Source of the DNA: a virus | Length of the DNA: 39,901 nucleotides | IMG/VR virus record: IMGVR_UViG_3300031566_005172 | Location: 1-39,901 of that record | Strand: one strand, 5' to 3' | Shown here: piece by piece, positions 1-39,901 of the stretch | Layout: each line of letters starts with the position of its first letter | Position numbering within the stretch: the first letter of the stretch is position 1 | Program-made: the position numbers and the translations under genes | The notes under the pieces: generated by a model | What the model was told of the DNA's origin: nothing | Seen by the model: only the letters and a program-made list of their open reading frames with translations | Databases searched by the model: none

Positions 1-1401
1 ATCAACCGCGGCTACTCGGGCCTGATGGCGCGCCTGCCGGGCGTGGGGCGCGCGACGTTCGAGCTTCTCAATCTGAGCCGGCAGTACAGCCCGGAGCTGG
101 ATGGTGATCTCCTGCCACGGCGCGCGGTCAAGTTTGAGATGACGTATGGCGGCTCGACGGTGACGAGGTTCCGGGGATTCCTGGACAGCATCGTCCCGGA
201 TTCGGGACAGTACGAGCAACGGCGGGTGCGGCTGGACTGCGTCGACGCGATGGCGCTGATGGACGGCTACGAGGGCGAGATCGCGTTGCAGACGGACGTA
301 TATGCGGATGATCTGATCGAGGACGTGGTAGATGCCGTGTACACAGCGCCGGCGATATCGTACCAGGTGGGGCTGAACCTGTTTCCGGTGAGCGCGGATC
401 AGTGGTCGTATGAGACACCCGGCCAGGTGGTCGAGGAGATCAAGGCGAGCGGGAAGTTGGCGGACATCTGCACGGGCGATTGGGGCCACTTCTTCATCGC
501 CGGCAATGGCACTCCAACATACCTGAACCGGCACCAGATGCCGCTCGACGCCACGACGGAGCTGACGCTGGACAACACCATGCACACGCTGGACTATGGC
601 CTCGCCGTGTCGAGCGTCTTCAACCATGTCGAGGTCACGTGCTATCCGAGATCGATTGGCATGAGCATTGAGGTGCTGGGGCGGATCAGCCAAGATAAGG
701 CCCCGGTGGTGCCGGAAGGTGGTGGCACGCTGACGCTGATCGTGCAGTTCAGGGACAGCTCAAACGCGAAGATCAAACTCGGTGGGAAGGACTGCATCAT
801 ACCAGTGGCCGGGACAGACTTCAACTGCACCAGCGATCCAGGCGGCGAGGGTAACAACCTCAACGGCTCGATCACGCCGACCGCGGCATTCTACGGTAAC
901 TATGGCGAGATCACACTGGCGAACGGGGGCGCAATTCCGGCATACCTGCAATTGCTGCAGGTGCGCGGGTATGGCGTCCGGACACGAGAACCGGTGACGG
1001 TGGTTGCTCAGTCACAGACGAGCATCGATGCGTACCAGCGGCGGAAGCTGCGGGTCAGCGCGGTGCTGATGAGCAACACGGCAGACGCGCAGAACCTGGC
1101 GGACTACCTGGTGGCGCGCTACAAAGACCCGCGCCCGGTGATCGGCGGGCTTAGCATCACGGGCAACGTCAATGCGACGCTGATGGCAGCGTGCCGTGAT
1201 CTGGAGCTGTGCGATCGGGTAGTGATCAGCGAGCAGCAGACCGGCTTGAGCGCATACGCTGGCTACGTGGCGAACCTGAAGGAGCGCATTACGCCGCTCC
1301 TGCACACACTCTCGTTCGCACTGATGCCGGGCTACGACGTGGGGATACCGTTCAGGCTGGACACGAGCGCATTGAACAGCGGGCACGTGCTGATTTACTA
1401 G
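1..1401 (+). CDS. Distal tail / tail-hub-like protein (5' partial)
   Basis: The frame is open from base 1, so the gene enters from outside the window; the first in-window ATG (25) has no ribosome binding site before it and is probably internal. The N-terminal 100 residues carry short beta-rich segments with an 'F.GFLDSIVPDS' pattern, typical of tail-hub or baseplate-hub proteins that start with a structural domain asking for coordinate conversion or fluidic passage. No catalytic motif or membrane segment was seen. It is followed 11 bases later by a fibre gene, and the tape measure begins at the other end of the window, so gene order supports a tail-tip role. The family assignment rests on position and general character, not on a diagnostic motif. 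Confidence 0.6.
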   Translation: MNRGYSGLMARLPGVGRATFELLNLSRQYSPELDGDLLPRRAVKFEMTYGGSTVTRFRGFLDSIVPDSGQYEQRRVRLDCVDAMALMDGYEGEIALQTDVYADDLIEDVVDAVYTAPAISYQVGLNLFPVSADQWSYETPGQVVEEIKASGKLADICTGDWGHFFIAGNGTPTYLNRHQMPLDATTELTLDNTMHTLDYGLAVSSVFNHVEVTCYPRSIGMSIEVLGRISQDKAPVVPEGGGTLTLIVQFRDSSNAKIKLGGKDCIIPVAGTDFNCTSDPGGEGNNLNGSITPTAAFYGNYGEITLANGGAIPAYLQLLQVRGYGVRTREPVTVVAQSQTSIDAYQRRKLRVSAVLMSNTADAQNLADYLVARYKDPRPVIGGLSITGNVNATLMAACRDLELCDRVVISEQQTGLSAYAGYVANLKERITPLLHTLSFALMPGYDVGIPFRLDTSALNSGHVLIY

Positions 1402-1412
1402 GGGGAGGAATT

Positions 1413-2087
1413 ATGGGCTACTCGGCGATGGTGGTGAAGGGCGTCGGCGACACATTTAACAAAACAGACTATGATATATTCAAAGCGAACCACGAAGCTG
1501 CGGGAGTCGCTGTCGTCACGACGAAGGGTGACATACCGGCCGCGACGGGGGCCCAGGCCATCGCGCGCCTCGGCGTGGGTGTGGCTGGTACAAGGCTGGT
1601 TCCGGATGCGGGACAGGCAACGGGCCTGCGGTGGCAGATCCAGCCGACGTGCAGGGTATACAACGACGCCGCGCTGGATCCGGCGGTCGGTGCGTGGTGG
1701 ACGGTTACGCTCAACTCGGAGCGGTGGGATACGAACGACATGCACTCGATTGTGAGCAACACCAGCAGGCTCACGATACCGACTGGAGGCGGCGGCATTT
1801 ACGCTATCGACGGCTGCGCGCAATTCGACACGTCTGAGGCCGGGGGGAATGCGCACTACTTCGGCATCCGCGTGCTCCTGGGTGGGGCAACTGTTATCGC
1901 GCAGTATGGGCCTGCGGAGCACACGATGCTGACGCACGACATGGGGCTGGCTATCAGTGCTCAGTGGAGCTTCGCCGTTGCGGGCTACATCGAGTTGCAG
2001 GTATTCACGTCCGTCGACATCAACATCCTGAGCGCCGGCAGCTTCTCGCCAGAGTTCGGCGCAACGTGGCTGCGGGTGGCGCCGTAA
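1413..2087 (+). CDS. Tail fibre-like protein with C1q/TNF-like C-terminal domain
   Basis: The protein has 224 residues. The start at 1413 is chosen because GGGGGAGGA lies just upstream; a longer in-frame extension to 1209 overlaps the previous gene. Residues about 1-60 look like a short attachment region. Residues about 85-224 alternate strands with 'RLTIPTGGGGIYAIDG', glycine turns and a late 'YIELQVF' strand, the pattern of C1q/TNF-like jelly rolls common at the tips of phage fibres. A receptor-binding or fibre-tip role is inferred. The stop codon overlaps the next start (TAATG), so the two are probably translationally coupled. Confidence 0.6.
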   Translation: MGYSAMVVKGVGDTFNKTDYDIFKANHEAAGVAVVTTKGDIPAATGAQAIARLGVGVAGTRLVPDAGQATGLRWQIQPTCRVYNDAALDPAVGAWWTVTLNSERWDTNDMHSIVSNTSRLTIPTGGGGIYAIDGCAQFDTSEAGGNAHYFGIRVLLGGATVIAQYGPAEHTMLTHDMGLAISAQWSFAVAGYIELQVFTSVDINILSAGSFSPEFGATWLRVAP

Positions 2088-3685
2088 TGCCTATCGAATT
2101 CGACGACCTCGGGCTGCGACTGATCGGCGTAGGCACCAAGGGAATCCGGTTCTACGACGACAACCTGGCGCTGCAGGCTGAGATCTACCTGCAGGCGGAT
2201 GGGACGCTCAACATCGTGGCCGAATCGGGCGGCGGCGGTGGAGCGGGCGGCGGGGGCCCGACCGATGCGATGTATCTGGTGCTGAGCATGCACGACGATC
2301 TGACCAACGCGCGCGTGCTCGTGGCGGGGGATGGTCTGAGGCAGCTCGACAGCGGGGCGCGGAATAACTACACGCTGAGCGTGGACCCTGGGACAGGGCT
2401 GGCCTTGAGCGGCGGCAAGGTGGTCGTGGATCAGAGCGCGTCGCTGACGTGGACGGCCGCTCAGGCGATCCAGGGGACGCTCACGGCGCGGCACATCACG
2501 CCCGAGGCCACGGACACCTACGATCTGGGCACCAGCTCAAGGCTTTGGCGCAAGGGCTACCTGTCCGAGCTGGAGGCATTCATATTCGCGGAGAATACCA
2601 TCTCGCTGGTTGGAGGCTGGGTGATCGTGCCGCACGATTCCGGCACGCTGGCAGCGGACGTGGCGGCGGCTGATGTCACGATCGATTTCGGGAAGGCCAT
2701 GACGCCGACGGACTGGGTGCAGATGCGCTCGTTCGGCCAGGTGGAATACCTGCTGGTCGGGGCGTTGAGCGGCGGCACGACATACAACGTGACGCGCAAC
2801 GTGGACGGCTCGGGCGCGAATGACTGGCCTGCCGGGATGGCATTTTTCGTGATGGGGCAGGCCGGCGACGGGCGCATCGAGCTGAACAGCGCCGGGCCGA
2901 ACCTGTCGGTGATCATCCAGGGCGCGACGTACAATGCGACGACCGAGCCGGTGAAGATCGACAGTGACGGTGTAACTATCGCGGCAGGGGAGTTGTCCTT
3001 CAACTCAATTTCCTGGTCTGATGGCTCGGTGGACATCATGCGACTATATGCCTATGAGACTGCGGACGTGTGGACTGGAGCACGTCTGGTATCGGACGAC
3101 GACGGCACGCAGCTCGCAATTGACATGAGGATCAACGCCAGCAATGAGGGGTATGTATCCATTTATATGCCCTCCATCCCCGTGATAGGGGACATGCTGG
3201 GTGTCAAGCTATCAAATGTTCCTGGGGTACCGCGCGAAATGCTCGACGTGGCTGGCAACATCGCCGTCGACGGCAATCTCAAGTCGATGAAGAACGCGAC
3301 CGCCTACGACGTGTACGGGTGGAAATATCTCACTGCCCCGCTCACGTCTACCAACTTCGACGGCGATTCATTCTCGACAACTGCTAAGACGCTGATCGAC
3401 CTGTCTGCGGTCTTCGGCGTGCCAGCCGGCGTCAAGGGCGTGCTGATGTATGTCGAGTGCAGAGACGAGGCCTCTGCCGGTTCCGGCTGCTGGATTTCAT
3501 TAGCGCCAAACGACACGGCAGGCGTGGGCATTGTGTCATCGCCGTATGGACGCCCGAACGACATCACAGAGCGCAATACTGTCACCGTGCCTTGCGACGC
3601 CAACGGGGACATTTACTACCAGATTCAGGCAAGCGGCGCCAGCACGTTTGACGTGTGGCTCCGTGTCTGGGGATATGCCATCTAG
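2087..3685 (+). CDS. Large tail fibre / receptor-binding protein candidate
   Basis: The protein has 532 residues. The ATG at 2087 overlaps the preceding stop codon, and the longer reading frame back to 1964 lies inside the upstream gene. A glycine-rich hinge (residues about 47-58) separates a short N-terminal domain from a long beta-rich body. The stretch 'YDLGTSSRLWRKGYLSE' resembles the strand-turn repeats found in fibre and intramolecular-chaperone-type phage proteins, but no chaperone catalytic motif is visible at the C-terminus. The C-terminal 120 residues look like a separate beta-sandwich. It lies at the end of the tail operon, where host-recognition proteins are usual. Function is inferred from composition and position. 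Confidence 0.6.
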   Translation: MPIEFDDLGLRLIGVGTKGIRFYDDNLALQAEIYLQADGTLNIVAESGGGGGAGGGGPTDAMYLVLSMHDDLTNARVLVAGDGLRQLDSGARNNYTLSVDPGTGLALSGGKVVVDQSASLTWTAAQAIQGTLTARHITPEATDTYDLGTSSRLWRKGYLSELEAFIFAENTISLVGGWVIVPHDSGTLAADVAAADVTIDFGKAMTPTDWVQMRSFGQVEYLLVGALSGGTTYNVTRNVDGSGANDWPAGMAFFVMGQAGDGRIELNSAGPNLSVIIQGATYNATTEPVKIDSDGVTIAAGELSFNSISWSDGSVDIMRLYAYETADVWTGARLVSDDDGTQLAIDMRINASNEGYVSIYMPSIPVIGDMLGVKLSNVPGVPREMLDVAGNIAVDGNLKSMKNATAYDVYGWKYLTAPLTSTNFDGDSFSTTAKTLIDLSAVFGVPAGVKGVLMYVECRDEASAGSGCWISLAPNDTAGVGIVSSPYGRPNDITERNTVTVPCDANGDIYYQIQASGASTFDVWLRVWGYAI

Positions 3686-3701
3686 TTAAGGAGAAGATAG
3701 A

Positions 3702-3950
3702 ATGCACGAACTGACTGAGGCACAACAGCGGGTGGCAGTGTCATTGATCCGTGAGCGGGACGGGATCGTGGCGATTGCTAACACGCAGGTTTCCGAAATC
3801 AATAAGGCGCTGGAGGCCACAGCGTATGCGTTCGCGAGCCAGGCCGGCCTGGGCGGTGAATGGATATTCGATCAAGAGACGCCGGGTGGGACGATCGGGC
3901 TCAGCGAGAAAGGGGGTGATCCTGGAGAGACAACGGGGACGGCACCGTAA
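3702..3950 (+). CDS. Small protein at the end of the tail operon
   Basis: The protein has 82 residues and is preceded by AAGGAG. A helical segment (residues 1-45, with 'EAQQRVAVSLIRERDGIVAIANTQVSEINKAL' character) is followed by a glycine-rich tail. I do not recognise the family. It is the last rightward gene before the integrase, and its last 50 bases overlap the 3' end of the oppositely oriented integrase frame. An intrinsic terminator lies about 85 bases downstream. A fibre-associated or host-modulating role is possible but not shown. Confidence 0.6.
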   Translation: MHELTEAQQRVAVSLIRERDGIVAIANTQVSEINKALEATAYAFASQAGLGGEWIFDQETPGGTIGLSEKGGDPGETTGTAP

Positions 3951-5529
3951 AGGGGACGGTGACCGGATGACAAGTTTTTGGAAAGGTCACCCTTGGGGGT
4001 ACTGACCAAAGACCTGTCGGCAACAAGTCGCGAACAGGGAACGCGAAGTATAGCGTTCCCTGTTTGTTTTGCATCTCCACGTGGTCTACAAATTTCCTCA
4101 GCATCACGCGGCGCGCCTGGATGTTCTCCGATTCCAGGTCACGGCGCGCGCTGGCGATGACGTCCAGCACGACCTCCGGCGATACCTCGATCGTGCTCTG
4201 CTGGCGTCGTAACTCCAGGCTGCGCAGTTCTGCGGCCTGCTGCTCGCGCTCAGCCTCTCGCTCCAGGAGGCGGGTCCCGGCAGCCTGGGCCCCGAACGTC
4301 TCGGCCAGATCGAGCAAGTTCTCGATCGCGCGCTCAGTCTCTGCCAGGCGCTTCCGGCCTGCATTGATCTGGCCATCCAGGTCGAGCGTCCCGTGATCGA
4401 GGTAGACATTGACCTCCTCGATGAGGTCCTCGAAGAACGTCGGGGTGAGCACGTTGCGGATGACCGCGTCCATAATCGCGGCCTCGGCCGGCTCCGCGCC
4501 AATCTGCCGGCCCTCGCACGAATGGTAGCCCTGGCGCTTCTTCCGGCCGCAGAGGTAATATCTCCAATCGTTGGGGCGGGTGCTGACGTTGGAGCGGCTC
4601 CCGATCATCGCCGCGCCGCAATAGGCACAGCGAGCCAGGCCTGAAAGGAGATAGGCGCTCCGTCGACGGCGCGGGTGTGGACGATCCTCGGGCCACTGGT
4701 CGCCGCGGCTGACGTTTCCGACGACGAGCGTGGCCTGGACCGTGTCCCAGAGCTCCTGGGTGATCAGGGCCTCGTGAGCATCGGGCACCTCGAGGTCGCC
4801 ACATTTGCGGATGCCCAGATATGTCTTGTTGCGGAAGAAGCTCGAATAACCCTTCTCGGAGCTCAGCAGATGTGTGGCGTCGTGGACTATCCCGTAAGAG
4901 GCTCCCTGGGCCCGCATATCCCACGCAAGCCGCACGATTTCCGCCTTATCCGGGTCAGGTATCCACCGGGCCACGATTCGAGGCTCTCCGTTGCGTTTTG
5001 TCCCGAGCTGGATTCGTTCAGCCTTGTAGCCGACCGGTGGAAAGCCGCCCGGCGCGTAGCCCTGGCGGACGATATCGTGGAGCCCGCGCTTCACGTCGTG
5101 GCTCAGGGTTTCGAGAAACTCGGCGTTCTGCCAGTCCATCACGGCCTCAATCAGCCGCCCGTGGTTGCCGGCCGGGAGATCGTCGGAGATGGGTACGATA
5201 GCGACGCCCCGGCGGCGGAGAGACGCCTTGTAGAACTGGGCATCGTCGAAGTCACGGGCCAGGCGGGAGAAGGACCAGACCACGAGGCCGTGGGGGAGCT
5301 GATCATCGGGGAGGACACGGGCGAGCTGCATCAGCTCCTGGAACTGGTCGCGGCCGGTGATGGAGCTACCGGGCCGGGCCTCGTCACAGAACAGGCGTTC
5401 CAAGATCACGCCGGCCTCGGTGCAGTAGGCCATCACCGCGCGGTTCTGGTCTCCGACGCTTTGCTCGTCGCCGCCAGAGTCACGGGTATAGGCCCACACG
5501 CGCGAGCCGGCTGATAGGGGACAGCGCAT
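3901..5529 (-). CDS. int: Large serine integrase
   Basis: The 542-residue protein is a site-specific recombinase of the large serine family, expected to integrate and excise the prophage. The N-terminal resolvase domain carries 'YTRDSGGDEQS' with the catalytic serine at about residue 18 and 'SFSRLARD' with the helper arginines at about residues 88-95. A recombinase domain follows, then a zinc ribbon (CAYCG and a later LCG/SCEG pair, about residues 295-345) and a coiled coil rich in Glu/Arg/Leu (about 380-450), as expected for the family. The start codon abuts the stop of the upstream gene. It is the last gene of the leftward operon. The C-terminal 40 residues overlap a rightward terminator and a possible attP, and may be replaced on integration. 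Confidence 0.95.
   Translation of the reverse strand: MRCPLSAGSRVWAYTRDSGGDEQSVGDQNRAVMAYCTEAGVILERLFCDEARPGSSITGRDQFQELMQLARVLPDDQLPHGLVVWSFSRLARDFDDAQFYKASLRRRGVAIVPISDDLPAGNHGRLIEAVMDWQNAEFLETLSHDVKRGLHDIVRQGYAPGGFPPVGYKAERIQLGTKRNGEPRIVARWIPDPDKAEIVRLAWDMRAQGASYGIVHDATHLLSSEKGYSSFFRNKTYLGIRKCGDLEVPDAHEALITQELWDTVQATLVVGNVSRGDQWPEDRPHPRRRRSAYLLSGLARCAYCGAAMIGSRSNVSTRPNDWRYYLCGRKKRQGYHSCEGRQIGAEPAEAAIMDAVIRNVLTPTFFEDLIEEVNVYLDHGTLDLDGQINAGRKRLAETERAIENLLDLAETFGAQAAGTRLLEREAEREQQAAELRSLELRRQQSTIEVSPEVVLDVIASARRDLESENIQARRVMLRKFVDHVEMQNKQGTLYFAFPVRDLLPTGLWSVPPRVTFPKTCHPVTVPFTVPSPLSLQDHPLSR
3958..4007. other. Candidate attP region
   Basis: A 7-bp inverted repeat, GGTGACC (3958-3964) and GGTCACC (3985-3991), brackets 20 bases, and a further TGACC half-site lies at 4003-4007. 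Just before it, GGGGACGG occurs at 3935 and again at 3952. Large serine integrases usually have attP, an imperfect dyad of about 50 bp, next to their own gene. Here the dyad falls in the last codons of the integrase frame, whose C-terminal tail extends beyond what the family needs. The assignment is inference only; no attB or attL/attR is available in the window. Confidence 0.3.
4033..4070 (+). terminator. Intrinsic terminator of the rightward tail operon
   Basis: A perfect 12-bp stem (arms 4033-4044 and 4053-4064) with an 8-base loop is followed by TGTTTT on the plus strand. The opposite strand has no U-tract after the stem, so it works rightward, closing the tail transcript after the gene at 3702. 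It lies inside the integrase coding sequence on the other strand. Confidence 0.75.
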
Positions 5530-5829
5530 CTAGTTTCCCTCACGTCCTCGCTTGAGACCCAGGGCATACGCATAGTTGACGATCTGGAGCAGCATCATGA
5601 GCGCCTGAGCCCCTGCTTTCAGTGCGTCCTGGGATTCCGTCAGGCCGTGCTGTTTGAGCACCGACCACATCATAGTGTGCACTGCACGCGTTCCCTGGAT
5701 CAGGGTCCTGTACTCCTCCGGAGGATCAGACCCGATGATCTGCTCTGCCGTGTCCGGGTTCAGCAGTTTCAGTACAGCTGTGACCTCTCCGCTAAGTTTC
5801 TCCAGAATCGGTTCCTGTTTCTTGGTCAT
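5530..5829 (-). CDS. Small helical protein upstream of integrase
   Basis: The protein has 99 residues. GGAG lies about 10 bases before the ATG. The sequence is predicted largely helical, ending in a hydrophobic helix ('ALMMLLQIVNYAYALGL') followed by a basic tail. I do not recognise the family. Its stop directly abuts the integrase start, so the two are likely co-translated. A recombination directionality factor is one possibility because such factors often sit near serine integrases, but nothing in the sequence proves it. Confidence 0.65.
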   Translation of the reverse strand: MTKKQEPILEKLSGEVTAVLKLLNPDTAEQIIGSDPPEEYRTLIQGTRAVHTMMWSVLKQHGLTESQDALKAGAQALMMLLQIVNYAYALGLKRGREGN

Positions 5830-5832
5830 GCG

Positions 5833-6030
5833 TTAGTTTCTCCTGGCTGCTATTGTAGGCGTTTCGGTGGGGATGACAACACCCTCCTCGAGGACGTAGC
5901 GTCCGCCCTCGATGCCGGCACGCACCGCGCGAGCGATGGCGCCGGCCAGGGCCTGGAGTGTGGCCTGCTGCGTCTCCCGGATGGACTCGTATGTGGTGGT
6001 GCTCTCGATTTCGAGGACGAAGTCGGTCAT
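5833..6030 (-). CDS. Small hypothetical protein
   Basis: The protein has 65 residues and a TAG-ATG junction with the gene upstream, so it is very tightly packed in the operon. A beta-like start ('DFVLEIESTTTYESIRE') leads to an amphipathic helix with many alanines. No family was recognised. It is a second candidate for a small accessory factor acting with the integrase, on position alone. Confidence 0.6.
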   Translation of the reverse strand: MTDFVLEIESTTTYESIRETQQATLQALAGAIARAVRAGIEGGRYVLEEGVVIPTETPTIAARRN

Positions 6031-6426
6031 CTATAGTCCCAGGTCCAGTTGTTGCTCTTGGAGTAGATCGATGCCGGCAGTCTCACCATAGCGGTGTTCT
6101 GCCGCTGCCCCCATTGCCCGGGCGGTTTGCAGGATGTCGATCGCGCGCGGCCTGAGGTTGTGATCGCGAAATTCGATCCACTCGGTTTCGGTGGCAGCGA
6201 AGAAGTAACCACAGGGCGGGCTGATGCTGGATAGGATCAGGTGTCCCTCGCGCCGGAGCTGGCGGACCGCCTCGCGGACGGCACGATCGCTCTTGTGATT
6301 GAGACGCCGGGCGATCTCGCCGGCCTGAATTGCCCGACGAGCACCGATGCGAGAACGCAGGATGTTGAGCACGGCTGCATGCATAGTGTCGGCTGCGGTC
6401 TGGGTGTTGCGGTGGTCATAGGACAT
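6031..6426 (-). CDS. Winged-helix DNA-binding protein
   Basis: The protein has 131 residues. The start at 6426 is chosen for the AAGGAGG six bases upstream; a longer in-frame extension lies inside the methyltransferase gene. Residues about 20-75 form a winged helix: 'GEIARRLNHKSDRAVREAVRQLRREGHLI' gives the turn and recognition helix, followed by a wing with 'PCGYFFA'. The C-terminus is acidic and helical. Proteins of this form in phage operons are usually small transcription or replication regulators. It overlaps the upstream methyltransferase by 11 bases. Confidence 0.8.
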   Translation of the reverse strand: MSYDHRNTQTAADTMHAAVLNILRSRIGARRAIQAGEIARRLNHKSDRAVREAVRQLRREGHLILSSISPPCGYFFAATETEWIEFRDHNLRPRAIDILQTARAMGAAAEHRYGETAGIDLLQEQQLDLGL

Positions 6427-7636
6427 AGTGTCCTCCTTGTCCTTCGAGCGCTGCCGTGTACCAGGCCAGCTTCTGACCCAGGTTGCAGTGCGCGGTCGGG
6501 ATACGCGGATCCGCACCAATCGTACTTAGGCGCTGCTCGAGATAACGCGCGTAGCTCAGCGACACGTGAAGGTCGATTTGGTCGCCGGCGGTCAAAGCGT
6601 GCTTGGTGACCATCTCTCGCACGACTTCATAGGACCACTCGCGCCGCGCTCGTGCCGGGCGGTGATCACCCGACCAAATGGCGTTTGAGCTACGGCCACT
6701 GATCAGACCGTCTTTGGTCAGCATCAGCACATCGGTCGGTCTAAGTTTGGTGTAGGCCAACGCCTTGCGGAACAGGTGCCGACCTGGTGAGGAATTCGGC
6801 CTTGGCGCCTGAACGATCGCGAACTGCCTGTGGGCCTCGATCGGCGGATCCTGCTTTCTGAACACCAGCGCAGTCTCGGTTTCGATCAGTGGATAGTCCG
6901 GACCGTTGTTCTGAGCGTGGATGCGGCGGTAGCGGCTGGGTATGGTCTGGCGTGTGTGGATATCCAACAACTCAAATCCATTGCTGAGCATCATCACACG
7001 GGTGTCATCAGTGACGGGGACCCGCCGGCCGCGCTTGATCATGTCGCCCACTATCAAGACGGCGATTCCCCCCGGCCGCAGGACCCGCCAACACTCGCGG
7101 TAGACAGCACGCATCGCTCTCAGGTACTGCTCGTAGATGTGGAGATTGCCCAGCTGGCGCGCGTGGAAACCGTAGCAGAGGCCGGTGTCGCCCATGTGAT
7201 CGCCGTGGATGTCCGCACCGGAGCTCTTCGCGTTCCAGTCGCTGAATAGGTCAAAGTAGGGCGGGCTGGTTACGATCGCGGGGACACAGCTCGAGAATAG
7301 AGGCAGGTTGGCAGCATCCCACTGGGAGATATATGCCGGCGCGTGGAAGAGCGTTTCGCGGATCCGGAGCGCGTTCTCTCTTTGGAGTTCTGCCCACTGG
7401 CGTTCGACATCGCCCGAGAGCACCGGCCGCTGTTTGAGTGCTGCCAGGACGATCGAGCCCGCCCCGCCCATCGGGTCTAGCACAATCTCGTGCTGGTCCG
7501 TGTGCCGATCGAGCAGCCAGGCGAGCCAGTAGAGATTGGTCCGCGCCTTATGCTCCAGGCTCTTGCTGGAGAAGAAGCGCGCTCGCAGATAGAGGTCTCG
7601 CGGGAACGACATCGCACTGGTGAGAAGATCTGTCAT
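6416..7636 (-). CDS. DNA amino-methyltransferase (N4-cytosine/N6-adenine type)
   Basis: The protein has 406 residues. The SAM-binding motif I 'LDPMGGAGS' (about residues 53-61) precedes the catalytic motif IV 'TSPPY' (123-127), which marks an amino-methyltransferase acting on adenine N6 or cytosine N4. A segment resembling motif X lies just before motif I, so the order is X-I-IV with a long C-terminal part (about 200-406) likely to hold target recognition. 'RVLRPGGIAVLIVGD' supports the Rossmann-type core. There is no restriction enzyme next to it, so it is probably an orphan phage methylase for protection or regulation. GAGGAC precedes the ATG. Confidence 0.88.
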   Translation of the reverse strand: MTDLLTSAMSFPRDLYLRARFFSSKSLEHKARTNLYWLAWLLDRHTDQHEIVLDPMGGAGSIVLAALKQRPVLSGDVERQWAELQRENALRIRETLFHAPAYISQWDAANLPLFSSCVPAIVTSPPYFDLFSDWNAKSSGADIHGDHMGDTGLCYGFHARQLGNLHIYEQYLRAMRAVYRECWRVLRPGGIAVLIVGDMIKRGRRVPVTDDTRVMMLSNGFELLDIHTRQTIPSRYRRIHAQNNGPDYPLIETETALVFRKQDPPIEAHRQFAIVQAPRPNSSPGRHLFRKALAYTKLRPTDVLMLTKDGLISGRSSNAIWSGDHRPARARREWSYEVVREMVTKHALTAGDQIDLHVSLSYARYLEQRLSTIGADPRIPTAHCNLGQKLAWYTAALEGQGGHYVL

Positions 7637-7646
7637 CGTTGTGTCC

Positions 7647-7829
7647 TCAGTTGTAACTGAACCAGTGAGTGATGCACCCGATACGCTGCTTCTTAAGTGT
7701 CTCGATGTTCTCGAGCACGGGGGCCCATAGCGCTTCAGAGAGCTGCTCCTGGCGTCGGATGATTTCTGCGAGCTCCTCGTCTGTGGTGTTCTTGGGATAC
7801 GTTATGACCAATATCTCATTCCCCTTCAT
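7647..7829 (-). CDS. Small hypothetical protein
   Basis: The protein has 60 residues, an ATGA overlap with the RusA gene and GGAG before its start. Residues 1-20 are a strand and turn, followed by a charged helix. No family was recognised. Its tight coupling to the resolvase argues that it is real. Confidence 0.55.
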   Translation of the reverse strand: MKGNEILVITYPKNTTDEELAEIIRRQEQLSEALWAPVLENIETLKKQRIGCITHWFSYN

Positions 7830-8188
7830 TTGTTTTCTCCATCGATCAGATTTACCGACCAGATTTCCAGTTCGACGCGTGGATTGGCGTGATCGTAGAG
7901 CAGCTCCGCCTCAATGCGCACCACCTGCGAATCGTCGTCGTAGGCCACGCCGTTCAGGCCGTCCAAAACTGCCTTGACAAGATTATCCAGGTCAACCGTG
8001 CGGTGTGTCTCCCGGTAGAATCGCAGCCGCACCAGAACCGGCCCCTCGAAATGCGCCTTGCCCTTGTAGGCCCAACCGACGCGTTCCTCCCAGGCGGCTG
8101 TCTTCGCCGGTGTGAATGTCCCGTGATCAGTGACGCGGACGCGCTCCTTGGGTACCGGATTGTCGTGGATCACACAGGTCGCGATCAC
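7826..8188 (-). CDS. rusA: RusA-type Holliday junction resolvase
   Basis: The 120-residue protein matches the usual RusA length. The diagnostic block 'DLDNLVKAVLDGLNG' followed by 'DDDSQV' (about residues 67-90) supplies the acidic metal-binding residues and the lysine typical of this dimeric endonuclease, which cuts four-way junctions. The N-terminal 'P.PKERVR' segment is also characteristic. It should resolve recombination intermediates during phage DNA replication and packaging. The start is GTG and overlaps the preceding stop (GTGA), so the shorter leader would be translationally coupled. Confidence 0.92.
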   Translation of the reverse strand: MIATCVIHDNPVPKERVRVTDHGTFTPAKTAAWEERVGWAYKGKAHFEGPVLVRLRFYRETHRTVDLDNLVKAVLDGLNGVAYDDDSQVVRIEAELLYDHANPRVELEIWSVNLIDGENK

Positions 8189-8403
8189 TGCCGGCGCCTG
8201 CTCTGTGCTACAACCGTTTGCCGGCGATTGCTGTAATCTGCAATTGCCTGAGTGTCCCGGTGGGTACGTGCGGCCTGTTGCATCGGAGATGGTCCTATGC
8301 CGGCATCGTGCATCTCCCAGGCTTTCTCGGTCTGGTACGCGATACGCGCCTGCTCAGCCAATTCGATGAATCTCCAGAGCTGTTCCTGCTCCTCAGCGGT
8401 CAT
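8185..8403 (-). CDS. Small hypothetical protein
   Basis: The protein has 72 residues with AAAGGAG before the ATG. It is rich in Gln, Glu and Arg and predicted helical throughout. No family was recognised. It is coupled to rusA through a 4-base overlap. Confidence 0.6.
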   Translation of the reverse strand: MTAEEQEQLWRFIELAEQARIAYQTEKAWEMHDAGIGPSPMQQAARTHRDTQAIADYSNRRQTVVAQSRRRQ

Positions 8404-8453
8404 TGGTTTTCTCCTTTCGTATTAGCGATACTGACCCGAGCTCTTCGTCAGCA

Positions 8454-9716
8454 TCAATCTGTCTCCGGATCGTAACTCAAACCGTCGTACACCGGATGAC
8501 CACCCAACCCATTCAGGTCATCGAACACACACGGTTGAGCGTCGATCAACTCGTCCGTGGCGAACATATCGAACAACGCCAACTGAGGAGCACTGCGCAG
8601 CGCTCGCTGCAACCGTCGAATCTGATCCCCCAGCCCCGCCTTCATAATCGCCCGCCAGGCCTTCGGGTGCGTCTGCCGCAGTGCGTACAAATGATTGTCC
8701 GAATAGCGCAGATCTGTCGCGCAGAACATACAGCCATTGCGCTTGATGTGCTGCACCGAACCATCCTGAGCAACGAATGTCATATCGTAGAGCGGCGCGT
8801 AGGGCACCTCGAAGCGCCGGATATACTGCCACACATCCTCATCCGTCCAAACTGCCATTGGCTGGCAGTGAAAGAAGGGATCCCCCTGCAGATAGTCTTT
8901 CTTCCTGCCTTCGAATAAATACCCTCTGGTCAGAAAGTTCATAGCCCGCGTGCGACTCTCGGATGCCATTAGGCCTTTGAATACCAGATCCGCCCCGATC
9001 GTCTCCTGCACCCGCTCCGCAGGCTCCTTCTTCAGAATATCGCAACAGGCCTGGCTGATCTTCACCTCTCGCAGCACCTCGTAGTAACTCAGGAGCTTCG
9101 GATCCGCACTCTGGCTCTCCGAAAACCGCAGGAACGTATCGATGTTGATTCGCCGGGCCTTCAGCTTCGACCACGCTTTCCCGAGCAGCGGCCAGCCATA
9201 CTGGTCCGCACACCAGAAGTAGCTCTTCCGCATCCCCGACCGCCAGATCAATCGTTCGGCCTCAAACTCCTTCGCCAAATCCTCAGGACACGCCCGCTCC
9301 AGCGCCAGCGTGGACGTCAGCTTGCCATCGTTCTTTAGCACATCGCCAATCGTTCCGTCATCAATCAACCGCTGCCAGATCCGGCGTTGGGCCGCATACT
9401 TGTAATGTCTGCACTCAATTGAGCCAGGGCAGGCCTCATAGAACTCGACTCCCAATTCCTTCGTCCGAGAGCGCGCCCACTTCACACACTCGGGAAACTC
9501 CACCCCGGTATTCCCGTAGACGACCGCCACCCGCTGCGCCTGCTCCGGGAAATAGCGCTGAAGCAGATCGAGCAGCACCGTCGAATCCTTGCCACCGCTA
9601 AACGCGATCACAGGCCGGTGGGATACCGCAAGGGCTTCGCCAATCACCCATCGCGCTTTCTCCATCTTGTAATCGAGATCTCGCTGCTGTTCCTGATTCA
9701 GCTCCACCCAGTTCAT
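8454..9716 (-). CDS. PP-loop ATPase, APS/PAPS reductase-like (possible [4Fe-4S])
   Basis: The protein has 420 residues from the ATG at 9716; this start overlaps the stop of a 38-aa gene (ATGA), which favours it over the GTG at 9764. The PP-loop 'SGGKDS' lies at residues 40-45. A cysteine pair (224-225, in 'ACCDILKK') and a CxxC (329-332) are spaced like the cluster ligands of APS-type reductases, and 'WTDEDVWQYIRRFEVPY' (about 290-306) is typical of the family. DndC, the DNA phosphorothioation sulfurtransferase, is related. Phages often carry such proteins with unknown substrates. It sits downstream of an ASCH-like gene. No dndD/E or sulfate uptake gene is present. Confidence 0.85.
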   Translation of the reverse strand: MNWVELNQEQQRDLDYKMEKARWVIGEALAVSHRPVIAFSGGKDSTVLLDLLQRYFPEQAQRVAVVYGNTGVEFPECVKWARSRTKELGVEFYEACPGSIECRHYKYAAQRRIWQRLIDDGTIGDVLKNDGKLTSTLALERACPEDLAKEFEAERLIWRSGMRKSYFWCADQYGWPLLGKAWSKLKARRINIDTFLRFSESQSADPKLLSYYEVLREVKISQACCDILKKEPAERVQETIGADLVFKGLMASESRTRAMNFLTRGYLFEGRKKDYLQGDPFFHCQPMAVWTDEDVWQYIRRFEVPYAPLYDMTFVAQDGSVQHIKRNGCMFCATDLRYSDNHLYALRQTHPKAWRAIMKAGLGDQIRRLQRALRSAPQLALFDMFATDELIDAQPCVFDDLNGLGGHPVYDGLSYDPETD

Positions 9717-9829
9717 CGTGTGCCGGCCAGGTCGTCGCACTCGCCTGCCATAGCGCAACAGCACCAGGCGACAAAGGCCCCGCCCACAACGAACACGATC
9801 ACTATTCCCCAGCAGATTTGTTCAAGCAT
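9713..9829 (-). CDS. 38-aa single-pass membrane peptide
   Basis: A short frame (39 codons) with TTGGAGGC seven bases before its ATG. It overlaps the end of the ASCH-like gene by 28 bases, and its TGA overlaps the PP-loop ATG. Residues about 6-27 form one hydrophobic helix ('IVIVFVVGGAFVAW'), followed by three consecutive cysteines and an acidic C-terminus with another cysteine. Not a recognised family. The good ribosome binding site and both-sided packing support it. The cysteines make a membrane-held redox or metal partner conceivable, but this is speculation. Confidence 0.55.
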   Translation of the reverse strand: MLEQICWGIVIVFVVGGAFVAWCCCAMAGECDDLAGTR

Positions 9830-10509
9830 TCGTTCGCCTCCAATACCTTAAACTCGCAGCCAAACACCCACGGGTTGCTATCCCAGCCGAATCCCTTAGC
9901 AGCGTAGATGGAATCCCAGAGAAGCAGGAAGGCGGTAGTCGGGTCGTGTTCTAGGTAGGACACGTCTTTGGCTGGGTGGCTGACATACGCTGCTCCTCCG
10001 TCGAAGAATTCTGTAACCTCAATCCCCTCAGCGATTGCATCCTCTTTGCTGATCTCCTTCACTCGTTCACACCACACTCTTTCCACTTCCAGCGTGATGC
10101 GTGAGGCCCGGCGTGGCATGTGGATGCTCGGACACGTGTCTTTGGAGTACCACCACAGCATCCGTCTATTGCTGCCACCATACATAACCGGAGTCAATGT
10201 CGCCGTGTAGCTTGCGTATGCCCAGCCCCAGGCGTCGGGGCCTATGCCGCCGCTTCTTCTCCTGGTCGTCTCGCGCACCCACAGCCGGTCGCCAGGTACG
10301 CCGAAGGGGGATTTGAGTGCAATCTGGTCTTCTGCGTCGCCTTTGTATGGATTATAGATGCAATGTTTCCAACAGAGCGTCGTCGTGCCATCAATCCACT
10401 GGGCAAAGCGTGGCTGTGGCTTGATCGGCCTGCGCGTTTGCATCTTCCCGCCGTCCAGGATTGCTCTCACCATTTCACCGTTGAATAGGATTGGAAGTTC
10501 TTGTGCCAT
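9802..10509 (-). CDS. ASCH-like (PUA-fold) phage protein
   Basis: The protein has 235 residues. The second ATG (10509) is chosen because AGGAG sits seven bases before it but only one base before the first ATG (10515). The opening 'LPILFNGEMVRAILDGGKMQTRRPIKPQ' pattern and the later 'PGDRLWVRET' and 'SRITLEVE' blocks are hallmarks of a widespread phage family with an ASCH domain, which has a PUA-like fold and is thought to bind nucleic acid or modified nucleosides. Its exact function in phages is unknown. It is coupled to the initiator gene upstream and to a membrane peptide and PP-loop protein downstream. Confidence 0.8.
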   Translation of the reverse strand: MAQELPILFNGEMVRAILDGGKMQTRRPIKPQPRFAQWIDGTTTLCWKHCIYNPYKGDAEDQIALKSPFGVPGDRLWVRETTRRRSGGIGPDAWGWAYASYTATLTPVMYGGSNRRMLWWYSKDTCPSIHMPRRASRITLEVERVWCERVKEISKEDAIAEGIEVTEFFDGGAAYVSHPAKDVSYLEHDPTTAFLLLWDSIYAAKGFGWDSNPWVFGCEFKVLEANECLNKSAGE

Positions 10510-10521
10510 CGTCATTCTCCT

Positions 10522-11169
10522 CTAATGCTGGATGTACTGGGCGTACTCGCCACTGATGTAATCTCGCTGGCTCTCGGGCGCGGGGACGCCGGCGCGCAAC
10601 TGACCGATTAGCATCCCCACGCCGCACTTGCTCTGACTGCCGAACCACGTGGCCCAGGCATCGAGGTATTCCGCCGTGGCATACTCCAGGCCGGCGATCT
10701 CTGTCCGGGCCGGCTCTCGCACGCCGATGCGATCGAGCGCAGCCAGGCGCTGGCCCCAGTCCGGTTTTCCGGACTGGACGCTGTCCCCCCCACACCCCCC
10801 CTGAAAACCATGAGAGTATTGCTGGTGTTGTTTCTCAGAATCAACAGCAGCACCTAATGCCGGATCAGTCCGGAAAACCGGACTGGGATTATTTTGCTGG
10901 AATGTGAACGTGAACCGGCCCGCGGTGCTGGTGTATTGGAACACCTTGGCAGCCAGGAGCTGAGCCAGGTGATCGTAGAGCTGCGACCGGTTGATCCCGC
11001 ATACCGCGCATAGATCTACGGTCCCGATCGGGTCCGTGCGCGTGTAGTGGTAGCGCCAGCCCAGCCCGACGATGCGCAGCCCGGAGACGATGACCGACTT
11101 GGGCAGATCTCCATAGGCGAGGGACGACGGTACGTTGACGTATTGCGGGGGGAGCAGTGGTTGTGTCAT
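10522..11169 (-). CDS. Replication initiator-like winged-helix protein with internal iterons
   Basis: The protein has 215 residues. Residues about 15-90 look like a winged helix: 'LPKSVIVSGLRIVGL' then 'VDLCAVCGINRSQLYDHLAQLLAAKVF' (turn-recognition helix) and a strand pair 'FTFTFQQ'. A glycine-rich, low-complexity middle (about 100-140) leads to a C-terminal helical domain. Two copies of a 20-bp palindrome lie in the DNA coding for residues 95-102 and 131-138, the same arrangement as lambda O, whose iterons lie inside its own gene. This suggests a phage replication initiator whose gene holds the origin. Functional proof is lacking; a DnaD-like or transcription factor role is the alternative. 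The start overlaps an upstream 51-aa frame. Confidence 0.7.
   Translation of the reverse strand: MTQPLLPPQYVNVPSSLAYGDLPKSVIVSGLRIVGLGWRYHYTRTDPIGTVDLCAVCGINRSQLYDHLAQLLAAKVFQYTSTAGRFTFTFQQNNPSPVFRTDPALGAAVDSEKQHQQYSHGFQGGCGGDSVQSGKPDWGQRLAALDRIGVREPARTEIAGLEYATAEYLDAWATWFGSQSKCGVGMLIGQLRAGVPAPESQRDYISGEYAQYIQH
10756..10777. repeat. Iteron-like palindrome 1
   Basis: A perfect dyad with 9-base arms around TTTT (core CAGTCCGGTTTTCCGGACTG). It lies in the coding sequence of the initiator-like gene, in a different codon register from copy 2, so it is not explained by a repeated peptide. Confidence 0.8.
10785..10801 (-). other. G-tract pair between iterons
   Basis: The minus strand reads seven Gs, TGT, seven Gs. 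This is enough to form an intrastrand G-quadruplex of three layers. It lies 8 bases from palindrome 1 in the putative origin and encodes glycine-rich residues 124-129. A structural role in the origin is inference. Confidence 0.4.
10866..10885. repeat. Iteron-like palindrome 2
   Basis: The same 20-bp dyad read on the opposite strand, CAGTCCGG-AAAA-CCGGACTG, a perfect match to copy 1 after reverse complementing. It is in the initiator-like gene, 89 bases from copy 1. Confidence 0.8.
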
Positions 11170-11321
11170 AGCGTCAGTTTCTCAGTCCGGTTTTGCGGAC
11201 TGGATCCGTGGCACGATCGAGCAGGGAGTATCCAACCGTCGGGCAACGCGGGGACAACAGCAGTGCCCCCTATAAACGCCGCCGATCGGCCTACCCATAT
11301 TCTCGATCGTCCACGAATCAT
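11166..11321 (-). CDS. 51-aa putative small protein
   Basis: An open frame of 52 codons exactly bridges the 145-base gap between two operon genes: its ATG overlaps the upstream stop (ATGA) and its TGA overlaps the initiator start (ATGA). GGAGG lies ten bases before the ATG. The composition (many Arg, Ser, Gly, Trp) is unlike most proteins, and iteron 3 lies inside it, so it might instead be a leader that couples translation to the initiator. No family was recognised. Confidence 0.4.
   Translation of the reverse strand: MIRGRSRIWVGRSAAFIGGTAVVPALPDGWILPARSCHGSSPQNRTEKLTL
11183..11202. repeat. Iteron-like palindrome 3
   Basis: A 19/20 match to the same dyad (one mismatch in the right arm, CAGTCCGGTTTTGCGGACTG). 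It is 14 bases upstream of the initiator start codon, where binding could autoregulate translation or transcription of that gene. Confidence 0.75.
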
Positions 11322-11659
11322 GAGATCGCAGCCTCCAGCTCGCGAGCCTCAGCGGGATCCACCTGCATCTCGAGCTGAACCATCGTCGGGTGCTCGTAGC
11401 GCACGGTGATCAGGAGATCGATCAGGGTCATGATGAGCTGGTCGACCTCGTCGGTGTGGGGGATCTCCATGCGGATATCCCCGCCGCTGATTGCGCGGGA
11501 ACTGACGCGGCCGCAGCCGAGCGCATAGCCCAGGCCAGCGATCGCGACCCATGATTCCGTGCGGAGCAGATCGCGGGGCATCGTGAAGACGATAACCTGC
11601 TGGCCGTCGCTCCATTCCAGCGACACGGCCACTCCTGCGTATGTTCCGATTTGTTTCAT
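11318..11659 (-). CDS. Hypothetical protein
   Basis: The protein has 113 residues. The first half alternates strands ('VAVSLEWSDGQQVIVFTMPRDLL'), the second half is a helix with 'VDQLIMTLIDLLITVRY', then an acidic tail. No signal or membrane pattern is strong. No family was recognised. It is coupled to both neighbours by 4-base overlaps. Confidence 0.6.
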   Translation of the reverse strand: MKQIGTYAGVAVSLEWSDGQQVIVFTMPRDLLRTESWVAIAGLGYALGCGRVSSRAISGGDIRMEIPHTDEVDQLIMTLIDLLITVRYEHPTMVQLEMQVDPAEARELEAAIS

Positions 11660-11892
11660 GCAGCTCCTTCATGTGCCGTGCTGAGTCGGTAGGTGACAAT
11701 TATTTGGCTCTTGGGCTTAAACAACAGCGCGAAGAAGCCAAGCAGAATGATTCGCATCAGGCCACTCCTCGGTTGCCTGGTAGCGACATCTGTCACAACA
11801 TAGCCGCGTTTCGCTAACTCCCGCGCATCCCGTTCGAACTGTCTCTCAGTTGTGTAGCGCTTAACCAAAACACCTTTCATTTTCTCGCTCAT
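11656..11892 (-). CDS. Small membrane-associated protein
   Basis: The protein has 78 residues. The start at 11892 is chosen for AAAAGGAGAG upstream; the longer frame back to 11973 overlaps the preceding gene. Residues 1-45 are charged and helix/strand mixed, with 'YTTERQFERDARELAKRGYVV' reminiscent of short proteins that modify or sense. Residues about 45-60 ('GLMRIILLGFFALLF') form one hydrophobic segment, followed by a strand. It may sit in the inner membrane. Family unknown. Confidence 0.6.
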   Translation of the reverse strand: MSEKMKGVLVKRYTTERQFERDARELAKRGYVVTDVATRQPRSGLMRIILLGFFALLFKPKSQIIVTYRLSTAHEGAA

Positions 11893-11929
11893 CGAGCTCT
11901 CCTTTTGTATCTGTTTCCACAGCAGCAAT

Positions 11930-12133
11930 TCAATCCATACCTCGTGCCGCCTGGCCAGAGACCAGTAGTGCACTGGGCTGCTCCGGGCCGTACTCCGAGA
12001 GAATCTTCTTGAGCTGGTTCTCTCGGAGCCGCATGGCGCGGCGCATCATGTACTCGTCGTGATTCTCCAACCCGACCGCGACGTCGTCCTGGTACTGACA
12101 CAGTTGCCTGAGCTGCTTCTCGAGCGCGGTCAT
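11930..12133 (-). CDS. Small helical hypothetical protein
   Basis: The protein has 67 residues and overlaps the ParB-like gene by 4 bases. The charged N-terminal helix 'LEKQLRQLCQYQDDVAVGLEN' and a second with 'MRRAMRLRENQLKKILSE' suggest a short coiled coil. No family was recognised. Confidence 0.6.
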   Translation of the reverse strand: MTALEKQLRQLCQYQDDVAVGLENHDEYMMRRAMRLRENQLKKILSEYGPEQPSALLVSGQAARGMD

Positions 12134-13734
12134 ACCGCCGGCTCCATGACGCTCCCGCAGTCAGAGCAGACGAGGATGTAATCGCCGTCACTGTGTTTCA
12201 GTTCAATGTTCCCGCCACAGTCCGGGCACGCGAGGTCACCGCTGGCCTCAGCCGAAGGCGGAGCGTATTCAGGTTCTGCCCCTGGCCAGGGCGCGAGAAT
12301 GACATCGAGCAGGGTCTGTGCGGCGCGCTCGCCACGATCGCGGAGGGGTGGGAAGAAAATGGAGTCCAGTGCGTTGACGAAGTCAGCAAGCGACGCCGTC
12401 GTGCCCAGAACGGCCCGGAGTTCAGAGGGGCGGCGGTCGAGCAGCAATCGCTTGATCTTCTGCCAGGGTTCGAGCGTGAGCGGATCCTGTGTCGCGCGCG
12501 GGAAGTTGACGACGCGGGGATTTGGCGGCTTCTCCATCAGGGCCTGTGACCGGTACCTGTGGCGGAGATTATCCACTGCGCTGATCCACGTGGGTTTCAA
12601 CCACGTCGTGCGGGCCACATCTGGACGTCCATGTCCGAAGCCTGCAGGTACCTGGTAGTCATTGGAAGTGATGTCATCCAGAAACTCGATGCGCTCACGG
12701 AGGTTATTGTCACGAGACCCCCGCGTGCCGAACCGGGAATCCAGAAACACTTCGAACGCCTGCCGGAGTTCGTCGAGCGTCGCCACTTCTGGCGTGGATG
12801 ATGGTGAGTCCGGCCCGGCTTCCTGTTGAGCAGAGCCCAGATTCCGGCGTGGACGAAAGTGAATCCGGCCCGGCTCGTTCTTCTGGCGCTCTCTGTCTGG
12901 CTGCTCAGGTGGGGTGTAGCTGTACGTGGAATCGCCCCGGGTGACGGTGCGCTCTGATTCTATCTGGCAACCGTTGCCAGATAGACCGCGTTCTGTACGG
13001 ATATTGTCGACAAATGTGTGTGAGCACCCGACCTTGCGTGCCATCTCGCGACTCGACCAGTCCGGGTGCATGGTAAGGAGCCGCCCAACAGCCGCTCGTT
13101 TGTCGGCGCTGGTCATGGGGATGCCGTGGGTCGCGTTGCAGGTCGCGGCGTACTCCATCGCGTCCTGCTGGGTCCCGGCGTAGACCTCGGCCGGGATCGT
13201 GTACCGGTCATCCACGCACACCGCGGCCTTGTAGCGGTGGAACCCGTCCGCGAGGAACACGCGGTTGGTCGACCGGTTCCAGAACACGACCACGGCCGGG
13301 AATACGTCGCCGGCCTCCATCGCCCGCGCGTATTCATCCAGCCGGTCTGGATCGATGCCATTGACGCGGATCTGGACGGTCCGCATCATGTCCTTTGCCA
13401 GTCGTGCCAGGCTGATGTCAAATACGGTGCCGGCATAACCCTCTCCGGCGGCCGATCGTATCCGAGCCCAGCGCTGCGGCCATTTGCGGGTGTGGAGTGC
13501 GACGACGGTATCGAGCGCCGCGAGAGCCCGGCTGGTCTGTTGGTGAGGCGCGTAGCATGGCAGCCGAGCCATTCGCGCCGCCTCATGGACATACAGCCCG
13601 GCGTTGGCCACCCCGGCAGCGACCAGGGCCTTTGTTGCCCGGGCCTCGGCCAGGGTGAACTCCTGCGTTGAGGCGAGGAGCGCCTCTTTCTCGGCATCTG
13701 CGATGGGATTATCCGGTATAGCTGACGTGTTCAT
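12130..13734 (-). CDS. ParB/Srx-domain protein with HTH and C-terminal zinc ribbon
   Basis: The protein has 534 residues. The second ATG (13734) has AAAGGAG at correct spacing; the first (13740) touches it. Residues about 120-175 form a ParB/sulfiredoxin-type domain with the hallmark 'LADGFHRYKAAV'. A helix-turn-helix follows at about 218-245 ('SSREMARKVGCSHTFVDNI'), then a long charged linker, and a C-terminal ribbon with CPDC and CSDC pairs in the last 40 residues. ParB-like proteins bind DNA and CTP in partition; phage versions are often replication or regulatory factors. No ParA is encoded here, so classical partition is unlikely. It leads the replication part of the leftward operon. Confidence 0.85.
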   Translation of the reverse strand: MNTSAIPDNPIADAEKEALLASTQEFTLAEARATKALVAAGVANAGLYVHEAARMARLPCYAPHQQTSRALAALDTVVALHTRKWPQRWARIRSAAGEGYAGTVFDISLARLAKDMMRTVQIRVNGIDPDRLDEYARAMEAGDVFPAVVVFWNRSTNRVFLADGFHRYKAAVCVDDRYTIPAEVYAGTQQDAMEYAATCNATHGIPMTSADKRAAVGRLLTMHPDWSSREMARKVGCSHTFVDNIRTERGLSGNGCQIESERTVTRGDSTYSYTPPEQPDRERQKNEPGRIHFRPRRNLGSAQQEAGPDSPSSTPEVATLDELRQAFEVFLDSRFGTRGSRDNNLRERIEFLDDITSNDYQVPAGFGHGRPDVARTTWLKPTWISAVDNLRHRYRSQALMEKPPNPRVVNFPRATQDPLTLEPWQKIKRLLLDRRPSELRAVLGTTASLADFVNALDSIFFPPLRDRGERAAQTLLDVILAPWPGAEPEYAPPSAEASGDLACPDCGGNIELKHSDGDYILVCSDCGSVMEPAV

Positions 13735-13750
13735 GGTCATCTCCTTTCTC

Positions 13751-13779
13751 TTGACAGGAGGCCGAGCGGGGGGTATAAT
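13751..13779 (+). promoter_or_regulatory. Consensus sigma-70-type promoter facing right
   Basis: TTGACA (13751-13756) and TATAAT (13774-13779) are separated by exactly 17 bases, a perfect match. It faces right, opposite to every gene within 580 bases. A start near 13786 would make a transcript that meets a hairpin at 13812-13846. It may yield a small antisense RNA. No leftward promoter is visible just upstream of the ParB-like gene. Confidence 0.6.
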
Positions 13780-13811
13780 GAGACTACGTTCGATATGCCG
13801 CCCGGCCGATC

Positions 13812-13846
13812 GAATAAGAAGCCCGGTCTAACCGCCGGGCTTATTC
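13812..13846. terminator. Hairpin between the 77-aa gene and the ParB-like gene
   Basis: GCCCGG (13821-13826) pairs with CCGGGC (13835-13840), extended by GAATAA/TTATTC around a 3-base bulge. On the leftward strand it is followed by TTCTTATTC, a weak U-tract, so it may attenuate transcription into the ParB operon. On the rightward strand it could end the transcript from the promoter at 13751. Confidence 0.45.
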
Positions 13847-14074
13847 ATTTAGGGTTGCTACGAACTTCTCGATAGCCAGGTCGAGATTGCCGTGGGCCCA
13901 GACACCCTGGCCTGAGCGATGGAGCAACAGCGTTCGTCCACGCGCATCGAACATCACGCCACCGACTGTGGCCTCGCCCTCTACGACAACCAGATCCTCG
14001 CCCGGATCTGTGGCGAAGATGCGCTTGGCCTTGGCGATCGCCTCCTCCATATCCGATACCATAATCGTGATCAT
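13841..14074 (-). CDS. Small hypothetical protein
   Basis: The protein has 77 residues, starting right after the stop of the 35-aa peptide (TGA-ATG). An N-terminal helix ('MEEAIAKAKRIFATD') is followed by a mostly beta core with 'EDLVVVEGEATVGGVMFDARGRTLLLHRS' and a C-terminal helix. No family was recognised. Its stop abuts the hairpin. Confidence 0.6.
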   Translation of the reverse strand: MITIMVSDMEEAIAKAKRIFATDPGEDLVVVEGEATVGGVMFDARGRTLLLHRSGQGVWAHGNLDLAIEKFVATLNE

Positions 14075-14182
14075 TCAGAACCCCCTTGCATTGAGATAGA
14101 TTACCAAGATGAGCCCAAGAACTGCCCAAAAACCGACGTATGGAAGCCAGGGAAGCAGGACGCGCCAGAGTTTGCGGATCAT
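14075..14182 (-). CDS. 35-aa membrane peptide
   Basis: An open frame of 36 codons with GGAGG seven bases before its ATG. The ATG overlaps the end of the ribbon-helix-helix gene (ATGA), and the TGA abuts the next start. After a basic start (MIRKLWR) come about 24 hydrophobic residues, so it is a single-pass membrane peptide with the positive side inside. Function unknown. Early phage membrane peptides often act in superinfection exclusion or host modulation. Confidence 0.6.
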   Translation of the reverse strand: MIRKLWRVLLPWLPYVGFWAVLGLILVIYLNARGF

Positions 14183-14361
14183 GGCGTGGCCTCCGTGGTC
14201 AGTGGGAGAGCGGCCGATGTGGATGGTTCGTAGCGCCTCTCCAGGGCCCAGCGAATCACTACCGATTCAGAGATTCCGCGTTGGCGTGCCTCGCGCTGGA
14301 CCAGCTTCTTCAATCGTCGAGGAACCCGTGCTGTCACGAGAGCTTGATGTTGTGCTTTCAT
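14179..14361 (-). CDS. Ribbon-helix-helix DNA-binding protein
   Basis: The protein has 60 residues. 'ALVTARVPRRLKKLVQREARQRGISESVVIRWALER' (written over residues about 7-42) matches a short strand, two helices and the conserved 'G.SES..IR.AL' turn of CopG/Arc-type regulators, which bind DNA as dimers. It is the first gene of the leftward operon, with GGAGGG before its start, directly behind the operator region, so it likely feeds back on early transcription. It plays the positional role of a Cro-type or early regulator. Confidence 0.85.
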   Translation of the reverse strand: MKAQHQALVTARVPRRLKKLVQREARQRGISESVVIRWALERRYEPSTSAALPLTTEATP

Positions 14362-14374
14362 AAGTTACCCTCCT

Positions 14375-14458
14375 GCTATCTGGTGTAAGCAATTGTAACA
14401 CAAATGCTAATTGGTGTCAATAGTCAATTTACCCCAGTTAGCACTATCTGTGGTAAAA
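14375..14458. promoter_or_regulatory. Operator cluster: four copies of a 16-bp motif
   Basis: Copies lie at 14375-14390, 14406-14421, 14427-14442 (reverse orientation) and 14443-14458, consensus GCTAWCTGGTGTAAAT with 2-5 changes per copy. The middle two form a 37-bp imperfect palindrome. They cover the leftward promoter and the likely -10 of the repressor gene. This is a typical lambdoid-style control region in which the adjacent Cro/CI-type protein is the likely binder. Confidence 0.7.
14392..14420 (-). promoter_or_regulatory. Leftward early promoter
   Basis: On the minus strand TTGACA (14415-14420) and TACAAT (14392-14397) are spaced by 17 bases, 11 of 12 consensus positions. Transcription would begin near 14385, upstream of the ribbon-helix-helix gene. 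Operator copies overlap the -35 and flank the start, so the repressor could silence the whole leftward operon. Confidence 0.75.
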
Positions 14459-14466
14459 TGTCTGGT

Positions 14467-14829
14467 ATGAGTTTCTCAGATTGGTTGAACGATGAACTGC
14501 AGGCACGGGGCTGGGCACTAAATGAGCTGGGTCGCAGAGCTGGTGTATCGTCTGCGGCGGTCAGCTTGGTGATGTCCGGTCAGAGAAATGCTGGTCCTGA
14601 GTTCTGCACTGGTGTAGCTGTTGCGTTAGATCTGCCCCCCGTGATTGTTTTCCGAAAGGCCGGTTTGCTACCTCCTGCCGATCCCGAAACCGAGGAGCGC
14701 CGCGAAGCCCAATATTTATTCTCGCAACTTATTGATGAAGATCAGACGACCGTACTGACGATCATGCGAGCACTCCTGGGGCGAAAGCGTGCAGCGGGTC
14801 CGGCGAAGGTTCAAGCAGATAATCTTTAA
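14467..14829 (+). CDS. Cro/CI-type HTH repressor
   Basis: The protein has 120 residues from the ATG at 14467. Residues about 6-60 are an XRE-type helix-turn-helix ('LNELGRRAGVSSAAVSLVMSGQRNAG'), followed by a helical C-terminal region with 'EERREAQYLFSQLIDED'. There is no peptidase domain, so it would not be cleaved as LexA is. Two earlier in-frame ATGs (14404, 14458) lie within the operators. TAAAAT at 14454-14459 is a -10-like box ending seven bases before 14467, so the mRNA may be leaderless, as for lambda cI from PRM. No Shine-Dalgarno is visible. Being divergent from the early operon it is the best candidate for the lysogeny repressor. Confidence 0.85.
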   Translation: MSFSDWLNDELQARGWALNELGRRAGVSSAAVSLVMSGQRNAGPEFCTGVAVALDLPPVIVFRKAGLLPPADPETEERREAQYLFSQLIDEDQTTVLTIMRALLGRKRAAGPAKVQADNL

Positions 14830-14956
14830 TCTGATCTATGCCCTGTTGGACGCGCCCTCGCGGGAGTACGTCCGGCACTGGATGGACGGGCGTCTGTCGA
14901 TGCGTTGGTGGCGCTTCGTGGAGTCTGTGGGAGAGCCACTGATTATTAGAGCGTGA
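14789..14956 (+). CDS. 55-aa small basic protein
   Basis: An open frame of 56 codons beginning with GTG and overlapping the repressor's last 41 bases. GGGGCGAA lies a few bases before the start. It is basic and rich in Arg, Trp and Leu, with 'QIIFNLIYALL' hydrophobic in the middle. It fills most of the 176-base gap between the repressor and the nuclease. Not recognised; it could be a read-through artefact, so confidence is modest. Confidence 0.4.
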   Translation: MQRVRRRFKQIIFNLIYALLDAPSREYVRHWMDGRLSMRWWRFVESVGEPLIIRA

Positions 14957-15005
14957 GTGTATCTATCCATTTTGGAGAGATCCATTACCCCTGAGGAGGT
15001 AGGTA

Positions 15006-15881
15006 ATGAAACAGCTTGCGTTGCTACTCGTTGCCGTGCTGCTGGTCGTGCAGTGCGCTGGATGTGAGGCGGAAACTCCAGAGCCAACGCCTGTCCCAGC
15101 CACGTCGACGGCCCTTCCCACCGACGTACCCGAACCGACCCCGACGGATACCGCCACGCCGGAACCGACACCCACTCCCACGAAAACAGTCGAGCCTACT
15201 CCTGATCTGGTCGCGGCTACGTGTGTCGAGGTCATCGATGGCGACACGATCAAGGTGGACATCGACGGCACTGTGTACAGAGTTCGGTACATCGGCATCG
15301 ATTGCCCAGAGATGGGCCAGCAGTTCGGGGGCGAGGCATCCGAGGCGAATCGGCTGCTCGTGGAAGGGCAGGAGCTGCTTCTCGAGAAGGACGTCTCTGA
15401 GGTCGACCGGTACGACCGGCTGTTGCGGTATGTCTACCTGGCTACCGGGATGTTTGTGAATGCCGAGCTCGTGCGCACTGGGTATGCGATCGCGAAGCAG
15501 TATCCGCCTGATGTGAAATACGCCGCTGAATTTGCCGAAATGCAGCGCGAGGCTGAAGACGACGGCCTACTGGGTTGGTTGACGCCAGTGCCGACGGTGG
15601 CACCAACCGCAATCCCGACACCCGTCGCGACCGCCGTGCCACCAACAGCTGTACCGGTTCCCACTGCCGTGCCACCAACGCCCGTTCCGGTTCCACCCAC
15701 GGCCGTACCGGCGCCGGTTCCGGACGCGAACTGCGACCCGGCTTACCCCCATGTTTGCATCCCCTCGCCACCGCCGGATCTGGACTGCGGGGATATACCC
15801 TACCGGCGGTTCAGGGTGCTCCCGCCGGATCCGCACGGATTTGACGCGGATAATGATGGCATTGGATGCGAGAGTGGGTAG
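15006..15881 (+). CDS. Secreted lipoprotein thermonuclease with Excalibur domain
   Basis: The protein has 291 residues, with GAGGAGGT before the ATG. Residues 1-20 are a lipoprotein signal ending in a candidate acylated Cys20 (the residue at -3 is Cys, unusual). A Pro/Thr/Glu-rich linker follows (21-68), then a staphylococcal-type nuclease domain (about 72-191) with 'VIDGDTIKVD', 'RYIGIDCPE' and 'DRYDRLLR', holding the calcium aspartates and active arginines. A second Pro/Val/Thr linker leads to an Excalibur calcium-binding motif ('DADNDGIGCE', about 278-289). It would degrade nucleic acid outside the cytoplasmic membrane. As it follows the repressor on the same strand it may be made in lysogens, perhaps attacking incoming DNA. 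Confidence 0.9.
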   Translation: MKQLALLLVAVLLVVQCAGCEAETPEPTPVPATSTALPTDVPEPTPTDTATPEPTPTPTKTVEPTPDLVAATCVEVIDGDTIKVDIDGTVYRVRYIGIDCPEMGQQFGGEASEANRLLVEGQELLLEKDVSEVDRYDRLLRYVYLATGMFVNAELVRTGYAIAKQYPPDVKYAAEFAEMQREAEDDGLLGWLTPVPTVAPTAIPTPVATAVPPTAVPVPTAVPPTPVPVPPTAVPAPVPDANCDPAYPHVCIPSPPPDLDCGDIPYRRFRVLPPDPHGFDADNDGIGCESG

Positions 15882-15934
15882 ATGGCTCGGCTGTTTAATG
15901 CAAACGGCCAGGGAGTGAGCAGCTGGTAACGAAC

Positions 15935-15961
15935 AGCCCCCGGCCTGAGCGGCCGGGGGCT
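15935..15961. terminator. Strong hairpin between convergent genes
   Basis: An 11-bp GC-rich stem, arms 15935-15945 and 15951-15961, closes around a 5-base loop. The rightward side is followed by TTGGGGG, the leftward side by no long U-tract. It lies between the nuclease gene and the convergent leftward gene at 15980, and probably serves both as a transcription barrier. Confidence 0.55.
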
Positions 15962-15979
15962 TGGGGGTGAGAAGGGGGA

Positions 15980-16693
15980 CTAGGGGTAGACAACGCCTCC
16001 GGGTACGTGCAGGCGATAGTCCTCGGGATTGAGATTTTCCGCGTCGTCGAGCCAGTCCTGGTCATCGTACTCGTGGAGCTCGATGTTGGCGGGGTCGATC
16101 TCGTCGTAGGCCAAAGGCCCCACGCAGCTGGTGACGGTGCCGCCCTCGATGCGGACGGCGTAGGTTTCGCCGGAGGCGAGGAGGTCCCAGTATTGGTACT
16201 CGGGCTGGGGGCCAGCGAGTTGGACGAGGGTGTATTCTCTCACAGCTTCTTGGTGCGCAATGTAGCCGGCACTGACCTCCACGACCGGCGCGTCGGTGGC
16301 GATAAGATGCCGGGGGGTGGCTGTGCCGCATCGAAAGCGGGGGCCGGTGACGAGGCGGGCGCGCTGGAGAATCTCCTGGCCGCGGGCGAGGATCGCGAGA
16401 TTCTCGGCGCGGGCATCCTCGGCGCCATCCATGCCGTGGAGAGCGTAAGTTGCTGCATCTTCGACTGTCGTTTGCTCTGCTTGAGCGATGGCCGCGCATG
16501 AGTCCGCGAACTGAGCATCAAGAACATCCTGTGTGCTGAACGTGTAATCTGTCATAGCGCTCCTTTCGGTTTCATATAGTCTGTCAATTGCCAATATGAG
16601 TGTCGCTGTCTCGCTGCTGTAGCGAGTCTTGAGCCAACCCAGCCGCTCGATCGTGGCTGGGGGGAACCGGAAGCTTTTGCTGATTCTGGTCAT
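15980..16693 (-). CDS. Protein with N-terminal ribbon-helix-helix-like segment and internal start
   Basis: The protein has 237 residues from the ATG at 16693 (GGAAGG upstream). The first 46 residues resemble a short ribbon-helix-helix-like regulator ('ISKSFRFPPATIERLGWLKTRY'). A second ATG in the same frame at 16555 has its own AAAGGAG and would give a 191-residue product. The remaining part is acidic with 'DEIDPANIELHEYDDQDWLDDAEN' character and no recognised domain. Two products, one with and one without the DNA-binding head, are possible. It is the last gene of a two-gene leftward operon. Confidence 0.65.
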   Translation of the reverse strand: MTRISKSFRFPPATIERLGWLKTRYSSETATLILAIDRLYETERSAMTDYTFSTQDVLDAQFADSCAAIAQAEQTTVEDAATYALHGMDGAEDARAENLAILARGQEILQRARLVTGPRFRCGTATPRHLIATDAPVVEVSAGYIAHQEAVREYTLVQLAGPQPEYQYWDLLASGETYAVRIEGGTVTSCVGPLAYDEIDPANIELHEYDDQDWLDDAENLNPEDYRLHVPGGVVYP

Positions 16694-16740
16694 CGGTTTT
16701 TCCTTCCCGCGTGTCGGATGCGCGGCCCCCGGTACCATTC

Positions 16741-17061
16741 TCACTCGTCGCCGAACAGATCCACCCGCTTCTGATACGCACGCTCGCTGGCGTATTGCTG
16801 TGCCTTGAGCTGCTTGCCGCGAGCTTTCGCTCTGCGCTCTGCCTTGATCTTGCAATCCTCGCACTCGCCGTCGTGCTCGCCGATCGCGTGCGTCAGTATC
16901 TCTGTGCCGCATATCCTGCACTTGAGAACCTGGAGGATGTGGATCTGCTTTATCTGCTCGCCATCCCGGTCGATGACGATGGTGAAGTGCAGCTGTGGGA
17001 ACAACTTGTGGAAGCTATCCCACAGTTCTTTTGCCTCTTCTCTCGTCTTTCTCGTCGCCAT
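16741..17061 (-). CDS. Small zinc-finger-like protein
   Basis: The protein has 106 residues, with AAGGAG before the ATG. CRICG (about residues 48-52) and CEDC (about 67-70) give a four-cysteine zinc site. N-terminal 'REEAKELWDSFHKLF' and C-terminal 'AERRAKARGKQLKAQQYASER' are charged helices. This resembles short DNA- or protein-binding zinc proteins. It heads an operon with the gene at 15980, read from the promoter at 17105-17133. Confidence 0.75.
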   Translation of the reverse strand: MATRKTREEAKELWDSFHKLFPQLHFTIVIDRDGEQIKQIHILQVLKCRICGTEILTHAIGEHDGECEDCKIKAERRAKARGKQLKAQQYASERAYQKRVDLFGDE

Positions 17062-17104
17062 TTTTGTCTCCTTGTGCTTGTGTGTGTGTCTCTTACCTAT
17101 CTAT

Positions 17105-17133
17105 AGTATAGTCCTGTTCTATACGCTTGTCAA
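17105..17133 (-). promoter_or_regulatory. Leftward promoter for the 17061 gene
   Basis: Minus strand TTGACA (17128-17133) and TATACT (17105-17110), 17 bases apart. It would start about 35 bases before the ATG at 17061. Confidence 0.7.
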
Positions 17134-17178
17134 GGATCTCATGTTCCGTATGGTGGGACGTTTTGGGAAACAGAGTAC

Positions 17179-17206
17179 TTGACACGTAGAACGCACGTGC
17201 TATACT
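17179..17206 (+). promoter_or_regulatory. Rightward promoter for the 17213 gene
   Basis: TTGACA (17179-17184) and TATACT (17201-17206), 16 bases apart. The hexamers are the same as in the divergent leftward promoter, about 70 bases away. The expected start site, about 17213, coincides with the GTG that begins the next gene. Confidence 0.7.
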
Positions 17207-17212
17207 GAGCAT

Positions 17213-17407
17213 GTGGAGAGAGCCAGGGAGATAATCGGTGAATCGAAACAGGTTGCAGATCGGGTCGATGCGCTCATACGGTTTCTGCGGCAGAACGCGG
17301 ATCGGATCAACAACACCACAAAACTCAAGATCGAATTCAACTGCGCGGGGCGTCACGTCACCCCGCGCATTACGTTTGTAGAGGAAGAGCGACCGTTCAA
17401 ATTCTAA
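17213..17407 (+). CDS. Small hypothetical protein, possibly leaderless
   Basis: The protein has 64 residues beginning with GTG seven bases beyond a -10 box, so it would be read from a leaderless mRNA. Residues 1-35 form an Arg/Asp/Glu-rich helix, followed by strands with 'LKIEFNCAGRHVTPRITFVEEE'. A competing GTG at 17238 in another frame gives a low-quality 48-aa peptide. No family was recognised. The strong terminator at 17445 shows it to be a single-gene transcript. Confidence 0.6.
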   Translation: MERAREIIGESKQVADRVDALIRFLRQNADRINNTTKLKIEFNCAGRHVTPRITFVEEERPFKF

Positions 17408-17444
17408 TCGAATAGCCTGTTCCAATAGCACGGGTGTTAGCTAC

Positions 17445-17491
17445 AGCGCGCCCCTTTTCCGAGTTTCGGCTCGGGGAAGGGCGCGCTTTTT
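17445..17491 (+). terminator. Intrinsic terminator
   Basis: AGCGCGCCC pairs with GGGCGCGCT, extended inward by the CTTTTCCGAG/CTCGGGGAAG segment around a TTTCGG loop, followed by TTTTT. It is one of the clearest terminators in the window and ends the transcript from 17179. Genes from 17506 on must therefore be read through by antitermination or have another promoter. Confidence 0.85.
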
Positions 17492-17505
17492 CGTTTGGAG
17501 GCATT

Positions 17506-17706
17506 GTGGACGAGATCGTTGCGCTGTCCGAGGATGATCCATTCCGCAGGCTAACGGCAGCGATTCTGTTCCGGGCTGTGATGGATCTGAAATCGACACG
17601 TCAGGCGGTTGGCGCCAGACGGTTTTTGCGCAGTGCATGGGCCCAGCGGCTCTGCACTGGGTTGGACATCGACCACCAGGCGGTGATCGAGAAGCTGAAA
17701 CTCTAA
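17506..17706 (+). CDS. Small hypothetical protein before the lysis genes
   Basis: The protein has 66 residues starting from GTG with TTTGGAGG seven bases upstream; longer in-frame starts lie within the terminator. It is helical, with 'DDPFRRLTAAILFRAVMDLKSTRQAVGARRFLRS' and a C-terminal 'DHQAVIEKLKL', suggesting DNA-binding or packing helices. No family was recognised. It is the first gene of the late rightward block. Confidence 0.6.
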   Translation: MDEIVALSEDDPFRRLTAAILFRAVMDLKSTRQAVGARRFLRSAWAQRLCTGLDIDHQAVIEKLKL

Positions 17707-17719
17707 GGGGGTATGAGAA

Positions 17720-18100
17720 ATGGATGCAGCACTGCAACTGATAGCGAGTCAGGTGAAGATTGTCGCGTTGCTGATGTTTGCCGCGTTTGTGATCGAGGCG
17801 ATCGTCGAATATCTGGCGGCAAGTTGGCTCAAGGTGGTGATCAAGGACGCTGAGTGGCGAGCGGTTGTACTCCGGTGGACTGCTGGAGCCGTCGGCGTCT
17901 TCTTTTGTGCGATTTGGGGCGTCGATCTGATGAGCGCGGTTGTCAGTGCGTTTGGGTTTGAACCACTCCACACGCAGACGGCGTTCTGGTTCGGCATCGT
18001 GATGACCGGCCTGATGATCGGGCGCGGCGCGAACTGGTTGCACGATCTGGCCAGGCGGTGGTTCGGATTGGATCAGAACCTGCCATTCGTAGCTCAATAG
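17720..18100 (+). CDS. Holin-like membrane protein
   Basis: The protein has 126 residues with three predicted membrane helices (about residues 10-33, 48-70 and 85-103), charged loops and a short tail. GGGGG precedes the ATG. The size and topology are those of a class I holin, which would form lesions to release or activate the lysin. The assignment depends on topology and on the lysin gene two genes downstream. Confidence 0.7.
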   Translation: MDAALQLIASQVKIVALLMFAAFVIEAIVEYLAASWLKVVIKDAEWRAVVLRWTAGAVGVFFCAIWGVDLMSAVVSAFGFEPLHTQTAFWFGIVMTGLMIGRGANWLHDLARRWFGLDQNLPFVAQ

Positions 18101-18114
18101 ACACGGAGGCCCAG

Positions 18115-18378
18115 ATGGACATTGCGGCAGGGATCGCGCTGGTAGTCTCAATCGTAGGAATCACGATATCTGTACTGAATGCGCGATCTTCGGCGCGCAC
18201 AGATGAAGTGAGCACCCTGACCGACATTATTCATGCGTTGCAGGGCAGGGTTGATGCTCTCGAGATAGAAGTCCAGAAGTGGCAGCGGCGCTACAAGGCG
18301 CTCTGCGACTGGGTGCGTGGCAAGGGGTTGGACCCAGACGAGGCAGAGTTGATGCAGTTTGAGGATGAGGGTGGATGA
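18115..18378 (+). CDS. N-terminal membrane anchor plus coiled coil (lysis accessory)
   Basis: The protein has 87 residues with GGAGG before the ATG at 18115. Residues 1-23 form one membrane helix, residues about 25-65 a coiled coil, followed by an acidic tail. Its layout resembles spanin-type or XhlA-like lysis accessories, though XhlA has its anchor at the other end. It overlaps the lysin by 4 bases (ATGA). A second holin or antiholin is the alternative. Confidence 0.6.
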   Translation: MDIAAGIALVVSIVGITISVLNARSSARTDEVSTLTDIIHALQGRVDALEIEVQKWQRRYKALCDWVRGKGLDPDEAELMQFEDEGG

Positions 18379-21300
18379 TGGATTACACGCTGAACCGGAT
18401 CGAGACGGACGGGTTCGAGCAGGAGTGGGTCGAGGACCACGGTCACGACGTGCTGGTGGTGACGGAGCCGGGCGGCCCGGCCGCGCTGCGCGCGATTGGC
18501 AGTATCTTCGATCAACCCGGCTGGCTATTCTGGATGCACCACGTCCCCGACGTCTGGGATCAGCCCGAGGCGCGCGATGCGTGGGTCAAGAACGATTCCC
18601 GGCGTGTTCGTACCGGCGCCAAGGCGGCGATGTGGTTCACGGTCTGGCGAAAACATCGCGCCGGCATGTTGCGCAAGATCGCCGTCCTCCCCGGCCAGCA
18701 CGTGACATTCAGTTTCTATGCTCACTGCTGGTCCAACGGCCTCTCCGCACATCTCGATGATCCGTACTGGTCCGATGGAGCTGGTAATGTGATTGTCGAT
18801 TGGCTGGAGGCTGACGTTCTCCCTCGAGGGACTGGCAACCCGGAGCACGACGCGATGAGCAACCTGGTGCTGCGTGCCGGCATCCATCCACGTGGAGGAC
18901 AGAACCCGCTCGATGACGTGATGATCTGGAGCGCCGGCCGGTGCATTTTCAACGGCTACTCTGCGCGCCCGATCTCGGTCTCGTGTATCGTGCCGGCAGG
19001 GGTGACCGAGATCACGGTGGTCATGGAGTCGATCGCCCACTATCCGTTCAAGCACAATGACGTCTACGTGGACAGCGCTTCGGTGACGATCGAGGATCCG
19101 GTCTCTGCGCAGCCGGTGGCGTCAGGGAGCAAGCTCGGGCTGCACATCCTCCAGAACGGCCCGGGCGTGGCGGAGTGCCTGGCCGCGAGGCCCGCCGTCG
19201 CCGTGTTCGATGGTGAATGGGGCCTGAGCTCGTCAATGCCGGCCGGGACGCTGTGCATCGGCACGATCTCACACACGTCGTTCGATGCCCAGCAGCTGTA
19301 CAACGATGGCAAGACGCCGGCCGCGGCGGCCAAATACCTGTTCGACAAGGATTGCGCGAAATACTATCTGCCTCATCCTCGAATCACTCACTGGACAGGC
19401 TGCAATGAGGCCGTGTGGACAACACGCGAGCAGATGAGCTGGTATGCACAGTTTGAGATCGAGCGCATCAAGCTACTGGCCACAATCGGGAAGGCCGCAG
19501 TGATCGGGGAGTTCGCCACGGGCACGCCAGAGTTTCAGCAATGGCCCGAGTTCCTGCCGGCGCTGCGGTATGGCGCTGATCACGGGGCCCTGCTGGGGTT
19601 GCACGAGTACAGCTGTCCCTGGATGTGGTGGATGACCGGCTCGTACCAGGTGGATCCGAACGAAGATCAGGGAGACGAGGGTTGGAGCACACTGCGCTAC
19701 CGCAAGGTGAAGCGGCAGATCCTGGAGCCCAATGGGATTAACATCCCGATCGTGATCACTGAGTGTGGCATCGATCCGGGCAGCAATCCAAAGCCGCCTG
19801 GGGCCCCAGCTGCGACCTGGAAAGGCCTTGGCGACTATTGGCGCGAGCACGACGGCAAAGAGGACAAAGCCGCATATTACGTAGAACAACTGATCTGGTA
19901 CGATGATGAGCTGCGCAAAGACAAGTACGTCAAAGGCGCGGCCATCTTCTGTGCTGGAAATTATGGGAAGCCCTGGTCAGATTTCGATATCGCAGGCAGC
20001 CCGGTGATCGAGGCCGTGACGCAGCGCGTCATGAGTGTCCTGGATCCGCCTTATATTCCAGAAGAACCACCTGAGGATCCGCCCCATGAACCGGGCCGTG
20101 GGGCCCCTCGCGTGCAGTACAAGAGCCGTGTGAACGTTGTCCCTGCGGACGCGACTGAAGAGCAGGCAATCGCTATTTTCGCCGAAGGTTGGCGTAGAAG
20201 CCGTGAGATGACCGGTGGCAGCTATGACCAGGCCGGAATCGGTGACCTTGACGAGCGGACGGCGGCTCTGTATGGCATCGATCGAGACGACCAGCAGGAA
20301 TACATTGATTTCTATGTTGACTACTATCCGGGCGTCACAGTAGAGTTTGCCCCGCTGCCGGGCGAACTCTCTGAGCTGAAATTGGCCTATCCTAGCACGC
20401 ATATGCCCCCCGTGATAACGTCCAAATTCAACGAAAACCGCGGGACGTACATCCACAAGGGGCTTGATCTGCGTTCCTCTTGGCGCGTGTGGCGTGACAA
20501 ACTGATCTGCGCGCTGACTGGCGAGGTGATCACGTCCTCGGACATTGGCAGCGGCTACGGCATACAGGTGCGCACGGAAACGATCCTGGGTGATGGCCGC
20601 CAGGTGCTGATTCGTTATGCTCATCTCGTCGACGGCGACCGTGTCGCAGTTGGTGATCATGTCGCGGTGGGTGACGTGATCGGCTTGCCGGACAGCACGG
20701 GTAATTCTACCGCCGATCATCTGCACTTCGACGTCAAGATCGACGGGGAATACGTCGATCCTGAACCGCTGATCGATTGGCCGGCAGAGAAGCCTGAGCC
20801 ACCGGCGAATGGAGCAATCCGCGGCGTGCATGGCGCCCCTGTGACGTTTCCTCCATCAGATCAAACGTTCTGGCTCCAGGAGCTGAAGGCCATGGGGATC
20901 TACTGGTACAAGGACATGTCGTGTGATGTGTCCTGGTGCAAACGGCTTTTGGATGCTGGCATAGAGCCCGTCGTGCGGCTGTACCAGGGAGAGCAGTTCC
21001 CAGGCCGGCTATCAAATGACCGATTTGAAGCGGCCCGGCGCCTGATCGATGCGGGTGTGTTCTACTTCGAGATCGGCAATGAGCCGAATTTGACGTGCGA
21101 GTGGAAGTCCAGCTACAAAGACCAGGTCGACTGGCACAATGATGATCTCGTCAGGCAGGTTGCATACAACTGGTGGCTGGATGCTCAGAAGATCGCTGCA
21201 ATGGGCGGCAAGCCGAGCCTGTACGCGATGGCCCCCACAGAGCGATCCGGCGGATGCAATGAGCGCTATTCGTCCGTGCGTTGGCTGGAGAAGTATTTGG

Positions 21301-21761
21301 CTGCGCTGCACAAGATCACGCCAATGACGATTGTTGATCTGGTGGAATCGGGGGACGTGTGGATGGCCGTGCACGTATCTCCGTTTGATCGCCCGTTTCT
21401 CTACGATCCATACGTGAACGGGCCTCATCCTGATGATATGTGCCTGCGGGCATTCGAGGTCTATGGTGCCATCGCAGAGGTGGCCCTGGGCGTGCTTCCC
21501 CTGATGATCAGCACCGAGGGCGGTCTGTACAGTCCTGAGCATCTGGACTTTCTGGGATGGACCCCCTATTCAGAAAACGAGTGGGCGGACCGTATGCCTG
21601 AGATGTTCGAATTCATCGCAGAACAGTACCCCTACGTCCTGGGGATGTGTCCGTGGATCCTCACAGATCTGGGGGTGGCAGATCCGCGTTGGTTGAACAA
21701 TGGCTGGTACCGTGGCGTTGAGCCCCGGCCTGTGGCGCTGGCCCTGCGGAGGACGCACTGA
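18375..21761 (+). CDS. 1128-aa lysin: glycosidase barrel - M23 peptidase - glycosidase barrel
   Basis: An N-terminal beta-rich region (about residues 1-240) resembles a carbohydrate-binding module. Residues about 250-570 look like a clan GH-A TIM barrel, with 'GCNEA' (acid/base Glu345) and 'ITECG' (nucleophile Glu463). A Pro-rich linker leads to an M23/LytM peptidase (about 660-800) with 'HKGLDL' (His694, Asp698) and 'HLHFD' (His782, His784), the zinc ligands. A second GH-A-like barrel (about 820-1128) has 'GNEPN' (Glu903) and 'STEGG' (Glu1048). All three sites look intact. It sits behind a holin-like gene and overlaps the HNH start by one base (TGATG). A secreted tail lysin is the alternative, but no tail genes are adjacent. 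No signal peptide is seen. Confidence 0.85.
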   Translation: MMDYTLNRIETDGFEQEWVEDHGHDVLVVTEPGGPAALRAIGSIFDQPGWLFWMHHVPDVWDQPEARDAWVKNDSRRVRTGAKAAMWFTVWRKHRAGMLRKIAVLPGQHVTFSFYAHCWSNGLSAHLDDPYWSDGAGNVIVDWLEADVLPRGTGNPEHDAMSNLVLRAGIHPRGGQNPLDDVMIWSAGRCIFNGYSARPISVSCIVPAGVTEITVVMESIAHYPFKHNDVYVDSASVTIEDPVSAQPVASGSKLGLHILQNGPGVAECLAARPAVAVFDGEWGLSSSMPAGTLCIGTISHTSFDAQQLYNDGKTPAAAAKYLFDKDCAKYYLPHPRITHWTGCNEAVWTTREQMSWYAQFEIERIKLLATIGKAAVIGEFATGTPEFQQWPEFLPALRYGADHGALLGLHEYSCPWMWWMTGSYQVDPNEDQGDEGWSTLRYRKVKRQILEPNGINIPIVITECGIDPGSNPKPPGAPAATWKGLGDYWREHDGKEDKAAYYVEQLIWYDDELRKDKYVKGAAIFCAGNYGKPWSDFDIAGSPVIEAVTQRVMSVLDPPYIPEEPPEDPPHEPGRGAPRVQYKSRVNVVPADATEEQAIAIFAEGWRRSREMTGGSYDQAGIGDLDERTAALYGIDRDDQQEYIDFYVDYYPGVTVEFAPLPGELSELKLAYPSTHMPPVITSKFNENRGTYIHKGLDLRSSWRVWRDKLICALTGEVITSSDIGSGYGIQVRTETILGDGRQVLIRYAHLVDGDRVAVGDHVAVGDVIGLPDSTGNSTADHLHFDVKIDGEYVDPEPLIDWPAEKPEPPANGAIRGVHGAPVTFPPSDQTFWLQELKAMGIYWYKDMSCDVSWCKRLLDAGIEPVVRLYQGEQFPGRLSNDRFEAARRLIDAGVFYFEIGNEPNLTCEWKSSYKDQVDWHNDDLVRQVAYNWWLDAQKIAAMGGKPSLYAMAPTERSGGCNERYSSVRWLEKYLAALHKITPMTIVDLVESGDVWMAVHVSPFDRPFLYDPYVNGPHPDDMCLRAFEVYGAIAEVALGVLPLMISTEGGLYSPEHLDFLGWTPYSENEWADRMPEMFEFIAEQYPYVLGMCPWILTDLGVADPRWLNNGWYRGVEPRPVALALRRTH

Positions 21762-22138
21762 TGCCCCGCCGCCCTGGGCGCCCCTGTGCGTGGCGCGGCT
21801 GTACCGCCCTGGTGCACGGTAAGGATCGCTACTGCACGACGCATCTGGCACAGGTGCGCAAGGAACAGGACGGTGAGAGAGGGTCATCTACAGCGCGCGG
21901 ATATGGCGCGAAATGGCGCGCGATTCGGGATGAATTCCTGAAGTATCACCCCTATTGTGCGCGGTGTGGGGCCCGTGCCACAACGGTGCATCACCGAAGC
22001 CGGAAACGTGCTGGTGGATCGGATGATGACGGCAACCTGGAGCCGCTGTGCACCCGGTGCCACAACAGCGAGACTATGCAGAATGATGTACCACGGGATG
22101 GGGGAGGGGCGTCAAAATCGCTAGATCAAAATCTCTAA
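21761..22138 (+). CDS. HNH endonuclease (packaging-associated)
   Basis: The protein has 125 residues. 'PYCARCGARATTVHHRSRK' and 'NLEPLCTRCHNSET' (about residues 65-110) supply the zinc-binding cysteines and the HNH histidines and asparagine. N-terminal 'CAWRGCTALV' and 'YCTTH' form an extra cysteine cluster. Such HNH proteins lie immediately beside terminase genes and are needed by some phages to cut at cos sites together with the terminase. Only 46 bases separate it from the small terminase gene. Confidence 0.9.
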   Translation: MPRRPGRPCAWRGCTALVHGKDRYCTTHLAQVRKEQDGERGSSTARGYGAKWRAIRDEFLKYHPYCARCGARATTVHHRSRKRAGGSDDDGNLEPLCTRCHNSETMQNDVPRDGGGASKSLDQNL

Positions 22139-22184
22139 AAGACCGTTCGGGTAGGTAGACTTTTCTGGGTACGGGATAGGGGAC

Positions 22185-22688
22185 ATGCCAGGGCCACAGC
22201 CAAAGGACGCGCAATTGAGGCAGCGGCGGAACAAAAAAGCGACTCGCGCGATATTTTCGCGGAATGTCGCGCCGCGCAAACGCGCTCCGTCTCTGCCGGC
22301 GCGAGGCGAGAGGCTGGAGTGGCAGAAGCTGACACGGGCGTGGTGGCACGACCTGTGGCATTCCCCGATGGCGGACGAATACCTCCGGGCCGACGAGCAT
22401 GCGCTGTTCAGGCTGGCGGTGTTGATCGACATGTTCTGGACGGCCCCGAGCAAGGACATCGCGGCTGAGATCCGGCTGCAGCAGCAGGCGTTCGGGCTGA
22501 CGCCTCTCGATAGGCGCCGGCTGGAGTGGTCGATCGAGCAGGTGACCGCGGCGCAGAGCAGGACGCACGCGCGGCGTGAAGTGCAGGAGAAGTCGGAGGC
22601 GCAACGGCAGCATGATCCGCGCGAGCTGTTGAGGCAGAACCCGAAGGACATCGATTTGGACTCAGGCGATATTCCGGTGGTCGGATAA
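22185..22688 (+). CDS. terS: Terminase small subunit
   Basis: The protein has 167 residues. The start 'MPGPQPKDAQLRQRRNKKATRA' pattern, a central helical region with 'DEHALFRLAVLIDMFW' and a C-terminal 'GLTPLDRRRLEWSIE' segment match the P27-type small terminase group. It would recognise the packaging site and recruit the large subunit. It lies between HNH and terL, the usual order, and its stop shares a base with the terL start (TAATG). Confidence 0.85.
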   Translation: MPGPQPKDAQLRQRRNKKATRAIFSRNVAPRKRAPSLPARGERLEWQKLTRAWWHDLWHSPMADEYLRADEHALFRLAVLIDMFWTAPSKDIAAEIRLQQQAFGLTPLDRRRLEWSIEQVTAAQSRTHARREVQEKSEAQRQHDPRELLRQNPKDIDLDSGDIPVVG

Positions 22689-24310
22689 TGACGACGCTCG
22701 TGGTACCAGAATTCGACGAGCAGCCCTGGCCCACGCTGGGGCCGCAGGTGTGCGCATTCATCGAGGCGTTCCTGGTGTTCGGGCCGGGTGACCTGCGGGG
22801 GGAGCCAGCCCGCATCGATGATGAGAAGCGCGGGCTGATCTACCGGATGTACGAAGTCTATCCGCAAGGCCACGTGCTCGAGGGGCGGCGCCGGTTCAAA
22901 CGGTGTGCATTGTCGATGCGGAAGGGGACGGCAAAGACGGAGCTGGCGGCTTGGTTGGCGGCGGTCGAGCTGCACCCGGATGGCCCTGTGCGGTGCGATG
23001 GGTTCGACGCGAACGGTGAGCCGGTCGGGGTGGGCGTGGTGGATCCGTACATCCCAATGGTGGCATACACCGAGGAGCAATCAGACGAGCTGGCCTACGG
23101 AGCACTGCGGGTGATCCTGGAGTATAGCGCACTGGCTGAGGATTTCGACATCGGTATCGAGCGAATCATGAGGATCGGGGGGGACGGCAAGGCGGTGTCG
23201 CTGGCCACATCTCCCAGCGCACGGGACGGGGCGAGAACAACGCTGAACGTGTTTGACGAAACGCACCGGTTCACATCGCCGCGGCTGCGAGCTGCTCATA
23301 GAACGATGCTGGCGAACGCGCCTAAGCGGATGATGGCGGATGCGTGGAGCTTCGAGATCACGACGGCGCCGGCACCAGGCGAGGGATCGGTTGCAGAGGA
23401 TACGATGGACTACGCGCGGCAAGTTGCCGACGGCAAGATTGAGGACGCGCGGCTGTTTTTCTTCCACAGGCAGGCGTCGGATGAACACGACCTATTGACG
23501 ACGGCCGGGATACGGGCCGCGGTCATCGAGGCCAGCGGGCCGGCTGAGTCCTGGAGCGATATCGACGGGATCGTAGATCAGTGGAATGATCCCACGGCAG
23601 ATCGAACGTATCTGGAGCGGGTGTGGCTGAATCGGCTCGTGCGCTCGAGCGAGCAAGCGTTTGATAAGGAGCGCTGGGACAAACTGGTGGAACCAGACCA
23701 CGTCGTGCCGGATGGCGCGCCGATCACGCTAGGGTTCGACGGTGCGCGATGGCGCGACTCGACCGCACTCGTGGCGACGGAGATATCCAGCGGCTTCCAG
23801 TGGTTGGTCGATATGTGGGAGAAACCATACAACGTGGAGGAGTGGGAGGTACCGGACGAAGAGGTCGATACAGCAGTGATGGATGCGTTCGACCGCTGGG
23901 ACGTGTGGCGACTGTACGCCGATCCGCCCTACTGGGAGACGCGGGTCGCGGAATGGGCCGGCCGGTATGGTGACCAGCGCGTCGTGGAGTGGTGGACGAA
24001 CCGCGTCAAGGCGATGGCGTACGCAATCGAGTCGTTCAATAACGCGATTCTGTCCGGGGACCTGACGCACGACGGGAACCAGCGGCTGACGAGTCACATC
24101 GGCAACGCCTACCGGCGCACGGTGCCGATCAAGGATGAACGGGGGCTGCCGTTGTGGACGATCTACAAAGAGCGCCACGACAGCCCACACAAGATCGACG
24201 GGGCGATGGCCGCGATACTGAGCTGGGATGCGCGATGTGATGCAGTCACGGCTGGAGTAGGAGAGGTTCGGCGATCGGTGTATGAGGACCGGGGACTGGA
24301 GGTGGTATGA
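22688..24310 (+). CDS. terL: Terminase large subunit
   Basis: The protein has 540 residues, the family's usual length. The ATPase part has a Walker A-like 'SMRKGTAKTE' (residues 76-85) and a Walker B 'VFDETH' (188-193). The C-terminal nuclease begins at 'TLGFDGARWRDSTAL' (about 347) with the first acidic metal ligand, and 'DGAMAAIL' near the end is the third. It packs phage DNA into the prohead through the portal and cuts it. ATGA overlaps with the next gene. Confidence 0.95.
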   Translation: MTTLVVPEFDEQPWPTLGPQVCAFIEAFLVFGPGDLRGEPARIDDEKRGLIYRMYEVYPQGHVLEGRRRFKRCALSMRKGTAKTELAAWLAAVELHPDGPVRCDGFDANGEPVGVGVVDPYIPMVAYTEEQSDELAYGALRVILEYSALAEDFDIGIERIMRIGGDGKAVSLATSPSARDGARTTLNVFDETHRFTSPRLRAAHRTMLANAPKRMMADAWSFEITTAPAPGEGSVAEDTMDYARQVADGKIEDARLFFFHRQASDEHDLLTTAGIRAAVIEASGPAESWSDIDGIVDQWNDPTADRTYLERVWLNRLVRSSEQAFDKERWDKLVEPDHVVPDGAPITLGFDGARWRDSTALVATEISSGFQWLVDMWEKPYNVEEWEVPDEEVDTAVMDAFDRWDVWRLYADPPYWETRVAEWAGRYGDQRVVEWWTNRVKAMAYAIESFNNAILSGDLTHDGNQRLTSHIGNAYRRTVPIKDERGLPLWTIYKERHDSPHKIDGAMAAILSWDARCDAVTAGVGEVRRSVYEDRGLEVV

Positions 24311-24489
24311 AAGCTAGTTATTGGCGGAGGCGCTGCTACCTAAGAGGGACTAGTTTGCTCGGTCTGGTCAATACTATTCTAGGATGCCTGATCAACCGCG
24401 TATTGGTGCGATGTATAGATAGCGATACCAAGCGGACAGTTGCTTGGCGCTGGGATAATGCAAGTGATCACCCATCAGAGGGAGGATGA
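24307..24489 (+). CDS. Small putative protein, uncertain
   Basis: A 60-residue frame coupled to terL by ATGA, with a hydrophobic middle ('LLGLVNTILGCLINRVLV') and three cysteines. It is AT-richer than its neighbours. No family was recognised and codon use is not convincing; it may be a spacer with chance coding ability. Confidence 0.35.
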   Translation: MKASYWRRRCYLRGTSLLGLVNTILGCLINRVLVRCIDSDTKRTVAWRWDNASDHPSEGG

Positions 24490-24491
24490 TT

Positions 24492-24707
24492 ATGAAGGCG
24501 ATGTCAGGACTTGATTTTCTATTGGCACTTGAAAAGGCAGGCGTATTGCAGAAAGCCGATCTAACACGGCGTGTAGTTATCGATGCATGCATGGATAACC
24601 CGGTGATCATCTACATCGAAAATATCGGTGATGATCGACTGCTGGATGTTGCGTGTGATGAGAGCTTGGGCGCTAGGATAGTAATTCGTACAAGCGAAGA
24701 GGAATAG
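24492..24707 (+). CDS. Small hypothetical protein
   Basis: The protein has 71 residues. The second ATG (24492) is preferred, because GGGAGG lies six bases before it and abuts the first one (24486). A helical N-terminus ('GLDFLLALEKAG') and beta C-terminus ('NPVIIYIENI', 'ARIVIRTS') are present. No family was recognised. It is AT-richer than the structural genes. Confidence 0.55.
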   Translation: MKAMSGLDFLLALEKAGVLQKADLTRRVVIDACMDNPVIIYIENIGDDRLLDVACDESLGARIVIRTSEEE

Positions 24708-24711
24708 GCTG

Positions 24712-24927
24712 ATGAGGATATTCAACAGGTATCCGGTGATCCGGACGGTGCTGGTGAATACAAAGTCGGGAAATACGTTCCGCGGGGTGCTGTTTGCACA
24801 GCGCCGGCGGTACCTGGTGCTGAAGCAGGCTCAGATGCTGCGGCGCGACAAGGAGCCCCTGGCGGTGGATGGCGAGGTGATCGTGCCGGCCGAGAACGTG
24901 GACTTCCTGCAAGTGGTGAACGGATGA
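24712..24927 (+). CDS. Sm-like small protein preceding the portal
   Basis: The protein has 71 residues. 'VLVNTKSGNTFRGVLFAQRRRYLVLKQAQML' and 'VDGEVIVPAENVDFLQVV' follow the beta pattern of Sm/Hfq-like small barrels. Small proteins of this kind are found just before the portal in many siphoviruses. Their role is unknown, possibly structural or RNA-binding. It overlaps the portal by 4 bases. Confidence 0.6.
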   Translation: MRIFNRYPVIRTVLVNTKSGNTFRGVLFAQRRRYLVLKQAQMLRRDKEPLAVDGEVIVPAENVDFLQVVNG

Positions 24928-27900
24928 TTGTGCAGACGCTGGGCGCGCTGACTGCGTTGGATTCGGGGTACAGCACGCCGCTGAGCTATGGGAGCATCCG
25001 GATGTACAACCAGCGGAGCTACGATTATGCGACGCTCTACCGGACGCAGCCCAACGTGCGGACGTGCGTGGACTTCCTGGCCAGGAACATTGCCCAGCTG
25101 GGGCTGCACGTCTTCCGGCGTGTGAGCGATACGGACCGGGAACGGCTGACGGATCACCCATTGGCTGAACTGCTGTCCCGTCCCCTACCGGTGGCGATGA
25201 AGGTGACGCGGTACCGGCTGATCGAGGCGATGATCAGCGACATGGGCGTGTACTTCAATGCGTACTGGCTGAAGATGGAGCAGGGCGGCGGGAAGAAAGC
25301 GTTGCTGCGTGTTCCGCCTGATCTGGTGACGGTGAAAGGGAGCCTGAGTCCGCTATCGTATGAGATCAGCCTCGGGGGGAAGCGGCTGGTGGTCGCTCCC
25401 GAGGACATCGTGCACTTCCGTGGCTACAACCCGGAGAATCCCATCTCCGGCCTGTCCCCGCTGGAAACGCTGCGGCGCGTGTTGGCGGAGGAGTTCTCGA
25501 TGGGGGACTATCGCGAGGATTTCTGGCAAAACGCCGCGCGGATGTACGGGATCATCAAGCGGCCCTCGAGTGCGCCGGAGTGGAGCACCCAGGCCCGCGA
25601 GCGGTTCAAGAGTGAATACGAGGCGCTACATTCGGGTTCTGGCAGCAGCGGCCGGACGGCGATCCTGGAAGATGATATGGAATGGCAGGAAATGTCATTC
25701 AACGCTCAGGAGAGCGAGTATCTGGGTGGGCGGAGATTGACGCGTGAGGAATGCGCGCGGGCGTACCATATCCCGCTGCCGATGGTGGGGATCCTGGAGC
25801 ACGCGACGTTCTGCTTGCCCGCGCATGTTCCTGTGTTCACCGAGATGGGCCCACGTCCGATTGCTGAGGTGGCAGTTGGCGAGCGTGTCTGGAGTCACGA
25901 TGGGGCCGGGTTTGTCCTGAAGTCAGTCATTCGATCCGGGCAGATTGGCATCGATCCAATACTCCGAATCAGGACGCAGAACCGGATACTCGAAGCCAAC
26001 ACGAAGCATCCTGTGCTTGTGCGCCGGCTGGTCCGCGTGGCAGGCGTCGCCGATCCGACTGCATCAAGCAAGGTTAGGGCGGGGCAAACACGGTGGCACT
26101 ACGAAACACAGCACGTCTACGTCACGGCGGGCGAAATCCGGCGGGGAGACATTCTGGTAGCACTCAAAGAGCTGCCGGAAGGCGCGCCGCAGCAATCTAT
26201 CGCGCGCATGGAGTTCTATGGTCTACTGCTTGGAGATGGGAATGTCTATCCCAAAACTGGAAGCGTAACGATTGCGCGGGCGAATGATGCACCGTATATG
26301 GATCACTACCGGGGTATCATGCGCAGCGAGTTTGAGTCCTTTGGGAATCACGGGAACGGCAAGACAAGAGAAGACGTGCCAACGCAGCCCGTGACTCTGG
26401 TTGAAGGGGATCGGCAAACACGTTTCGCGTCCGTGGTGGCAGTCGAGGAACTGAGCAGCCTCGGGTTGTGCGGGACGGCGCATACCAAGCGCGTGCCGGG
26501 ATGGGTATTCGGCGCGACGCGTGACGAACGGTTAGCGTTCTTGCGCGGGTATCTCGACTCGGATGGCTCAGTCGACAAGCGCGGAAAGATTTCCTATTCC
26601 TCCTGTAACCCAGACCTGATCGAGGATGTTCGTCATCTATGCATGAGCCTGGGTGTGCCAGTCAACAATGCGTATCACCGGGTTGGCCAAACGATACTGC
26701 CGACCGGAGACGTTGGCGACGTTGATCAGTGGGCAATCACCTGCTCCGATCCTGCTGCAAACCGGATGATTGGATCACATAACCCGCGCCACCAGAAACG
26801 ATTGATCGATGGACGGGGCTGGGACAGGAAGGGCAAAGAGTATCCGTTTGCGAAAGGGAGGCGAAGCGATCCACCTGTTGGCTGCGAATATTCGCGAGTG
26901 GTCGATATAGAGACGTTGCCAGCCGAGGCGGTCTATAACCTAGAAGTGGAGGGCAATCACAACTTTATCGCTGCAGGGGTGATCGTCCATAACTCCAACA
27001 TCAAGGAACAACACAAGAACCTATATCAAGATTCGCTGGGGCCTTGGCTGGCGATGATCGAAGAGGACATCGTGCTGCAACTGCTGACGGATTACGACGA
27101 CAGCGACGGGGTGTATGTGGAGTTCAACATCCAGGAGAAGTTGCAGGGGAGTTTCGAGGAGCAGGCTCAGGGATTCCAGACCGCGGTTGGACGGCCGTGG
27201 ATGGAAGCAAATGAGGCGCGGGCCCGGATGAACCTGCCGCAATTGGCGGGGGGTGATGGTCTGGCGCTGCCGCTGAATATGCTGATTGGGGACCCGGCGG
27301 CGGGGCCAGCTGGCGGCGGGGCTGATGCATCAGTCGGTGATGGTGACGAGGATGCGCAGGCCGGTGGGGATGAAGGTGAGCCGAAGGGCCGGCAGCTTCC
27401 AGGGCAAAAGGCGGCGCGGGTCGATCCTACGCTACCGGAGCTGCGGAAACGACACGAGGAGCAGTGGGCCCGGGTGATGGCGCAGACGTTCCGCCGGCAG
27501 ATGGATGCGACCGTTGGGAAAGTGCCCGCTGATGCGGGTGGCGTAGTACTCCTGGAGGAGCTGTGGGACAGGGCGCGATGGGACAGGGAGATGCATGCCG
27601 ACCTGTTCCGGCTGAACAACGCAACGGCGACGGTCTGGGGTGAATACGTCGCGGAACAGTTGGCGTTTGAGCTGGAAAGCGAGCGGATGGTGGGGTGGCT
27701 GGATGAGCACTCCCGGATCCAGGCGGAATATATCAACGGCGTCACGCGGGATCAGATCGGGCAGGCGCTGATCGAGGAAGAGCCACGTTCAGCAGTGCGG
27801 CGCCTGTTCGAGCTCGCGATCGCAGTCCGGGCGATCCAGATCGCCGTGAGCGCGGTTACGAGCGCGAGTGCGTTTGGATCGAATGAAGGCGCGCAGCAGG

Positions 27901-28085
27901 GTGGGCTCAAGACGAAACGCTGGCAGGTGAATAGCTCGAACCCTCGTGACGAACATCTGATGATGAACGGGGAGACGGTCGGGATCGGGGAATTATTCTC
28001 TAATGGCATGAAGTGGCCGGGCGACCCTGCCGGTGGGGCTGATAATAATGCGAACTGTCAATGCTCGGTTACATTTGGGAGGTAG
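24924..28085 (+). CDS. Portal-MuF fusion interrupted by an intein
   Basis: The 1053-residue precursor has an HK97-type portal N-extein (1-296), a 394-residue intein (297-690) and a C-extein (691-1053). The C-extein first completes the portal ('SNIKEQHKNLYQDSLGPWL'), then from about 790 carries a MuF-type head morphogenesis domain ending in 'DEHLMMNG' and 'NCQC' motifs. Spliced length is 659. The portal is the dodecameric DNA gate; MuF proteins are usually separate and enter the head, so their fusion here is notable. The ATG overlaps the previous stop (ATGA). Confidence 0.92.
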   Translation: MIVQTLGALTALDSGYSTPLSYGSIRMYNQRSYDYATLYRTQPNVRTCVDFLARNIAQLGLHVFRRVSDTDRERLTDHPLAELLSRPLPVAMKVTRYRLIEAMISDMGVYFNAYWLKMEQGGGKKALLRVPPDLVTVKGSLSPLSYEISLGGKRLVVAPEDIVHFRGYNPENPISGLSPLETLRRVLAEEFSMGDYREDFWQNAARMYGIIKRPSSAPEWSTQARERFKSEYEALHSGSGSSGRTAILEDDMEWQEMSFNAQESEYLGGRRLTREECARAYHIPLPMVGILEHATFCLPAHVPVFTEMGPRPIAEVAVGERVWSHDGAGFVLKSVIRSGQIGIDPILRIRTQNRILEANTKHPVLVRRLVRVAGVADPTASSKVRAGQTRWHYETQHVYVTAGEIRRGDILVALKELPEGAPQQSIARMEFYGLLLGDGNVYPKTGSVTIARANDAPYMDHYRGIMRSEFESFGNHGNGKTREDVPTQPVTLVEGDRQTRFASVVAVEELSSLGLCGTAHTKRVPGWVFGATRDERLAFLRGYLDSDGSVDKRGKISYSSCNPDLIEDVRHLCMSLGVPVNNAYHRVGQTILPTGDVGDVDQWAITCSDPAANRMIGSHNPRHQKRLIDGRGWDRKGKEYPFAKGRRSDPPVGCEYSRVVDIETLPAEAVYNLEVEGNHNFIAAGVIVHNSNIKEQHKNLYQDSLGPWLAMIEEDIVLQLLTDYDDSDGVYVEFNIQEKLQGSFEEQAQGFQTAVGRPWMEANEARARMNLPQLAGGDGLALPLNMLIGDPAAGPAGGGADASVGDGDEDAQAGGDEGEPKGRQLPGQKAARVDPTLPELRKRHEEQWARVMAQTFRRQMDATVGKVPADAGGVVLLEELWDRARWDREMHADLFRLNNATATVWGEYVAEQLAFELESERMVGWLDEHSRIQAEYINGVTRDQIGQALIEEEPRSAVRRLFELAIAVRAIQIAVSAVTSASAFGSNEGAQQGGLKTKRWQVNSSNPRDEHLMMNGETVGIGELFSNGMKWPGDPAGGADNNANCQCSVTFGR
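25812..26993 (+). other. Intein with LAGLIDADG endonuclease domain (residues 297-690)
   Basis: The splice start is Cys297 ('CLPAHVPVFTEMG'). The TxxH-like B block is 'NTKHPVL'. Block F 'VYNLEVEGNHNFIAAG' ends with 'VIVHN', and the next residue is Ser (+1 extein nucleophile). Endonuclease motifs are 'FYGLLLGDG' and 'FLRGYLDSDGS', both with the acidic residue. It therefore looks able to splice and home. The site is in the most conserved portal stretch ('ATF/SNIKEQ'), a typical intein position. Confidence 0.93.
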
Positions 28086-28087
28086 AA

Positions 28088-28999
28088 ATGCCCTGGACAT
28101 ATGATGATCCGCCAGCTGTGGCGATGAATTGGACAGCAGACGAGCGTAGGCGGTGTGTCGATGCGGCGAATGCTGCGTTAGAAATGGGGCGATCTGATGA
28201 GGAAGCCATTTTCGCCTGCATTGCGGCGGCAGGCAAGGAGAAGAAGATGAGAAATAAACGGAAGGAATTTCGGGGACGGCTGAAGCTGCTGGATGGTGGG
28301 GAGCCGGGCGAGTTCGAGGCGGTGTTCGCGACGCTGAACGTGATCGACCTGGACAATGATGTGACAGTGCCGGGGGCGTTCACGGAGGATGAAGCGGTGC
28401 GGATCGCGGCCTGGGGCCACAACTGGGGGACCCTGCCGGTAGGCAAGGGGAATATCCGCGAGGAGGATGATCAGGCCATCGTCGGCGGTAAGTTCTTCCT
28501 CCAGACGGCGGCCGGGAAAGAGCACTACGAGACCGTCAAGGCGCTGGGGGAGCTCCAGGAGTGGAGCTATTCCTTCTCAATCCTCGATGAGGAAAAAGGC
28601 GAGTTTGAGGGCAAAGACGTCAACTTCCTGAAGAAGCTGGAGGTGTACGAGGTCTCGCCGGTGATGCTGGGGGCGGGGATCGGGACGCACACGACGGACA
28701 TCAAGGCCGCTGGGTCCGGCCTGCCTGCGCAGGCAGGTTGGAGTGGGAATATCGTGATCAACAGCGCTCTGGATGCAGACGCGGTGAAAGCTGCGGTAAT
28801 GGATGCACTGCAGACGAGCGGATTGATAAAGAAGCTCGGTGCTATTGGCACTGAGTCTGACGAGGGCGAGCGGGACGATGTGCCACCTGACGGTGGCCTG
28901 GGGTCAGGCAAGAGCGGAGGCGCTACGCCGAGGACCGCCAGATCAAGCACGCTGGCTGCTCGTGTGGCAATGGAACTATTGGAGCTAGGCTCCAACTAA
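28088..28999 (+). CDS. Prohead protease with N-terminal helical domain
   Basis: The protein has 303 residues from ATG 28088 (GGGAGG). Residues 1-50 form a small helical domain ('MPWTYDDPPAVAMNWT', then 'CVDAANAALEMGRSDEEAIF') often attached to such proteases. From about residue 55 the HK97-type (S78-like) protease follows, with His111 in 'AWGHNWG' and Ser160 in 'EWSYSF'. An internal ATG at 28248 has AAGGAG upstream and may yield a short form. It would cut capsid protein tails and scaffold during head maturation. The insert near residue 212-218 is discussed with the palindrome at 28720. Confidence 0.9.
   Translation: MPWTYDDPPAVAMNWTADERRRCVDAANAALEMGRSDEEAIFACIAAAGKEKKMRNKRKEFRGRLKLLDGGEPGEFEAVFATLNVIDLDNDVTVPGAFTEDEAVRIAAWGHNWGTLPVGKGNIREEDDQAIVGGKFFLQTAAGKEHYETVKALGELQEWSYSFSILDEEKGEFEGKDVNFLKKLEVYEVSPVMLGAGIGTHTTDIKAAGSGLPAQAGWSGNIVINSALDADAVKAAVMDALQTSGLIKKLGAIGTESDEGERDDVPPDGGLGSGKSGGATPRTARSSTLAARVAMELLELGSN
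28720..28737. repeat. REP-like palindrome in the protease gene
   Basis: The perfect palindrome CCTGCCTGCGCAGGCAGG is read in frame as part of 'GLPAQAGW'. The same 18 bases occur at 33887-33904. It lies in the poorly structured region after the protease core. Confidence 0.7.
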
Positions 29000-29022
29000 C
29001 TACTATCATTCGGAGGAATGAG

Positions 29023-30303
29023 ATGAAGATGAAAGAGTTGAAGGAGAAGCTGCAGAAGCTGCTCCTGGATGCAAGTGCTGTCTGCGCCCGTGCCGAGGGA
29101 GAGGATCGTGACTTTACCGCCGATGAGCGGCAGAAGGTCGCGAACCTGCTGGAGGAAGCCGGCAAGGTCAAGAAACAGATCTCGGAGAAGGAAGGCGATG
29201 CCCAGCTGATGCAGCAGATCTCGATCATGGGCGAGGCCCTGGAGATGGGCCAGACGCCGAGCGGGCGGGCGGATTCTGTGCCTGCCGGGCGCGGGAAGAC
29301 ACTGGGCGAGCAGTTCGTGGGCGCGAAGGCGTTCCAGGACTGGTATGCCCACGTCGCACCGGGTGGACGAATTTCGATGAGCGCGCAGGGACTAACATCG
29401 CCGCCCGTCGAGTTCAAGACGCTGCTGACGGGCGACAGCTCCACAAGCGCCGGCGCGTTCGTGGAAACGGATTACACCGGGATCTACGAGGCGCTGGGCC
29501 GGCAGGAGCTGACGGTTCGAGGGCTGATCTCGCTGCGGCAGACCGGGAGCGATCTGGTCGAGTTCGTACGCCAGACGGCGAAGGTCACGCAGGCCGCGGT
29601 AGTGCCCGAGGCCAACGTCACAGACTACGCAGGATCAACGGGCGAGATTTCGGGGGAGAAGCCGGAAGCCGCGATGGCTTTCGAACAGGTCACGGCCGCC
29701 GTCAAGACGATCGCAGCTTGGATCCCGGCGACGAAGCAGGCGCTGAGCGATGCCGCCCAGATCCGGGGCATCATCGACCAGGAACTGCGGGCCGATCTGG
29801 AGGAGGAACTGGAAGACCAGATCATCAACGGCAGCGGTGTAGGGACCGACTTCACCGGCATCCTGGCGACAGCCGGGATTCTGGCGCAAGCCTGGGACAC
29901 GGACATCCTGACCACGGCACGCAAGGCGATCACCACGGCGCGGGTTACAGGCCGGGTGCGTCCTACGGCCTGGTTGCTCAATCCGGAGGACTGGGAGACG
30001 ATCGACCTGCTCACGGCGGCCGATGGGCACTTCTACTTCGGCGGGCCACAGCGGATGGGTGTCAAAACTCTGTGGGCGCTACCTGTGGTCGAGAGCGAAA
30101 CGCTCACGCAGGGGACGGGGCTGTTGGGCGACTGGAAGAAGGCCGTCCTGTGGGACAGGGAGCAGGCCTCGATCCAGGTGAGCGATAGCCACGCTGACTT
30201 CTTCATCCGGAACATGGTCGCGTTCCTGGCGGAGATGAGGGCCGCGTTCGGAGTGATCCGGCCGAGTGGGTTCGTGGAAGTGGATCTGGAGAGTGGAAGC
30301 TAG
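29023..30303 (+). CDS. Major capsid protein, HK97 fold
   Basis: The protein has 426 residues, with GGAGG six bases before the ATG. Residues 1-95 are a charged coiled coil (delta domain/scaffold) cleaved during maturation, followed by the HK97 core with 'GAFVETDYTGIYEAL', a spine helix region and 'SDSHADFFIRNMVAFLAEMRAAFGVIRPSGFV', the typical end of the family. It forms the icosahedral shell. The gene follows the protease, as usual, and is closed by a hairpin at 30304. Confidence 0.93.
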   Translation: MKMKELKEKLQKLLLDASAVCARAEGEDRDFTADERQKVANLLEEAGKVKKQISEKEGDAQLMQQISIMGEALEMGQTPSGRADSVPAGRGKTLGEQFVGAKAFQDWYAHVAPGGRISMSAQGLTSPPVEFKTLLTGDSSTSAGAFVETDYTGIYEALGRQELTVRGLISLRQTGSDLVEFVRQTAKVTQAAVVPEANVTDYAGSTGEISGEKPEAAMAFEQVTAAVKTIAAWIPATKQALSDAAQIRGIIDQELRADLEEELEDQIINGSGVGTDFTGILATAGILAQAWDTDILTTARKAITTARVTGRVRPTAWLLNPEDWETIDLLTAADGHFYFGGPQRMGVKTLWALPVVESETLTQGTGLLGDWKKAVLWDREQASIQVSDSHADFFIRNMVAFLAEMRAAFGVIRPSGFVEVDLESGS

Positions 30304-30341
30304 ATTGCCACGGCGCGGGAAACCCGCCCGCGCCTCGCAAT
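30304..30341. repeat. Hairpin repeat after the capsid gene
   Basis: ATTGC...GCAAT encloses GGCGCGGG (30312-30319) and CCCGCGCC (30327-30334). It begins at the base after the capsid stop. The layout resembles short host-type interspersed palindromes and could also reduce expression of the genes downstream. Confidence 0.65.
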
Positions 30342-30357
30342 GACAAGGAACTGAGGG

Positions 30358-32124
30358 ATGGCGCTGCGCGTACATATCGTCTGCCAGAATCCTACCGATG
30401 ACCGCATTATACCGCGGATGGCGCGGGTTCTGCGGGAGCGGCTGGGGTGGACGCTGAGCGCAGCGCCTGACAAATCCTGTGAGGCAATGTATCTGAGCGC
30501 GTACTTCGAGGCGCAACGTCTCAAGCCATGGCCGGATGATGTTCCGGTCGCGGCGTACTTCACACATCGGGAGGAGATGCCTCCCGGAAACGACAAGGCG
30601 CGGGTATTCGAGCGTGTGGGCAGCCAGGTGCAGCTCAGGATCGTGACGTGCAAGCTATACGGGGATCAACTGAGCATTCACGGCCCGACGGCTCAGGTGG
30701 CCGCGCCGCTGGAGCGGGATCATTTTACGCTGGCGAAGCAAACGAAACATAAGCGGCCGGTGATCGGGTTTTCTGGGTATACGTACCGGAACCAGCGCAA
30801 AGGCGAGGACCTGGCGCGGGGGTTGACGGAGTCGGATATCGCGATGCGGGTGGAGTGGCGCGCGTCGGGGCGGGGCTGGCCGGTGACGACGCACCGGTTC
30901 AACTGGGCGGAGATGCCGGCGTTCTACCAGGGTTTGGACGTGCTGGTGTGCCCGAGCCGTGTCGAGGGCATCCCGATGCCGCCCCTCGAGGCGTTGGCCT
31001 GTGGGGTGAGGATCGTGATCCCCCGCGGCGTGGGCATGCTGGACGAACTGCCGGATGTGGCGGGGATTTATCGATTCGACCGGGGCGATTTGCCGAGTCT
31101 GCTGGAGGCGTTGGAGCGAGCGGCGTTTCCAGGCGAGCCGGTAGACCGTGAGGAGCTGCGGGCGGTGACGGAGCCGTACTCGATCGAGGCATGGTGCGAG
31201 GATCACGAACGGGCGTTCGAGGAGGCGTTTGACTGGGGCAACGCGGGGATAGAGGAAAGCCCTCACCCCCCGACCCCCTCTCCCGAGAAGCCAGGAGAGG
31301 GGGAGAAGATGGATTCCAGCTGGATCCCCGCTTCCGCGGGGATGACAGGGAATGATGGCGAGGTGGAAATGGCGAAGCTCAAGGACCATGGGACGGGATC
31401 CACGCGGGGGATCTACTGTGTGGCGTTTGGGGATCCGGCCAGGACGGTGTGCCTGCGGATGATGGAGAGCGCAAAGAAACATATGCCGGAGATCCCGATC
31501 GCGCTGTGCAGCGACCGGAAGATCGGGGCGGAGGACGTGCTGATCGTCGAACCGGACAGCGACATCGGGGGACGGAGGGCGAAGTTGAAGGCGTACGAGC
31601 TCGCGCCGGCGGAATGGCAGAGCGTGCTATACCTGGATGCGGACACTGAGGTGGTGGCGCCGGTATACCAGTTCTTCGAATGGGTCGAGGACGGCTGGGA
31701 GCTGGTGATTTGTACCGATCTGGAGCAGACGTTGCATCGTTTAGAGCGGCGGGTCGAAGCGAATGAGATGACAGTGATTGAGACGCTGACCGGATCGCTG
31801 CACATAGCGCAGCTCAATGGCGGCGTGTGGGCGTTCAGGCGTTGCCCCGCGGTCGCGGAGTTCTTCGCCCGGTGGCGTGCGGAATACGAGAAGTTCCTGC
31901 AACGCGACCAGGGGGCGCTGATCCGAGCGCTGTACGCGGCGCCGCTCAAGGTCTGGTTATTGGGGTTGGAGTGGAACACCTTCGTGCCGCATTGCCGGGG
32001 CGTGACCACGGCGGGAATCCGGCACTATCCGGGGCGAGCGCGGCGTTGGAAGAAGATGGTTCGCGGGCGCCTGGACGGGCCGGTGGCGTGGGCCGCCGTG
32101 AAGAAATTCGAGGGGGTGCAGTGA
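30358..32124 (+). CDS. Bifunctional glycosyltransferase (GT4-like + GT-A/GT8-like)
   Basis: The protein has 588 residues. Residues about 1-295 look like a GT-B, family-4-type transferase with 'VCPSRVEGIPMPPLEALACG' (E-x7-E, about 203-211). A low-complexity linker (301-335) derived from hairpin repeats follows. Residues about 348-588 resemble a GT-A fold with 'YLDADTEV' (Asp427/Asp429, metal DxD). Both parts look complete. It lies in the head operon after the capsid, pointing to virion glycosylation. SD-like AAGGAAC precedes the ATG. Confidence 0.85.
   Translation: MALRVHIVCQNPTDDRIIPRMARVLRERLGWTLSAAPDKSCEAMYLSAYFEAQRLKPWPDDVPVAAYFTHREEMPPGNDKARVFERVGSQVQLRIVTCKLYGDQLSIHGPTAQVAAPLERDHFTLAKQTKHKRPVIGFSGYTYRNQRKGEDLARGLTESDIAMRVEWRASGRGWPVTTHRFNWAEMPAFYQGLDVLVCPSRVEGIPMPPLEALACGVRIVIPRGVGMLDELPDVAGIYRFDRGDLPSLLEALERAAFPGEPVDREELRAVTEPYSIEAWCEDHERAFEEAFDWGNAGIEESPHPPTPSPEKPGEGEKMDSSWIPASAGMTGNDGEVEMAKLKDHGTGSTRGIYCVAFGDPARTVCLRMMESAKKHMPEIPIALCSDRKIGAEDVLIVEPDSDIGGRRAKLKAYELAPAEWQSVLYLDADTEVVAPVYQFFEWVEDGWELVICTDLEQTLHRLERRVEANEMTVIETLTGSLHIAQLNGGVWAFRRCPAVAEFFARWRAEYEKFLQRDQGALIRALYAAPLKVWLLGLEWNTFVPHCRGVTTAGIRHYPGRARRWKKMVRGRLDGPVAWAAVKKFEGVQ
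31258..31350. repeat. Two-hairpin repeat element in the linker
   Basis: CCCCCTCTCC (31274-31283) pairs with GGAGAGGGGG (31294-31303), and CCCCGC (31326-31331) pairs with GCGGGG (31336-31341). It resembles intergenic bacterial repeats but stays in frame (residues 301-335). Confidence 0.7.
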
Positions 32125-32783
32125 TGAAGGTGGTCGTGGCAGTGCTCACGTACAACCGACGGGATCTCTTCGGGCGGACGATTGGGAGCCTGAAGCGGAC
32201 GGAGTATCCATATTCGCGGATCATCGTGGACAACGGCTCGACGGATGGCACGGTGGAGGCCCTGGGGAAGATGGGTGGGAAGATCATCCTAAACCAGACC
32301 GGCAACCCGATGATCGGGTATGGGTTCAGGCTGGCGCACGAGGCGGCTCTGGCGTACGACCCGGAGCTGATCGTGTTCAGCGGAGACGATTTCGACTATA
32401 GCCAGGGGTGGCTGGAGCGGCTGGTGAGTTTCTGGCAAGCGGCGCCGAAGTGCATGGCGCTGTGCGGGATGTACCTGGAGACGATCTACCGCTGGTCGGC
32501 GATCCGCGGCGCCATCGAGTTGGGCGGACAGCGCGCATTGCTGCGCGATTCGTTGCCGGGCGCGTCGTGGTCCTACCGGCCGGCGTTATGGGATACGATC
32601 AAGGATCTGGTACACGATGATTCGCATCGATACGATCGCGCGGTGTGCCGGCGCCTTGTGTCGGCGAGGCAGTTGTTGGCAGCATTGCCGCTATCCGAGC
32701 ACAGGGGGTATGGGCGGCGCATGTGGGAGGTCGGAGATGAGGCATTGGGCGCACCCATAGATCGCAAGAGGTGGCGGATATGA
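32124..32783 (+). CDS. Family-2-like glycosyltransferase (GT-A)
   Basis: The protein has 219 residues. The N-terminal 'VVVAVLTYNRRDLFGRTIGSL' and 'VDNGSTDGT' are the nucleotide-sugar binding start of GT2 enzymes, and 'FSGDDFDY' provides the metal-binding acidic pair. The start at 32124 overlaps the previous stop (TGATG); the longer frame lies inside the upstream gene. It probably extends or starts a glycan on a virion protein together with its neighbours. Confidence 0.85.
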   Translation: MKVVVAVLTYNRRDLFGRTIGSLKRTEYPYSRIIVDNGSTDGTVEALGKMGGKIILNQTGNPMIGYGFRLAHEAALAYDPELIVFSGDDFDYSQGWLERLVSFWQAAPKCMALCGMYLETIYRWSAIRGAIELGGQRALLRDSLPGASWSYRPALWDTIKDLVHDDSHRYDRAVCRRLVSARQLLAALPLSEHRGYGRRMWEVGDEALGAPIDRKRWRI

Positions 32784-33385
32784 TCACTAGGACTCGCGAG
32801 GAGTTGCTGGCTGAGGCGCAAGGGCAGTGCCACGACGATTTGAGCGCGATGCTGGCGGCGATCAGCGACGCTGAGGGATTGATGCTGGATTGGCAGTGCG
32901 CGTGGATGTATGCGCTAGCGCAGCCCTACGATGGCGGGGAGATCCTGGAGATCGGCACATTCAAGGGGAAGTCGGGACTGGTGCTGGCCATGGCGTGCCC
33001 ACGGGCGCACATCGTTACGCTAACGGTGCACGTCCAGGAGGCGCAGGAGGCTGGCCGGGTGCTTGCCGGGCGCAATGTGGAGATGCACACGGTGAAGTCC
33101 TGGGACTATCTCGCGGACTATAGCGGGCCGGATCTGGACATGGTCTTCGTGGATGGCGACCATTATCAGGTGCGGCGCGATCTGGCGTGGTTCAACTGGA
33201 TCCGCGTGGGCGGGCTGATGCTGTTCCACGATTGGTCGCCCGGCGGAACGCGATCGGTTCTGGCGAGCTATTGCGCGATCAACGAGTTTGCCACGGCGTT
33301 GGGCGGGGCGCCGGACGTGCAGCTTATGGACACGAACAAGCTAGGCATGGCCGGGTTCTACCGGAGCGCGGGGGGGCGGGCGTGA
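32780..33385 (+). CDS. SAM-dependent methyltransferase (Methyltransf_24-like)
   Basis: The protein has 201 residues from the ATG at 32780, which overlaps the previous stop (ATGA). 'ILEIGTFKGKSGLVLAMA' is the SAM-binding loop and 'DMVFVDGDHYQVRRDL' with 'GGLMLFHDWS' completes the Rossmann core. Enzymes of this form methylate sugars or small molecules in glycosylation clusters, so methylation of a phage-added sugar is the most likely role. It lies between GT2 and the next gene. Confidence 0.85.
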   Translation: MITRTREELLAEAQGQCHDDLSAMLAAISDAEGLMLDWQCAWMYALAQPYDGGEILEIGTFKGKSGLVLAMACPRAHIVTLTVHVQEAQEAGRVLAGRNVEMHTVKSWDYLADYSGPDLDMVFVDGDHYQVRRDLAWFNWIRVGGLMLFHDWSPGGTRSVLASYCAINEFATALGGAPDVQLMDTNKLGMAGFYRSAGGRA

Positions 33386-34095
33386 GCGATAAAGGTATTG
33401 TGCTGCTGGGCGAGGACAAGGCGATCAGGCAGCGGGCCAAGGCGGCCAAGTTGGCGGTCACGGTCGACGCGGCCATGCCGCTGGCATATGACAAGACGCT
33501 GTTCATGACGCCAGGGACCCGTGTGCCGTGGGACCTGCTGCCGGCGGCGTGGCATTTTCTGGAGCGCTGGGACGCGGCGGTACCGCTCTGGCGTTATGGA
33601 GTGCTGGCGGCGGATGTGGGAACCAAAGAGGAGCGGAAGCGCACGGAGGCTATCGTGCGGGATCTGCGGGTGCTGCTGCATTCGTACGAGCTGCTGTTTG
33701 TACGGGACAACGAGCTGGGGCGTGCACTGCTGCGGACGTGGGAGGCGGAGAAAGACGGGGATAGTGAGCCGCGGTTGGCGTTTCTGCGGGCGGTCTACCA
33801 GGTCAAGCCGCGGCTCTGTGTGCTGCCGAGAACGTGGCTGGCCTGCCTGCAGGAAGGTAGGCAGGCAGAGGCGACGCAGCGGGGGACCTGCCTGCGCAGG
33901 CAGGCGCGGGCCGCTGCAATGGCGCGCAGTACAAAACAGGGCACGCCACGCCGGCCTGCCCGCGGGCAGCATACCCCACGCGGCACGATGATCCGGTTGG
34001 AGGTGACGCCGGGGCGATTCGTGCGCTGCAATTCGGAGGACGTGGAGAAGGTGAAGGAGATGTACGAGAACAGGCGGGGAAGGAGAAGGCGATGA
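33382..34095 (+). CDS. Protein of unknown function, gene with a REP-like insertion
   Basis: The protein has 237 residues, GTG start overlapping the methyltransferase stop (GTGA). Residues 1-150 have helical character with 'VPWDLLPAAWHFLERWDAAVPLWRYG'. Residues about 154-200 are a basic low-complexity stretch encoded by three hairpins. The last 36 residues begin with an ATG at 33988 and read 'IRLEVTPGRFVRC', as if a second small gene had been joined. No family was recognised. Position in the glycosylation cassette suggests a related role. Confidence 0.6.
   Translation: MSDKGIVLLGEDKAIRQRAKAAKLAVTVDAAMPLAYDKTLFMTPGTRVPWDLLPAAWHFLERWDAAVPLWRYGVLAADVGTKEERKRTEAIVRDLRVLLHSYELLFVRDNELGRALLRTWEAEKDGDSEPRLAFLRAVYQVKPRLCVLPRTWLACLQEGRQAEATQRGTCLRRQARAAAMARSTKQGTPRRPARGQHTPRGTMIRLEVTPGRFVRCNSEDVEKVKEMYENRRGRRRR
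33842..33969. repeat. Cluster of three REP-like palindromes
   Basis: CCTGCC...GGCAGG (33842-33865), the 18-bp palindrome CCTGCCTGCGCAGGCAGG (33887-33904, identical to 28720-28737) and CTGCCCGCGGGCAG (33956-33969). They are in frame inside the 33382 gene, and no stop is created. A looser member, CCTGCCCG...CAGGCGGGC, is at 36543-36567 in the connector gene. Confidence 0.75.
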
Positions 34096-34316
34096 TAGTG
34101 ATTGCGAAACGAGACAAGGTGTTCGACCAGGGCGAGCTGATCCGTGTGCCGGTGCCGGGGAAGCCGGGGCAGAGCATCAAGCTGACTCGGGCGGAGGCGG
34201 AGGCGCGGGGACTATTGCCGCGGGCTGCAGACAGTCCGGAGACGAAGGAGAGGAAGCCGGCACGGAACAAGAGCAGGCGTCAGGCGACAGTGAAGAAGGA
34301 GGCGAGCGATGGCTGA
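34092..34316 (+). CDS. Small basic hypothetical protein
   Basis: The protein has 74 residues, ATGA-coupled to the previous gene. 'FDQGELIRVPVPGKPGQSIKLTRAEAEARGL' is followed by a Lys/Arg-rich tail. No family was recognised; such short proteins are common beside connectors. Confidence 0.55.
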   Translation: MIVIAKRDKVFDQGELIRVPVPGKPGQSIKLTRAEAEARGLLPRAADSPETKERKPARNKSRRQATVKKEASDG

Positions 34317-34722
34317 TCTATTGAGAAGGGTATTTGGCCTGATAGACTTGCGGTATAAGGACATGGGCGACGGAAGCCATGCTGAGGTCGTGAGCGTTGA
34401 CGGCGTGGCAGTTGAAAGTTACTCAGTTCCGGTGGGAGCGCCCGTTGTTGGACAGGCCGTGATCGCTGTTACTGGCACGGCTGTCGCACTTTCGGCTGTG
34501 GCGTTGGCTTTACCAGCAGGGACGGTGCTCGTCTCAGCACTGGCTGCCAACGACGCCACGGGCGGGAGTGTCGGAGGGGCCACTGTTACCGATGACGTAG
34601 ATGGAACCGGCAACGGGTTCATTCTCGAAGCTGGGAAGTCTACGGTGGTCAATGCTGACGACCTGGCGGATGTGTATGTCAACGGCGTGGCGGGTGACAT
34701 TTTCAGCTTTGCAGCGGGGTAA
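34309..34722 (+). CDS. Capsid decoration-like protein
   Basis: The protein has 137 residues with GGAGG before the ATG. After a charged start (1-45) it is made of Ala/Val/Gly/Thr-rich strands ('GTAVALSAVALALPAGTVLVSA', 'GGSVGGATVTDDVDGTGNGF'), as in small beta-barrel decoration or fibre-base proteins. It lies between glycosylation genes and a putative adhesin. The function is inferred and it is a possible glycosylation target. Confidence 0.5.
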   Translation: MADLLRRVFGLIDLRYKDMGDGSHAEVVSVDGVAVESYSVPVGAPVVGQAVIAVTGTAVALSAVALALPAGTVLVSALAANDATGGSVGGATVTDDVDGTGNGFILEAGKSTVVNADDLADVYVNGVAGDIFSFAAG

Positions 34723-34725
34723 TCT

Positions 34726-35748
34726 ATGCTACGCAGACAAAACTTAGCTAAATATTTGGTAGCGACGATGGGCGACGCGCCGCTCATCCGTGGCTTCGCC
34801 ACATTCACAGACGACGATGGCACGGCGCTGGCAGACTACACGCCAGAGCGGGGCCCTGTGCTCGGTGGCGGTGTGAACTGGGACATCCAGACGAACAAGG
34901 CAAGGAATAGCCCGACGGCGGGGGCGGCCATCGTCGGCGGCGATACGCTGAATGGCAATATGGAAACTGGCGACCCGCCTACTGGGTGGAATGCGAACAA
35001 TGCGACACTCGACGGCGTAGCAGACGAGCGGACTGGTGGCGCTGGCAGCCAATCAATAAACATAGCAGCCATTGTCGCAGAAGGGGATGCGCGACGGAAT
35101 ATCAACATCGTGAACGGCACGTGGTACTTGGCTACGAGCTGGTTGAAGATGACTGTTGGCGCGGGATACATTCGATATGGGATCGACGGTGTGACAAACT
35201 TCCCGAGGACGTTTGCCGAGACATGGATATATGGCGCGACCACATGGCGATCAATCGTCGCCGGAGCACAGACGCTCAAGGTGTTTTTGTCGACCACCGG
35301 CGACGAGGGGCGCGCAGACGACTTGACGCTTGCACCCCTCACCCTCTCCGACCTAATCAGCGGGGCGGACTACGGCTATTCTGACGTGCTCGTAAACGCA
35401 GACCTGGCAGTGACAGCAGACACGCATGCGGGAGTAGTGGCGTGTCTGGACTCACTGGGCACACCGGCGAACTTCCTGCTGGCGCACCATAACGGAACGA
35501 ACGCGACCCTACTCAAGTGCGTCGCAGGGACGTACACGAGTCTCATCAGCGCGGCGGCTACGTATGTAGCTAACGCGCCAATCAGGATCATCAAGGACGG
35601 CACGACGGTTACGCTTTTCTATAATTCTGTGGCCGTGGGTACGCCGCAAACTGTTTCGGATGCAGGGATCATCTCGAACACAATTCACGGGATCTTCAGC
35701 ACCTTCGTTGACAATCGCGCGGACAATTTCGAGGTCAAGACACGATGA
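34726..35748 (+). CDS. Beta-sandwich structural protein (LamG/CBM-like), head fibre candidate
   Basis: The protein has 340 residues. The first half matches jelly-roll domains ('NGNMETGDPPTGWNANNATLDG', 'TWYLATSWLKM') and the second half resembles a LamG-type lectin ('VACLDSLGTPANFLLAHHNGTNATLLKCVAGTYTSL'). Phages often place such adhesins on the head or tail. It lies between head and connector genes, so it may be a head fibre that binds glycans. No anchor motif was seen. Confidence 0.6.
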   Translation: MLRRQNLAKYLVATMGDAPLIRGFATFTDDDGTALADYTPERGPVLGGGVNWDIQTNKARNSPTAGAAIVGGDTLNGNMETGDPPTGWNANNATLDGVADERTGGAGSQSINIAAIVAEGDARRNINIVNGTWYLATSWLKMTVGAGYIRYGIDGVTNFPRTFAETWIYGATTWRSIVAGAQTLKVFLSTTGDEGRADDLTLAPLTLSDLISGADYGYSDVLVNADLAVTADTHAGVVACLDSLGTPANFLLAHHNGTNATLLKCVAGTYTSLISAAATYVANAPIRIIKDGTTVTLFYNSVAVGTPQTVSDAGIISNTIHGIFSTFVDNRADNFEVKTR

Positions 35749-36032
35749 AAGCGATTTTTGCAGTCCCAATGGCAAACGCCAACGCCGTGCTACCGCCGAT
35801 GGAAGAACTCCACTACATCGAGGACAGGGTGCTCAAGGGCGGCTACTCGCTGATCGGGCAGGTGCCACAGCGCGGGATCAATAGCGTGCTCGTGCTGGTA
35901 GATTCAAGCCCTGAGACGATCCGGGCAATGTACGATGATCCGGCATATCTTTGGATCGAGAACATGCGAGAGATTGCCGCAGAGCCGATAGATGCAGTGC
36001 CCGTGGAGGCGCCCATTGAGCGAAGAACCTAG
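35745..36032 (+). CDS. Hypothetical protein
   Basis: The protein has 95 residues, ATGA-coupled to the upstream gene. 'MKAIFAVPMANANAVLPPMEELHYIEDRVLKGGYSLIG' then strands and an acidic helical tail. No family was recognised. Confidence 0.55.
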   Translation: MKAIFAVPMANANAVLPPMEELHYIEDRVLKGGYSLIGQVPQRGINSVLVLVDSSPETIRAMYDDPAYLWIENMREIAAEPIDAVPVEAPIERRT

Positions 36033-36219
36033 AGTTGACGAAACCTGTGAGCGCAACGCGGCCAGGGTCTACGCCGTGACTCGCGGATTCACGCAGGCGG
36101 ATGTGGATCGCGAGCTGCCAGTTGCAATCAGCGGCACGATTGAGGTGACGAAGCGCGGCATCCGTGCATTGCACAAGGTGATGGACTTTGAGTACACGCG
36201 GGCCGGCGGAACGCTATAG
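36016..36219 (+). CDS. Small hypothetical protein, TTG start
   Basis: The protein has 67 residues starting at TTG, chosen because GGAGG lies six bases before it; an upstream in-frame ATG lacks a site. It is charged and helical in the N-terminal half, with 'ITKRGIRALHKVMDF' character later. Family unknown. It overlaps its neighbour by 17 bases. Confidence 0.5.
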   Translation: MSEEPRVDETCERNAARVYAVTRGFTQADVDRELPVAISGTIEVTKRGIRALHKVMDFEYTRAGGTL

Positions 36220-36230
36220 GGGGGTGACTG

Positions 36231-36872
36231 ATGGGATTCTGCACACAGACGGACGTTGAGGAGCTGCTCCAGGTCGAGATCACGGGCGCGGACAAGATCG
36301 CGTCGGTGGCACGCGCGATCGTCGAAGCGACGGCGGCGATCAAGAATTACACGCACCAGGAGATCGAGGAGATCGAGGACGACGAGATCACACTGGATTG
36401 CGCGGGAATCTCGCGGAAGCTGTTCCTCCCCCAGCTGCCGGTGACATCTGTTGCATCGGTGGTCGAGGACGGTGAGCTGCTGACGGAGGGGGCCGGCGAG
36501 GATTACCAGCTGGGGCAGTGGGGGATCCTGCATCGGGTAGGGCCTGCCCGTGGAGCTGCAGGCGGGCGGGCGTGGGCTGGCGGTATCCAGATCATCACGG
36601 TGACGTACACGCACGGATGGGAGACGATCCCGGATGACATCGTCGGGGTGTGCACGCGAGCGGCGGCGCGGGTCTACCAGGCCGGCCTGCGGTCGGCAGA
36701 GGTGGACGCGGTACCGGGCGTGCAGGCGGAGAGCCTGGGTGATCACTCGGTGACGTACAGCGCGGAAGGCGGCGGCGGGATCGGCGAGGGCGTGATGGGC
36801 GTGAGCTCGGCGCGGATGCTGCTGTTGAGCGAGAAGGACATTCTGGACAAGTATCGGTATGTGGGAATGTGA
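36231..36872 (+). CDS. Head-tail connector (gp6-like)
   Basis: The protein has 213 residues with GGGGGG before the ATG. N-terminal 'DVEELLQVEITGADKIASVARAIVEATAAIKNYT' is a helical bundle of the kind found in phage connector proteins, and 'YTHGWETIPDDIVGVCTRAAARVYQAG' is the typical second motif of this family. It should form a ring below the portal. It has a Gly-rich insert with a REP-like inverted repeat (36543-36567). Confidence 0.8.
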   Translation: MGFCTQTDVEELLQVEITGADKIASVARAIVEATAAIKNYTHQEIEEIEDDEITLDCAGISRKLFLPQLPVTSVASVVEDGELLTEGAGEDYQLGQWGILHRVGPARGAAGGRAWAGGIQIITVTYTHGWETIPDDIVGVCTRAAARVYQAGLRSAEVDAVPGVQAESLGDHSVTYSAEGGGGIGEGVMGVSSARMLLLSEKDILDKYRYVGM

Positions 36873-36880
36873 AGAACCGT

Positions 36881-36912
36881 TTGAACGTTTGAACGTTTGA
36901 ACGTTTGAACGT
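36881..36912. repeat. Tandem repeat of TTGAACGT (4 copies)
   Basis: Four perfect 8-base copies follow the connector stop, then degenerate half-copies up to about 36933. No hairpin or promoter is clear in it. It fills most of the 72-base gap to the adaptor gene. Confidence 0.8.
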
Positions 36913-36944
36913 GCAAACCTGCCAACGTTCCAACGGGGTCATAG

Positions 36945-37295
36945 ATGAGCGCAATCGAGAGACTGTTCAATAATACTTTTGGGTTATATCGCAGGGACCG
37001 GACGGCTGATGGCCAGGGCGGGTGGTCGGTGACGTACGCGAGCAATGGGACGGCGGAGGGACGGATCCGGCCGGCATCGAGCACGGAGCGTGATGTGGCG
37101 ATGCAGGAGCAGGCACAGATCAGCCACGTGCTGTACGTGCTGGCAACCACGGACATCGGGCGAGGGGATCAGATCGAGCTGGGTGATCAGGTTTGGGACG
37201 TGGTCGCCGTGAGGGAGCCGAGCCTGGCCGGGGTGCATTATGAGGTTGACTGTATGGAGATTCAGCGCGAGGTAACCGTGGAGGACGGCTCGTGA
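36945..37295 (+). CDS. Head-tail adaptor / stopper
   Basis: The protein has 116 residues. 'FGLYRRDRTADGQGGWSVTYA' and 'GRGDQIELGDQVWDVVAVREPSLAGVHYEVDCMEI' match the beta-barrel head-closure (head-tail joining) proteins of siphoviruses. It should seal the connector. It overlaps the next gene by 4 bases (GTGA). Confidence 0.85.
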   Translation: MSAIERLFNNTFGLYRRDRTADGQGGWSVTYASNGTAEGRIRPASSTERDVAMQEQAQISHVLYVLATTDIGRGDQIELGDQVWDVVAVREPSLAGVHYEVDCMEIQREVTVEDGS

Positions 37296-37630
37296 CGAAC
37301 TATATCACGGAGTGGAAGCAGAAGGAGCTCATCGCGAAAGTGAGCGGCCAGATCGTGGCCGGCATGGATGCGGCGTGCAAGTTCGCCGTTGGCCAGGCGA
37401 AGGCCAAGGCTCCGGTGCGGACGGGGTTCACGAAGCGGGACATCTCGTACAAGGTATTCGTGGATGGGAATGATGTGATCGGCGCCGTGGGTGTGTTCAA
37501 AGGCTCGAAGGCCTGGTACGCGCGTTTTCCCGAATTCGGGACCAGCCGGATGGCCGCCAGACCGTTTCTAAGGCCGGCGATCTGGGAGAACAAGGCGAAG
37601 ATCATGAAACTGATAGCAGGTGGCAAATGA
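37292..37630 (+). CDS. HK97 gp10-like tail completion protein
   Basis: The protein has 112 residues, GTG start. 'APVRTGFTKRDISYKV' and 'YARFPEFGTSRMAARPFLRPA' are the signature of this family, which joins tail to head. It overlaps the adaptor and the tail terminator genes by 4 bases each. Confidence 0.9.
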   Translation: MTNYITEWKQKELIAKVSGQIVAGMDAACKFAVGQAKAKAPVRTGFTKRDISYKVFVDGNDVIGAVGVFKGSKAWYARFPEFGTSRMAARPFLRPAIWENKAKIMKLIAGGK

Positions 37631-38040
37631 GCGCGCTGAGTGAGGCAATCTACGATCTGATGACGGGAGATCCGACGCTGGAGGGTCTTCTGGCGACGTA
37701 CCGGGGAGAGCCGGCCTTCTTCACAACGGATCCGGCACCTGGGGATGCGACGATGCCCTACGGCGTGAGCGCGGGCGAGGTTGCGACGTCTCCCTGGGAC
37801 ACCAAGACCACGGTGGGACGGGAGGTGTGGCGCGACGTGCGGTTCTATACTGACGCGGACGGGAGCGCGGTGACGGTCGAGGCGCTGGCGGAGCGGGCGA
37901 GGGCGCTGTTGCATAGGCAGACGTTGAGTGTGGATGGTTTCAGCATGGTAGTGGCGGAATGCACAGGGCCGATGACGGCTGATGAAGAGGACGCTTACGG
38001 CAGAATCGTAAGTGTCAGGATCGTGATGCAGGAGGACTGA
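37627..38040 (+). CDS. Tail terminator (DUF3168-like)
   Basis: The protein has 137 residues. 'LSEAIYDLMTGDPTLEGLLAT' and 'MPYGVSAGE', then 'DVRFYTDADGSAVTVEALAERARALLHRQTL', fit the ring-forming terminator that stops tail tube growth. It shares a base with the HNH gene (TGATG). Confidence 0.85.
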   Translation: MSALSEAIYDLMTGDPTLEGLLATYRGEPAFFTTDPAPGDATMPYGVSAGEVATSPWDTKTTVGREVWRDVRFYTDADGSAVTVEALAERARALLHRQTLSVDGFSMVVAECTGPMTADEEDAYGRIVSVRIVMQED

Positions 38041-38792
38041 TGGGGAGCCTTCGGAATGAGATCGGCAATCGGTATGGTCGTCTGTCCGTGATAGAGCGTG
38101 CTCCGGTTACTGGAGGCGGTGCGCACTGGATCTGTTCATGCGACTGCGGTGAAATGGCGGTTGTCTATGGCAGCAACCTGCGCACTGGACACACGCGCAG
38201 TTGTGGTTGTCTGGGCGAAGACCTAGCAGCCGACGAGGCCGGCAATCGTTATGGAAGATTGACCGTAGTTGAGCGAGCGGGGAGCAACCGCCACGGAAGC
38301 GCTCTGTGGCGCTGCATCTGTGAATGTGGTCAAGAGACGATTGTTATCGGCAAAGACTTGCGTTCTGAAAGAACCCAGAGCTGTGGCTGTCTGCAGCGTG
38401 ACCGGGTTGCAGAAAGCAATCGCCTCCCTGAGGGCAGAGCGGCAACCAATGCATTATTCTGGCTACGCCGAAGCCAGGCGCGGCAAGCAGGCCGTGCGTG
38501 GAAGCTCACTATGGCGGAGTTCGATGATCTAACGTCACAGCCGTGCCACTATTGTGGAGCAGCCCCATCGCAGACATTCACGAGCCCAAGACTGAACGGC
38601 GACTATATCTACAACGGGCTGGATCGGATAGATAACAAGCGAGGGTACGTGCTGGACAACATTGTGACCTGTTGCTTTGTCTGCAACCGGGCCAAGAACA
38701 ATATGGGAATCGAAGAGTTTTTTGAGTGGATCAAGCAAGTATTCAACCATAGTATCAGGAGGAAGTGTAAAAATGGCGATGAACGGAGCTGA
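38040..38792 (+). CDS. Freestanding HNH endonuclease with duplicated zinc repeats
   Basis: The protein has 250 residues. Two repeats (about 9-58 and 68-118) each begin 'GNRYGRL' and end 'SCGCL', with a CxCG/CECG pair between. They are zinc-binding DNA recognition repeats seen in homing enzymes. The nuclease part, about 165-235, has 'PCHYCG', 'GLDRIDN', 'GYVLDNIVTCCFVCNRAKNNM', all HNH residues. It sits between tail terminator and tail tube, so it is a selfish intron-type gene in the tail operon, overlapping the tube start by 20 bases. Confidence 0.93.
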   Translation: MGSLRNEIGNRYGRLSVIERAPVTGGGAHWICSCDCGEMAVVYGSNLRTGHTRSCGCLGEDLAADEAGNRYGRLTVVERAGSNRHGSALWRCICECGQETIVIGKDLRSERTQSCGCLQRDRVAESNRLPEGRAATNALFWLRRSQARQAGRAWKLTMAEFDDLTSQPCHYCGAAPSQTFTSPRLNGDYIYNGLDRIDNKRGYVLDNIVTCCFVCNRAKNNMGIEEFFEWIKQVFNHSIRRKCKNGDERS

Positions 38793-39168
38793 TGTTTTGT
38801 TGTGGGTGTACACGGGAGCGGCCTACGAGCTCGTGGGCAGCCAGCGCGACGTGACGTTTGACGAGTCGAACGAGGAGATCGATGTATCCTCCAAGGACTC
38901 GCGAGCGAAGCGCGTCCTCTATGGGCGATATTCGGCAAGCGTGTCGCTGGATGCGCTCTACGTGGTGGATGACGCTGCGTATCTGGCATTGCGAGATGCA
39001 GAGCGTAACGGCGATCTGATTATGATCGAGCGGGTCGAGGTGAGCGGGCGTGATGAGACTGCGAATGCGCTGATCGCATCGCTGAGCGAGGCCGCGCCAG
39101 ATCAGGGCGAGGCAACCGTATCGATCTCGCTGACGATCGACGGGACGTGGGAAGAGGTGGGCAGCTAA
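38773..39168 (+). CDS. Major tail tube protein
   Basis: The protein has 131 residues from ATG 38773, with AGGAGG upstream inside the HNH gene; longer starts have none. 'GADVLLWVYTGAAYELVGSQRDVTFDESNEEIDVSSKDSRAKRV' and 'VSISLTIDGTWEEV' match the TP901-type tail tube proteins, which stack as hexamers. It lies before the tail assembly chaperone, as usual. TAATG overlap with the next gene. Confidence 0.9.
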   Translation: MAMNGADVLLWVYTGAAYELVGSQRDVTFDESNEEIDVSSKDSRAKRVLYGRYSASVSLDALYVVDDAAYLALRDAERNGDLIMIERVEVSGRDETANALIASLSEAAPDQGEATVSISLTIDGTWEEVGS

Positions 39169-39539
39169 TGGCTGGAGCTCGCGGTGAGGGGACTGTCGAG
39201 TTTCAGGGCCAGACGCTGCCGGTGCTGCTGACGAACCGGGCGATCGCCGAGGCCGAGAAGGCGACGGGCAAGACGATGATCCAGCTCGCACAGGCCGGCA
39301 GTACCGGCGACATTGGCATGAATGACATCGTGCAACTGCTGCGGGCCGGTCTGGAGTACGGCCGGCGCGACGCGGGTATCAAGCGCCAGGTCTACTCAGT
39401 CGACGACGCCTACGACGTGATGGATGCGCTCGGATTCGCGCCGTGTGCGAAAGTCGTGATTCTGGCGCTGTCGGATGTCCTCTCGTATCGTGGGGAGGAT
39501 GATACAGGCCCCCCAGTGATGGCCAGGAGCGAGACCTAA
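39168..39539 (+). CDS. Tail assembly chaperone, short form
   Basis: The protein has 123 residues, ATG overlapping the tail tube stop. 'FQGQTLPVLLTNRAIAEAEKATGKTMIQLAQ' is typical of chaperones for tail tape measure. Near the end it meets a slippery site, so it is the gpG-like short form of a pair. Confidence 0.87.
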   Translation: MAGARGEGTVEFQGQTLPVLLTNRAIAEAEKATGKTMIQLAQAGSTGDIGMNDIVQLLRAGLEYGRRDAGIKRQVYSVDDAYDVMDALGFAPCAKVVILALSDVLSYRGEDDTGPPVMARSET

Positions 39540-39853
39540 GCGTCAGCTCCCTCCTGGCGGACGCACTCAAGGCCGGCGTCAGCGTGACCGAGTTCTGGCT
39601 GATGACGCCGGCAGAGACACTGGCGGTGCTCGATGCGGCTGTATGGCGCGAAGACCGGGCATTCAAGCGCGACGTCCGCCTGGCGTGGCACGTCGCGGCG
39701 CTGCAGCGGCAGAGGAAGCGACTGCCGAGCCTGAAGGCGCTGCTGAATCCGGGCAAGACGAAGAGGTTGATGGGTGATGAGCTGGAGAAACGACGGCGCG
39801 AACACGCGGAGCTGAGCGAGAAGGCGGGATATGGGAGACACAGAACTCGGTAA
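39168..39853 (+). CDS. Tail assembly chaperone, frameshifted long form
   Basis: After the shift at 39509-39515 the -1 frame continues for about 113 codons ('SDGQERDLSVSSLLADALKAG...'), then the sequence with 'TEFWLMTPAETLAVLDAAVW' and 'SLKALLNPGKTKRLMGDELEKRRREHAEL', to a stop at 39851-39853. This is the gpGT-like long form that chaperones the tape measure. A separate start (GTG 39584) exists but has no SD. It overlaps the tape measure start by 23 bases. Confidence 0.75.
39509..39515 (+). promoter_or_regulatory. Programmed -1 frameshift site
   Basis: The heptamer C_CCC_CCA, in the reading frame of the chaperone (codons 114-116), fits X_XXY_YYZ. A slip yields reading in the -1 frame, which stays open past the TAA at 39537 to 39851. 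Confidence 0.75.
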
Positions 39854-39901
39854 GGCAGTAATTCCGATACGGGCATCGCTGGATCAACTGGACGGCGATC
39901 T
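39831..39901 (+). CDS. Tape measure protein (start only, truncated by the window)
   Basis: ATG with AAGGCGGG upstream begins a frame that stays open to the window end (23 residues, 'MGDTELGKAVIPIRASLDQL'). This start pattern is typical of tape measure proteins, and the gene follows the tail assembly chaperone. It sets tail length; the rest is outside the window. Confidence 0.75.
   Translation, partial: MGDTELGKAVIPIRASLDQLDGD

Follow-up and report, generated by a model that had tools for sequence, protein, structure and literature searches.

A viral lysin gene with two GH-A barrels and an M23 peptidase belongs to a recurring family with relatives in Chloroflexota

The window, i.e., the whole stretch of DNA that was analysed, is a record of 39,901 bases from an uncultivated virus. 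The initial annotation had described one gene in it, set in a lysis cassette, as encoding a lysin with three apparently intact enzymes. Our analysis confirmed this observation: the gene at 18375-21761 is of lysin type and encodes two predicted clan GH-A barrels and an M23 peptidase, all three apparently intact. The lysis setting was also borne out, with a holin-like gene and a gene for a transmembrane (TM)/coiled-coil protein directly upstream, the stop codon of the latter overlapping the start of the lysin gene (ATGA). The features are as follows:

17720-18100, plus strand: membrane protein of 126 amino acids with 2-3 hydrophobic segments, called holin-like by topology only; it matches phrog_20258, function unknown
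18115-18378, plus strand: 87-amino-acid protein with an N-terminal TM segment and a coiled coil; weak match to Rz-like spanin
18375-21761, plus strand: three-enzyme lysin gene, a single ATG-to-stop open reading frame (ORF) of 1128 amino acids
18375-19109, plus strand: N-domain, residues 1-245, a jelly-roll that is probably carbohydrate-binding (from model, Foldseek and homologues)
19128-20057, plus strand: barrel 1, residues 252-561, clan GH-A, with predicted acid/base E345 and nucleophile E463
20094-20369, plus strand: LINK domain, residues 574-665, β-α-β-α-β-α-β, with the motif GGSxDxAGIGDL
20412-20780, plus strand: peptidase M23, residues 680-802 (H694, D698, H750, H782, H784), from Pfam and aligned residues
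20811-21758, plus strand: barrel 2, residues 813-1128, clan GH-A, E903/E1048

Only the M23 domain was detected by Pfam (residues 694-796), and the N-domain, barrel 1, LINK and barrel 2 were located by comparison. The four parts given in the initial annotation all stood, although it had overlooked LINK, an α/β domain of about 95 residues, so that the protein has five parts rather than four. Every residue that it had named was found at its position (NE345, E463, H694, D698, H782, H784, NE903 and E1048). When 31 sequences were aligned, N344/E345, H410/E411, E463, H694, D698, H750, H782, H784, N902/E903 and E1048 were invariant wherever the domain concerned was present. The nearest relative, a viral protein (L094) that is cut off within barrel 1 by the end of its contig, was 79% identical over 592 residues. 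Comparison with L094 by the Nei-Gojobori method gave dN/dS values of 0.135 for LINK, 0.094 for M23 and 0.159 for barrel 2, values that are rough because synonymous change was near 1 per site. These three parts of the gene, i.e., those tested against L094, are under purifying selection.

Structure prediction had been proposed in the initial annotation as a check on the barrels, and the AlphaFold model of the full-length lysin (mean pLDDT 79) places a (β/α)8 barrel at both ends of the protein. The two Glu pairs lie at strands β4 and β7 of the modelled barrels, E345 and E903 just after β4 and E463 and E1048 on β7. Barrel 1 has eight strands, with E345 four residues past β4, and the same placement of E345 and E463 was obtained when the eight-stranded barrel was modelled separately with LINK. 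Barrel 2 also has eight strands, with E903 three residues past β4 and E1048 closing β7. Across 19 sequences of barrel 1, down to 20% identity, there were 17 invariant columns, including N344, E345, H410, E411 and E463, while E903 and E1048 were invariant in all aligned rows of barrel 2.

The best VIA-align matches of barrel 1, as modelled separately with LINK, were clan GH-A enzymes (Z 15-17, rmsd 3.4-4.9, over 236-264 residues), from families GH39, GH5, GH2, GH158 and GH86 and plant β-glucanases (GH17). For barrel 2, taken from the full-length model, they were GH39, PslG, GH128 and GH1 (Z about 19-20, rmsd 2.7-4.3, over 224-285 residues). As modelled, both barrels have the features of clan GH-A, i.e., a (β/α)8 fold with Asn-Glu at the end of β4 and Glu at the end of β7. 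These are shared with the glycosidases of GH39, PslG, GH128, GH5, GH17 and GH2, but the window barrels are only about 7-19% identical to them in structural alignment and are not placeable in one GH family. The models make the assignment to the clan secure and leave the family uncertain, because the families matched all belong to what we take to be clan GH-A. GH39 leads the fold matches but ties with other GH-A families; only about 1-2 Z units separate the xylosidase, glucanase, mannosidase and glucuronidase families, so that the fold does not give the substrate. In sequence searches neither barrel matched any Pfam family or solved structure, and when solved structures were searched with a barrel 2 profile or a profile of the full alignment, the only notable matches were to M23. 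A scan with a pattern taken from barrel 2 by itself gave no match, although matches appeared once the relatives L027 and L034 were aligned with it. Comparison of the profiles of barrel 1 and barrel 2 detected no kinship, which leaves a recent internal duplication unsupported as their origin.

The β-rich N-terminus of the initial annotation was upheld: the N-domain is modelled with a pLDDT of about 80-95, and Foldseek matched CBM61, CBM16 and CBM4 (CBM4-2), matches that we would assign to this domain by size and fold. It is probably a carbohydrate-binding jelly-roll, and homologues occur in Chloroflexota genomes as well as at 17 viral loci. LINK formed a β-α-β-α-β-α-β unit in both models, i.e., the full-length model and that of barrel 1 with LINK; no Pfam or NCBIfam model matched it, and in a fold search with the latter model the matches covered the barrel portion only. 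The M23 domain scored 47.4 bits against Pfam PF01551 (cut-off 28.7, 2.3e-12). Its HxxxD and HxH zinc motifs are present, and H694, D698, H750, H782 and H784 were invariant in the five aligned rows. This region (five rows) is weakly modelled, and its identity rests on sequence.

The lysin is not a one-off. Using the N-domain, both barrels and the end barrel of L003 to scan IMG/VR, we found at least nine other viral proteins in which two GH-A barrels are paired with a single muralytic domain. All nine come from uncultivated viruses and also have LINK in common, and eight are complete, with 1034-1188 residues:

L034: 1102 amino acids, order identical to the window (N-GHA-LINK-M23-GHA)
L028: 1135 amino acids, M23
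L098: 1145 amino acids, Amidase_2
L003: 1034 amino acids, Amidase_2
L027: 1188 amino acids, C39-like
L032: 1106 amino acids, C39-like
L031: 1113 amino acids, C39-like
L017: 1127 amino acids, C39-like
L094: the close relative cut off in barrel 1 by the contig end

The window lysin is thus one of at least 10 viral proteins in which the architecture recurs with an exchanged muralytic domain (M23, Amidase_2 or C39-like), and is a member of an undescribed viral family that recurs, rather than a singleton. Domain order varies among the relatives, and the second barrel is from a different family in L003, L017, L028, L031 and L032. The C39-like domains have a conserved pattern of C, H and D, with Q in most members; Pfam support was obtained in some members only, L023 lying above the cut-off and L017 and others below it. 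The parts are divided between two ORFs in L001, and subsets of them occur in L020, L022, L023, L026, L029 and L030. When 50,697 cultured-phage records were searched by tblastn with the whole lysin and a host homologue, there was no match at the set cut-offs, and with the limit at E 10 the best 10 matches listed covered the end of LINK and the M23 region only, at E about 1 or worse. At the cut-offs used, no cultured-phage record matched the lysin outside the M23 region, and PHROGs, Pfam and INPHARED gave no match to modules other than M23. Because four of the five modules lie outside Pfam and NCBIfam, the family is hidden from annotation.

Downstream of the lysin gene are genes for an HNH protein, the small and large terminase subunits, a portal (with an intein), a protease and the capsid. 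The order of lysin, HNH and terminase is kept in L094, and that of holin-like membrane protein, TM/coiled-coil protein and lysin is kept in L002. The window phage carries a serine integrase and a repressor-like gene, and from its gene content it is temperate. As read from the sequence, the lysin gene has the marks of an endolysin, i.e., an apparently intact muralytic domain, a holin-like gene nearby and no signal peptide of its own; the protein has no N-terminal hydrophobic or TM segment.

That the protein might instead be a virion-associated lysin or depolymerase, used for entry rather than exit, seems to us quite unlikely. According to a survey of lysin models (PMC11267937), lysins that are large and have several domains belong more typically to that class, and so both the size and the complexity of this protein count towards such a role and against an endolysin. 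The combination of a jelly-roll N-domain with GH barrels resembles tail depolymerases, tail fibres and a phage GH5 protein are among the Foldseek matches in BFVD, and the genes of L001, L003 and L007 come directly after tail-like genes, which also weighs against the endolysin reading. A virion-associated lysin would be expected inside a tail module or as a tail fusion, but the flanks in the window are the holin-like pair on one side and HNH and terminase genes on the other, and the gene adjoins terminase in L094 as well. Pfam shows no tail part in the lysin, and its sole PHROG tail match, to a tape-measure family, falls on the M23 region.

Relatives of the individual modules were found in Chloroflexota metagenome-assembled genomes (MAGs). 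Barrel 1 with LINK forms a chromosomal protein of about 420-455 amino acids that adjoins an ABC-F ATPase and often coaE. The N-domain with LINK lies directly after radC in most genomes examined, several genomes encode a GH-A-like barrel with M23 and two LINKs (about 650-670 amino acids), and in others barrel 1, LINK and C39-like repeats adjoin ftsZ, these ftsZ-linked copies having degenerate barrels. Barrel 1, the N-domain and LINK are all frequent in one order of the phylum. A profile of barrel 1 with LINK matched 42 of 48 genomes in this order, which holds the genome G007, many of them via LINK alone, and 8 of 301 genomes in an even sample of the phylum. We rejected the idea that the genomic copies of barrel 1 with LINK are prophage remnants, since the same chromosomal neighbours (ABC-F/coaE) recur in several MAGs. 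Viral and host sequences were intermingled in a tree of barrel 1, in which several nodes were weak. Relatives of the window's large terminase subunit (TerL), with 71% and 82% identity, occur in two Chloroflexota bins, one of which also holds homologues of the portal and a glycosyltransferase. From these TerL relatives, together with the homologues of barrel 1, the N-domain and LINK, the host of the phage is most likely a member of this Chloroflexota group. The host genomes being MAGs, the TerL relatives could be binning artefacts, a point that tells against the endolysin reading in so far as it names a host.

We consider it reasonably probable that the protein is a holin-dependent endolysin of a Chloroflexota phage, in which M23 cuts peptide stems and the GH-A barrels cut a non-murein glycan linked to the wall. 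The phage would be temperate and tailed, with this gene encoding its endolysin, and the protein, having no signal peptide, would gather in the cytoplasm until the holin encoded upstream opened the membrane and let it reach the wall. There, the N-domain may bind wall glycan and LINK probably serves to anchor the enzyme, or to position it, on this kind of wall, while M23 would cleave the peptide stems or cross-bridges of peptidoglycan. The two barrels would cleave glycans that are joined to the peptidoglycan or overlie it, the likeliest candidate being a β-linked, non-murein wall polysaccharide. A separate job for the barrels is suggested because M23, Amidase_2 and C39-like domains swap among viruses while the two GH-A barrels persist. 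Against this reading, the substrate of the barrels cannot be read from a fold on which GH-A families tie.

A lysin whose barrels act on the glycan strand of peptidoglycan itself, as a non-canonical muramidase or glucosaminidase, would need no extra wall polysaccharide. The barrels do accompany a muralytic domain in nearly all of the long viral proteins examined, and the host paralogues adjoin ftsZ, as a murein enzyme might. However, the closest folds are hydrolases of xylan, glucan, mannan and glucuronide, not lysozymes, and for this job a second, different GH-A barrel in the protein would be superfluous, so that we regard this alternative as unlikely. According to PMC3368417, Chloroflexota have no LPS outer membrane and have L-ornithine peptidoglycan; it also cites, by title (Jurgens 1989), a peptidoglycan-polysaccharide complex of Herpetosiphon. 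The suggestion in the initial annotation that the host envelope has glycans beyond plain peptidoglycan is indirectly supported by the Chloroflexota modules, this described wall complex and the closest folds.

It is highly improbable that the gene encodes a phage-borne host envelope enzyme, remodelling exopolysaccharide or the lysogen surface rather than causing lysis. Host relatives without signal peptides do occupy chromosomal sites, viral and host copies of barrel 1 are mixed in the tree, and the phage is apparently temperate (serine integrase). Set against these points are the late-gene position, with the holin-like gene before and terminase after, the lack of an export signal and the apparently intact M23 domain.

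Most natural endolysins have one or two catalytic domains, and the usual picture of a lysin is of one or two cutters directed at peptidoglycan alone. In several lineages of uncultivated viruses we find instead two barrels that would cut polysaccharide, together with one exchangeable peptidoglycan cutter, which hints at a second glycan barrier in the walls of these Chloroflexota that has to be cut for lysis. With the M23 phage endolysins of PHROG 3578, 6700 and 880 the window lysin shares the M23 residues and the lysis-gene setting, but it matches them in the M23 region only. The three-catalytic-domain lysins encountered among the papers searched are engineered LysK-lysostaphin chimeras (PMC5784253), and the accessible part of the lysin-model survey (PMC11267937) names no GH-A type. 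A search of the open literature found no Chloroflexota phage lysin of this kind. The Chloroflexota chromosomal proteins (barrel 1 with LINK, N-domain with LINK, and GHA-M23-LINK-LINK) share barrel 1, the N-domain, LINK, the pairing of GHA with M23 and the absence of a signal with the window lysin, but most have 350-900 amino acids and they lie outside phage gene neighbourhoods.

Host ORFs were scanned for signal peptides with a simple hydrophobicity and twin-arginine test. Among those containing LINK and having a complete 5' end, 50 of 51 had no Sec, lipoprotein or Tat signal, the single exception being an internal false match. Relatives of the N-domain or barrel 1 without LINK had a signal in 26 of 31 cases (Fisher p about 3e-15, a value that overstates the evidence because the rows are related by descent and the test was prompted by proteins within the same set). 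A signal peptide in L102 was rejected, the scan match lying deep inside the protein. We suggest, tentatively and with considerable doubt, that LINK serves as a targeting or export module peculiar to Chloroflexota, that it stands in for the signal peptide of host wall enzymes, and that phages took it into their lysins. If so, phages would use LINK to aim lysins at the same wall sites, and the lysin would reveal an undescribed route, or a cytosolic store, of wall enzymes. Because LINK goes together in the host with wall enzymes that lack signal peptides, the way in which these bacteria deploy such enzymes is directly testable. The contrast in signal peptides extended over several architectures.

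The modules of the lysin recur in other combinations on viral contigs. At L001:7998-10715 they are split over two abutting in-frame open reading frames with a single stop codon between them, the first encoding the jelly-roll N-domain and the LINK domain, and the second barrel 1, LINK and M23. On a second viral contig (L025:5588-6475), the N-domain occurs without other modules, after a signal- or lipoprotein-like N-terminus; this protein is perhaps a surface-masking or exclusion protein made by a prophage.

In Chloroflexota chromosomes, the proteins adjoining ftsZ (L082-L084 and L067-L070) consist of barrel 1, LINK and C39-like repeats. Their barrel 1 is degenerate, the NE of the acid/base position being replaced by AE, and in L070 and L084 the nucleophile is missing too. 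At the radC site of one genome, the short N-domain plus LINK protein usual there is replaced by a 1069-residue protein (L055:2976-6185) composed of M23, a GH-A-like barrel, the N-domain and LINK.

Further phage genes of the window are as follows.

8454-9764 and 12130-13740: PAPS reductase-like and ParB-like genes, adjoining the integrase region
15006-15881: SNase-domain gene (Pfam SNase, 2.8e-17)
24924-28085: portal gene with an intein carrying a LAGLIDADG homing endonuclease (Pfam)
30358-32124: glycosyltransferase gene, immediately 3' of the major capsid gene

The Chloroflexota bin G313 has a counterpart of the glycosyltransferase gene, with 55% identity, and a portal relative of 691 residues (L145:6799-8874), far shorter than the intein-bearing portal of the window. 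The product of the SNase-domain gene has an N-terminus resembling that of a lipoprotein, and a C-terminal DxDxDGxxCE that resembles the Excalibur motif.
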